A stretch of 49,345 nt of DNA from Methylococcales bacterium. GTDB lineage: Bacteria; Pseudomonadota; Gammaproteobacteria; Methylococcales; Methylomonadaceae. Below, in pieces: positions 1-49,345 of this stretch; position 1 is the stretch's first letter, and the number at the start of each line of letters is the position of its first letter. The stretch is from the NCBI GenBank assembly GCA_003584895.1, contig QVQF01000069.1:1-49345 (forward strand), given 5' to 3'. Below the pieces are notes generated by a model that saw nothing but the letters and a program-made list of their open reading frames with translations, did no database searches and had not been told where the DNA came from. A program made the translations under genes and the position numbers.

Positions 1-2
1 CT

Positions 3-83
3 ACCAAAGACTTTTTTAAAGGCAAAGTCGGTTTTTACATCGAGAAATTTCATTTGATTAAGCCTAATGTGATCAAAGGTTAG
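3..83 (+). CDS. C-terminal end of an unidentified protein (partial at left edge)
   Basis: Frame 3 is open from the window edge to a TAG at 81-83 and encodes 26 residues, rich in Lys and Phe and ending KPNVIKG. The composition looks like coding sequence, but the piece is too short to assign to a family. It is the only plus-strand candidate before the minus-strand toxin-antitoxin array. It could also be a chance open frame. Confidence 0.25.
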   Translation, partial: TKDFFKGKVGFYIEKFHLIKPNVIKG

Positions 84-136
84 AAACAAAATGGGCAGCC
101 CTATTATAGGGAAAGATATTGATGATGCTATTTAAA

Positions 137-358
137 TCATTCTTCTTTTAAGCCTTTTACAGTGAAGCTTTCTTCGATTTCTTCAATTTTTAAGACGTAA
201 AACTGACACTTGAAAGCTGCACATATCTGGTACAGGCAATTGCTATTTTCATTTTTACTTATAACTCATTGGGGGACTGCAAAGTAACCGCCTGTTTTTG
301 AAGCGCCGCGAAATTCAATTACCTTAGTTTCTTTAAGTTGCTTGAAGCCAGCGCACAA
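137..358 (-). pseudogene. degenerate coding remnant with one in-frame stop
   Basis: On the minus strand, a 74-codon frame from 358 to 137 is broken by a single TGA at 266-268. Before that stop it reads as plausible protein with the segment GASKTGGYFAVPQ. After it the frame continues through an acidic stretch ending VKGLKEE and a TGA. No ATG opens the frame, and upstream stops occur at once, so this looks like decayed sequence rather than a gene. The YFAV part recurs at 3766-3809. I do not recognise the family. Confidence 0.3.
258..302. repeat. left copy of an imperfect direct repeat flanking the MNT/HEPN array
   Basis: This 45-bp stretch matches 3766-3809 at about 36 of 44 positions with one 1-nt gap, in the same orientation. 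Shared blocks include CTTAT, ACTCATTG and GCAAAGTAA. Read on the minus strand, both copies encode a peptide of the form SKTG(G/A)YFAV, so the repeat may be the residue of a duplicated coding end. The array of toxin-antitoxin genes lies exactly between the two copies. Confidence 0.6.
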
Positions 359-395
359 TTATCAATGCATCAATATCAATGACGATGACGATGAG

Positions 396-863
396 TTAAT
401 CTCGCATCTCAACATATCGGGCTTTTATAAGCTGAAAAATACTTTCTAAAGTCGGTTTTACTGCGTAAATGGTATTTAGCGCTTCTGATGCTTGCTTAGG
501 CTCATCTTCATACTGATGAGCGATGTTATTTCTGATTTTTCTAAGCTCTAACCAAGTATTTTTATCTTCTAATAATCCAATCTGTTCAAGTCTATTAAGC
601 GTATCAATAAATGGTTTAGATCTGGGATTTTCTTCTTTTAAAAACTCCAACATCAAGATAAATAGTTTCTCCCCCATTGCATCCTGTAATTTTGCAAATC
701 GAAACAAAAATTGATCGATGTGTTCAACTTCATCATCAGAAAGCTGCTGATATCGACTTACATCTAAAGGCATAAATAATGCCATTTTTGTATATGCATA
801 ACTCATTCTTTGCACATGCTTATCGCATTCAGTAATAAGTTTTTCAATTCTTAGCTTAATCAT
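396..863 (-). CDS. HEPN-domain (HepT-like) putative RNase toxin
   Basis: This 155-residue all-helical protein carries the HEPN signature R-x4-H-x-Y as R111, H116 and Y118 in RNNIAHQYED. In MntA-HepT (type VII) systems this motif forms the RNase centre, and its Tyr is the site of AMPylation by the partner nucleotidyltransferase. The start codon overlaps the end of the upstream MNT gene by 4 nt, the usual layout of such pairs. It resembles the HEPN protein at 1515-1997 (QD-x2-G-x-KL around residues 60-67, then the HEPN motif), which suggests duplication of the module. Family assignment is firm; toxicity is inferred. Confidence 0.82.
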   Translation of the reverse strand: MIKLRIEKLITECDKHVQRMSYAYTKMALFMPLDVSRYQQLSDDEVEHIDQFLFRFAKLQDAMGEKLFILMLEFLKEENPRSKPFIDTLNRLEQIGLLEDKNTWLELRKIRNNIAHQYEDEPKQASEALNTIYAVKPTLESIFQLIKARYVEMRD

Positions 864-1147
864 AAGCGTATTCCGTGCAGTATGGCTTGTTGTTCAATGG
901 CTCGACTTTGATCTTCAGCAAAAACAATATCAATTTTTTGCTCACCCAACTTTTTTTCTAGCTCTACTAGAAGCTTAATTTTATGCGTTAAATCATTGCC
1001 CGCGTTAGTTTTAATATACAAATCGATGTCTCCACCTTTTTTAGTCTCATCTACACGACTACCAAACAAAAACACCTGAACGTCTGAGCCAAAAATATCA
1101 CAGGCCGATTGTTTAATTACGTTGATTTCAAACTCAGTTAAGCGCAT
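860..1147 (-). CDS. MNT-domain minimal nucleotidyltransferase (MntA-like antitoxin)
   Basis: The 95-residue protein has the polymerase beta-type nucleotidyltransferase motif GS-x9-DxD: G29-S30, then GGDIDLYI with D40 and D42. The two Asp residues are the expected metal ligands. Known MntA antitoxins AMPylate the HEPN toxin; here the HEPN gene follows directly with a 4-nt overlap. It is a clear paralogue of the MNT at 2497-2802: both start MRLT and share FLFGSRVD or WLFGSRVD at the same residues. The spacing is x9 rather than the x10 of canonical MntA, so this is probably a different subfamily. Confidence 0.82.
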   Translation of the reverse strand: MRLTEFEINVIKQSACDIFGSDVQVFLFGSRVDETKKGGDIDLYIKTNAGNDLTHKIKLLVELEKKLGEQKIDIVFAEDQSRAIEQQAILHGIRL

Positions 1148-1269
1148 ATAATTTTCAATGTGGATTCAGGATAAGCAATGCCCAATTCATTTGCTACTAC
1201 ACAGACACTTAATCTCATGTCCATAGTTGGAGTATTGGGATCAGAACCTAATATTTTTTCCCTTAATTA

Positions 1270-1511
1270 CTAAATATCACTTTCAGCTAAATCTGTTACT
1301 TCAACTATGGTGGCAATATCTATACCTTTATCAAGCATATTCAAGGCAATTGCTTTTTATGCATTATTTATAACTTGCTCCAACTTTTCTACATCAGCCA
1401 AAGATTGCTTTCGTGTTTCATAAACTAAGTGTTTTTCTTCATCAAACATTCTAGCAACTGTAGCCATTGCTTTTACAATGGCTACAGTTGCTCCAGCATT
1501 AGAGGCAGATT
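1270..1511 (-). pseudogene. C-terminal remnant of an Rpn/PD-(D/E)XK family transposase-like protein
   Basis: The 366-bp gap between two MNT/HEPN modules contains decayed coding sequence on the minus strand. One frame reads MFDEEKHLVYETRKQSLAD and ends in a TAA at 1364-1366. A frameshifted continuation reads IALNMLDKGIDIATIVEVT and stops at 1270-1272. The two parts in this order resemble the tail of Rpn/PDDEXK_2 recombination-promoting nucleases: an 'EEERxLYEAREKAL' helix, then 'AxNMLxxGxDIxTIxxxTGLS'. At least one frameshift and loss of the nuclease domain make it non-functional. Identification is by remembered family pattern only. Confidence 0.5.
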
Positions 1512-1514
1512 AAT

Positions 1515-1997
1515 TTACTGGATTTGTTCAAAAATCTTTGCGTAATTGGCCATACGACTTTGCGTTTCTATTAATAGATTTACACAATGCAAAGCCTGCT
1601 GCAATGCACTTAAAAGAGTACTAGGAGATTCTATATATTCATGAACCAATCGATTTCTAAGTTCACGTAATTCAATCCAAACTTGAGTCGACTCGATCCA
1701 GCCAAATTTTTCTGCACGAAGCAAGTTGTCGAGTTGTGAGCCGGTCTTTTCAAGACTGGAACGTAGCATTGCCGGTAAAAGTTTGTCACCCAACGTATCT
1801 TGCAATCGTCCATAACGAGATACAAAGGCATCAAGCATTTCACTGTGCTCATCGTTGTTATCAAGCGACTCAACCCATTGAAGATCAATAGTAAATGTCC
1901 GAAGCCGATCTGCTGTGCGTTCAAGATAACGTGCTTCTTTTGCTGTAACTCGTATTAATTGAGTTACGATAAACTGATTATTCTGTTGTGTTGTCAT
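1515..1997 (-). CDS. HEPN-domain (HepT-like) putative RNase toxin
   Basis: This 160-residue protein has the HEPN motif R-x4-H-x-Y as R114, H119 and Y121 in RNRLVHEYIES. It shares the middle region LQDTLGDKLL with the 155-residue HEPN protein at 396-863. Its start overlaps the stop of the MNT gene at 1994-2296 by 4 nt, so the two are almost surely co-translated. RNase activity and neutralisation by AMPylation of Y121 are inferred from the MntA-HepT family. Decayed transposase-like sequence follows it downstream. Confidence 0.82.
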   Translation of the reverse strand: MTTQQNNQFIVTQLIRVTAKEARYLERTADRLRTFTIDLQWVESLDNNDEHSEMLDAFVSRYGRLQDTLGDKLLPAMLRSSLEKTGSQLDNLLRAEKFGWIESTQVWIELRELRNRLVHEYIESPSTLLSALQQALHCVNLLIETQSRMANYAKIFEQIQ

Positions 1998-2296
1998 AAT
2001 ACAATCCCATTTTTTAATGCTTGCTCATGAATAGCTAAGGCAGGTTCAAGTGGGTTTTTTATCAGCACATCAACTTTACGGCCACCCAACTTTATGTAAA
2101 GACAAGCGGCCAATTGGCATTCAGCTTGGATACGTTGCGCTAAGGTACGACCCGGCTCGATAAATAAATCAATATCACCGCCTCGCTGACTATCATCAAT
2201 ACGACTGCCAAAAAGACGAACTATAGCTTCAGACCCTAATTGACTGGCGACTTCGTGTTTAATAATCTCGTGGGCTTTATCATCAAGTCGCATCAT
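1994..2296 (-). CDS. MNT-domain minimal nucleotidyltransferase (MntA-like antitoxin)
   Basis: The 100-residue protein has G30-S31, then GGDIDLFI with D41 and D43, a GS-x9-DxD nucleotidyltransferase signature. It pairs with the HEPN gene at 1515-1997 (4-nt overlap). It also overlaps the upstream 66-codon frame by 4 nt, so the run 2802 to 1515 is one tightly packed transcript. The second Met (MMRLD) could be the true start. It is less like the other two x9 MNT proteins, which suggests an independent origin. Confidence 0.82.
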   Translation of the reverse strand: MMRLDDKAHEIIKHEVASQLGSEAIVRLFGSRIDDSQRGGDIDLFIEPGRTLAQRIQAECQLAACLYIKLGGRKVDVLIKNPLEPALAIHEQALKNGIVL

Positions 2297-2493
2297 ATTT
2301 TCCTAGTTACTACGTAATCTATATGACTGCTTTGTTCATCTATCAACAATAGGGCATCCATCTCTAACATAAGTCTTTCTAGCGAAGTCATAGTAGGTTG
2401 ATAACCGAATCTATCGTTCTGGTAGTCTGTGTAGAGCAGTAAAGATGTTGTATTCGCTTCACACATATTGTAATAACAACAAAGATTTATCAT
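2293..2493 (-). CDS. unidentified 66-residue protein between two MNT genes
   Basis: The frame opens with ATG three bases after the stop of the upstream MNT gene and overlaps the next MNT start by 4 nt, so it sits in the operon like a real gene. It has no HEPN R-x4-H motif and no membrane segment. The C-terminal half is acidic and hydrophobic (LERLMLEMDALLLIDEQSSH). An internal Met about 31 residues before the end could also start a short peptide. It occupies the place where the HEPN partner of MNT 2497-2802 would be expected. It may be an unrelated small partner or a relic. Confidence 0.4.
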   Translation of the reverse strand: MINLCCYYNMCEANTTSLLLYTDYQNDRFGYQPTMTSLERLMLEMDALLLIDEQSSHIDYVVTRKI

Positions 2494-2496
2494 TAC

Positions 2497-2802
2497 TCAT
2501 AGCTGAATGCCTGTTTGTTTAGCTATAGTGAAAATTGGAGGCGTATATTTACGAGTAGGATAATCAACCAATACATCTATTTTTTGCTCACCCAGTTTCA
2601 TTTGCAATTTCGTTAAGAAAGCCGGTTCGGCGCTTACAATCGCAGTCACATCGGATTCCTTGGTTTTTATTAATAAATCAATATCTCCACCACGTTTATG
2701 AGCATCTACCCTAGAGCCAAACAACCAAACATTGGCATCATATCCAAAAGTTTCGGCAACGGTAGTTCGTATAGCGGTTTGTTGTTGGGGTGTTAGGCGC
2801 AT
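2497..2802 (-). CDS. MNT-domain minimal nucleotidyltransferase without an adjacent HEPN partner of its own type
   Basis: The 101-residue protein carries WLFGSRVDAHKRGGDIDLLI with G29-S30 and D40/D42, a GS-x9-DxD active site. It is a paralogue of the MNT at 860-1147, which is followed by a HEPN gene; here only the 66-codon unknown follows. It starts 21 nt after the stop of the HEPN gene at 2824-3249. The enzyme looks intact (both Asp and GS present). It may act on a HEPN protein encoded elsewhere in the array. Confidence 0.8.
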   Translation of the reverse strand: MRLTPQQQTAIRTTVAETFGYDANVWLFGSRVDAHKRGGDIDLLIKTKESDVTAIVSAEPAFLTKLQMKLGEQKIDVLVDYPTRKYTPPIFTIAKQTGIQL

Positions 2803-2823
2803 TTTAATGCTTCTTTGTAATGG

Positions 2824-3249
2824 TTAGCTTGATTGTTGTATTGAAATAGGTTGACGTAAAAAATCTACTATAAATTGATAATCTTGTTGTTCTATTAAGG
2901 CAAATACCACTGTCATATCAACATTCATATATTCATGAACAATACGATTACGCAGGCCAACTGCTGCATTCCATTGTTGAAGTTGTGTATCTGTTATCTG
3001 TTTTTTAGCATGCAGACTAGCAAAGCTGTCGTAGGCTGAAACAGGCACTGACTCTCCTGATGCTTTTAATAAATGCTTCGTCTTGCCGATGGCATTTTCA
3101 ATCAAAATTTGCAGTCCGTGTAATGCACCATTTTGCTCCAGTTTACTCAGTGATTGCTTGTTGATTAGTTTTTGCTGCGCGTCTTGTAACAACGCGCTTT
3201 GCTCATCTGCAATACGGCAACATTCTGCATGATATAAATCAAGCCGCAT
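2824..3249 (-). CDS. hepT: HepT toxin (DUF86-like HEPN RNase)
   Basis: The 141-residue helical protein has the canonical HepT motif R-x4-H-x-Y: R100, H105 and Y107 in RNRIVHEYMN. Its length and layout fit the DUF86/HepT family. The gene overlaps the upstream mntA-like gene by 11 nt. In the Shewanella MntA-HepT pair the Tyr of this motif is AMPylated to silence the RNase; Y107 is the equivalent here. This is the most canonical pair of the array and the first transcribed. Confidence 0.85.
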   Translation of the reverse strand: MRLDLYHAECCRIADEQSALLQDAQQKLINKQSLSKLEQNGALHGLQILIENAIGKTKHLLKASGESVPVSAYDSFASLHAKKQITDTQLQQWNAAVGLRNRIVHEYMNVDMTVVFALIEQQDYQFIVDFLRQPISIQQSS

Positions 3250-3643
3250 AACACTGATTCCAATAATATTCTTCTAGATCACGCCAGGTACGTTGTAAGA
3301 AATAATGCCATGCCAATGTCTCTTCGCCTTTAAGTATAAGACCTTCTTCAGCTACTACGGCACGCATGGTGAGTCGTGCATTTGTTAGATCAATCAAGTC
3401 TATTTTGTCTTCTGTTACTTTAAGTAACTGTGCTATGGTTCGTCGTAATGTTTCTGTTTGTGCCAATACTGTCATTATGTTGACTTCTGGCTGACGATGC
3501 CAACGAATTGCAATATCCCAATCACTTTCCGTAAGCGCTTTACCATTAACTTGACTGCCTATCAATATGGCTAACTCTAGCTGTGGAATATTTAATAGGT
3601 ATTGCCTTAAAGCCTCCTCAACTAAATTAAGTTTTGTACGCAT
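3239..3643 (-). CDS. mntA: MntA-type antitoxin nucleotidyltransferase
   Basis: The 134-residue protein carries the exact MntA signature GS-x10-DxD: G29-S30, ten residues, then D41-W-D43. It is longer than the other three MNT proteins here, as expected for MntA paired with HepT. A Shine-Dalgarno-like GGAG lies 6 nt before the ATG. It is the promoter-proximal gene of the minus-strand array. Role: AMPylates and so neutralises HepT (known for the family, inferred here). Confidence 0.85.
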   Translation of the reverse strand: MRTKLNLVEEALRQYLLNIPQLELAILIGSQVNGKALTESDWDIAIRWHRQPEVNIMTVLAQTETLRRTIAQLLKVTEDKIDLIDLTNARLTMRAVVAEEGLILKGEETLAWHYFLQRTWRDLEEYYWNQCYAA

Positions 3644-3765
3644 AATTTCTCCACATAAACATCAAATGCCGCATTATTTGGTGTGTATTGTATGCAAGTT
3701 AAGCGTTAAATACTAATTCATCAATTGAGTATAACCTGTGACGTATATAGTTTGAAAAAATCATT

Positions 3766-3809
3766 CTTATGACTCATTGATGACAGCAAAGTAAGCTCCC
3801 GTTTTAGAA
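3766..3809. repeat. right copy of the direct repeat flanking the MNT/HEPN array
   Basis: This 44-bp stretch matches 258-302 at about 82% in the same orientation. On the minus strand it reads NSKTGAYFAVINES followed by a stop, in a short frame with no start codon. It lies between the mntA promoter region and the ndh promoter. Together with the left copy it marks the outer limits of the toxin-antitoxin island. Confidence 0.6.
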
Positions 3810-3839
3810 TTAATTTTTAGTAATGCAGGTGTACTTAAC

Positions 3840-3845
3840 TATAAT
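3840..3845 (+). promoter_or_regulatory. -10 element, probable ndh promoter
   Basis: A perfect TATAAT lies 33 nt before the ndh ATG. The best -35 candidate is the weak TTTAGT 18 nt upstream. A GAGG about 11 nt before the ATG serves as ribosome-binding site. Only the -10 is convincing. Confidence 0.45.
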
Positions 3846-3878
3846 ACACACAGACACTTTAGATGAGGATCAAAGTCC

Positions 3879-5183
3879 ATGACTATCAATGATGTAAAAC
3901 ATAAAGTAGTGATTGTGGGTGGTGGTGCAGCAGGATTAGAACTGGCAACACATTTAGGGCAACAATTAGGTAGCAAAAACTTAGCGGACATTACTTTAAT
4001 CGATGCGACTTCAACGCATATCTGGAAGCCTTTATTGCATGAAGTGGCTGCGGGGACTTTGGATGAATCAGAGCAAGTTGAATATTTACCACAAGGCTAT
4101 AGGAACCATTTTCATTTTAGATTAGGCAGAATGGAAGGTTTAGATAGATCTAACAAAAAAATCTATGTCAGTCCAACGCTAAGCGACAGTGGTGAAGAAC
4201 TGATTCCTAGTCGTAGCTTTGATTATGATACCTTGGTCATGGCCATTGGTAGCGTCAGCAATACTTTTAATATCAAAGGCGTGGCAGAACATTGTTTATT
4301 TCTGGATACCTCGGCGCAAGCTTTTAAGTTTCAAAAGCAATTATTTGAATCTTATTTAAAAAGCTATATCGGTAAAGACAGCGCGCACATTAAACCACTC
4401 TCTATTGCCATTGTCGGCGCAGGAGCCACGGGGGTTGAGCTTGCAGCGCAATTACACGAAGTCACCAACGTACTGGCACAATATGGTTTAAATGCAGAAA
4501 GCACTGTCAAACTCACCATTATTGAAGCTGCAACACAATTATTACCTGCCTTGCCCATTAGCTTAGCCGCTGCCACTCAACAACAGTTGGTCAATCTAGG
4601 TGTAGATCTTAAAATGGGTAGACGGGTCACAGAAATTAATCAAGCGGGTATCGCCACCCATGACGGTGAATTTATCGATGCTGATTTAAAAGTGTGGGCA
4701 GCCGGTATTAAAGCTCCTGACTGGTTGAAAAATCTGGACGGATTAGAAACTAATGCTATTAATCAATTGCTAGTCGACAGCACCTTAAAAACAAATGACG
4801 ACAACATTTTTGCGATGGGCGATTGTGCAGCCTGCGCTTGGGAAGGCCATAACAGTAACGTTCCACCCAGAGCGCAAGCAGCTCATCAACAAGCTTCAAC
4901 TTTAGCGAAAACCATTAAGCATCGATTAAAGGGCGGAAAACCAGTGGATTTCGTTTATTATGACTACGGATCACTGGTTTCATTGGGTAAATACACCACG
5001 GTCGGTAACTTAATGGGTAATTTAATGGGGACCGTAAGTATCGGTGGTTTTATTGCTAAAGTAGTTTATTTATCACTTTATAAAATGCACCAAGTAGCTA
5101 TCCACGGCTATTTCAGGACAGCTATGTTAACATTGTCGAATGCCTTCCGGCGCAGTGTTTACACTAAAATAAAAATGCACTAA
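3879..5183 (+). CDS. ndh: type II NADH:quinone oxidoreductase (NDH-2)
   Basis: The 434-residue flavoprotein oxidises NADH and passes electrons to quinone without proton pumping, on the inner face of the membrane. It has an N-terminal FAD Rossmann motif VGGGAAGLE (residues 13-21), a second dinucleotide motif VGAGATGVE near residue 180, and the C-terminal FAD site DNIFAMGDCAAC. The stretch WAAGIKAPDWL and the tail LYKMHQVAIHGYF match E. coli Ndh, which is also 434 residues long. The last 50 residues hold the amphipathic membrane-binding part. It appears monocistronic or paired with the next gene (29-nt gap). No CydDC-type or other respiratory neighbours are present. Confidence 0.95.
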   Translation: MTINDVKHKVVIVGGGAAGLELATHLGQQLGSKNLADITLIDATSTHIWKPLLHEVAAGTLDESEQVEYLPQGYRNHFHFRLGRMEGLDRSNKKIYVSPTLSDSGEELIPSRSFDYDTLVMAIGSVSNTFNIKGVAEHCLFLDTSAQAFKFQKQLFESYLKSYIGKDSAHIKPLSIAIVGAGATGVELAAQLHEVTNVLAQYGLNAESTVKLTIIEAATQLLPALPISLAAATQQQLVNLGVDLKMGRRVTEINQAGIATHDGEFIDADLKVWAAGIKAPDWLKNLDGLETNAINQLLVDSTLKTNDDNIFAMGDCAACAWEGHNSNVPPRAQAAHQQASTLAKTIKHRLKGGKPVDFVYYDYGSLVSLGKYTTVGNLMGNLMGTVSIGGFIAKVVYLSLYKMHQVAIHGYFRTAMLTLSNAFRRSVYTKIKMH

Positions 5184-5212
5184 AACCTTTAAACTACAAT
5201 AAGACTAATAAT

Positions 5213-5743
5213 ATGTTTGAAATAGAATACGAATTTGGCGAAGAAGATTTGATTAACTTTAATTCAGCGCGCTATATGAAGACTGAAGCCTATCAAAATG
5301 ACCAACGAATGAATCGTTTGATTGTGCCTGGTGTGATGACACTGATCAGCGCCTTTTATTACTTTTACTATCTAGACCTGACTACCGCTGCCTATATCGT
5401 GATAATAGCAGCACTTTGGTCATTTCTTGTTCCTAAAACGGCACTGTCACGTTGGCAACAAAAGTTACTTAAATCATATACCGCTAAAGAAAAAAGCAAT
5501 ATATTTGGCACTTATCAATTAAGTATAGATCCATCTGACCCCACTCATTTATTAGAAAAATCACCTAGTGGCAAGCATAAAATGGCTTGGGCTGAATTAG
5601 TTAGAGTCGAATATGGCAAACGCTATGTTTATATTTATATCGATTTAACGACTGCCTTGGTTATTCCTGTTGATAAGGTAAAAAGAGGCGACCTAGAAGC
5701 ATTTGCCGAACAAGCAGAAAAGATGATTGAGCGGTTTGCTTAA
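5213..5743 (+). CDS. YcxB-like membrane protein, function unknown
   Basis: The 176-residue protein has two adjacent hydrophobic segments at about residues 42-58 and 62-75, then a soluble C-terminal domain with MAWAELVRVEYGKRYVYIYI. This two-helix plus beta-domain layout fits the YcxB-like family (a remembered pattern). It starts 29 nt after ndh in the same direction, and a REP-like palindrome follows directly. A role tied to NDH-2 is possible only by position. Confidence 0.6.
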   Translation: MFEIEYEFGEEDLINFNSARYMKTEAYQNDQRMNRLIVPGVMTLISAFYYFYYLDLTTAAYIVIIAALWSFLVPKTALSRWQQKLLKSYTAKEKSNIFGTYQLSIDPSDPTHLLEKSPSGKHKMAWAELVRVEYGKRYVYIYIDLTTALVIPVDKVKRGDLEAFAEQAEKMIERFA

Positions 5744-5755
5744 GGAAATAGCTCT

Positions 5756-5829
5756 GTAGGTCGGGTTAGCTATAGCGTAACCCGACAAATCTTGCAATGT
5801 TGGGTTACGCTATCGCTAACCCAACCTAC
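5756..5829. repeat. REP/BIME-like double palindrome
   Basis: Two related hairpins lie head to head. The left runs GTCGGGTTAGC-TAT-AGCGTAACCCGAC at 5760-5786. The right runs GTTGGGTTACGC to GCTAACCCAAC from 5799 to 5825. Together they form one long inverted repeat starting GTAGG and ending CCTAC. The GGGTTA/TAACCC core is shared with 31313-31336, and the GTCGGG/CCCGAC core with 21383-21419. It lies between two same-strand genes and could act as an mRNA-stabilising hairpin or weak terminator. Such elements are usually mobilised by RAYT transposases, none of which is in this window. Confidence 0.8.
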
Positions 5830-5880
5830 CTTTGCTTTAGCCTTTCGCCTTTTTACTTTCGCCTTTTACCTTAAACACCC

Positions 5881-7764
5881 ATGCTAAATTTTAAAAACAT
5901 AGCTCTGCGCCGTGGTGCTCGGGTGCTGTTTGCCAACTCGACTTTCACTATCCACAAAGGCCAAAAGGCCGGTTTTACAGGTGCCAATGGCGCAGGTAAA
6001 TCCAGTTTATTTGCACTCGTCAAAAAAGAACTGCATTTAGATGAGGGTGATTTCTCGATGCCACCGCATCTGGAAATCGCTCATGTCGCGCAAGAAACAC
6101 CCGCCGTTTCCAGCTCAGCTATTGATTATGTTATTGATGGCGATCAAGAATTAAGGCGCTTACAAGCACAACTACTCCTGGCCGAAAGCTCCGACAACGG
6201 TATAAAACAAGCTGAACTCCATGCCGCTTTAGAAAACATCGGCGGCTATACTGCTCAGGCCAGAGCTTCACGACTAATGAATGGTTTAGGTTTTACCGCA
6301 GACCAAGAACACAATGCCGTCAACTCGTTTTCAGGTGGTTGGCGTATGCGTCTTAATTTAGCACAAGCCTTAATGTGCCGTTCTGATGTATTACTATTGG
6401 ACGAACCGACCAACCATTTGGATTTAGATGCCGTTATTTGGCTACAAGACTGGTTATGTAAATATCCTGGCACCTTATTGCTAATTTCACATGATCGTGA
6501 CTTCCTTGACACCATTACCGATCACATTGTCCATATTGAGCAAAATAAAGCCGAAATATATACAGGCAACTATTCTGCCTTTGAAAGAATGCGCGCCGAA
6601 AAATTATCGCAACAACAATCAGCTTATCAAAAGCAACAACGCGAAATAGCGCACATTCAAAGCTTTGTCGACCGTTTTAAAGCGCAAGCAACTAAAGCTC
6701 GACAAGCACAAAGTCGTATTAAAGCCTTGGAGCGCATGGAAGTCATTGCTATGGCGCATGTGGATTCGCCCTTTGACTTTAGTTTTGCCAAACCGGGCAA
6801 AATGCCTAACCCTTTATTGACCTTAGATAAAGCAGACATAGGCTATGGCGATACTTGTATTATTAAGCAAGCAGGACTATCGATTTCGCCTGGTGATCGC
6901 ATTGGTTTATTGGGCCCGAATGGTGCGGGTAAATCTAGCTTAATTAAAGTATTAGCCGGCGACATGCTGCCGATGTCGGGTAAAAGACAGGAAGCTGAAG
7001 CTTTAAAAATCGGTTATTTTGCCCAGCATCAACTCGAACAATTACAACTAGATGAAAGTCCGTTATGGCATCTACAGAAATTAGACAAACAGGCCACAGA
7101 AAAAGACTTACGTAACTTTTTAGGTGGCTTTGATTTTCAAGGTGACAAAGTTTTAGACGCCGTCAGACCCTTTTCTGGCGGAGAAAAAGCCCGTTTAGTG
7201 TTAGCACTATTGGTCTATCAAAATCCAAACCTATTACTACTAGATGAACCAACTAACCATTTAGATCTTGAAATGCGTCATGCCTTAAGCGTAGCACTGC
7301 AAGACTACCAAGGTGCTATTGTCGTGGTCTCTCATGATCGACACTTATTGCGCTCTGTTACAGATCAGTTATTATTAGTTGCTGGCGGCAAAGTACAGCC
7401 CTTTGATGGCGATCTTGATGATTATCGATTATGGCTAACCGAACAAAAAAAAGGCGACGATAAAACTATCATTGAAAGCAATGACACCGTATCACGCAAA
7501 GACCAAAGAAAACTCGATGCAGATAGAAGGAAAAAACATAAACCGCTGTTTGATGCCCTTAAAAAAGCAGAAATAGCGGTTGAAAAATATCATAATGAAC
7601 AACGTGAACTAGAGCATCAACTAGCTGATCCTGCGATTTATGAAGCGTCAGAAAAAAACCAATTAAAACGAATATTAGATCGAAAAGTTCAAGTTGATAA
7701 AGCATTGGATGAAGCAGAATCTGCTTGGATGGAAGCAGAAGAAGCTATTGAAAACGCGGAATAG
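5881..7764 (+). CDS. yheS: ABC-F ribosome-associated ATPase YheS
   Basis: The 627-residue cytoplasmic protein has two ABC domains and no membrane segments. Walker A sites are GANGAGKS (34-41) and GPNGAGKS (about 345). Signature motifs are FSGGWRMRL and FSGGEKARL, and each domain has a [11 protein letters not shown] Walker B. An inter-domain linker of the ABC-F kind (ATKARQAQSRIKALERME) and a charged C-terminal coiled coil follow. Length and the opening FKNIALRRGARVLF match E. coli YheS (637 residues). ABC-F proteins bind the ribosomal E site and relieve stalled states; the specific YheS substrate is not clear. Confidence 0.93.
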   Translation: MLNFKNIALRRGARVLFANSTFTIHKGQKAGFTGANGAGKSSLFALVKKELHLDEGDFSMPPHLEIAHVAQETPAVSSSAIDYVIDGDQELRRLQAQLLLAESSDNGIKQAELHAALENIGGYTAQARASRLMNGLGFTADQEHNAVNSFSGGWRMRLNLAQALMCRSDVLLLDEPTNHLDLDAVIWLQDWLCKYPGTLLLISHDRDFLDTITDHIVHIEQNKAEIYTGNYSAFERMRAEKLSQQQSAYQKQQREIAHIQSFVDRFKAQATKARQAQSRIKALERMEVIAMAHVDSPFDFSFAKPGKMPNPLLTLDKADIGYGDTCIIKQAGLSISPGDRIGLLGPNGAGKSSLIKVLAGDMLPMSGKRQEAEALKIGYFAQHQLEQLQLDESPLWHLQKLDKQATEKDLRNFLGGFDFQGDKVLDAVRPFSGGEKARLVLALLVYQNPNLLLLDEPTNHLDLEMRHALSVALQDYQGAIVVVSHDRHLLRSVTDQLLLVAGGKVQPFDGDLDDYRLWLTEQKKGDDKTIIESNDTVSRKDQRKLDADRRKKHKPLFDALKKAEIAVEKYHNEQRELEHQLADPAIYEASEKNQLKRILDRKVQVDKALDEAESAWMEAEEAIENAE

Positions 7765-7891
7765 AAATACTTCTATTTGAATGGTAGCGAGTAAATATAA
7801 AACATTTAAGTAGCCGATAACGCCCAAATCGTGATCCCGGCATGAATAGCATTCGAAACGTAACCGTTTAATATCACCCAGGACAAACATT

Positions 7892-8335
7892 ATGAGCAGC
7901 TATAAACATATTTTGTTGGCAGTGGATTTTTATGAAAACTGTTCCGCCGTTAATCAAAGAGCAAAAGATTTAGCTCTTAAGTATCAGGCCAAACTGAGCA
8001 TTATTCATGTAGTGGATAATTTGCCACTAACCGATACCGGTTATGGAGCAGAAATACCCTTTAACATAGACTTTACGACAGAACTCATTGCTAATGCAAA
8101 AAAACAACTGGCAAGACTGGGTGAAGAACTAACTATCAAAGAAGACCAGCAATGGCTGGAAATGGGCAGTCCAAAAACCGAAATAATTCGGGTTGCAGAA
8201 GAAAACAAGGTGGATTTAATAGTCGTCGGCTCTCATGGCCGCCATGGCTGGGCTTTATTGCTGGGCTCAACCGCTAACGGAGTAATCCATCACGCAATCT
8301 GTGATGTGTTAGCTGTACGTTTACAAGAAAATTAA
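7892..8335 (+). CDS. universal stress protein, UspA family
   Basis: The 147-residue single-domain Usp protein opens KHILLAVDFYEN and ends with the phosphate-binding loop VGSHGRHGWALLLGSTANGV. The loop is G-x2-G-x8-GS, one residue shorter than the usual ATP-binding G-x2-G-x9-G(S/T), so nucleotide binding cannot be assumed. Usp proteins are cytoplasmic dimers induced by growth arrest and stress. The gene stands alone, 127 nt after yheS and 74 nt before the TM2 gene. Confidence 0.88.
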   Translation: MSSYKHILLAVDFYENCSAVNQRAKDLALKYQAKLSIIHVVDNLPLTDTGYGAEIPFNIDFTTELIANAKKQLARLGEELTIKEDQQWLEMGSPKTEIIRVAEENKVDLIVVGSHGRHGWALLLGSTANGVIHHAICDVLAVRLQEN

Positions 8336-8409
8336 CATACGTTTTAAATCACTAACAAATAAGCACACTTACTAAAACATTAAAGTGCTCACACTATTAA
8401 GGTAGATAA

Positions 8410-8823
8410 ATGATAGGTTATATTGAAAGCTTCCATCCTGACAACCAAACAGGAACCATCAAAACTGAAACAGAGACTTATACCTTTCATTTAGACGATT
8501 GGGTTGCACAAGTACCGCCCGATATTGGTGATGATGTCACCTTTGAAAACGATGAAACTGCTGCGCGAAAAATTGATTTGGTGGGGGCATATTTAGCAGC
8601 GCCTACAGCCGTTAAACGAAAATATGTGGCTGTAGCATTAGCACTATTTCTAGGTTTTACTGGGATGCATCGATTTTATTTAGGCTATTACAAGCTGGGG
8701 CTCGCTCAGTTAGCATTGACTGCTGCTACCGTTGGCTATGGTGCACTTTGGGGCTTTATAGAAGTTATATTACTTCTCGCAGGCCATATCAATAAAGACG
8801 CTAAGGGTCGTCCTTTAAAATAA
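8410..8823 (+). CDS. OB/cold-shock-like domain fused to a TM2 membrane domain
   Basis: The 137-residue protein has two parts. Residues 1-58 (MIGYIESFHPDNQTGTI, then YTFHLDDW and DIGDDVTFEND) follow the strand pattern of a cold-shock or OB domain but lack the aromatic RNP1 and RNP2 motifs. Residues 70-137 form a TM2 domain: KRKYVAVALALFLGFTGMHR, FYLGYYKLGLAQL, then a second hydrophobic helix. The protein faces the cold-shock gene at 8899-9102 across a shared terminator. Function is unknown; the N-terminal domain could place a nucleic-acid or ligand sensor at the membrane. Confidence 0.75.
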   Translation: MIGYIESFHPDNQTGTIKTETETYTFHLDDWVAQVPPDIGDDVTFENDETAARKIDLVGAYLAAPTAVKRKYVAVALALFLGFTGMHRFYLGYYKLGLAQLALTAATVGYGALWGFIEVILLLAGHINKDAKGRPLK

Positions 8824-8844
8824 AACGAGTCTTTTTGTGATAAA

Positions 8845-8880
8845 AAAAGGGGCTCTTGTTAACTAACAAGAGCCCCTTTT
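8845..8880. terminator. bidirectional rho-independent terminator
   Basis: A 16-bp perfect stem (AAAAGGGGCTCTTGTT at 8845-8860, complement at 8865-8880) closes a 4-nt AACT loop. A-tracts and T-tracts on both sides allow termination in both directions. It separates the convergent TM2 gene and the cold-shock gene. Confidence 0.93.
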
Positions 8881-8898
8881 CATGTTGAACGTTAATCC

Positions 8899-9102
8899 TT
8901 ACTTAGGATAAACATTAACGGCAGTTAAGCCTTTAGGGCCAGACTCTACGTCAAAACTCACTGTTTGACCTTCTATCAGTGTTTTAAAGCCATCGCCTTG
9001 AATGACAGAATGATGTACGAATACATCTTCGCCGCCGTCTGTAGGTGCAATAAAACCAAAACCTTTAGTGTTGTTAAACCACTTTACAGTGCCTGTTGCC
9101 AT
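8899..9102 (-). CDS. cold-shock protein (CspA family)
   Basis: The 67-residue single cold-shock domain has RNP1 KGFGFI at residues 13-18 and RNP2 VFVHH at 27-31. It binds single-stranded RNA and DNA and acts as an RNA chaperone in the cytoplasm. A strong TAGGAG ribosome-binding site lies 8 nt before the ATG. The leader up to the next gene is 128 nt, long enough for a CspA-type thermosensing 5' UTR, although no cold box can be confirmed by eye. Which paralogue (cspA, C, D, E) it is cannot be told. Confidence 0.95.
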
Positions 9103-9230
9103 TTTGAAAACTCCTAAAATAAAAACTTACGGTTAACACAGAACTACAACATTGATAACCGGGACATCCACGTTCAACATCTTTACTCTGCTAAGCGCGA
9201 ATTGTACTGGTATTTGTGACAGGACGCCAT

Positions 9231-9641
9231 TTATTGAAAGGTTTTATACAAACCATCAAGCACCAAAGAGTTAGGACTCACCATACCAACTACCTTTTTG
9301 TTTTCCAGAACAGGCGCTCTCACCAAATTATAATTAGCAAACAATCGTGAGCAATAGCGAATATCCATATCAGGATGCACAGAGATAACGGGCTTATTCA
9401 TTATTTCATAAACATTAACACGATCTGGAGCACGATCTTTAGCTAAAACATGGCGAGCAATATCACCAGACGTTAACATGCCATATTCATCATCTTCATT
9501 ACGCTTATTAACAATAAGCACCGCAGTTTTTAGTGTCTTCATTTTAATCAAGGCATCAGCGACCGTAGCGACACCTTCAATGGTTCCAAAATCGGTTTTC
9601 ATTACATCTTTGACACGAATTAAGGTGTTATTTGTGATCAT
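9231..9641 (-). CDS. CBS-pair domain protein
   Basis: The 136-residue protein is made only of two CBS motifs: residues 10-60 (VKDVMKTDFGTIEGVATVAD and the TSGDIARHVL edge) and 74-134 (NVYEIMNKPVISVHPDMDI to GMVSPNSLV). CBS pairs bind adenine nucleotides and gate attached or partner proteins. Its start overlaps the P-II-like gene by 4 nt, so it belongs to the DUF1538 operon. It is the last gene of that operon and probably a nucleotide-responsive regulator of the transporter. Confidence 0.88.
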   Translation of the reverse strand: MITNNTLIRVKDVMKTDFGTIEGVATVADALIKMKTLKTAVLIVNKRNEDDEYGMLTSGDIARHVLAKDRAPDRVNVYEIMNKPVISVHPDMDIRYCSRLFANYNLVRAPVLENKKVVGMVSPNSLVLDGLYKTFQ

Positions 9642-9988
9642 ATTGTATCCTCAAGTTCTTGGGTTAGTTCTTCTACTTGGCGCATGACACCAATGGCATC
9701 TTCAACATCAACTTGAAAGGCAATGCCTGTACCGGGCTGGTTATCAAATTGTGCTACCTTGGCAATTTTTTCTAATATATGTCGACTGAGATGTTCTTCA
9801 ACCAAAAACATCAGCACATCTCTGGGAGACTCTAGCGACAGTCCAAAAAATGTTTTTGATTGCTTCAAGCCTTCACCACGCGCATGATTTATAACCGTCG
9901 CGCCTTTAGCACCACTCTGACGAGCTGTATCAAGCACTAAGTCGGTTTTATCATCTTCGACAAAGGCAATAATTAATTTGAAATGCAT
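9638..9988 (-). CDS. P-II-like signalling protein
   Basis: The 116-residue protein begins MHFKLIIAFVEDDKTDLVLD, the ferredoxin-like start of P-II family trimers. It then has the GAKGATVINHARGEG segment that in GlnB precedes the T-loop. The T-loop region (KTFFGLSLESP) lacks the uridylylated Tyr context of GlnB/GlnK, so this is a P-II-like protein, not a nitrogen regulator. It lies 9 nt after a DUF1538 gene. P-II-like proteins often sit beside the transporter they gate in response to adenine nucleotides or other small ligands. Confidence 0.85.
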   Translation of the reverse strand: MHFKLIIAFVEDDKTDLVLDTARQSGAKGATVINHARGEGLKQSKTFFGLSLESPRDVLMFLVEEHLSRHILEKIAKVAQFDNQPGTGIAFQVDVEDAIGVMRQVEELTQELEDTI

Positions 9989-9997
9989 GATTTTCCT

Positions 9998-10777
9998 TTA
10001 AGTATTAGATAAGAGGCTGCGCTTACCCAGCCATTGAGCAATTTGCGCGTAAGCTAAAACAGTAATAATGGGATATAAACTGGCAAACGCAATCAAACCA
10101 AAGCCATCGATTAAGGGAGCTCGACCGGGAACAGACTCAGCCAAACCCAAGCCTAATGAGGTCACTAAAGGCACCGTCACCATAGAAGTGGTAATACTGC
10201 CTGAATCATAAGCCAAAGCAATAATTAATTTAGGTGCAAACAAGGTTTGAATGATGACTATGATATAACCTAGGATAATAAGTAAATAAAGATCAAACCC
10301 CGTAACAATGCGAAAAGTGCCTAAGGCTAAGCCTATGGCTACCCCTATCGCAACAGAAATACGAAATCCCCAAGCACGTATCACTCCGCCAGAGGTATGT
10401 TCAACCTTAATGGCAATCGCTAATAAGGTCGGTTCGGCTAAAGCCGTAGCAAAGCCAAGGCTGGCAGCAAATAGATAAACCCAATAATAATTCTGCCAGA
10501 CCACCATCGGCAGCAAAGCGGTAATACCTAAAAACTCTGGGGTCGTCAATTGAGTAGCCATCAAACTTCCTAAAGGAAATAAAGCTAACTCCAAACCTTC
10601 AAGAAAAAAGACTATGCCGACTAATACAAAGATAAAGCCCACTAATATTTTTTTTGGATAAACTAAAGCCTTACGTATAACTAAGCTTTGGAAACCAATA
10701 ATAACAAACGCTATAGGTAAAATATTAATACATACTTCTTGTAGCTTCAGCATGATATGCAGTAACCATTCAAGCAT
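9998..10777 (-). CDS. DUF1538 membrane protein, second subunit
   Basis: The 259-residue protein has six to eight hydrophobic helices. A conserved block AYDSGSITTSMVTVPLVTSL followed by LGLAESVPGRAPLIDGFGL lies near residues 190-232. The upstream gene encodes a paralogue with the same block, and the two overlap by 8 nt (ATGCTTGA). From memory, a DUF1538 gene pair in Halomonas was reported as a two-subunit Na+(K+)/H+ antiporter named UmpAB. By that analogy this is half of a cation/proton antiporter in the inner membrane. Substrate here is unknown. Confidence 0.82.
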   Translation of the reverse strand: MLEWLLHIMLKLQEVCINILPIAFVIIGFQSLVIRKALVYPKKILVGFIFVLVGIVFFLEGLELALFPLGSLMATQLTTPEFLGITALLPMVVWQNYYWVYLFAASLGFATALAEPTLLAIAIKVEHTSGGVIRAWGFRISVAIGVAIGLALGTFRIVTGFDLYLLIILGYIIVIIQTLFAPKLIIALAYDSGSITTSMVTVPLVTSLGLGLAESVPGRAPLIDGFGLIAFASLYPIITVLAYAQIAQWLGKRSLLSNT

Positions 10778-11501
10778 AAGCTATCCCATAGACCATCACG
10801 AAAATCATGGGCATTAACGATGCAAACACCACCAAACCAAAACCATCCGAAATAGGATTTCGACCTTTAATAGCTGACGCTAAACCTACCCCTAAAGCCG
10901 TCACTAACGGCACAGTAATGGTTGACGTCGCAATACCGCCTGAATCATAAGCGATACCAATAATTTCTCGGGGTGCAAAGGGCGTTATCAAAGCAATGCC
11001 ACCGTAAGCACAGAAAACAGGGTAATAAACGGGCCAACCTTTGATAATCCTAAGCACCCCAATTAATATAGCTAAACCGACAGAAATGGCGACCGTTAAT
11101 CGTAACCCCAAGGCATAATGCGCACTAGCCATGCCTGTTGGTTCAATAATATGTTTAAGGCTAGCGCTCATGGCCGCTTTATCAGCAATAGTAACCAGTG
11201 CAGGCTCAGCAATCGCAGCAGAAAAACCCAAGCAAAATGCAAAGGCCAATAACCAGAATAAATTACCTTTTTTAGCAAAATCATAAGCCATAGTCTCGCC
11301 CAATGGCAGCAAACTTAGCTCTAAACCCTGAATAAATAAACACAATCCAAGTACAACAAAAAACAATCCCATCAATAAGCGATCAACATCGGCTATGGGT
11401 TTTCCAATCACTAACACTTGAAAAATTAATACCACGATAATTATCGGTGCCAAATCCAAAAAACTACTGACTAGTTGCTTAATAAAGCGTCTTTTTATCA
11501 T
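10770..11501 (-). CDS. DUF1538 membrane protein, first subunit
   Basis: The 243-residue polytopic protein has AYDSGGIATSTITVPLVTAL near residues 188-207 and NPISDGFGLVVFASLMP after it, matching its partner at 9998-10777. An earlier pair of motifs (LGFSAAIAEPALVTIADKA) has a helix-breaking EPAL, also paralleled in the partner (FATALAEPTLLAIAIKV). Two inverted or repeated halves are likely. It starts 33 nt after the methyltransferase, so the transcript may begin there. The order DUF1538-DUF1538-P-II-CBS suggests a regulated transporter. Confidence 0.82.
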   Translation of the reverse strand: MIKRRFIKQLVSSFLDLAPIIIVVLIFQVLVIGKPIADVDRLLMGLFFVVLGLCLFIQGLELSLLPLGETMAYDFAKKGNLFWLLAFAFCLGFSAAIAEPALVTIADKAAMSASLKHIIEPTGMASAHYALGLRLTVAISVGLAILIGVLRIIKGWPVYYPVFCAYGGIALITPFAPREIIGIAYDSGGIATSTITVPLVTALGVGLASAIKGRNPISDGFGLVVFASLMPMIFVMVYGIAYA

Positions 11502-11534
11502 CAGGATCCAAGTTATCTATTTTTAGTGAGCAAG

Positions 11535-12152
11535 TTACTTTCTAGCCTCAATCAATTTAAAAAAAACGCCACTATCGGCATCGATATTTACGAAAGAAAA
11601 GCCACAGGATTTGACATGCTTTATGGTGTCTCTATTAATGTTAGCAGCCATTACAACCCGCATAATTGGATTAATGAGATTCATAAACTTAGCAAGTAGC
11701 GGTCTTGAACTGACGACTTGCTCCAAAAACAAAATCTGCCCACCCGGCCTACATACACGACATAATTCTTTTAGGCTTTTTTGTGGCGATGCCACTGAAC
11801 CAAAAACAAAAGTAGCGATAACAACATCGAAGGTATTATCGGCATAACATAAGGACTGGATATCCATTAGGTTAAGCGTAACAGCAACGGCTTTTCTAGT
11901 TTTTTTATATTCAGCCTGCTTTAGCATAGCCGAACTATAATCGATCGCGGTAATTTGAGCATCAGCAGGATAATAATCAAAGTTTTTACCGGTACCAACG
12001 CCCACTTCCAAAATATGGATACCATCAACCTTAGCCCATAATTTCTTACGCCAGCGCCTGTAAAAAAAGCCTTCCATAATAGCTTGCAACCCATCAAAAT
12101 AAGGCGCGATACGATCATATCGTTGTTTAATAGCAAGACTATCAGATTTCAT
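11535..12152 (-). CDS. class I SAM-dependent methyltransferase, PmtA/UbiE-like
   Basis: The SAM-binding motif I is ILEVGVGTGKNFDYYP and motif II AQITAIDYSS. Motif III region is NTFDVVIATFVFGSVASPQK, then GGQILFLEQVVSS. The VGVGTG form and the C-terminal LINPIMRVVMAANINRDT resemble phosphatidylethanolamine N-methyltransferases of the PmtA type. The frame is open further upstream to 12281, but the domain starts with SLAIKQRYDRIAPYF, so the ATG at 12152 (205 residues) is preferred. A longer start would overlap the promoter region of divergent ribA. Substrate is unproven. Confidence 0.78.
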   Translation of the reverse strand: MKSDSLAIKQRYDRIAPYFDGLQAIMEGFFYRRWRKKLWAKVDGIHILEVGVGTGKNFDYYPADAQITAIDYSSAMLKQAEYKKTRKAVAVTLNLMDIQSLCYADNTFDVVIATFVFGSVASPQKSLKELCRVCRPGGQILFLEQVVSSRPLLAKFMNLINPIMRVVMAANINRDTIKHVKSCGFSFVNIDADSGVFFKLIEARK

Positions 12153-12294
12153 AAAGCACTTTAAAAGAAAATAGTTCACGAATATTACCGTGCAAACTAA
12201 AGCTTCATCAACATTATTATTAACTGTCATGTAAAATAGGCGAAAACGTCCACTTAAGTCAGGACGAATAAGCAACCTCACTCAACATCCCGTC

Positions 12295-12942
12295 ATGAGT
12301 GTAAACCTGGATTTTGGATTAGTGATAGACGTAAAAGCCCAAGTAAAAGATTTAGTACAGACGCCATTGCCTACAGAGCATGGTGAATTTATTTTGCATT
12401 ATTATAGCAATAACATTGATGACAAAGAGCATATAGCCTTAGTTAAAGGTGATGTTTCTAATAAAGAACAAGTTCCTGTGCGCATACATTCCGAATGTTT
12501 TACCGGTGACGTACTTAGCTCTAGGCGTTGTGATTGTGGCGAGCAACTCGCCATGGCTATGGAATTAATTAATAATGCCGGCGCAGGTGTTTTGATTTAT
12601 CTACGCCAAGAAGGTCGAGGTATAGGCTTATTAAAAAAACTTCAAGCCTATAATTTACAAGACCAAGGCATGGATACCGTAGATGCCAATATACACTTAG
12701 GATATCTTGCTGATGAGAGAGAATACAGCATCGCTGCATTAATCTTAGAAAGCCTACACGTTAAATCAATTAAATTATTAACTAACAATCCTAAGAAAAT
12801 AGACGACCTTAAAAAATTAGGCATCAATGTCGAAGGACGTATTCCAGTAGAAGTCATCGCTAACGATGATAATGCCGCCTATTTAAAAACTAAAGCAAAA
12901 AAAATGGCACATATGCTGTTTGGGTCTCAGAAAAAACAGTAG
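12295..12942 (+). CDS. ribA: GTP cyclohydrolase II
   Basis: The 215-residue enzyme opens GTP to 2,5-diamino-6-ribosylamino-4(3H)-pyrimidinone phosphate, the first step of riboflavin synthesis. Zinc ligands C68, C79 and C81 sit in SECFTGDVLSSRRCDCGEQL. The GTP-binding LRQEGRGIGLLKKL and the NLQDQGMDTVDAN segments follow, then TNNPKKIDDLKKLGI. It is a stand-alone RibA with no fused RibB domain. The gap to the divergent methyltransferase is about 140 nt and shows no FMN riboswitch. Confidence 0.95.
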   Translation: MSVNLDFGLVIDVKAQVKDLVQTPLPTEHGEFILHYYSNNIDDKEHIALVKGDVSNKEQVPVRIHSECFTGDVLSSRRCDCGEQLAMAMELINNAGAGVLIYLRQEGRGIGLLKKLQAYNLQDQGMDTVDANIHLGYLADEREYSIAALILESLHVKSIKLLTNNPKKIDDLKKLGINVEGRIPVEVIANDDNAAYLKTKAKKMAHMLFGSQKKQ

Positions 12943-12977
12943 TCTAATAGTTTTGGCACTATGTGATTTATAGTGCG

Positions 12978-13019
12978 TAAAAAAACATAAACACGCTCAT
13001 GATAAGCTCCTGAGCGTGT
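12978..13019 (-). terminator. rho-independent terminator of the small membrane protein gene
   Basis: Read on the minus strand, ACACGCTCA (13019-13011) pairs with TGAGCGTGT (12999-12991) across an 11-nt loop. TTATGTTTTTTT follows. The position is just downstream of the stop at 13035. It may also stop ribA transcripts less efficiently. Confidence 0.8.
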
Positions 13020-13034
13020 GAACGATAAAATAGC

Positions 13035-13361
13035 TTATTCCATCGGTACTTTGTTGTAATATTTTTTGGGTGGAACGGTTTGTTTTTCTAAAACCACAGG
13101 ATTATGGCTATAAGAAGAGTTTTGAAGACTTAATTTAATTGCACTATCCGTTGCATGAAACTCTGAAGGGGCTCTAATATCGCCTTCTGATAAATAGGTA
13201 AAAAACATCGGTAGTAAGGCAAATATTGAGACAATAAACGCTAAAAAAGCCAAGCCTAGTAATATAGATCTAGTTGGGCTGCTTGTAGGCGCTAAGGTAT
13301 CTTCTAAATTAAGTGGTGATATAACTTCATTGTTTTTATTGTAATCAGAGGGTATAGACAT
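13035..13361 (-). CDS. small single-span membrane protein, unknown
   Basis: The 108-residue protein has a charged N-terminal tail of about 30 residues and one strong hydrophobic helix at about 32-53 (ILLGLAFLAFIVSIFALLPM). A polar C-terminal tail ending KKYYNKVPME follows. The helix is too far from the start for a classic signal peptide, so a bitopic inner-membrane protein is likely. It has its own terminator and stands between convergent ribA and the pdxJ end of the lepA operon. I do not recognise a family. Confidence 0.55.
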   Translation of the reverse strand: MSIPSDYNKNNEVISPLNLEDTLAPTSSPTRSILLGLAFLAFIVSIFALLPMFFTYLSEGDIRAPSEFHATDSAIKLSLQNSSYSHNPVVLEKQTVPPKKYYNKVPME

Positions 13362-13511
13362 AACATTAACCTTTAGGTTGTAAATTAAGATATGTCTTCA
13401 ACTTAACCCAATGTTTTAGAAAATCAATTTTTTGAGATAGTTTTTTTCTTTTGTAAAATCAGTTGCTAGCTTTTATCCACACGACAAAGCTATGCTACTC
13501 GTAGTAGCTCA

Positions 13512-14276
13512 TCACTCAGTATTATTTAAATAATAAGCCTCTGCCCTTGCCTGTCTCATAACATGCTTGAGATCTTTAACGGTTTGCGCTAATCCTGAAA
13601 ACAAGGCTTGAGCAATAATAGAATGACCGATATTAAGCTCGATAATTTCGGGTATGGCACAGATAGCAGCGACATTATAAAAGTTTAAACCATGGCCGGC
13701 ATTAACCTGTAAGCCAGCACTATGGGCATAAAGGGCTGCCGCCTTGAGGCGCTCTAGTTCATCTCGCTGTTGTAATGGATTTTTAGCATCTGCGTAACAA
13801 CCAGTATGCAATTCTACAACTGATGCGCCAACTTCGACGGCGGCATCAATCTGTGCCAGTTCTGGATCGATAAACAACGATACTTCAATACCCGTATTAT
13901 TCAAGGTATCACAAGCCCATTGCATACGCTTTAGATTACCCGCAACATCCAAACCACCTTCGGTGGTTAATTCTTCGCGCTTTTCAGGAACCAAGCAACA
14001 AGCATAAGGCAAAATCTTTAGGGCAATGGCCACCATTTCATCGGTTACACCCATTTCCATATTCAAACGGGTATGAATCAATTCTTTTAATAAAATAATA
14101 TCTCTATCTTGAATATGCCGTCTGTCCTCACGTAAATGTGCAGTAATACCATCTGCGCCAGCTTGTTCTGCAACCAATGCAGCTTGAATGGGCTCTGGAT
14201 ATAAGGTGCCTCTTGCTTGTCTTAACGTGGCAACGTGATCGATATTGACGCCCAATAAAATATGCGTTTTTTCCAT
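13512..14276 (-). CDS. pdxJ: pyridoxine 5'-phosphate synthase
   Basis: The 254-residue TIM-barrel enzyme condenses 1-deoxyxylulose 5-phosphate with 3-amino-2-oxopropyl phosphate to pyridoxine 5'-phosphate. It shows the N-terminal [16 protein letters not shown], the glutamate-rich [12 protein letters not shown], and [12 protein letters not shown] near the C-terminus. It is the last gene of the lepA-lepB-rnc-era-recO-pdxJ operon, 2 nt after recO, as in many gammaproteobacteria. Confidence 0.97.
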
Positions 14277-14278
14277 GT

Positions 14279-14986
14279 TTATAAATAATTAATAATGTTA
14301 TGAATAACGGCTCGGCTTTTTAAGGGCTTACCTTGCAAATATACATCAATGACAGTGCGCATCAATATTTTGGCGTCTATCAATACCTGTGGATCAGTGA
14401 AGTCTCGTCGCTTGATAGCTAATAAAGTATTGCCGACAAAGCGACCACTTAAAGCAGCTATCGGGCCTTGTTCTACTTTAAAGTGATAGTGAGCTAAAGG
14501 CTGTAGTGCTAGGTCTGTATGAAAGTCATATTCTAATTGCAGCCCAAAACCCACGGCATCCATTAGATCAAGTTCAAAAGTACGTAAAGACTGTTCAACG
14601 TTTAACCCTGTCATCAATACCTCTAAACAGTCATGGTAATGAGTAAAGACGTCAGGATGAGGATCGTATTGATGCAAAAAACACCCGACTAACTCATTGA
14701 TATAAAAGCCGCAATACAGAGCCATACCAGGTAAAGGCTTAAAGGCCTGCATTAACTCAACGTCTGTTAAGGTTTTTAACTCCGTCTTACCCAGATAAGA
14801 GAGCGTTAAAGGTATAAAAGGCTGTAGTAAGCCTGCGGTTTTAGATTTTGTTTTTCTAACGCCTTTAGCCAGCAATGACACTCTGCCGTAGTCTCGCGTC
14901 AATACATCTAAAATTAAACTGGTTTCTTTGTATTGACGCTGACTTAATATATAAGCCGGCTGTAAATGAACGACATTAGCCGTCAT
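14279..14986 (-). CDS. recO: recombination mediator RecO
   Basis: The 235-residue protein loads RecA onto SSB-coated DNA together with RecR in the RecFOR gap-repair path. The N-terminal OB fold opens [20 protein letters not shown] and contains [14 protein letters not shown]; a helical C-terminal domain follows. The zinc-finger cysteines of some RecO proteins are absent, as in E. coli. It overlaps era by 11 nt. Confidence 0.94.
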
Positions 14987-15860
14987 TAAATCCTAAGCTT
15001 TGCAGGGCGCGCTCACTGTCTGACCAGCCTTTTTTAACTTTAACCCAAAGCTGTAAATAAACTTTTTTAGCGATGAGCTTTTCTATATCAAATCGTGCAT
15101 CCGTACCAACTTTTTTCAGCATTTCACCTTGAGTACCAATGACTATGTTTTTCTGAGTTAAGCGTTCGACCCAGATAATGGCATAGATTTTAGTGATACC
15201 CGGTAGCTCTTCGTAACGTTCAATTTCGACGGTTAAGGCATAAGGCAGTTCATCACCTAAGCGTCTAGTTAGTTTTTCTCTGACGATTTCAGCAGCTAAA
15301 AAACGCTCTGGCCTATCAGTAACTTGATCTTCTGGATAAATTAAATCGCTTTCAGGCAATAGCGACATAATTAAGGTTTCTAGCTGATCCAGATTCGTTC
15401 TTTTTAAGGCTGAAATAGGTACTAAATGCTCAAAAGGGAAGCGATGCTGAGCTTCGGCAAAAAAGGCTAAAATAGCATCCTTATCTTTAACCTTATCGAC
15501 TTTATTGACCGCTAAGATGACCGGTAAACCGGCTTGTTCTAGCTTTTTAAAGATGACTTCATCATATTCATGCCAAGACAAACCATCAATTAACCAAACG
15601 ATGACATCTACGCCTAGTAAGGTGGTTTCTGCTGTACGGTTTAAATAGCGGTTTAAGGCGCGTTTTTCACTATTATGCATACCTGGCGTATCCATATAGA
15701 TCGCTTGTCCAGCTTCAGTGGTATTAATACCTAGAATTCGATGTCTAGTGGTTTGCGGTTTACGAGAAGTAATGCTGATTTTTTGTTTCAGCAAATGATT
15801 CATCAGCGTTGACTTACCGACATTTGGACGCCCTATCAGCGCTATAAAACCACAATTCAT
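14976..15860 (-). CDS. era: GTPase Era
   Basis: The 294-residue GTPase couples 30S assembly to 16S rRNA 3'-end maturation. G1 is GRPNVGKST at residues 10-18, G3 is DTPGMH, and G4 is NKVD. A C-terminal KH domain with VIGTQGEMLKKVG binds the rRNA tail. The start overlaps rnc by 4 nt, tying its synthesis to RNase III. Confidence 0.97.
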   Translation of the reverse strand: MNCGFIALIGRPNVGKSTLMNHLLKQKISITSRKPQTTRHRILGINTTEAGQAIYMDTPGMHNSEKRALNRYLNRTAETTLLGVDVIVWLIDGLSWHEYDEVIFKKLEQAGLPVILAVNKVDKVKDKDAILAFFAEAQHRFPFEHLVPISALKRTNLDQLETLIMSLLPESDLIYPEDQVTDRPERFLAAEIVREKLTRRLGDELPYALTVEIERYEELPGITKIYAIIWVERLTQKNIVIGTQGEMLKKVGTDARFDIEKLIAKKVYLQLWVKVKKGWSDSERALQSLGFNDG

Positions 15861-16540
15861 TTATTTTCCTTATTTAAAAGTTGGAGCATAAGTTCTGCAG
15901 CTGATTGCTCAGCTCGTTTTCTGGAGATTCCGGTTCCTACGCACTCATCTTTAATTAAAGAAATGGTACATTTAACCTTAAACATTTGTTCATGGGCTAA
16001 ACCTGACATGGTTATCAAAGTATAGTCTGGTAAGCTCATTTTTTTGGATTGCATTAATTCTTGCAATTGAGTTTTTGGATCTTTTTGCCAATTTTCCAAT
16101 GACAAGCTTTCTAGTTGCTCTGCAAATAATTGCTCTATCCATTGCTGACAGATGGCTATGCCTTGATCTTTAAATAAGGCACCCATAATGGCTTCCATGG
16201 CATCCGATAAAATTGAATCGCGGCGAAAGCCACCACTTTTTAATTCACCTGAGCCCAGCAATAGATAATCGCCGATTTGATGTTTTCTAGCCAACTCAGC
16301 TAATGATCTCTGATTAACTAAGCTAGCCCGCAGTCGGCTTAAAACGCCTTCGGGCGCTTCTGGAAATAGCTCATATAATTTTTGTGCGATCACGAAGCCT
16401 AAAATGGAATCGCCTAGAAACTCCAAGCGTTCATTATTATTAGAACTTGCGCTACGATGAGTTAATGCCATAGTGAACATATTTGGATTATTAAAGCTTA
16501 ATCCCAATTTCTTACATAGCTCATTGGGCTTTTTTATCAC
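15857..16540 (-). CDS. rnc: ribonuclease III
   Basis: The 227-residue double-strand-specific RNase processes rRNA precursors and regulatory RNA duplexes. The signature ERLEFLGDS is at residues 37-45, and SDAMEAIMGALFKD supplies the second acidic pair. The double-stranded RNA-binding domain (KTQLQELMQSKKMSLPDY onwards) spans about 153-222. It lies about 97 nt after lepB in the same operon. Confidence 0.97.
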   Translation of the reverse strand: MIKKPNELCKKLGLSFNNPNMFTMALTHRSASSNNNERLEFLGDSILGFVIAQKLYELFPEAPEGVLSRLRASLVNQRSLAELARKHQIGDYLLLGSGELKSGGFRRDSILSDAMEAIMGALFKDQGIAICQQWIEQLFAEQLESLSLENWQKDPKTQLQELMQSKKMSLPDYTLITMSGLAHEQMFKVKCTISLIKDECVGTGISRKRAEQSAAELMLQLLNKENK

Positions 16541-16636
16541 GCTACCCCCACGCCATCATTCATTAACACTTTAAATCCATGTCCTTGTTTGTTAATAATA
16601 ACCATCAACATAAATCAAAGTCCTGTCTTTTATTCA

Positions 16637-17413
16637 TCACTTCAATACAGTGCCGATACGGCTAAAACCGATTCCTTTATCTTGCCAATCCCAACTCATC
16701 CAAATAAAGAAGGCTTTACCGACTAAGTTAGCTTCCGGCACATAACCCCAGTAACGACTGTCATTACTGTTATCTCTGTTGTCGCCCATGACGAAATAAC
16801 TACCTTCTGGTACAACATGGGAAAACTCTACACTAGAAATGCCATTTCTAATCAAAACACTGTGCTCAATGCCCGTTAAATCTTCAAGTAATTCTTCTGC
16901 GCCAGTCATATCTTCGCCTTGACCTACACCTTGATAACGTCCCATAGAAACTTGTTTAACAGGTACATCGTTAACCGTCAGCTGTTTATTTTTATAAACC
17001 ACCTTATCGCCGGGCAGACCGATGACACGCTTAATATAATCAATAGAAGGTTCTTTAGGAAAGCGAAACACAACAATATCGCCGCGCTGCGGCTCGTTCA
17101 TCGCTATTACTTTTTTATTGATAACAGGCAATCTAATGCCATACGTAAATTTATTAACTAGAATAAAATCGCCTACCAATAAAGTGGGCATCATTGAACC
17201 TGAAGGTATTCTAAATGGCTCAGCGATAAAAGACCTTAACATCAGCACTATTAATACTATCGGAAAAAATGAACGTGCATATTCAACTAATACGGGTTCA
17301 TGTTTCACATCGAAGGCTTGGCCTTGCGATTTAAGAAATAATAAATAACTGCCCCAGATAATTCCAGTAATTACAGTCGCTAGTAACAAATAAAACGAAA
17401 AATCAAAATCCAT
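16637..17413 (-). CDS. lepB: signal peptidase I
   Basis: The inner-membrane serine protease removes signal peptides from exported proteins. Two N-terminal membrane segments precede the catalytic site RIPSGSMMPTL, with nucleophile S73, and DYIKRVIGLPGD, with general base K128 (numbering from the ATG). MGDNRDNSNDSRYWG near the C-terminus is box E. The frame can extend to a TTG at 17437, but the ATG at 17413 begins MDFDFSFYLL directly before the first helix and is preferred. The gene follows lepA, as usual. Confidence 0.95.
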   Translation of the reverse strand: MDFDFSFYLLLATVITGIIWGSYLLFLKSQGQAFDVKHEPVLVEYARSFFPIVLIVLMLRSFIAEPFRIPSGSMMPTLLVGDFILVNKFTYGIRLPVINKKVIAMNEPQRGDIVVFRFPKEPSIDYIKRVIGLPGDKVVYKNKQLTVNDVPVKQVSMGRYQGVGQGEDMTGAEELLEDLTGIEHSVLIRNGISSVEFSHVVPEGSYFVMGDNRDNSNDSRYWGYVPEANLVGKAFFIWMSWDWQDKGIGFSRIGTVLK

Positions 17414-17503
17414 AATATATTTACAATGTTGAGGCAATCCAATGATTGCTAATGTTTGGAGTTATTGAGCAGTAAGATCATGATCCTGCACCTTACTGAA
17501 GCT

Positions 17504-19303
17504 TTAATCTTTATTAAGTTGTAAAACAGCTAAGAAAGCTTCTTGAGGAATTTCAATATTCCCTACTTGTTTCATACGCTTTTTACCGGCTTTCTGTTTT
17601 TCTAGTAGTTTTTTCTTACGACTAATATCGCCACCGTAACATTTGGCAATAACATTCTTACGCATAGCTTTAACTGTAGAACGCGCGATCACTTTAGAAC
17701 CGATAGCCGCTTGTATAGCCACTTCATACATTTGCCTTGGAATGAGATCTTTCATTTTTTCTACTAGATCACGCCCCCGATTATTGCTTAAATCTCTATG
17801 GACAATAATTGATAAAGCATCGACTTTTTCGGCATTAATCAGTACATCCAATTTCACTAAGTCTGCCGGTTGAAAACGCAAAAATTCATAATCAAAGGAA
17901 GCAAAGCCACGACTCACTGATTTTAATCGATCAAAGAAATCTAACACCACTTCACTTAAGGGCATTTCATAATGCAAGGACACTTGCCTACCCACATACT
18001 GCATATCTTTTTGTACGCCGCGTTTCTCAATACACAAAGAAATAACTGCGCCCAAATAAATCTGCGGCACTAAAATATTGGCACGTATGATAGGTTCGCG
18101 AATTTCTTTAACAATACCGCCGTCAGGTAATTTTGCTGGGTTATCAACCATTAAAATTTGATCGGTTTGAGTGATGACTTCATAAACAACCGTGGGCGCA
18201 GTAGTAATCAAATCGACGTCATATTCTCTTTCTAAACGCTCTTGCACAATTTCCATGTGCAACATGCCGAGAAAACCGCAACGAAAACCAAAACCTAAAG
18301 CCTGCGAGGTTTCTGGTTCAAATTGTAAGGCCGCATCATTAAGATTTAATTTATTAAGCGCTTCTCTTAAATCTTCGTAATCATCGGAACTAACAGGATA
18401 CAAGCCAGCAAAAACACGGGGTTGCACACGCTGGAAGCCGGTAAGCTGTTCTGTTGCTGGTTTATCTGTCCAAGTGATGGTATCGCCGACTGGAGCACCG
18501 AAAATATCTTTAATGCCGGCTACGACATAACCCACTTCACCAGTATTTAAAATATCTTTTTCTAAACGTTTAGGTGTAAAAACCCCAACTTTTTCGGCAA
18601 TGAATGATTTGCCGGTGGACATAATAGTAATCTTTTGTTTTTTGCGAATACTGCCGTGCATAATTCTGACTAACGACACCACGCCCAAATAACTATCAAA
18701 CCATGAGTCAATAATTAATGCTTGCAAAGGACCATCGATATCGCCTTCCGGTGGCGGCACTTTAATGACTAATTGTTCAAGTACATCCTGTACACCCACG
18801 CCGGTTTTAGCACTGATCATTAAGGCTTCGTCTGCTGAAATACCAATGACTTCTTCAATTTCAGCCAATACGCGCTCAGGCTCGGCAGACGGCAAATCGA
18901 TTTTATTCAGTACTGGTACAACTTCAAGTCCCTGCTCTATCGCTGTATAACAATTAGCCACACTTTGAGCTTCTACACCTTGCGCAGCATCAACGACTAA
19001 TAGCGCGCCTTCACAAGCAGCTAATGATCTAGAAACTTCATAAGAAAAATCAACATGGCCTGGCGTATCAATAAAATTAAGCTGATAGGTTTCACCATCT
19101 TTTGCTTTAAAGTCTAAGGTAACACTTTGGGCTTTAATGGTAATGCCGCGCTCTTTCTCAATATCCATGGTATCAAGTACTTGTGCTGACATTTCTCTAG
19201 CACTTAAGCCGCCGCAGATTTGAATAAATCGATCTGCAAGTGTTGATTTACCATGATCGATATGCGCGATAATGGAGAAGTTTCTGATATGTTTTAAATC
19301 CAC
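17504..19303 (-). CDS. lepA: elongation factor 4 (LepA)
   Basis: The 599-residue ribosomal GTPase has G1 AHIDHGKS at residues 13-20, G3 DTPGH and G4 NKID. The EF-G-like domains and the LepA-specific C-terminal domain follow ([20 protein letters not shown] and [18 protein letters not shown]). Length fits E. coli LepA (599). It acts on stalled or newly initiating ribosomes under ionic stress. It is the first gene of the operon running to pdxJ, so promoter sequences should lie in 19304-19420. Confidence 0.98.
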
Positions 19304-19697
19304 GATGTTTTAACTAAATAATGAGGTGGTTAAGGCGTTATTGCTTTTGCACTTACGGCAAGGATTGCCATCCAGAAATGCTAAATTGCGCAATTGTAAC
19401 AGATTTATACTGATGATCAGTCTAGTTTATCCAGAAAAACCCTAATGCACCTATATAAGACCTTTCTAAGGCTAGCCATAAAACGGAGCTATAAATAATT
19501 CTCTGTAACGGTCACTTTTTAAAATCCGATATTAGCAATGAGATGAATAAATATAGCTCAGCTGACTAACCGTCAATGGCCTAATACAGACCTAATCATT
19601 ACTAATAGTATGGCAGTTAGTTTCTTTGGTGTTATTGTTACAGTCACCAAATAGCAACAATGACCTATCATCATTTAATCTCAGAGTTAAAGCACAT
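19304..19697. other. intergenic region between divergent lepA and the MgtC-like gene
   Basis: This 394-bp AT-rich stretch separates divergent genes. I see no tRNA, no strong hairpin with a T-tract and no convincing coding frame. The 5' part of the MgtC-like frame (from a TTG at 19626) is open but unlikely to be translated. It must hold the lepA and MgtC-like promoters, but no consensus pair stands out. Confidence 0.5.
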
Positions 19698-20960
19698 ATG
19701 TTAATAGAATTTTATAGCGGTATTCCGCCCCTGCTGTTGCAATTTATTATGACAGTGGCTTTTTCTTTTGTAGTGGGTCTTGAGTTTCGCAGCTACCATT
19801 ACACTAATAACTACAAGCTACACTTTGGCAGCACTCGCACCTTTGTACTTATTGGTTTATTAGGCTTTATTTTATACGCGCTAGACCCAAGCCGACTCTT
19901 GTTTGCTACAGGCTTAGTGCTATTAGGTGCTTTACTATTAGTTTTCTACTGGCGCTTATCGGCAGAAAGATTATTTTCGATGTTTAGTACCTTATTTGCG
20001 CTACTGATCTATTTAATAGGCCCTATTGCTAGCATCTTCCCTAATTGGTTTTTAGTACTTTTTATTGTGGTACTAATTTTATTACTCGGCGAAAAACCAC
20101 TGATTCATCGCATCTCTGAACAACTAGCCAATGAAGAAATCGTCACCTTAGCTAAATTTTTAATTATTTCTAGTGTCATTCTGCCATTGTTACCTGATCA
20201 ACAGATCGCGCCTATGCTACCCGTTACCTATTACCGAGTATGGTTGGCGGTGATTATCGTATCGGGTTTCTCTTACTTTAGTTACTTGATAAACACTTAT
20301 ATTTTTAAAAGCCGCAGTATGTTAATTACCGGTCTTTTAGGTGGATTATATTCCAGCACCGCGGCCACCGTAGTCATTGCTCGTCGTGCTCATGGCCTGA
20401 ATGCCTTATCCGCACGTACAGTTTCGTCAGCACTCATTATGGCAACTACCATGATGTATCTGCGTTTGTTAGCCATTATTTTTGTATTCAATCGTCATGT
20501 TGCAGCAGAGCTATTAGTTCCTTTTAGCTTTGCCGTTGCTTTATCCATCATGGTAATTATTGCCTTACTCACTATTAAAAATAACGCAGTTGAAGCTAAA
20601 AATATCAGCGAAGTAAAAAACCCGCTAGAATTATCTACCGCCATACTCTTTGCGTTATTTTTTATGCTATTTGCCTTTTTAACGCAATATGTAACTAGCA
20701 ATTTTGGCAGTCACGGCCTTAAATCTCTGGCTATTATTGTCGGATTTACCGACATTGATCCTTTCATTCTTTCCTTACTCAGCGGTAAATTTATTGTTTC
20801 GAATAGCGACTTAGTTTCCGCCATTATCTTAGCTAGCGGGAGCAATAATTTACTAAAAGGCGCATATGCAGTGGCTTTGGCAAGAAATAAATCAGTAGGC
20901 TTAGCTGCTGCTTGGTTAGTGTTCTTATTCATTGCTTCAATCGCATACGTTTATATTTAA
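19698..20960 (+). CDS. MgtC/SapB family membrane protein with DUF4010
   Basis: The 420-residue protein has about a dozen hydrophobic helices. The N-terminal part (FVVGLEFRSYHYTNNYKLHF, then STRTFVLIGLLGFILY) has the VGLExR and GxRTF marks of the MgtC/SapB fold. The C-terminal part fits DUF4010: GLLGGLYSSTAATVVIARRA, then IIVGFTDIDPFILSL. The frame extends 24 codons upstream to a TTG; the ATG at 19698 is chosen because it directly precedes the first helix. The function of this branch is unknown; MgtC relatives influence magnesium and ATP homeostasis. Confidence 0.82.
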   Translation: MLIEFYSGIPPLLLQFIMTVAFSFVVGLEFRSYHYTNNYKLHFGSTRTFVLIGLLGFILYALDPSRLLFATGLVLLGALLLVFYWRLSAERLFSMFSTLFALLIYLIGPIASIFPNWFLVLFIVVLILLLGEKPLIHRISEQLANEEIVTLAKFLIISSVILPLLPDQQIAPMLPVTYYRVWLAVIIVSGFSYFSYLINTYIFKSRSMLITGLLGGLYSSTAATVVIARRAHGLNALSARTVSSALIMATTMMYLRLLAIIFVFNRHVAAELLVPFSFAVALSIMVIIALLTIKNNAVEAKNISEVKNPLELSTAILFALFFMLFAFLTQYVTSNFGSHGLKSLAIIVGFTDIDPFILSLLSGKFIVSNSDLVSAIILASGSNNLLKGAYAVALARNKSVGLAAAWLVFLFIASIAYVYI

Positions 20961-20997
20961 ACGAACTTATTAATATCACCCTGAAGGAATGGCCGGA

Positions 20998-21345
20998 ATG
21001 AAAACTCAAGGCAATCACAAATTAATTACCAAAGTACTCATCGTAGGCTTGGCTATCGCAATAGGCAGTTATTTGTTTCATCCTGACGTAGGACAATTTA
21101 GTTTGATGTGGAATGGTGAACCGGTCGCAACACCATGGTTACGTTTTGCAGCACTACCGACTGTATTAGTAATTATGTTAATAACAGGCCTGTTAATGGT
21201 TCTGTTATTTTTAGGGGTAGGAGTATTTCTGTTTATAGGCGCAGTATTTTTTGCCTTACTAGGGATATTTATTATTGTGCCGTTTTTCTGGCCTATATTG
21301 CTGATGATATTTTTATTGATGGCTGTGCTGTCATTGCTAGGTTAG
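20998..21345 (+). CDS. small polytopic membrane protein, unknown
   Basis: About 115 residues, with a hydrophobic helix near residues 10-27 and two or three more in the Gly/Leu/Ile-rich C-terminal half. An ATG at 20989 is also in frame, but AAGGA abuts it directly. The same AAGGA lies about 10 nt before the ATG at 20998, which is therefore preferred. It starts 37 nt after the DUF4010 gene and is probably co-transcribed. The family is not recognised. Confidence 0.55.
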   Translation: MKTQGNHKLITKVLIVGLAIAIGSYLFHPDVGQFSLMWNGEPVATPWLRFAALPTVLVIMLITGLLMVLLFLGVGVFLFIGAVFFALLGIFIIVPFFWPILLMIFLLMAVLSLLG

Positions 21346-21382
21346 AAACAGATTATCAACTTAAGACTGTGTTATGTGAATA

Positions 21383-21419
21383 GTGGGTCGGGCGACGATA
21401 AAGCTGTCACCCGACCTAC
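21383..21419. repeat. REP-like hairpin at a convergent gene end
   Basis: A 14-bp stem runs GTGGGTCGGGCGAC (21383-21396) against GTCACCCGACCTAC (21406-21419) with a 9-nt loop and two wobble pairs. The outer arms (GTAGGTCGGG-type) match those of 5756-5829. It lies between the small membrane protein and alaS, which converge, and probably ends both transcripts. Confidence 0.75.
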
Positions 21420-21423
21420 GCGA

Positions 21424-24033
21424 CTATCCCAACTGTTCTTGTACCCAAGCTGAAACACCCGCTAATGCGGCATCCAAATTATTAGGCTCATTGCCTCCTG
21501 CCATCGCTAAATCCGGTTTACCACCGCCTTTACCGCCTACTTGTGTGGCAACAAAATTAACTAAATCACCGGCTTTAATATGGGCCATTTTATCTTTAGA
21601 GACACCAGCTACTAAATTAACCTTTTCACCCTCAACGACGGCTAAAACAATGGCACAACTACCCAACTTGTTTTTCAGTTGTTCAGCCATCTCACGCAAA
21701 GATTTAGCCTCTACGCCATCAAGCTTAACCGCCAATACTTTGATACCAGCCACATCGATTGCCTGAGCACCCAATTCGTCACCAGCAGAACTGGCTAGTT
21801 TTGAGTTTAAGCGTTCCAGTTGTTTTTCTAATGTGCGAGTTTTTTCTAACAGTTGTTCGACTTTTTCAGCTGTTTTTTCGGGCGCGCTTTTTAATAAGCC
21901 AGCAATTTTATTCAAGGCTTTATCACGATTAGCTATCCAATCGATACAGCCTGCTCCGGTTACTGCTTCTATACGCCTAACACCTGCAGCAACACCCGTT
22001 TCACTGATGATTTTAAAACAACCAATGTCCCCTGCCCGCACCACATGCGTACCACCACAAAGCTCAGTTGAAAACTCACCTATTTTTAATACCCGAACTT
22101 CAGCGCCATATTTTTCGCCAAACAAGGCCATAGCACCGGCTTGCACGGCATCCTCTTTAGCCATGATTTCTGAGCTTACCGAATTATTAATCCGGACTTG
22201 TTCATTAACCAGACGCTCAAGCACTTCAATTTCTTCTGGCGTCACAGGCTCAAAATGGGCAAAGTCAAAGCGTAAACGTTCAGTATTGACCAAAGAACCT
22301 TTTTGACTGACATGCTCACCTAAAGTCTGTCTTAAAGCCGCATGTAATAAATGTGTAGCTGAATGATTGAGCTCGGTGGCAACTCTATCTACTTTGTTAA
22401 CACTAGCGGTGCATGCTTGTCCTGTAGTCAAAGTGCCTGACAGCACCTTACCTTTATGTAAAAACAATGTACCTGCTTGCTTTTGAGTATCCTTGACATC
22501 AAACACAGCATTTGTCGCAGTAATTTGTCCGCTATCGCCAATTTGACCACCGGACTCAGCATAGAAAGGTGTTTTATCTAAAACGACTAAGCCTTCTTCA
22601 CCAGCTAATAAACTATCGACCGACTGCCCCTGTTTATATAAAGCGACAATCTGCACTTGATCATCCAAATGCTCGTAACCAGTAAATTCAGTCTGACTAT
22701 CTAGTTTGATATCTTGATCATAATCCGCACCAAAACTGCTAGCAGAGCGCGCTCTTTCTCGCTGTGCGTTCATAGCGACTTCAAAGCCAGCATGATCTAC
22801 TGTCAGCTGGTTTTCACGAGCAAAATCAGCGGTTAAATCAACGGGGAAGCCATACGTATCATAAAGTTGGAAGACTGTTTCGCCAGGAATGACTGTGCCT
22901 TGCATTTTAGCGACACAAGCTTCCAGTATTTTCATACCTTGCCCTAGTGTTTCTGCAAAACGTTCTTCTTCTTTCTTTAAGATTCGCTCAACGTTTGCTT
23001 GTGCGGCCTTAAGCTCAGGAAAAGCCACGCCCATTTCTATGGCTAGCGGCGCTACCAATTTATAAAAGAAAACCCCATGAATACCGAGACGATAACCGTG
23101 GCGAATAGCACGGCGAATAATCCGACGTAACACATAACCTCTACCTTCATTAGAAGGCATGACGCCATCAGCCACCATAAAGGAACAAGACCGAATGTGA
23201 TCGGCAATGACTCGTAAAGAACTTAGCGTTAAATCGGTTGTACCCACCAATTCTGCCGCAGCTTTTAATACGGGTTGAAATAAATCAATTTCATAATTGT
23301 TATGCACACCTTGCAATACGGCGCTAATTCGCTCTAACCCCATACCAGTATCAACAGACGGCTTAGGCAGTGGCGTTAAAGTACCATCCGCAGCACGGTC
23401 ATATTGCATAAATACCAGATTCCAGACTTCAATATATCTATCACCGTCTTCTTCTGGGGTACCCGGAGGACCGCCAGGAATATCCTCGCCATGATCATAG
23501 AATATTTCAGTACAAGGACCACAGGGACCTACATCACCCATTGACCAAAAATTATCCTTTGCGCCTATTCTTGATAATCGATTTGGAGATACGCCTACTT
23601 CATTAATCCAGATAGCTTCGGCTTCAGGATCTTCATCAAAAACCGTGACCCATAATTTCTCAGCGGGGATGCCTAATTCTTTAGTTAAAAAATCCCACGC
23701 ATAATGAATGGCGTCTTTTTTAAAGTAATCGCCAAAGCTGAAATTACCCAGCATTTCAAAAAAAGTATGATGTCTTGCGGTATAACCCACATTCTCTAAA
23801 TCATTATGCTTACCGCCCGCTCTAACACAACGCTGCGAAGTCACTGCCTTATTGAAATCGCGCTGTTCCCGACCTAAAAATACGTCCTTGAACTGCACCA
23901 TGCCGGCATTAGTAAATAATAAAGTCGGGTCATTTCCCGGAACCAATGAGCTTGAAGGCTCAATTGAATGTCCGCGTTGATGAAAGAACTCCAAAAAGGC
24001 GGTGCGCAACTCAGCGCTAGTCATTTTTTTCAT
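21424..24033 (-). CDS. alaS: alanyl-tRNA synthetase
   Basis: The class II synthetase charges tRNA-Ala and edits mischarged Ser and Gly. The aminoacylation domain opens [20 protein letters not shown] and contains [15 protein letters not shown]. The editing domain has [11 protein letters not shown] and [13 protein letters not shown], the zinc ligands. The C-terminal DHHA1 domain has [15 protein letters not shown]. The open frame begins with a GTG at 24069; the ATG at 24033 (MKKMTSAEL, 869 residues) fits known N-termini better, and an ATG at 24024 is also possible. It follows recX, a common gammaproteobacterial order (recA-recX-alaS). Confidence 0.97.
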
Positions 24034-24070
24034 GGTATCTGTGATTTTAAAAAGATGCTTTAAGTGCACC

Positions 24071-24550
24071 CTAGAATTTAATATTTAAATGATCAAATAA
24101 AGTACTTATCATCGTGCTGGAAAAACCGCGTTGCATTAAAAACCGACTGCGTTTTGCCCATTCATTTCGATCTAATACTGAAGCTTGTTTATATTTTTTA
24201 CTATAAACCTGCTCCAGAAGATCCATCCAACTACCTACTGTTTGCTGAGCAACATCACCAACATTAAAACCATCAATGTTATTTTTACGAAGCTCATAGC
24301 TAATCCAAACTGGGCCATAGCCTTTATTAATACGGTATCTGGTAAAGCTTTCCGCATAACGGGTATCACTTTGCCAACCTTGCACAGCCAACTCATCAAT
24401 AACAATGACTATATCATCACTGCCCCAACCCTTTAGCAATGATTTATTAAGCAATTCTTTTTGGCTATGCTCCCTACGCACTAACAAGCTCAAGCAATAG
24501 TCTTTGATGGACTTTAGGTCACTACTTTGTATCGCTTGGTCTTCATTCAT
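24071..24550 (-). CDS. recX: RecA regulator RecX
   Basis: The 159-residue protein made of three-helix repeats inhibits RecA filament growth. The [20 protein letters not shown] start and the [20 protein letters not shown] middle are typical RecX repeats. It lies 32 nt after recA and just before alaS, and is probably made by read-through of the recA message. Confidence 0.94.
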
Positions 24551-24582
24551 ACTAGAGAAAAAAACAAAAAAAGTCTCTGATC

Positions 24583-25611
24583 TTAAATATCATCCTCAGG
24601 AACTTCAGTGACAGGCGCAACCTTCTTGAACGCTTCTGCTCTTATTTTAGCTTCAATTTCTTTAGCTTTTTCAGGATTTTCTTTTAAGAACAGCTTTACA
24701 TTTTCTTTGCCTTGGCCGATTTTATCATCCCCGTAGCTATACCAAGAACCGGCTTTTTGAATAAAGCCATAGGTCACACCCAAATCAACTACTTCACCTA
24801 AAAAGGAAATGCCTTCGCCGTACAAAATCTCAAACTCAGCTTGTCTAAAAGGCGGCGCGACTTTGTTTTTAACGACCTTTACTCGGGTTTCATTACCGAT
24901 AATTTCATCACCTTTTTTTACCGCACCAATGCGACGAATATCCAATCGAACTGAAGCATAAAACTTAAGCGCATTACCGCCGGTAGTGGTTTCAGGACTA
25001 CCGAACATCACGCCAATTTTCATACGTATCTGGTTAATAAAAATAACGAGAGTATTGGAGCGTTTAATATTACCGGTTAGTTTTCTTAAAGCCTGTGACA
25101 TCAAGCGCGCTTGCAAGCCCATATGGGAATCGCCCATATCGCCTTCAATTTCAGCTTTAGGCGTTAATGCAGCAACCGAATCAATAACAATGACATCAAC
25201 TGCACCTGAGCGCACTAGCATATCGGTTATTTCTAAGGCTTGTTCGCCAGTATCAGGTTGCGAAACCAGCAATTCATCAACATTAACGCCAATCTTTTCA
25301 GCATAACCTGGATCCAAAGCATGTTCTGCATCAACAAAAGCGGCTGTGCCACCTAATTTCTGCATCTCGGCAATAACTTGTAAGGTTAAGGTCGTTTTAC
25401 CTGATGATTCAGGGCCATAAATTTCAATGACACGACCACGCGGTAAACCACCACAACCCAGAGCAATATCTAATCCCAAAGAGCCGGTAGATACGACATC
25501 AATATCACGAGAAGCGGTTACATCACCCATGCGCATGACTGAGCCTTTACCAAACTGCTTCTCAATCTGCATCAGAGCTGCGCCTAATGCCTTCTTTTTG
25601 TTCTCATCCAT
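24583..25611 (-). CDS. recA: recombinase RecA
   Basis: The 342-residue ATPase forms filaments on single-stranded DNA for strand exchange and LexA cleavage. Walker A GPESSGKT is at residues 66-73, Walker [13 protein letters not shown] near 140-151, and loop L2 has [13 protein letters not shown]. The acidic C-terminal tail (VTEVPEDDI) is present. No canonical CTGT-N8-ACAG LexA box is visible in the 128-nt upstream gap. Confidence 0.98.
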
Positions 25612-25739
25612 TATTATTGCCCTGTTGATTCAAAATATATTAACTATCTAAACTAATGGCTTCATTATCACATAGACATAGCTGTACTAATAGCGCCAAG
25701 TTAATGAGGACTTTCGCTAACGCATTCTAAATATTCCAT

Positions 25740-26798
25740 TTAATTATTTTGTAGCGCAACAACTTGCATATAACGTTGTTTAATACCCTGAGCTAACTGA
25801 TGCACAGCCATTGCATATTTATTACTATTGTTATATTTCTTAATCACACTAAAATTTGGATAGATACGCCAAAACTCACTACCTACATAAGTACTTAGCT
25901 CAATAACTCCCGCATCAGTTTCTGGATTTGAACGCTTAGTCACAGGATTATGTAATTGCCAGCCGCTATGTGCAAAATAATTAGCGACACTCCCTATGGC
26001 ATCTTTTGCCTGCCATAAATCACGACGACCATCATTATTAAAATCAACCGCTAAGGTACGAAAGTTACTAGGCATAAATTGACCATAGCCCATTGCGCCT
26101 GCCCAAGAACCTTGTGGTTGCCTAGGATCAAAGCCTTCATCACGCGCCATCAGTAAAAAACTCTCCAGCTCGGACATAAAATAATTAGAACGCCTAACCG
26201 TATCAAACGATAAGGTCGTTAAAGCATCTAAAATATTCGTTTTGCCAAAATTCTTACCAAAATAAGTTTCAACGCCAATAATACCGACAATATATTCTGG
26301 ATCAACGCCATAAGTCGTGCTGGCTTTTTGAATAGCTTCAGCATTATTACGCCAAAACTCCACACCATTATTGATATGCGCTTCGGTCATAAATTTATCG
26401 CGATAACGTGTCCAACTACCTATAGCAGGTTTGGTAGGTCCAGAAACTGGAGGCGCAGGATTTTCCAAACGGATCACTGAATCAAGACGATTAGCTTGCG
26501 AAAACAAACCATTTAAATAACTTACTGAAAAGCCTTGCTTATGCACCATACGCGAAATAAAATTTTGCAGTGCAATTGAATTAGCATAAGTACCGGTTAC
26601 TTGTTTTGCTGCATAATGATCGCCATTAGGCACTTTCGCTAAACTAGATGCTGCCTCGCTATCAACTGCCGGCGCCTGAATTTGCGAAAGACTACTAGGC
26701 ACTGAATCAACAGCAATTTTCTCTGGGTTACTGACACACCCAGCAAGCATTGCAATAATAACTAACTTAACAAAACGCTTAACTACTAAACTACTCAT
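25740..26798 (-). CDS. mltB: membrane-bound lytic murein transglycosylase B (lipoprotein)
   Basis: The 352-residue outer-membrane lipoprotein cleaves peptidoglycan to 1,6-anhydroMurNAc ends. The signal peptide ends in lipobox LAGC with C21. The catalytic Glu is E177 in IVGIIGVETYFGKNFG. GSWAGAMGYGQFMPSNFR and DFNNDGRRDLWQAKDAIGSV are typical SLT family 3 segments. It lies divergently from ampD, whose product recycles the fragments MltB releases. Confidence 0.93.
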   Translation of the reverse strand: MSSLVVKRFVKLVIIAMLAGCVSNPEKIAVDSVPSSLSQIQAPAVDSEAASSLAKVPNGDHYAAKQVTGTYANSIALQNFISRMVHKQGFSVSYLNGLFSQANRLDSVIRLENPAPPVSGPTKPAIGSWTRYRDKFMTEAHINNGVEFWRNNAEAIQKASTTYGVDPEYIVGIIGVETYFGKNFGKTNILDALTTLSFDTVRRSNYFMSELESFLLMARDEGFDPRQPQGSWAGAMGYGQFMPSNFRTLAVDFNNDGRRDLWQAKDAIGSVANYFAHSGWQLHNPVTKRSNPETDAGVIELSTYVGSEFWRIYPNFSVIKKYNNSNKYAMAVHQLAQGIKQRYMQVVALQNN

Positions 26799-26942
26799 AT
26801 TGCTATACTCTTGGTCGGTGCTTTTAAAGAATGAATCATGCTTACTCTTGATGAAATAAATAATTGTATTAATACCAAACTAATAAAGACTGTATTTTAT
26901 CTCAATATGATTTCATTTGCGTTTTTTCGGTGATTAAAACTT

Positions 26943-27491
26943 ATGCCTATCCTTCAGCATTGGCTAACTGATGCCATTAAAATACCCTCACCTAATTGTG
27001 ATGACCGCCCAGATGCTAGCGACATTTCATTAGTAGTCATACATTGCATTAGTCTGCCGCCCGGTGAGTTTGATACACCTTACATAGATCAGTTATTTTG
27101 TAACACACTTAATCCAGACGACCACCCTTATTTTAAGGAAATACATCAGCTCAAAGTATCGGCGCACTTATTAATTAAACGTGATGGTGACTGCGTGCAA
27201 TATGTAGCGTTTAACAAACGTGCTTGGCATGCAGGGCAATCTAGCTATAACGAGCAAGAGCGCTGCAATGATTTCTCTATAGGTATAGAGCTGGAAGGTA
27301 CTGAAACTTGCGCTTACACCGCTGCACAATACTCAAGACTGAAAATCATTATTGATAGCTTATTAACCACCTACCCTAAACTATCAAGACAACGAATAAC
27401 TGGACATAGTGACATTGCTCCAGGACGCAAACTAGATCCGGGGCCCTCGTTTGAGTGGCAAAAGATTCTGTTAACTGAATCTGTCGACTAA
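26943..27491 (+). CDS. ampD: 1,6-anhydro-N-acetylmuramyl-L-alanine amidase
   Basis: The 182-residue cytoplasmic zinc amidase removes the peptide from anhydroMurNAc during cell-wall recycling. The expected zinc ligands are H34 (LVVIHCISLPPGEF), H155 and D165 (ITGHSDIAPGRKLDPGP). SAHLLIKRDGDCVQYV and RAWHAGQS complete the amidase_2 core. No ampC or ampR is visible nearby, so this copy probably serves recycling rather than beta-lactamase control. Confidence 0.94.
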   Translation: MPILQHWLTDAIKIPSPNCDDRPDASDISLVVIHCISLPPGEFDTPYIDQLFCNTLNPDDHPYFKEIHQLKVSAHLLIKRDGDCVQYVAFNKRAWHAGQSSYNEQERCNDFSIGIELEGTETCAYTAAQYSRLKIIIDSLLTTYPKLSRQRITGHSDIAPGRKLDPGPSFEWQKILLTESVD

Positions 27492-27521
27492 TTAAAATCG
27501 AAAATGGAAGCCTTTTATAGT

Positions 27522-27646
27522 TGAGATAGAATGATCCATTCTAATCAAGGAGTATTCCCTGCTGAAATAGCAACGATCTATTCCAATCAACTAGCAATCT
27601 CTGTTGAGATAACAACGCTCTACTCCAATCAGGAATTGTTTGCTGT
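27522..27646 (+). repeat. imperfect tandem repeat, three copies of 41-42 bp
   Basis: Units start at 27522, 27563 and 27605, each opening TGA(G/A)ATA and containing a CC/CTAATCA-type core (TTCTAATCA, TTCCAATCA, CTCCAATCA). A fourth weaker copy may follow from 27647. Units of 42 bp keep the reading frame and encode the repeated IYSNQ, LYSNQ and HSNQ motif. Confidence 0.7.
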
Positions 27647-27776
27647 TTCAGTAAGAATACTCTCATTCAATTATGAAATAATTGTCTCTCAACATAGCAA
27701 TGCTGCAATAAAAATCAAGAGCGACCCAAAGCAACATGAATCGACTATTAATCTACACAAGAACTTTGCTAGTTAA
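27531..27776 (+). CDS. short repetitive ORF with SNQ repeats, doubtful gene
   Basis: The 81-codon frame encodes three repeats with HSNQ, YSNQ and YSNQ spaced 14 residues apart, then a basic tail. There is no signal peptide, and no good ribosome-binding site precedes the ATG (GAGATAG is too near). It follows ampD by 39 nt. It may be a real small repeat protein or merely an open frame across tandem repeats. Confidence 0.3.
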   Translation: MIHSNQGVFPAEIATIYSNQLAISVEITTLYSNQELFAVSVRILSFNYEIIVSQHSNAAIKIKSDPKQHESTINLHKNFAS

Positions 27777-27839
27777 ACTATCATTAACCTAATATTCAGC
27801 TATATTGATTATCATTTTTATAACGCTAGGTCATCATTC

Positions 27840-29786
27840 TTAAAAATCTGACAAATTCTTAGGCGGCAATGCCGCTCTTAAGGCATTCAAAACTGCCAGA
27901 ACATCTATGACTTCTTGAATAACCGCACCAGCGACAGGTGTTACATAACCTAAGCCAGCAAAACCCATGCCGATCAAACTCAGCGCCATACCGCCTACGG
28001 CACTTTGTAAGGCGATGTTTCGCATTCTTGCGCCGATATGAAATAACTCATCTACTTTTAATAACGAGCTATCCATAATCACCGCATCTGCGGCTTCGCC
28101 GGTAATGTCGCTGTTTTGACCAAAGGCAATGCCGATGGTCGCTGCAGTTAATGACGGTGCATCATTGATACCGTCACCCAGAAAGATAGTTTTTGCGGCT
28201 TTAGTTTCTGCGCGCACTAAGTCCAATTTTTGCTCAGGACTTTGATTAAAAAACACATCTTTAATGCCGACTTTTTCAGCTAAATAACGGACTTCTGATT
28301 CTCTATCGCCCGATACCAGCATAACTTTATCAAACAGATGATTCGGCCCTAAATGATTAATAAAAGATGAGCTATCTGAGCGCACTTCATCTCTAAATTG
28401 CAAGGTCGCTGCATAGTGATCGTCAATCAAGACGATACATTCTAATCCACCAGACATAGGGGGTAGCAGATCATTCTGGTCTGGGTGCTGCTCAGCCAAT
28501 TTCTTACGGCTGGTAATCTGCAACTGAAATCCTGATACCTGACCTTTAAGGCCTGCACCAGGTAATTCTGTCATTTCTGTAACACTTAATAGCGATAAAT
28601 TAGCTAGTTCTGCGGCTTGAAGTATGGCGCTGGATAGCGGATGTTTAGAATAACGTTCTAAACTGGCTATTAAGGTTAATAGCTGTTGTTCTTGATAAGA
28701 GCTTGCTGGGATTATTGCTGTCAGCACCGGCCTACCATAAGTCAGCGTGCCGGTTTTATCAAAAATAGCCGTACGACAAGTCCCTATGGTTTCCAATATG
28801 GCAGGGTTTTTAATGATAATTTCTCGCCGCGCGGCCAGTGAAATAGAACTAATAATGGTCACCGGGATGCCAATTAACAAAGGACAAGGTGTTGCGACCA
28901 CCAATACCGCTAAGAACCTGACTACATCACCACTAACGGCCCAAGCCGTTAAAGCTAATATGACTGCGATAGGTGTGTATAACGCACCCAATTGATCACC
29001 TAAGCGCCTAATATTAGGGCGATACTGTTCTGAGGAGCGCATCACAGTCATGATTTTGGCATAACGCGAATCGATAGCTAATTTATCCGCGCGTATGGTT
29101 AAGGCCGCGTCTCCATTAATAGCACCGGATATGACCTGCGATCCGTTAGTTTTGGACATGCTATAGGGTTCGCCGGTTAAAAAAGACTCATCCATAGTCC
29201 CTGAGCCGTCAGTGACCGTACCATCAACCGGACAGATTTCGTGCGGTAAGATTAATAAGCTATCGCCAATATTAACCTGCTCTATACTGATATCAATGAG
29301 CTGTTTATCTAGCTTTCGATGAGCGATAGACGGCATACGCTTTGCTAATGCATCTAGTACAGAAGAGGCTTTGCGCACCGCATAGCTTTCCAGCGCTACG
29401 CCGCTAGACAGCATTAATACCACTAAGCTGCCGGCTAGGTATTCATGTAATAACAACGAGGTAACGATAGATAGGCCTGCTAGTAAGTCAGCACCAAAAT
29501 CACCCTGGCAGACTCTTACAGTCATTTTATAAAGTAATGGAAGACCGCATAAGATCAACACAGCCAACAAAGGCAGCTGCATTAAACTAAATGAAAACTG
29601 TAGCTCGCCTTGATAAAGTCTAGCAAGCGCTGAGCTTAAATCACCTTCTAGTGATAGCTTATAGATGTCACGACCTTGGTCCAAACCAAGTAGTAGCAAA
29701 TAGCTACTGATACCTAGCAAGCTTAAGAACATAATAATGTTTTCTGACCTTGCTGGACTCGCTGATTTTGATGTATTCATTTTCAA
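27840..29786 (-). CDS. P1B-type heavy-metal-transporting ATPase (TPC motif)
   Basis: The 648-residue ion pump has the actuator TGE at 204-206, the transmembrane metal-site motif T299-P-C-P ([12 protein letters not shown]), phosphorylation site D343 in DKTGTL, the P1B marker H382-P383, and hinge GDGINDAP at 537-544. No N-terminal CxxC metal-binding domain is present; the N-terminus begins with membrane helices. The TPC motif separates it from the CPC copper and zinc pumps. By remembered classification TPC pumps (P1B-5) are linked to Ni/Fe/Co, but the metal cannot be assigned. No metalloregulator is adjacent. Confidence 0.88.
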
Positions 29787-29952
29787 AATTTAACCCTAGC
29801 AATAGCATTTCAACTCGAAGAGTCACAGCTCACAGTTAAGTCATCTGTGGGTTTGAAGTAAAACTGCTTTAGCTGTTTTACAAAGCAATAGCTGAAGCTC
29901 AGCACTTCAAGTTTTGTACTGTTTTAATTTAAAATACGCAATCGTTTATGAC

Positions 29953-31281
29953 TCAAGAGGACTTGAGTAGTCGTAATGTCAGGCAATTATCAACTTCTTC
30001 ACTATAAAAATCAGCGCTAATCCATAAATCAGCCACCGCAGCTAACTGCCCATCTAAATATATCAGTGGCAAAGTTTCTCGCTCCCATGTCGGAATATCG
30101 GCCTCTTGAAATAACTTTTTCAGAGTGTGGTGTCCGCTACGTCCTGGCAATCGTATTTTTTCACCCCCATGCCTAATGCAGACTTTAATAGTAGCATCTT
30201 GCCATAGTGAGCGATTAATGCCTGTTGAAGACGGTAGCCAAGTTAAAGTTTTCTTATTACTTAGCGTTAGTGATGGCTGTCCTGTAAGCCAAGTTACCGC
30301 TTCAAATTGAGCCGGAACCAAACTGGGCAAGCAATATAATTTATCGCGATAACGCCTTACACAATAATGCTGCCTAGCTACGATAGGATCACTATCCAGC
30401 CTAGCGTTTAATATCTCAGACTGCACTCTTGCAATAAATGCTGACGAGGGCATTTTCAACTTCAGGTGTTTGAACCAGTGTCGAATAATGAGTGCTTGCT
30501 CATGTGCTGGGCAAGCCGTTAACTGGCTAATAAACAGGGTTTGGTCGTGGCTGTTAAACACTTGCAAAAACAATTGTTCAGAAACTGCTGATATAACGAC
30601 TTGAGCATCGGCACAATGGCGCGCTGATCTCGCCACGGTTTTATCACAGGCGGGCCAACGCTGCTTTAACAACGGCAGTATGGCGTTACGCAGATAATTT
30701 CGATCATAGTCATGACTTTGATTGCTGGGATCTTCTACCCAACTTAAGCCATGAATTCGTGCATAAACATCAATAGCGGGTTTTGCGACATTGAGTAGCG
30801 GCCTCAATAAGCGACCTAGGCCGAAAGCAGTGTTTTCAGGCATCGCCGATAAACCACGTAGACCACCACCTCGTAGCAATTGTAATAAAACCGTTTCTAA
30901 TTGATCATCTCGATGTTGCGCAACCAGCAACACATCATCACTATTCATTAAGGTCTTGAGTGCCGAGTAACGGGCATTTCTGGCCGCCTCTTCAGGGCTC
31001 TCTCCTAGCATGGGCTTAGCATCTACGCGTAACACCTGACAATGAACACCTAATAAGCTTGCCGTTTTCTGGCAATGCTTTGCCCAGTCATCAGCCACTA
31101 ACTGTAAACCATGATGCACATAAACAGCGGTGATTAGTGGTTTAAGCTTAAGATTAGCGGCACATAAATGCAGTAATACATGCGAATCAACGCCACCACT
31201 GTAGCCTATATAAATATGTTTAGGAGGCTTACAGTGACTTAATGCTGATTCTATAAGGTGCGAGGAAAACCGTTCAGTCAT
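29953..31281 (-). CDS. tilS: tRNA(Ile)-lysidine synthase
   Basis: The 442-residue ATP-dependent enzyme attaches lysine to C34 of the CAU tRNA-Ile2, changing its decoding from AUG to AUA and its charging from Met to Ile. The PP-loop SGGVDS is at residues 28-33. The substrate-binding segment VEDPSNQSHDYDRNYLRN and a C-terminal domain near GEKIRLPGRSGHHTLKKLFQ follow. Its substrate tRNA is encoded at 47098-47174. Confidence 0.95.
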   Translation of the reverse strand: MTERFSSHLIESALSHCKPPKHIYIGYSGGVDSHVLLHLCAANLKLKPLITAVYVHHGLQLVADDWAKHCQKTASLLGVHCQVLRVDAKPMLGESPEEAARNARYSALKTLMNSDDVLLVAQHRDDQLETVLLQLLRGGGLRGLSAMPENTAFGLGRLLRPLLNVAKPAIDVYARIHGLSWVEDPSNQSHDYDRNYLRNAILPLLKQRWPACDKTVARSARHCADAQVVISAVSEQLFLQVFNSHDQTLFISQLTACPAHEQALIIRHWFKHLKLKMPSSAFIARVQSEILNARLDSDPIVARQHYCVRRYRDKLYCLPSLVPAQFEAVTWLTGQPSLTLSNKKTLTWLPSSTGINRSLWQDATIKVCIRHGGEKIRLPGRSGHHTLKKLFQEADIPTWERETLPLIYLDGQLAAVADLWISADFYSEEVDNCLTLRLLKSS

Positions 31282-31312
31282 GTCTTATGTGTAGATAGGA
31301 AATAAAGCATAT

Positions 31313-31336
31313 AGTCGGGTTGAAATTAACCCGACT
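31313..31336. repeat. short REP-like hairpin between two minus-strand genes
   Basis: AGTCGGGTT (31313-31321) pairs with AACCCGACT (31328-31336) across GAAATT. It lies between tilS and the membrane cytochrome gene and shares the GTCGGGTT/AACCCGAC core of 5756-5829. Confidence 0.65.
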
Positions 31337-31349
31337 CACTCGCTAGCCG

Positions 31350-32255
31350 TTATTTTTTAAAATATCCGACAATAACAGGCCAAACATGTTGTAACCATAG
31401 ATCAATTATCAATACGCTAACCGGTTTTATTTTGCTAGGTAGTGCCTTTACCAGCAGCCATAACTTATCAACAGCAGAGTCCTCGGTGCTATCGCGCCAT
31501 TTCAGATAGCGAGAATCCAGGCCGTTAATGAAAACAGGTGTAAACAGCCACATTTCTAATAGCGAAGTCGCCCACATAAATATAAACGAAACAGCCATGC
31601 CCATGCCGGCTAAAATAACCAACCAAGCAAACATCGGATGAATTTTTGTGAGCCACCATGACAGAATATCCGCCACCAAAAATACATAAGGCATACCTAT
31701 GGCAATACATTTATATTGATTGGTCGTGGTTTCAGAAAAACTAAAGATAAGTCCAACAAACATAAAGATAAAACTGATGCCAAACATATGGACATGTGAA
31801 ACCCGTGTCAATGATGCGAAGGTAGCACCTGTATCTTGAGCCGTATAAGCACTTAAGCCCTTAAGCGAAGTAAAGTCAGGCAAACCAGAAGCTTCTTTGT
31901 TATGACACATCACGCAACGTGTTTGGATTATTTTTTCGATACCGTCCTCTTTGTATTCTTCAGCATCGGCACCTGACCTAACCCATTCCATTAGCTTAAA
32001 ACGCTCATGTTCTGGGGCATTATCTTTCATAGTACCGTTTAGCTTTTGCTCCAGTACCGTTCCAGAGCGGTTACCGTAATAACTGTAAACAATATCATCT
32101 ACAGATAAGCCAAATTTGCCATCAGCCATACCGTGAGTAAATAAGATTTGAATGAGTGCAAACAAATAGCCTATGCCCACAGTACAAAGATAACCGGTAA
32201 ATAAGACTTTAATAGGAGGAGTCAGCTCTTTTAATACAATAGGATTTTGAGTCAT
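31350..32255 (-). CDS. membrane-bound c-type cytochrome-like protein
   Basis: The 301-residue protein has a membrane helix near residues 17-40, a soluble periplasmic loop with one heme c motif C114-V-M-C117-H118, then four more helices (about 158-175, 186-202, 208-230, 278-295). Histidines in VSHVHMFG and KIHPMFAW could ligate b-type heme, which I cannot confirm. I recall close relatives carrying the mistaken name 'elongation factor-1 alpha'; nothing here resembles a GTPase. A role in respiratory electron transfer is inferred. Confidence 0.75.
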   Translation of the reverse strand: MTQNPIVLKELTPPIKVLFTGYLCTVGIGYLFALIQILFTHGMADGKFGLSVDDIVYSYYGNRSGTVLEQKLNGTMKDNAPEHERFKLMEWVRSGADAEEYKEDGIEKIIQTRCVMCHNKEASGLPDFTSLKGLSAYTAQDTGATFASLTRVSHVHMFGISFIFMFVGLIFSFSETTTNQYKCIAIGMPYVFLVADILSWWLTKIHPMFAWLVILAGMGMAVSFIFMWATSLLEMWLFTPVFINGLDSRYLKWRDSTEDSAVDKLWLLVKALPSKIKPVSVLIIDLWLQHVWPVIVGYFKK

Positions 32256-32454
32256 AGTATATAGGTTTCGTTAGGGTTTATCGTTACGTAGATTTTATTT
32301 TGACGTCTACATGGTAGATGTATCGGGACGCTCCATAGCTTCAAAAAGTACTCTATTTAAATGACCTACTGATGACAGACTGAGACCCTGGCTTGCAAAC
32401 TTTGCAATAAAACCCGAAAATCATCCGCATTGCAAAATAATTGTGTTACATTCA

Positions 32455-32483
32455 TTGACTGCTTAGTGTTTAGTTTACATTAT
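32455..32483 (+). promoter_or_regulatory. putative sigma-70 promoter of the RhlE-type gene
   Basis: TTGACT (32455-32460) and CATTAT (32478-32483) are 17 nt apart, about 80 nt upstream of the helicase ATG. AGAGG 8 nt before the ATG is the ribosome-binding site. The rest of the 309-bp gap 32256-32564 shows no gene; the leader is AT-rich and could contribute to cold control of the helicase. Confidence 0.5.
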
Positions 32484-32564
32484 TTCATATTTTTAGTAAG
32501 CACCCTCATTTCTTAGTCCGCACTCAGCTTATATACACTCGTTTTATTTTTTCAGAGGTTTTTA

Positions 32565-33869
32565 ATGACATTCGCAAAGCTCGGTTTAACCGATGAGCTC
32601 CTACAGGCCGTTGCCGATCAAGGTTATACGCTACCCACTCCCGTACAAGAAAAAGCCATTCCACTCATTTTAGCGGGTCGTGATGTTTTAGCCGGTGCAC
32701 AAACTGGAACAGGCAAAACGGCTAGTTTTACCTTACCCTTGTTGCAACGCTTAGCAGCAAACAGTGATCCTCATCAAAAACCGCGTCGTGTTCGGGCCTT
32801 GATATTAGTGCCTACGCGCGAACTAGCAGCTCAAGTTTATGAAAGTGTCTTAAGCTATGGCAAATATTTATCTTTGCAGGTAGAGCCTATTGTAGGTGGC
32901 GCCAGTGTCGGCATACAAACCCGTCAGTTACGTAGAGGCTGTGATATTGTCGTCGCGACACCTGGTCGTTTGATTGATCACATTAAGCAACGTAATGTGA
33001 GTCTGGCCAACATAGAAATGTTAGTTTTAGATGAAGCTGATCGTATGTTGGATATGGGCTTTATGCCAGATGTTAAGCAAGTCATGGCACTTTTGCCTAA
33101 ACAACGACAAACCTTATTATTTTCAGCAACGGTACCCAATGCGATTAAAGCCTTAGCCGCATCGGTATTACATAACCCAGTTGAAGTTGAAGTGGCTAAA
33201 CAAAATGCCACCGCTGAGAATGTATCGGAATTAGTTTACGGTATAGGCCGTGAATATAAACGCGAACTACTGTCTTATTTAATAGGTAGTAATAATTGGA
33301 AACAAGTATTGGTTTTTGTACGCACCAAACATGGTGCTGACCGCTTAGAAAAACAACTGATTGAAGATGGCATTCGTTCCGTTGCCTTGCATGGTGATAA
33401 AACTCAAGGTGCTAGAAATAAAGCCTTAGAATATTTTAAAACAGGCAAAGTATCGGTATTAGTCGCCACAGATATTGCTGCGCGTGGTTTAGATATTGAA
33501 GACTTACCCCATGTGATCAATTACGATGTGCCACAAGTACCAGAAGATTATATACACCGTATCGGTCGTACTGGGCGCGCAGGTTCTAGTGGTGTAGCTA
33601 TCTCTTTAGTTTGCCCTGAAGAATCTTGGATGTTGATAGAAATTGAAAAGCTATTAAAGCGCCAAATTCCGCGTATTGAAGATACGGGTTATGAACCGGT
33701 ATCCTTAAAAGTCATTGATGCGCCTAAAAAACATGCTCCTCATAAAACCACAGGTAAAAAAGATCTTCGGCATACTAAAAAGCCGGCGGCCAAAGGAACT
33801 ACGCGCACGGAAAAACCAAGACCCGGCGATAAAAGCAATCGACCTAAAGCAAAAAAAGGCCCGCGCTAA
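32565..33869 (+). CDS. rhlE: DEAD-box RNA helicase, RhlE type
   Basis: The 434-residue helicase has the Q motif [11 protein letters not shown], motif I AQTGTGKT (45-52), motif [15 protein letters not shown], motif III SAT, and motif [12 protein letters not shown]. The C-terminal 60 residues are highly basic ([14 protein letters not shown] onward) and probably bind RNA non-specifically. RhlE-type helicases act in ribosome assembly and RNA turnover. The short core plus basic tail fits RhlE better than DeaD or SrmB, but subfamily names are approximate. Confidence 0.88.
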
Positions 33870-33888
33870 TCAATGCTTAATCATTGTG

Positions 33889-33924
33889 AAATATCGTAAA
33901 ATAATAGCTCGAATCGCGATATTT
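33889..33924 (+). other. hairpin between rhlE and ettA
   Basis: AAATATCG (33889-33896) pairs with CGATATTT (33917-33924) across a 20-nt loop. No T-tract follows, so it is not a standard terminator. It may stabilise the rhlE message or attenuate read-through into ettA. Confidence 0.35.
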
Positions 33925-33956
33925 GCACTTTAACCTTAATCAGCTGAACAAACATC

Positions 33957-35621
33957 ATGGCACAATACATTTATTCAATGAATCGGGTCGGCAAGATTGT
34001 ACCGCCCAAAAAATATATCCTTAAAGATATCTCACTATCTTTTTTTCCCGGCGCTAAGATTGGTGTTTTGGGCTTAAATGGTTCAGGAAAATCAACCCTG
34101 CTGCGCATTATGGCAGGTCTGGATAAGGAAATTGAAGGCGAAGCTATTCCGCAAAAAGGCATCAATATTGGTTATCTACCCCAAGAACCGCAATTAGATC
34201 CAAACAAAACAGTACGCGGTAATGTTGAAGAGGCCGTCGCTGAAGTTAAAGATGCTTTAGCTCAATTGGATGCGGTATATGCCGCTTATGCTGATCCTGA
34301 TGCCGATTTTGATAAATTGGCTGCCGATCAAGCACGTCTTGAAGATATTATTAATGCCTGTGATGGACATAATTTAGATCGTAGACTGGAAGTGGCTGCC
34401 GATGCTTTGCGTCTGCCCGATTGGGATGCTGATGTTACTACTTTATCAGGTGGTGAAAAACGCCGAGTGGCATTATGTCGATTGTTATTATCTAACCCCG
34501 ACATGTTGTTGTTAGACGAACCCACCAACCATTTAGATGCTGAATCGGTCGCTTGGTTAGAACGCTTTTTGCATGATTACCCAGGCACTGTAGTTGCAGT
34601 TACCCATGATCGTTATTTCTTAGATAATGTAGCCGGCTGGATATTGGAGCTAGACAGAGGCTCAGGTATACCATGGGAAGGCAATTACTCTAGTTGGCTA
34701 GAGCAAAAAGGTAACCGCTTATTGCAAGAAGAAAAGCAAGAATCTTCTCGCCAAAAAGCCATGAAAGAAGAATTGGAATGGGTGCGCTCTAATCCCAAAG
34801 GCCGACATGCTAAAAGTAAAGCTCGTTTGGCGCGTTTTGACGAGTTATCGTCTTCTGATGTGCAAAAACGCAATGAAACTCAAGAAATATATATACCACC
34901 CGGCCCTCGTTTGGGTGATGTGGTTATTGAAGCCGAGAACATTAGCAAAGCCTTTGGCGACAAATTGCTGGTCAATGACTTAACCTTCAAACTTCCACCT
35001 GGCGGTATCGTTGGTATTATCGGCCCTAACGGTGCAGGTAAAACTACACTATTTCGTATGATGGCAGGACTTGAACAGCCGGATTCTGGCACTTTAAACT
35101 TAGGGCAAACCGTTGAGCTGGCCTATGTAGATCAGTTGCGCGACGATCTTGATCCCAAGAAAACCGTCTTTGAAGAAATTTCAGATGGCCTAGATTTAAT
35201 CACAGTCGGCAAATATGAAACACCTTCACGCGCTTATGTAGGCCGCTTTAATTTTAAAGGCGCAGATCAAGGCAAGCGTATTGGCGATCTATCAGGTGGT
35301 GAACGTAATCGCGTACACATGGCCAAATTATTAAAATCGGGCGGCAATGTGCTGTTACTCGATGAACCTACCAATGATTTGGATGTTGAAACCTTGCGCG
35401 CCTTAGAAGATGCCTTGCTAGCATTTCCTGGTTGCGCGGTGGTTATTTCGCATGACCGTTGGTTTTTGGATAGAATCGCTACTCACATCCTAGCTTTTGA
35501 AGGTGATAGCCAAGTTGTTTGGTTTGAAGGCAATTATGAAGATTATGAAGCCGACCGTCATCGCCGATTGGGCAGTGACGCTGACACGCCACATCGCTTA
35601 AAGTATAAGAAACTATCTTAA
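33957..35621 (+). CDS. ettA: energy-dependent translational throttle protein EttA
   Basis: The 554-residue ABC-F ATPase binds the ribosomal E site and couples early elongation to the ATP/ADP ratio. Walker A sites are GLNGSGKST (39-47) and GPNGAGKT near 355. Signatures are [11 protein letters not shown] and [11 protein letters not shown]. The arm between the domains has [20 protein letters not shown]. Length and the opening [18 protein letters not shown] match E. coli EttA (555). The gene is 87 nt after rhlE in the same direction. Confidence 0.97.
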
Positions 35622-35711
35622 GTAACCCAATACTCATGTATTAAAGAAAACACAATCGTTTTATAAGCTTCAACTATGGGCTCTATTGCCTAGAAAGCTC
35701 CCCGCTTTTCT

Positions 35712-36905
35712 ATGAAACTTATAAGACTTTTGTTACTTCATCTTTTTAAATTAGTCTTCTATCTAATGCCTTCGCCCGCTAAAACACATATCACTTATTT
35801 GGATTCCATTAGGGGTCTTGCCGCTTTTACGGTCATTAATGACCATTTTGTCACCGCGTATGATTTGCCTTGTGAAAATAGCTTTTGTAAAGACCTATTA
35901 GATTTAACTCCGCTGCATATTTGGTGGGATGGTAGCGCAGCTGTATCAATGTTTTTTGTGTTAAGTGGCTTGGTGCTCTCGCTTAAATACTTTCGCTTAG
36001 GGCATCAAGCAGATTTGAATAGTTTTAAGCTGATGCCTTATATGACAGGCCGCCTTTTTAGAATTTGGTTGCCTTATGCGGTCATTTTACTGATCAGTGC
36101 TGCTTTTTATTGGCATACTGTAAATAGTCCACTATTAAAAACGGCACTACCGCCCACAGAATGGATCGTTCATATGTGGCGTAATCACGCCTTAACGCCG
36201 ATAGCGATGCTCCGGGAAAGTTTTTTATTGAGTTTGCCGGCGATGGTTGTTTTGTTGCCACAAGCGTGGACCTTAACCATTGAATTAGTATTGTCGCTAT
36301 TATTGCCCATAGGCTTGTTACTGGCGAAACAGGGATCATTATGGCTAGGTTTATTCTCTGTGATTGCCGTATTCTTGCTAGGCGTGTCACCGTTTTTGCT
36401 GCATTTTGCCTTGGGTTTATTAATTGCTCGTTATTATATGGTGATGGCTAATTACTTAATGCCTAAACCTTGGTTACGTCGATTTATTCTGCTACTAGGT
36501 TTGCTTTTTTATACTGCTATTAGTACCACCGCGCATGTATTTGGCGAAACCTTTATGTGGATTGTGACAGGCTTAGGCGCAGGGCTCATTATTATTTACA
36601 CATTAAGCTCTCATCGAACTCAAAGTTTTTTAGAGCGGCCGATATTGCGACAGTTAGGCAAAGTATCTTATAGCGCGTATTTAATCCACATGTTGATTTT
36701 GCTATGCCTTACCCCTTATCTATTAACTCGGCTAGAGCTATTTAGCACCAACCACCTCTGGCTTTGGCTGGGCGCTTGGTTGTTAACAGTAATAAGCGTT
36801 CAGCTACTCTCTTTGTTATCTTACTATTTCATTGAAATACCCAGTATTAGCTTAGGGCGAAAGTTTATCAATGGTCTACAAAAAGCAGTCAATCTTAATA
36901 AATAA
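35712..36905 (+). CDS. acyltransferase 3 family membrane protein
   Basis: The 397-residue protein has about ten membrane helices. The family start is HITYLDSIRGLAAFTVINDH, with the conserved His at the end. SMFFVLSGLVLSLKYFR and a C-terminal VSYSAYLIHMLILL are also typical. Such proteins O-acetylate or acylate surface sugars. The second Met (MPSPAKTH, at 35766) could be the true start. No polysaccharide genes are adjacent, so the acceptor is unknown. Confidence 0.88.
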   Translation: MKLIRLLLLHLFKLVFYLMPSPAKTHITYLDSIRGLAAFTVINDHFVTAYDLPCENSFCKDLLDLTPLHIWWDGSAAVSMFFVLSGLVLSLKYFRLGHQADLNSFKLMPYMTGRLFRIWLPYAVILLISAAFYWHTVNSPLLKTALPPTEWIVHMWRNHALTPIAMLRESFLLSLPAMVVLLPQAWTLTIELVLSLLLPIGLLLAKQGSLWLGLFSVIAVFLLGVSPFLLHFALGLLIARYYMVMANYLMPKPWLRRFILLLGLLFYTAISTTAHVFGETFMWIVTGLGAGLIIIYTLSSHRTQSFLERPILRQLGKVSYSAYLIHMLILLCLTPYLLTRLELFSTNHLWLWLGAWLLTVISVQLLSLLSYYFIEIPSISLGRKFINGLQKAVNLNK

Positions 36906-36923
36906 TCAGCATCACTGAAGCTA

Positions 36924-38378
36924 TTAGCGATTCGCTTTTGCTTCTTGCTCTTGATTTTGAAAGAAGTTGAGGCGATCGCTTAATATAGAAGATAACTGAA
37001 AGCTCAATCCTTTTGATTCTAAGGCTAAACGAATTTGATAAATAGCATCCCTAGTTTGCCCCATGGCAAAGTAATATTCCGCCAGATACCGATGAGATTC
37101 AGCGGGTTGATTATTTTTGTTATACGCTTCAGCCAACAATCCCCAATAAATGGTCATTTGTTGCTCCTCTGGACTTAAAGCGAGCAAGTATTTTCTGGCC
37201 AAATCGGCTTTATCTACTTTTAACAAGGCATTAATAAATTCTAGCTTAATAGCCGAATTATCTGGGAACTGTTCAGTTAGCTTTTGATAACGTAACACCG
37301 CCGTATTAAAATCTCTAGCGTCTAAAGCAGTCTTAGCAAGCGCAGAGGAATATTGTGGTTGCTCGGGATATTGCTTAGTTAAGCCTTGAAAAATTGTTTC
37401 TGCTTCTTTGAACTTTTCGGTCTTTAGCAAAAACATACCTAAACCATAAAGAGCAACTGTACGCTGCTCCGAAGTACCTTGGCTTAATCTGGAACGATAG
37501 TATTGTTCTAAATAAATAGGATCAGCTGTCGTTATAATACGAATCTTGGCTTTAGTTAACTGATAGGCCAACGAATCTGGATATTGTTTATAAGGATACG
37601 TCTCTGCACGTCCACGAGTATCTGAAATACGCGACTCAGTAACAGGGTGAGTCCTTAAAAACTCAGGTACACCCTGCCCTGCAAATCGAGTAGCTTGCTG
37701 AAGTCGCTCAAAAAAAGTCGGCATACTGCGTGGATCAAAATGCGTGGCCGCCAAGGTTTGCATTCCAACACGATCCGCTTCAGCTTCGTTCTCACGAGTA
37801 AAATTGATCTGAAATTGCACGCTACCACCCATTATCGCCATAATGGCTGCTTGCCCCATGGCTGCAGAACGTGTACCTAACAATATTGCGCCTAACATGC
37901 CCGCCGCAGTTGGAATAGATAATCGACTTGAAGCCTCGGCAGCTCTAAATAAATGTCGCTGGGTAATATGTGAAATTTCATGCGCAACAACTGATGCTAG
38001 CTCACTTTCAGCTTCCGTTATTAAAATTAATCCTGAGTTAACGCCAATATAACCACCGGGACCTGCAAAAGCGTTAATATCATTTTCCATGACCACAAAA
38101 AAATGAAACGGGTGACTAGGATTGTCACTATTAGCCGCTAACTTTCTCCCCATTGATTGAATATACTCTTGGATTTCCGCATCTTCATTAATAGTAATTT
38201 GTGAATGCAAGCTTCTAAAAAACTCTTCGCCAAACTCCTTTTCTTCCGCGGGAGATATTAAGGTACCTGAAGAATCGCCCATATCCGGCAATTCTATTTT
38301 ATTAATCTCAACAGCGTGTGGTAACACAGGAAATAGAACAAGACTTATGGCCAAAATAATTGCAGAACGTTTAAACAT
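36924..38378 (-). CDS. bepA: periplasmic metalloprotease/chaperone BepA (M48 plus TPR)
   Basis: The 484-residue periplasmic protein has a signal peptide (residues 1-22, LVLFPVLPHAVE) and the zinc motif H133-E-I-S-H137, with the third ligand in ENEAEADRVG. Four or more TPR-like repeats lie from about residue 300 on. In E. coli BepA assists LptD assembly and degrades misfolded outer-membrane proteins. It stands alone, divergent from tusD. Confidence 0.93.
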   Translation of the reverse strand: MFKRSAIILAISLVLFPVLPHAVEINKIELPDMGDSSGTLISPAEEKEFGEEFFRSLHSQITINEDAEIQEYIQSMGRKLAANSDNPSHPFHFFVVMENDINAFAGPGGYIGVNSGLILITEAESELASVVAHEISHITQRHLFRAAEASSRLSIPTAAGMLGAILLGTRSAAMGQAAIMAIMGGSVQFQINFTRENEAEADRVGMQTLAATHFDPRSMPTFFERLQQATRFAGQGVPEFLRTHPVTESRISDTRGRAETYPYKQYPDSLAYQLTKAKIRIITTADPIYLEQYYRSRLSQGTSEQRTVALYGLGMFLLKTEKFKEAETIFQGLTKQYPEQPQYSSALAKTALDARDFNTAVLRYQKLTEQFPDNSAIKLEFINALLKVDKADLARKYLLALSPEEQQMTIYWGLLAEAYNKNNQPAESHRYLAEYYFAMGQTRDAIYQIRLALESKGLSFQLSSILSDRLNFFQNQEQEAKANR

Positions 38379-38572
38379 GGGATCTCAGATTACTAGTGAT
38401 AACTCAATATGCGTAGGATTAGTCATCCCGATGTGTGGTAGCCAAACTAAAAATCAACAGCTTACGAAACAAAAAAAACAAACATAACTTATTGATAGCG
38501 CTTAGAGGTTACTTATCGTATGTTATTATAAAACATCTCACATAAACCCTACCTAAGAATTGCCATCTTACG

Positions 38573-38962
38573 ATGAAATTTGCTATACAGGTCAATTCCA
38601 GTCCTAGCCACTGTAACGCAGGACAGACCGCCTATCATTTTATTAAGACTGCTTTAGCACAAGGCCACGAAGTATTTCGGGTGTTTTTTTATCATGACGG
38701 CATCTATCATGCTTTCAAACATATAACACCGCCTGATGATGAGCAGCAACTCACCAAACTATGGAGTGAGTTAGCTCAACAATATAATGTCGATTTAGTC
38801 GTGTGTATTTCTGCCGCACAACGACGCGGCTTACTGCATACTGATGAAGCAAGCAGGCAAAGTAAACAAGATAATGACTTAGCAACTGGTTTTCGTATTT
38901 CTGGCTTAGGCCAACTGGTTGAAGCAACATTAGTGACTGATCGATTGATAGTATTTGGATGA
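38573..38962 (+). CDS. tusD: sulfur-relay protein TusD (DsrE family)
   Basis: The 129-residue protein is the sulfur-accepting subunit of the TusBCD complex that passes persulfide sulfur toward MnmA for 2-thiouridine in tRNA. C78 in NVDLVVCISAAQRRGLL matches the active Cys78 of E. coli TusD. The FAIQVNSSP start and QTAYHFIKTALAQGHEVFRV are DsrE-fold marks. TusC follows 3 nt later. In sulfur oxidisers the relatives DsrEFH serve sulfite-linked sulfur trafficking, but no dsr genes are visible here. Confidence 0.92.
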   Translation: MKFAIQVNSSPSHCNAGQTAYHFIKTALAQGHEVFRVFFYHDGIYHAFKHITPPDDEQQLTKLWSELAQQYNVDLVVCISAAQRRGLLHTDEASRQSKQDNDLATGFRISGLGQLVEATLVTDRLIVFG

Positions 38963-38965
38963 ACC

Positions 38966-39325
38966 TTGAGTAAACGTTATTTATTTATCTTACGTAAAGC
39001 TGCGCACAGCGGTGCTTATGCGCAAGAAATGCTCGATATTATTTTAACAACTGCAGCTTTCGATCAGGCCGTAAGTATATTATTGCTTGAAGACAGTGTT
39101 TTTCAGTTAAAAAAACACCAATATCCTGAAAAATACGGCATGAAAGATATTGCCTCTATTTTTTCTGCTCTAGAAATTTATGATGTTAAAGACATTTATA
39201 CTGAAAATGAATCGTTGCAAGAACGAGGACTAAGCGCAGATGATTTATGTTTGCCAGTACAGCTCATCGCACGAAAGGAAGTAAACGAATTAATGCAAAA
39301 ATTTGATGTGATCTTCTCTGGATAA
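38966..39325 (+). CDS. tusC: sulfur-relay protein TusC (DsrF family)
   Basis: The 119-residue DsrE-like protein opens SKRYLFILRKAAHSGAYAQE and contains AVSILLLEDSVFQL. The frame begins with a TTG (38966) close behind the tusD stop, with no in-frame ATG near, so TTG is the likely start. It is probably the TusC subunit. The usual third gene tusB (about 95 codons) does not follow; the next gene is a reductase. Confidence 0.85.
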   Translation: MSKRYLFILRKAAHSGAYAQEMLDIILTTAAFDQAVSILLLEDSVFQLKKHQYPEKYGMKDIASIFSALEIYDVKDIYTENESLQERGLSADDLCLPVQLIARKEVNELMQKFDVIFSG

Positions 39326-39362
39326 GACTTACATTGCTTTAATATTTTAAGGAGGTATCGAC

Positions 39363-40094
39363 ATGCAAAAAAATGTATTAATTACCGGCGCAGGAAAACG
39401 CATTGGCGCTGACTGCGCTAAACATTTACATGAACAGGGCTGTAATGTTTTCCTGCACTACAGATCAGCAGAAGCTGAAGCTATTGAACTTTCAAATCAA
39501 TTCAATTTAAAACGAATTAATTCTTCGTTCATTATGCAGGCTGATCTTCTCATTGAAGAAGAGCGTTCTGCATTGGCCCAAGCTGCTTGTTTAGCATGGG
39601 GCGGTATTGATGTATTAATCAATAACGCTTCATCCTTTTATCCAACCGCCATCACTGATGTTACCGAACAACAATGGGATGAATTACTAGGTAGTAATTT
39701 AAAAGCACCTTTTTTTTTAGCACAGTCTTTATCCAAAACATTAGCTCTTAATAAAGGCTGTATTATTAACATCGTTGATATTCATGCTGAACGTGGCTTA
39801 CCTGGCTATTCTGTCTACAGTATTGCTAAAGCCGGCTTGCACGCTATGACCAAAGTGCTCGCAAAAGAATTAGCTCCAATGGTACGCGTTAATGGAATAG
39901 CTCCAGGAGCGATTATCTGGCCTGACAATCTGAGCCCCGAAAAAGATCAAAACGATATTTTACAGCGTATCGCTTTAGGACGATGCGGCGAAACTTTGGA
40001 TATTGCCAAGGCTATTTGGTTTTTAATCAATGACGCAGATTATATGACAGGACAAATTCTCACGATTGATGGTGGACGAACCTTATTCTATTAA
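39363..40094 (+). CDS. folM: pteridine reductase, short-chain dehydrogenase (FolM-like)
   Basis: The 243-residue SDR has the NADP motif TGAGKRIG (residues 8-15, TGx3RxG, as in FolM and PTR1), NNASSF, and the catalytic Y-x3-K in YSIAKAGLHAMTK. A strong AAGGAGG ribosome-binding site precedes the ATG. FolM reduces dihydromonapterin (and dihydrofolate weakly). The convergent folK and folB genes support a pterin role. Separation from other SDRs rests on the TGx3RxG motif and neighbours. Confidence 0.82.
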   Translation: MQKNVLITGAGKRIGADCAKHLHEQGCNVFLHYRSAEAEAIELSNQFNLKRINSSFIMQADLLIEEERSALAQAACLAWGGIDVLINNASSFYPTAITDVTEQQWDELLGSNLKAPFFLAQSLSKTLALNKGCIINIVDIHAERGLPGYSVYSIAKAGLHAMTKVLAKELAPMVRVNGIAPGAIIWPDNLSPEKDQNDILQRIALGRCGETLDIAKAIWFLINDADYMTGQILTIDGGRTLFY

Positions 40095-40099
40095 GATAA

Positions 40100-40591
40100 T
40101 TAAGCCCAAGAGGGAAAAATCTTCTGTTGTTTAAGATCCGTTTTATCAAATTTATTCCAGAGTTCAGCATAACTTAAACCATTAATAGGATGCTTTAAGT
40201 GAGGAGCAATTTCCGCTAAAGGTTCAAGTACAAAAGCGTAAGATTCAATTTCATCACGAGGTATCTGTAATCGACCATCATTGATCACTAATTCATCGTA
40301 TAAAAGAAGATCTAGATCAAGAGTTCGTGAAGAAAACTTTTGACTATCTCTAGTTCGACCATTAGCTAATTCAATATTTCTTAATTGCTTAGTAACTTCT
40401 TTAACTGATAGTTCAGAGTTAAAACCAACCACCAGATTGTAAAAGCTATCCCCAGTAAAACCAACAGACTCTGAACTATAAACACTTGAAATAATCAGCT
40501 TACCAAAAAACTGGCTTAGCGCTTTGATACTCGCTGGAATATATCGCTCCTTGTCAATATTACTGCCTATACTAATATAACCCTTAGACAT
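40100..40591 (-). CDS. folK: 2-amino-4-hydroxy-6-hydroxymethyldihydropteridine pyrophosphokinase
   Basis: The 163-residue enzyme transfers pyrophosphate to 6-hydroxymethyl-dihydropterin in folate synthesis. The signature SSRTLDLDLLLYDE supplies the paired Asp metal ligands; the start is ISIGSNIDKERYI. It begins 3 nt after folB and converges on the FolM-like gene with a 5-nt gap. Confidence 0.95.
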   Translation of the reverse strand: MSKGYISIGSNIDKERYIPASIKALSQFFGKLIISSVYSSESVGFTGDSFYNLVVGFNSELSVKEVTKQLRNIELANGRTRDSQKFSSRTLDLDLLLYDELVINDGRLQIPRDEIESYAFVLEPLAEIAPHLKHPINGLSYAELWNKFDKTDLKQQKIFPSWA

Positions 40592-40594
40592 GGG

Positions 40595-40948
40595 TTATTT
40601 TTCCCCTCTTTCAATAACAAGCCCAACATCACTAGCACCACTGATTGCGCCTTTTTTATTTAAAGAAATACGCACCCAAGTCGTATCAAATTCATGAAGA
40701 ATAATCTCTGCAATCTCAGTAATTAATTTTTCTACTAAAAAAAACTGACTACCCTCTACAAAAGAAATAATTCGTTTAGAGACCGCTTTATAATCTAACG
40801 TATATTGTATATCATCAGTTTCGGCTGCTTTTCTTATATCAAAGGCCATCTCAATATCAAGTATAACCGTTTGCTTCGTTTCTCTTTCCCAATCGTAAAT
40901 GCCGATGATCGTTTCAATTTCAAGTCCGCCTAAAAAAATGATGTCCAT
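40595..40948 (-). CDS. folB: dihydroneopterin aldolase
   Basis: The 117-residue enzyme cleaves 7,8-dihydroneopterin to 6-hydroxymethyl-dihydropterin and glycolaldehyde. It has the start FLGGLEIETIIGIYDWERET with the conserved Glu, TLDYKAVSKRI, and VEKLITEIAEIIL. It forms a two-gene unit with folK, which catalyses the next step. Confidence 0.95.
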   Translation of the reverse strand: MDIIFLGGLEIETIIGIYDWERETKQTVILDIEMAFDIRKAAETDDIQYTLDYKAVSKRIISFVEGSQFFLVEKLITEIAEIILHEFDTTWVRISLNKKGAISGASDVGLVIERGEK

Positions 40949-41041
40949 GATTGTTTCCGGTTATGATGTGTTATTTTTAATAATCAGTAAGTATCAGGTA
41001 AATATGCTCAGCTTACAAGTTCTGAATAAGGAAAATGTTAT

Positions 41042-41611
41042 ATGATTGAATGGCTGATTGTTCCAATGGCTTATCTTATAGGCTCTATTTCAAGTGCGAT
41101 CATAATTTGCCGTTTAATGGGCTTACCTGATCCGCGCGAGCAAGGTTCAGGCAATCCAGGCGCCACTAATGTTATGCGCATAGGCGGAAAAAAAGCAGCG
41201 GCAATAACATTGCTGGGCGATTTACTTAAAGGTTTTATTCCTGTTTATATCGCAAATATAGTAGGTGAATCTGCCTTATTATTAGCAATAATTGGGCTTG
41301 CCGCTTTCATAGGCCATCTTTACCCAGTATTTTTCAAATTTAAAGGCGGGAAAGGCGTTGCAACTTCCATAGGTGTGTTGCTAGGCTTTTCATGGCTACT
41401 GGGACTTGCATTTATAGCAACATGGTTGCTTATATATAAAATAGGAAAAATCTCCTCAGCATCTGCATTAATCGCCTCTGTTTTATCACCTATTTTTGCT
41501 TGGTATATAGTGGGCGACATCTCCATAGTCGGGGCATCAATCATCATGATGCTCTTCTTGCTTTGGCGACATAAGAGTAATATTCAACGTCTATTAGCGG
41601 GCGAAGAATAA
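41042..41611 (+). CDS. plsY: glycerol-3-phosphate acyltransferase PlsY
   Basis: The 189-residue inner-membrane enzyme acylates glycerol-3-phosphate with acyl-phosphate. Five or so membrane helices carry the motifs [12 protein letters not shown] and [16 protein letters not shown], the phosphate and acyl-phosphate sites. The plsX partner is not in the window. It is convergent with tsaD with a 28-nt gap and no terminator. Confidence 0.96.
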
Positions 41612-41639
41612 TTAATAAAAAAATCCTAACGTTCAGTTT

Positions 41640-42644
41640 TTAATACAGCTCACTGATCGGCCAGCGAGGTCTTGCAAAAATATCTAGCCCTTGTTGCTGG
41701 CCAAGCATTAAACGCTGACAACCCGCATAGGCAATCATAGCGCCATTATCTGTACAAAACTCAAGCCTAGGAAAGTAAATTTGTGCTTGTTCTTTTATAG
41801 TCATCTCAGTTAATAATGCTCGAATTTGAGAGTTAGCGCTAACACCTCCAGCAACAACCAGTCGTTTTAGACCAGTTTGTTGTAAAGCACGTTTACATTT
41901 AATAGTCAGTGTTTCGGCAACAGCTAACTGGAATCCGGCGGCAATGTCTGCTTTATTTTGAGCTGTCTTTTCAGAAGCATTAATAGTATTGAGCGCGAAG
42001 GTTTTTAAACCACTAAAACTAAAATCTAATCCAGGACGGTCGGTCATAGGTCGCGGAAATTTAATTTGAGGATGCCCTTGTTCCGCTAACTTAGACAATT
42101 TAGGGCCACCTGGATAACTAAGACCTAACAGCTTTGCTGTTTTATCGAAGGCTTCACCTGCGGCATCATCTAGCGACTCTCCCAACAACAGATAACTACC
42201 TATCTCGTTTACTTGCACCAGTAAGGTATGTCCACCAGAAATCAATAAAGCCACAAAGGGAAATGCTGGAGGATTGTCTTCCAGCATAGGTGCAAGCAGA
42301 TGACCTTCCATGTGATGCACAGCTACAGCAGGAATATTCCATGTCCAGGCTAAACTTCTTGCTGTAGAGGCGCCTACCAATAAAGCACCCATCAAACCGG
42401 GACCAGCGGTGTAAGCAATGCCATTAATATCGGCACTTATGAGCCCACTTTCTTGAATTAATTGCTTAATAAGAGGTACCAGTTTACGAATGTGATCACG
42501 TGAAGCTAATTCAGGAACAACGCCCCCATATTCACTGTGCATCTCGATTTGACTATATAAAACATGATTAATTAAACCTCTCTTAGCATGATAAATGGCT
42601 ACGCCAGTTTCATCGCAGGAGGTTTCTATTCCTAAAACGTACAT
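41640..42644 (-). CDS. tsaD: tRNA N6-threonylcarbamoyladenosine synthase subunit TsaD
   Basis: The 334-residue ASKHA-fold protein transfers threonylcarbamoyl to A37 of ANN-decoding tRNAs. The metal ligands H111 and H115 sit in [10 protein letters not shown], and a third in [13 protein letters not shown]. The start [18 protein letters not shown] is diagnostic. It is divergent from rpsU, the classic gammaproteobacterial arrangement. Confidence 0.97.
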
Positions 42645-42652
42645 TGATTTTT

Positions 42653-42680
42653 TTGAAAATTAGAAAAGTGAATGTATAAT
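42653..42680 (+). promoter_or_regulatory. sigma-70 promoter of the rpsU-dnaG-rpoD operon
   Basis: TTGAAA (42653-42658) and TATAAT (42675-42680) are 16 nt apart, a near-consensus pair about 70 nt before rpsU. The leader between them and the ATG contains a small hairpin GGATA-GCTGT-TATCC near 42703. This fits strong expression of ribosomal protein S21. Confidence 0.75.
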
Positions 42681-42749
42681 TGTCGATTGTATCTATTCTG
42701 TGGATAGCTGTTATCCTGCAATCAATATTAACATAATTGGAATCATATA

Positions 42750-42983
42750 ATGCCGTCAGTGAAAATTAAAGAAAACGAACCATTTGATATAGCTATTCGT
42801 CGTTTCAAACGCGCTTGTGAAAAAGCTGGTGTATTAGCAGAAGTTCGTCGTCGTGAATTCTACGAAAAACCAACTGCTGAACGCAAGCGTAAAGGCGCAG
42901 CAGCTGTTAAACGTCACTTGAAAAAATTAGCTCGTGAACGTTATGCTTTGAAAAACCTACGCCGCGGACGTCCAGTTCTGTAA
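42750..42983 (+). CDS. rpsU: 30S ribosomal protein S21
   Basis: The 77-residue basic protein has [20 protein letters not shown] and [17 protein letters not shown], matching E. coli S21 closely. It is six residues longer, with the tail RRGRPVL. S21 helps the 30S subunit engage mRNA at initiation. It heads the macromolecular-synthesis operon. Confidence 0.98.
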
Positions 42984-42997
42984 ATAAGGCTAATATA

Positions 42998-43447
42998 ATG
43001 GATTTATTAACTGACCGTATCAGGGAAGATATGAAAGCCTCTATGAAAGGAGGCCATAAAACCAGATTAGGCGTAATACGATTAATGTTGGCTGCCATTA
43101 AACAAGTTGAAGTTGATGAGCGCATAGAGCTCGATAATAATCGAGTTATTTTGGTGCTAGACAAAATGCTTAAGCAGCGCCGCGAATCTATAAAACAATT
43201 TACTGATGCCAATCGACTTGATTTAGCAGTCATTGAAGAAGCTGAAATCCTAGTCATTCAAGACTTTCTACCACAACCTCTGTGTGAAGAAGAAATTGAT
43301 GCCATGGTGAGTAACGCGATACAACTATCTAATGCAGAATCTGTTAAAGATATGGGTAAAGTAATGGCTTTACTAAAAGAAAAAATGCAAGGTCGTGCTG
43401 ACATGTCTATTGTCAGTAATAAAATAAAGATGGCGTTAGCTGAATAA
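42998..43447 (+). CDS. yqeY: YqeY/GatB-like protein
   Basis: The 149-residue protein shows the YqeY family start TDRIREDMKASMKGGHKTRL, the motif VLDKMLKQRRESIKQF, and the tRNA-binding helix domain near KDMGKVMALLKEKMQGRADM. The domain is shared with the GatB tail of the tRNA amidotransferase. It lies 14 nt after rpsU and 17 nt before dnaG, a common placement. Its function is not settled. Confidence 0.93.
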   Translation: MDLLTDRIREDMKASMKGGHKTRLGVIRLMLAAIKQVEVDERIELDNNRVILVLDKMLKQRRESIKQFTDANRLDLAVIEEAEILVIQDFLPQPLCEEEIDAMVSNAIQLSNAESVKDMGKVMALLKEKMQGRADMSIVSNKIKMALAE

Positions 43448-43464
43448 TTTTACCTAGGTAAAAA

Positions 43465-45204
43465 ATGTCCGGTAGAATTCCTCGCGAATTTATTGATGAT
43501 CTATTGGTGCGAGTTGATATAGTCGACTTAATCGATTCGCACACCCCCCTAAAAAAAACAGGCTCCAATTATGTTGCCTGCTGCCCCTTTCATACAGAAA
43601 AAACACCTAGTTTTTCTGTAAATAGAAACAAACAATTCTTTCATTGCTTTGGTTGCGGAATTAGTGGCAATTCAATCAGCTTTCTAATGAATCTAAACAA
43701 CCTAGAATTCGTTGAAGCCGTTGAAGATCTTGCCGCCTTTGCTGGAGTTGCCGTACCCAGGGAAACAACTACCCATCAAGCAGAAGAAAAAAAAGAAGAC
43801 TTAAAGAGTCTTTACCAGCTAATGGATCAGACCGCAAACTTTTATGTACAGCAATTACGTAACAGCGACGAAGGCAAGAAAGCTGTTGATTACCTAAAAA
43901 TACGAGGCATCAATGGCGATTGTGCAAATGAATTTATATTGGGCTACGCACCCAATGAATGGAACGCTTTAGCCAACTCCTTTGATCATAAAGCCTTAAT
44001 CAAAGCAGGATTGCTTGTTAACAAAGAAGGTGGACAAGTCTACGATCGATTTCGCAACAGAATTATTTTTCCAATTCGAGATAAGCGTGGCCGAATCATC
44101 GGCTTTGGTGGGCGCGTAATGGATGACTCTTTACCTAAATATCTAAATTCCCCAGAAACAACTTTGTTTCATAAAGGCAATGAAGTATACGGCCTATATG
44201 AATTACTCAAGAAAAATCCAAAACCACCTCAAATCCTTATAGTTGAAGGCTATATGGATGTCATTAGCCTCTCACAATTCGGCATTAATTATGCCGTTGC
44301 GGCCTTAGGAACAGCCATATCTCAAACCCACCTGAATTTATTATTTCGATTTTCACCTGAAATAGTATTGTGCTTTGATGGCGACAAAGCAGGTCGATCT
44401 GCAGCATGGAAAGCCATGGAGCCAGTATTTTTAAGCCTAAAAGACAACCGCTCTTGCCGAATTATGATGTTGCCACATAATCAAGATCCAGATTCTCTGA
44501 TTCGTAAAGAAGGTCTAACAAATTTCACTTTACGCGTACAAACAGCCCAAGCTCTATCAGATTATTTTTTTGAACATATATCAGAAAAACTAAATCTCTC
44601 TGAAATGGAAGGGCGAGCGCAATTAGTCGGAAATGCCAAGCCCTATATAGAAAAATTACCTCAAGGTATTTTTCGTGAAATGATGCTTTCTCGCCTAAAA
44701 ACAATCTCTGGAATATCAACACTCAATACACTAGAAATTACTTCTAAATCAAAAGCGCCTTATACAGAAAAAAAAATATCTATAATAGCAACTCACTCAG
44801 CGCCCGCAAAATCGGCTAGAACTGCGACAGCATTACTGCTACAAAACCCAAGACTCATCCACAACCTAAATCAGAAAGATTTCAATTGGGATGAATTAGA
44901 AATTCGGGGTATAGAGCTATTTAAAAACATTCAACAGGTTATATTAACCAAAAGCACTATCAATACGGCTATATTAATAGAACATTATCGCAACACTGCT
45001 AACGAAAAAGCAGTCAAAGCCCTTGCCTCTCTGGATTTATATGTATCAGAAAATAACATAGATATGGTATTTACTGATACCCTTAACTCTTTACTTAAAC
45101 AAGCCAAATACGCGACAATTGCTAAGCTAGAAACTAAAGCAAAAAATCAAGGACTAGATGTTCACGAACAACAACTATTAATTAAAATACTTACAGATAA
45201 ATAA
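43465..45204 (+). CDS. dnaG: DNA primase
   Basis: The 579-residue primase makes RNA primers at the replication fork. The zinc-binding CHC2 domain has C40, H43, C61 and C64. The Toprim core has LIVEGYMDVISL near residue 265 and CFDGDKAGRSAA near 308. A C-terminal helicase-binding domain of about 140 residues follows (SARTATALLLQNPRLIHNL onward). It sits between yqeY and rpoD. Confidence 0.98.
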   Translation: MSGRIPREFIDDLLVRVDIVDLIDSHTPLKKTGSNYVACCPFHTEKTPSFSVNRNKQFFHCFGCGISGNSISFLMNLNNLEFVEAVEDLAAFAGVAVPRETTTHQAEEKKEDLKSLYQLMDQTANFYVQQLRNSDEGKKAVDYLKIRGINGDCANEFILGYAPNEWNALANSFDHKALIKAGLLVNKEGGQVYDRFRNRIIFPIRDKRGRIIGFGGRVMDDSLPKYLNSPETTLFHKGNEVYGLYELLKKNPKPPQILIVEGYMDVISLSQFGINYAVAALGTAISQTHLNLLFRFSPEIVLCFDGDKAGRSAAWKAMEPVFLSLKDNRSCRIMMLPHNQDPDSLIRKEGLTNFTLRVQTAQALSDYFFEHISEKLNLSEMEGRAQLVGNAKPYIEKLPQGIFREMMLSRLKTISGISTLNTLEITSKSKAPYTEKKISIIATHSAPAKSARTATALLLQNPRLIHNLNQKDFNWDELEIRGIELFKNIQQVILTKSTINTAILIEHYRNTANEKAVKALASLDLYVSENNIDMVFTDTLNSLLKQAKYATIAKLETKAKNQGLDVHEQQLLIKILTDK

Positions 45205-45273
45205 TTTAATGCTAAATAGTGATAATTATAGTAATATTCGCTGTTGGCATGGCCGTACTCAAATAAGTAAATA

Positions 45274-47088
45274 ATGAATCAAGAACAACAACAGTCCCAG
45301 TTAAAACAGTTAATAGCCAAAGGCAAAATGCAGGGATACCTGACTTATGCAGAGGTTAATGATCACTTACCCAGTGACATTGTTGATCCAGAGCAAATCG
45401 AAGACATCATTGGCATGATCAATGAGATGGGCATCAAAGTCTACGAAACGGCACCCGATGAAGACTCATTAATTACAGACTCTGCTGCCGTAACTACGGA
45501 TGATGAAGATGCAGAAGAAGTTGCTGCATTAGCCTCAGTAGACAGTGAGTTTGGAAGAACCACAGACCCTGTTCGCATGTATATGCGAGAAATGGGGTCA
45601 GTTGAACTTTTAACCCGCGCTGACGAATTAAAAATCGCCAAACGCATTGAAAGTGGCCAGCAACAACTAGTTAAAGCGATTTCTCGATCAAGTATCGTTG
45701 TAGAAAATTTCTTACAGTCTTTTGATTCAATTTCTGAGGAAGGATCAGAAACTAGACTCACTGATTTAATTTCTGGGTTTGTTGACCTAAGTGACACTGG
45801 TGATTTAATAGCCCCACTTCCAGTTGCTGAAGGCACCGAAGAAGCAACTGAAGTAGTCGAAGAAGAGGCAAAGGGCCTAAACTACGATGAAGTCCTAGAA
45901 AAAGTTGAGGCTCTTAGAAAACAACTAAAAGCGACCTCTGCTCTAATTAAAAAACACGGGTATTCTAACGATAAAGCTGACAAATCTTTTGAAACTTTAG
46001 CTGAATTGTTCATGGAATTTAAATGGACCCCGCAATATTTAAAAAGATTAACGGCTATTATTCCAACTGGTGTTGCCAGTGTTAGAGAACAAGAAAAACT
46101 GATTCTTGAGATTTTCACTAAAGACGCAGGTATGTCACGCAAAGAATTCATTGCAGCATTTACTGAAAAAGAGTCTAGTTCTGAGTGGTTAGATAGCTAC
46201 CTGACTAATGGAAATAAGTATTCAGAAGCCTTAAAAAAACGCGAAAAAGACTTAAGAAAAGCACAGCGATTGTTAGCCGAACTAGAAGCAGACTTTGGCG
46301 TAAATATTACCACATTGAAAGACATCAATCGCCGCATGTCTATTGGCGAAGCTAAAGCTAGACGCGCCAAAAAAGAAATGATTGAAGCAAATTTAAGACT
46401 TGTCATTTCCATTGCTAAAAAATATACTAATCGCGGCTTACAATTCTTAGACTTAATCCAAGAAGGTAATATTGGCTTAATGAAGGCTGTCGATAAATTT
46501 GAATATCGACGTGGCTATAAGTTTTCAACTTATGCTACTTGGTGGATTAGACAGGCCATCACCAGATCTATTGCGGATCAAGCAAGAACCATTCGTATTC
46601 CAGTTCACATGATTGAAACAATCAATAAACTGAATCGAATTTCTCGGCAAATATTGCAAGAAATGGGACGTGAAGCAACACCTGAAGAATTGGCAGAACG
46701 CATGGAAATGCCAGAAGACAAAGTTCGCAAAGTCTTAAAAATTGCCAAAGAACCTATTTCAATGGAAACTCCTATTGGTGATGATGAAGATTCTCATTTG
46801 GGAGATTTCATAGAAGATGCTAAAGTATTGTCTCCCGTGGAAGCTGCTACAATTGCAGGCTTACGTGAATCTACACAAAACGTACTCGCTGGTTTAACCG
46901 CAAGAGAAGCTAAAGTTTTACGTATGCGCTTCGGTATCAACATGAATACCGACCATACCTTAGAAGAAGTTGGCAAACAATTTGATGTTACCCGTGAACG
47001 CATACGTCAAATTGAAGCAAAAGCATTAAGAAAATTAAGACACCCCTCTCGCTCAGAACAACTAAGATGTTTTCTTGACGGCGAATAA
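45274..47088 (+). CDS. rpoD: RNA polymerase primary sigma factor (sigma-70)
   Basis: The 604-residue sigma factor has region 1.1 at the N-terminus, region 1.2 ([18 protein letters not shown]), the acidic non-conserved insert, region 2 ([52 protein letters not shown]), region 3, and region 4 ([20 protein letters not shown]). Length is close to E. coli RpoD (613). It is the last protein gene of the operon headed by rpsU. tRNA-Ile2 follows 9 nt later. Confidence 0.99.
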
Positions 47089-47097
47089 GTAAACAAA

Positions 47098-47174
47098 GGG
47101 CCCTTAGCTCAGCTGGTTAGAGCGTCCGACTCATAATCGGCAGGTCGTAGGTTCAAGTCCTACAGGGCCCACCA
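47098..47174 (+). tRNA. ileX: tRNA-Ile2 (anticodon CAU, lysidine type)
   Basis: The 77-nt cloverleaf has a 7-bp acceptor stem (GGGCCCT with AGGGCCC), the loop GGTTAGAGC, anticodon loop CTCATAA, T-arm GTAGG-TTCAAGT-CCTAC and encoded CCA. Similarity to E. coli ileX (TTAGCTCAG, GGTTCAAGTCC) and its place after rpoD, as in E. coli, favour Ile2 over elongator Met. The outermost anticodon-stem pair (U27-C43) is a mismatch. C34 would be modified by TilS (29953-31281). Confidence 0.85.
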
Positions 47175-47179
47175 TCATT

Positions 47180-47207
47180 AAAGAAAGAAAGAAAGAAAGA
47201 AAGAAAG
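47180..47207. repeat. AAAG tetranucleotide microsatellite, seven units
   Basis: Seven perfect AAAG units run from just after the tRNA CCA to the first base of its terminator. Such tracts change length by slippage. It lies in the 3' trailer of the tRNA precursor and in the metK upstream region. Confidence 0.9.
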
Positions 47208-47226
47208 GCTGCTAACGCAGCCTTTT
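47207..47226 (+). terminator. rho-independent terminator after tRNA-Ile2
   Basis: GGCTGC (47207-47212) pairs with GCAGCC (47217-47222) across TAAC, followed by TTTT. The stem is short (6 bp) but GC-rich. It ends the rpsU-to-tRNA transcript, so metK should have a promoter between here and 47258 or be expressed by read-through. Confidence 0.75.
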
Positions 47227-47258
47227 CTATATCTAAGATTTACTTTATAGGTAACAAC

Positions 47259-48419
47259 ATGAGCAATAACTTTAGTTTTACATCAGAATCCGTTTCAGAA
47301 GGCCATCCCGACAAAGTCGCAGATCAAATTTCTGATGCCGTCCTTGACGCTTTATTAGCTCAAGACCCCAAATCCAGAGTTGCCTGCGAAACGCTAGTCA
47401 AAACCGGCATGGTCGTTCTTGCTGGAGAAGTCACTACTCATGCTTGGGTAGATCTTGAAGCCTTAGTCAGGAAAGTAGTCTGTGATATAGGCTATGACCA
47501 CGGCGACATAGGCTTTGACGGTAATAGTTGTGCGGTATTAAATGCCATAGGTAAGCAATCACCTGATATCGCCATGGGTGTTGATGAAGGCGAAGATCAT
47601 GAACAAGGTGCCGGCGACCAAGGCTTAATGTTTGGTTATGCCAGTAATGAAACTGATGTCTTAATGCCCGCTCCTATTACCTATTCACATCTACTGGTTA
47701 AACGTCAGGCCGATGTGCGTAAGAATAATACACTGCCTTGGTTGCGTCCTGATGCTAAAAGTCAGATTACGTTCAGATACGAAAATAATAGACCAGTAGC
47801 AATTGATGCGGTGGTTTTATCAACTCAGCATTCTCCAGAAATTAGCAACAAAGCCTTACATGAAGCAGTCATGGATGAAATCATCCTGCCGGTACTGCCT
47901 AAAGAATGGTTACATAAAGACACTAAATTCTTTATCAACCCAACAGGCCAATTCATTATTGGTGGTCCTGTAGGTGATTGTGGTTTAACTGGTCGTAAAA
48001 TTATCGTCGATACTTACGGTGGCATGGCAAGACATGGTGGCGGTGCCTTTTCTGGTAAAGATCCCTCCAAAGTTGATCGCTCTGCAGCTTACATGGCTCG
48101 CTACGTAGCAAAAAATATTGTTGCTGCAGGTTTAGCTGAGCGATGTGAAATTCAAGTATCTTATGCCATCGGTATTGCTGAACCTACGTCAATCACCGTA
48201 GAAACGTTTGGCACTAGCAAACTGAGCGAAGACAGACTAGTACAAATTGTCAGAGATACTTTTGACCTAAGACCTAAAGGTTTAATTGCGACCTTAGATT
48301 TATTAAAGCCTATTTATCAAACCACTGCCGCTTATGGTCACTTTGGTCGTACCGAAGACAGCTTTAGCTGGGAAAAAACAGACAAGGTTGACGCATTAAA
48401 AGATGCGGCAGGTCTTTAA
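47259..48419 (+). CDS. metK: S-adenosylmethionine synthetase
   Basis: The 386-residue enzyme makes SAM from methionine and ATP. It has [20 protein letters not shown] near residue 12, [12 protein letters not shown], and the P-loop [20 protein letters not shown]. The gap to the tRNA terminator is about 36 nt and is too short for a SAM riboswitch. ahcY follows 24 nt later. Confidence 0.98.
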
Positions 48420-48443
48420 TTAAACGCTAACACAGGAATACAG

Positions 48444-49345
48444 ATGAGTTTTCAAGATTATAAAATTGCCGATATTTCTTTAGCTGCCTGGGGCCGTAAA
48501 GAAATCAACATAGCTGAAACCGAAATGCCAGGCTTAATGGCCTTACGTAAAGAATATGGCCAAGAACAACCGCTAAAAGACGCACGTATTGCTGGTTGTT
48601 TACACATGACTATACAAACAGCGGTTTTAATTGAAACGCTGACTGCTTTAGGTGCAGAAGTGCGCTGGTCATCCTGCAACATTTTCTCTACCCAAGATCA
48701 TGCTGCAGCCGCCATTGCCGCAGCAGGCATACCTGTTTTCGCTTGGAAAGGCGAAACTGAAGAAGAAGCAGAATGGTGCATAGCCCAAACTATTGATGGC
48801 ATAGAGGGCTGGCGCCCTAATATGATTTTGGATGATGGCGGTGATTTAACCACCTTAATGCATAACAACTACCCTGAATTAATGGCCGATGTAAAAGGCT
48901 TATCTGAAGAAACCACGACAGGCGTATTGCGTCTGTATGAAATGGTGACTAACGGTACGCTGAAAGTGCCTGCTTTTAACGTCAATGATTCTGTTACTAA
49001 ATCAAAATTTGACAACTTATACGGGTGCCGCGAATCATTAGTCGATGGTATTAAACGTGCCACCGACGTCATGATTGCCGGAAAAATTGCCGTGGTCTGT
49101 GGTTACGGTGATGTGGGTAAAGGCTGCGCTCAATCTTTACGTGGTCTAGGTGCAACGGTTTTGATTACAGAAATCGATCCTATTTGCGCACTACAAGCGG
49201 CAATGGAAGGTTTCCGAGTTGTAACTATGGAAGAAGCCGCACCTATCGCTAATATCTTTGTGACTGCGACAGGAAACTTCAGCATTATCACGCATGCACA
49301 CATGCTGGCCATGCGCGATCAAGCCATTGTTTGTAACATAGGTCA
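48444..49345 (+). CDS. ahcY: adenosylhomocysteinase (partial, cut by right edge)
   Basis: The first 300 codons of the enzyme are present; the family is about 430-470 residues long, so a third is missing. It hydrolyses S-adenosylhomocysteine to adenosine and homocysteine. [19 protein letters not shown] opens the protein, [13 protein letters not shown] and [15 protein letters not shown] carry substrate contacts, and the NAD motif [10 protein letters not shown] begins at residue 220. AGGA lies 7 nt before the ATG. The metK-ahcY order forms a compact SAM-cycle pair. Confidence 0.97.

Follow-up and report, generated by a model that had tools for sequence, protein, structure and literature searches.

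The known system most like the locus analysed here is UmpAB from Halomonas zhaodongensis, a two-component Na+(Li+,K+)/H+ antiporter that acts as a UmpA-UmpB heterodimer, according to the main text of the original paper (PMC5484666). Antiport was functional in E. coli from a 4.2-kb clone comprising a truncated ORF1 and intact ORF2-4, and the ORFs listed for that clone in the same text include no PII or CBS gene; such partners are therefore not needed for the Halomonas antiport activity. The main text of that paper, from 2017, contains none of the terms P-II, PII, CBS, cystathionine, "topology" or "antiparallel" (PMC5484666). An initial annotation of the present locus had referred to an antiporter formed by a DUF1538 pair in Halomonas, and UmpAB is that system.

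Soluble regulators of the two kinds found here are familiar from other transporters. PII-controlled transporters are already known in GlnK-AmtB and SbtB-SbtA, and CBS pairs are usually located at the transporter C terminus, as set out in the accessible text of PMC10710835. In MgtE and MtCorB the CBS pair lies within the transporter as a possible nucleotide-responsive regulator (same text, PMC10710835), whereas the CBS protein described below is a separate polypeptide encoded together with a PII-like protein. No report pairing PII or CBS proteins with DUF1538 was found in the literature searched, which covered few subscription papers and no preprints. A PII string that is mentioned together with DUF1538/UmpAB in the accessible portion of PMC7221264 is part of a sequence motif, and a paper on cable bacteria cites UmpAB, in the text available, solely as a salinity trait (PMC12093952). 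Within this literature, PII control of transporters is a known theme; what appears to be new is the class of transporter targeted and the combination of two sensors.

A four-gene DUF1538 locus

The window (the whole stretch of DNA analysed, 49,345 nucleotides) comes from a 2.6-Mb draft genome in 235 contigs. Four genes lie head to tail on its minus strand. The first two encode a umpA-like DUF1538 membrane subunit of 243 aa (10770..11501; PF07556, 211.3 bits) and a umpB-like DUF1538 membrane subunit of 259 aa (9998..10777; PF07556, 200.6 bits), and these are followed by genes for a PII-like protein of 116 aa (9638..9988; PF00543, 45.1 bits) and a CBS-pair (Bateman) protein of 136 aa (9231..9641; PF00571, 65.4 bits, in two stretches); the Pfam cut-offs are 22.6 bits for DUF1538 and 25 bits for P-II. 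The umpA and umpB genes overlap by 8 nt, umpB is separated from the PII gene by 9 nt, and the PII and CBS genes overlap by 4 nt (ATGA). Shine-Dalgarno-like sequences precede the start codons of the PII gene (AAGGA) and the CBS gene (GAGGA). The ORF positions and Pfam searches agreed with the initial annotation on the four genes, their families, both overlaps and the gap.

Flanking sequence was surveyed for up to 5 kb on each side, using ORFs of at least 90 aa. The commonest flank neighbour family reached only 18 of the 80 named loci (the best 80 of 593 matches), and the module was therefore taken to end at four genes. The nearest named relatives of the window UmpB-like protein, among the best 80 of 593 confirmed matches, were from Methylobacter and other Methylococcales.

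Like UmpAB, the window carries adjacent, overlapping and paralogous DUF1538 genes, one UmpA-like and one UmpB-like. It differs in that the UmpAB clone was described without PII or CBS genes, whereas the window pair has both and scores below the equivalog cut-offs of the NCBIfam UmpA and UmpB models (NF041627/NF041628). The umpA-like subunit reached 309.3 bits with the UmpA model (cut-off 490) and 163 bits with the UmpB model; the umpB-like subunit reached 283.1 bits with UmpB (cut-off 500) and 171.7 bits with UmpA. The window pair thus falls outside the UmpAB equivalogs, and the transported ion is for this reason assigned by homology only. No genome exceeded the UmpA cut-off among 369 genomes of the class, one family of 20 genomes and two orders of 20 genomes each, one of these orders being represented by the same 20 genomes as the family.

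Conservation of the gene neighbourhood

A PII gene was scored as downstream of DUF1538 if it lay within 700 nt on the same strand. This was the case in all 47 evaluable loci from relatives (of 50), in 51 of 56 evaluable loci in the phylum sample, in 78 of the 79 evaluable loci among the 80 on named contigs (the best 80 of 593 matches), and in 54 of 58 evaluable loci in the class sample (60 loci from 60 families, one per family), rising to 56 of 58 after L232 and L261 were re-read. Nine records in the plasmid collection had a DUF1538 match; seven were opened, and PII was downstream in all seven. Loci with too little downstream sequence were set aside (L021, L032, L041, L146, L245 and L268); in L268 the PII gene lies upstream instead. 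The sets share some genomes, and their counts are therefore not to be summed; L110 is apparently the same contig as G035:C11. An adjacent DUF1538 pair was present in 59/60 class loci and in 79/80 named loci (again the best 80 of 593 matches). Lack of conservation of this neighbourhood had been named beforehand as one of the outcomes that would refute the proposal, and it did not occur, with PII downstream in nearly all loci.

The CBS gene showed a different distribution. Where room allowed, it was present in 47/47 loci from relatives, 53/54 class loci and 77/78 named loci (from the best 80 of 593 matches), in 25/50 loci of the phylum sample and in 0/7 plasmid loci. CBS is a lineage-specific second gene. 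The initial annotation had linked the membrane pair to two soluble sensors; the PII-like half of that link stands, as a near-constant partner, but the CBS half is only optional. The exact 4-nt overlap between PII and CBS genes, counted with the first start codon as ORF start, recurred in 39/47 loci from relatives, 18/25 in the phylum sample, 42/53 in the class sample and 70/77 named loci (best 80 of 593 matches).

The association was also apparent at the level of whole genomes. Profile searches of 101 related genomes (the window genome included) found DUF1538 in 81, this PII type in exactly those 81, and neither in the other 20. In the phylum sample (n = 249), 101 genomes had both, 4 had DUF1538 only, 5 had PII only and 139 had neither (Fisher p 8e-58, a statistic that ignores relatedness and uses a PII profile built from DUF1538-linked copies). 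The class sample (n = 369), searched with stricter limits, gave 100 with both, 12 with DUF1538 only, 3 with PII only and 254 with neither; PII profiles A4 and A8 were derived from DUF1538-linked copies, and these genome counts ignore relatedness. Eight of the 12 class genomes scored as DUF1538 only list an open frame of at least 500 aa, i.e. the fused type described below, and a PII gene was found at the locus in all seven DUF1538-only genomes that were opened (G150, G423, G449, G463, G497, G620 and G629), which shows that the strict PII limit missed cases. One of the three PII-only genomes, G467, has a weaker-scoring DUF1538 pair (L317). None of the 14 control genomes had a DUF1538 match. Within Gammaproteobacteria and outside them, the arrangement is found again and again, far more often than expected by chance, and the DUF1538 exchanger and this PII type nearly always occur together, in near-obligate fashion.

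Exceptions were few and varied. DUF1538 pairs without an adjoining PII gene were found at L081, L082, L083, L088, L104 and L174. For L081 and L082 the genome carries PII and CBS together elsewhere, and for L083 and L088 it carries PII at other places. The genome of L104 (G345) has only weak PII hits, beside genes that look by eye like ammonium transporters, and L174 has only 666 nt of downstream room. At L218, PII and CBS lie 1.4 kb away. Elsewhere the pair itself is split, with umpA lying apart from an intact umpB-PII-CBS row (G440; umpA alone at L265, and the row on a different contig of that genome, L273).

Fused DUF1538-DUF1538 proteins ranged from 495 to 647 aa (two cut fragments left out), and the fused pairs keep PII. 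In five plasmid loci from Clostridia (Peptoclostridium, Acetoanaerobium, Subdoligranulum, Paraclostridium and Vescimonas), the gene immediately after a fused DUF1538 pair encodes a PII-PII protein of some 220 aa. Three of the Clostridial proteins were also searched with Pfam, which independently detected PII in each, twice in two of them and once in the third. One clade of long fused proteins in Pseudomonadota is followed by two PII-like genes, the second weakly scoring, whereas L164 has a PII-PII-CBS row and L057 a longer row. These variants indicate that a row of sensor genes behind DUF1538 starts with a PII-like gene and has CBS, another PII or nothing in second place. In the 253 loci scanned, the only true fusions were DUF1538-DUF1538 and PII-PII; no DUF1538-PII or PII-CBS fusion and no ORF mixing two families was detected. 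Long frames around umpB (up to 492 aa), considered as candidate UmpB-sensor fusions, were rejected as upstream frame extensions.

Features of the membrane pair and the soluble proteins

Acidic motifs [AG]EP and D..GG(V)TT occur about once per DUF1538 half (502 and 486 hits, respectively, in 498 halves). In the AlphaFold2 model built from 22 sequences for a 498-aa fused homologue (pLDDT 83.3, pTM 0.85), helices are broken at both motifs; together with the loop charges, the model is compatible with seven spans per half, the spans having been assigned by hand. A loop-charge score was built from alternating loops, with the rule set after the averages of 204 UmpA/UmpB pairs had been seen. For these pairs, which are not independent of one another, the score was negative in 189/204 UmpA-like proteins (zero in 9, positive in 6) and positive in 199/204 UmpB-like proteins (zero in 3, negative in 2). 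In 27 held-out fused proteins, an out-of-sample check with helix limits taken from one of them (L055), the N-terminal half scored negative in 25 (zero in 2) and the C-terminal half scored positive in all 27. The loop charges of UmpA and UmpB are complementary, which predicts that the two subunits sit in the membrane in opposite orientations.

Foldseek returned no match in the PDB for the DUF1538 model at E up to 0.001. In a second structural look, the sodium/calcium exchanger NCX_Mj accounted for four of the top five rows (5hxc: Z 6.2, rmsd 5.8, 174 aligned), but first place went to an amino-acid transporter (9hjk: Z 6.7, rmsd 2.7, 56 aligned). The modelled likeness to NCX_Mj is a weak lead, and Z scores below 8 may mean merely a common arrangement.

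The PII-like protein belongs to the PII superfamily by its P-II profile score and by its fold, and it lacks the ATP-contacting side chains and the modified tyrosine of canonical GlnB/GlnK. Its AlphaFold2 model (mean pLDDT 86.1) has a PII fold, with GlnK1 as the best structural match (2j9e: Z 12.4, rmsd 2.5, 105 aligned); SbtB structures tied with GlnK (7r30: Z 11.6, rmsd 2.5, 95 aligned), and CPII was among the Foldseek matches. In canonical GlnB/GlnK the modified tyrosine sits in the T-loop. The window protein contains no tyrosine and no cysteine, and uridylylation of a T-loop tyrosine is therefore excluded. We take R38, K90, R101 and R103 to be the ATP-contacting side chains of canonical PII proteins; all four positions are replaced in the profile alignment, where T29, the B-loop glycines and 35/37 glycines are kept and the charged ATP contacts are gone. 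At the K90 position the 14 commonest B-loops listed have I, V or F, and ARGEG follows GAxGxT in 175 of 229 distinct PII-like proteins. With the usual ATP side chains replaced, the idea that this protein senses adenine nucleotides is not supported in the form first given; its ligand may be a different one, or its mode of nucleotide binding may differ. Compared with the known systems, the modelled PII fold and a putative transporter target are shared with GlnK-AmtB and SbtB-SbtA, but the transporter family is different: SbtB comes with SbtA, and the partner here is DUF1538. A further difference is that the window protein has neither the customary ATP side chains nor the modified tyrosine.

Among solved proteins, the CBS protein is closest in sequence to CBS-CP12 (5nmu, E 3.5e-36, CBS part only), yet the window protein, at 136 aa, is without the C-terminal CP12. 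CBS-CP12 binds AMP, a property not used as evidence here. The ribose motif associated with adenosine-nucleotide binding in CBS pairs is (S/T)xxD. Inspected by eye, the window protein has TSGD at the first motif and SPNS at the second. Among 199 distinct CBS proteins, a text pattern that did not parse every sequence found T..D in 36 and L..D in 78 at the first motif, and S..D in 83 and T..D in 8 at the second. The ribose motif is thus frequent at one site or the other but kept in only part of the family, and adenine-nucleotide sensing by both soluble proteins is not supported in the form first given. With the customary ATP contacts missing from the PII-like protein and the CBS motifs conserved only in part, "nucleotide-gated" is a weaker part of the interpretation.

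Proposed regulation and competing explanations

On balance, we lean towards the locus encoding a UmpAB-type monovalent cation/proton antiporter of two oppositely inserted homologous subunits, with a dedicated PII-like regulator and, here, a CBS protein as second regulator. Control of a DUF1538 exchanger by PII is a well-grounded hypothesis, and we infer from the Halomonas pair that the transported ion would be a monovalent cation. By analogy with GlnK/AmtB and SbtB/SbtA, the PII-like protein would form a trimer, like other PII proteins, dock on the cytoplasmic face of the exchanger and block or open it according to a small ligand; the CBS protein would contribute a second input in the window lineage. 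UmpA and UmpB would expose different loops to the cytoplasm, so that two regulators could each take one. The way antiporters regulate sodium, potassium and pH is usually attributed to built-in pH or ion sensing. With a dedicated PII-type partner, conserved in Gammaproteobacteria and as far away as Clostridia, ion exchange would be coupled to a metabolic signal, and PII control would extend to a new class of transporter. A family still named "unknown function" gains a short list of candidate partners, and the opposite orientation of its subunits is a testable structural prediction.

A bolder version is possible, though we hold it only tentatively. DUF1538 exchangers would then be the first PII-controlled cation/proton antiporters, in which an antiparallel pair carries PII on one subunit and a second sensor on the other (the CBS protein at this locus; in Clostridia and one fused clade, another PII), so that two signals act on one ion gate.

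An unlikely alternative is that DUF1538 mainly moves another substrate, such as bicarbonate or another small ion, with antiport in E. coli as a side activity and the PII-like protein acting in the manner of SbtB as a sensor of carbon or energy. The tie between SbtB and GlnK as structural matches and the presence of CPII among them are compatible with this, as are the scores of the window subunits below the UmpA and UmpB cut-offs; moreover, the pair in the main text of PMC5484666 is the sole assayed DUF1538 pair in the literature searched. Against it, extra PII copies of this type, found in 2 of the 101 relatives and both in the family of the window, adjoin a gene for a CPA2-type Na+/H+ exchanger, in which Na_H_Exchanger and TrkA domains were identified; this adjacency is rare and points towards cation exchange. 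The hosts among the best 80 of 593 matches include Colwellia, Vibrio and Enterovibrio, which are heterotrophs and give no hint of a role in carbon uptake. At L316, PII, CBS and a CPA2-like gene follow one another, but the contig ends just upstream, so that this locus is a lead only.

We consider it improbable that the PII-like and CBS proteins are simply co-expressed with the transporter and act elsewhere, for example upon one another or upon metabolic enzymes, in which case the neighbourhood would reflect co-regulation rather than gating. This explanation draws on genomes in which PII and CBS stand together away from a complete DUF1538 pair (G184, G216 and G256; L271, L272 and L280): G184 and G216 have a DUF1538 pair without PII beside it, and G256 has a DUF1538 fragment only. 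It also draws on PII paralogues near argB-like genes in one family, argB being a known PII target. The genome counts run the other way: of the 106 phylum-sample genomes that carry this PII type, 101 also carry DUF1538. Plasmid loci, those of Clostridia included, likewise have a PII gene after DUF1538.

Regulation by CBS alone, with a role in structure or assembly left to the PII-like protein, would fit a PII-like protein without the usual ATP side chains but is very improbable, as CBS is absent from half of the phylum sample (present in 25/50) and from all seven plasmid loci, where PII is present.

Copies of this PII type also exist away from DUF1538, which counts against the proposed regulation, and the notion that it is exclusive to DUF1538 was rejected. 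Named by eye, the neighbours of these copies were argB-like, SH3-like and electron-transfer-flavoprotein-dehydrogenase-like genes, and most such cases came from a single family; one copy, again judged by eye, lies beside a cytochrome-bd-like pair.

Genes flanking the operon in the window

The 3' end of a methyltransferase-like gene (window 11535-12281, minus strand) lies 33 nt upstream of umpA, the first gene of the operon, on the same strand, and the two could share a transcript. The methyltransferase-like family is absent from the 14 commonest neighbor families listed in our survey of 80 named DUF1538 loci. Two further genes assigned by Pfam are located near the operon on the opposite strand, and these encode a universal stress protein (window 7892-8335, plus strand) and a TM2-domain protein (window 8410-8823, plus strand).

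PII-like genes beside other partners

In two genomes from the same family as the window, a Na+/H+ exchanger of the CPA2 type that contains TrkA domains adjoins a second PII-like protein of the type found in the operon (loci L274, 3033-5415, and L275, 1216-3803). PII, CBS, and CPA2-like exchanger genes form a row at locus L316 (525-3312); the contig ends just upstream of this row, and therefore any DUF1538 genes may be out of view. At L319 (1821-3949), a cytochrome-bd-like pair, named by eye, sits directly downstream of a PII of this type. Genes resembling argB and SH3-domain genes, also named by eye, are clustered with PII copies at L079, L276, L327-L330, and L345; at L079, the SH3-like gene is on one side of the DUF1538 pair and PII is on the other.

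DUF1538 loci with unusual organization

The umpA-, PII-, and CBS-like frames are all shortened in Aliamphritea spongicola (L184, 4528-6374), perhaps because of decay or misreading, and the rest of the locus is normal. At locus L057, a fused DUF1538 pair is followed in one row by PII, CBS, another PII, and finally a DUF1538 pair that is split.
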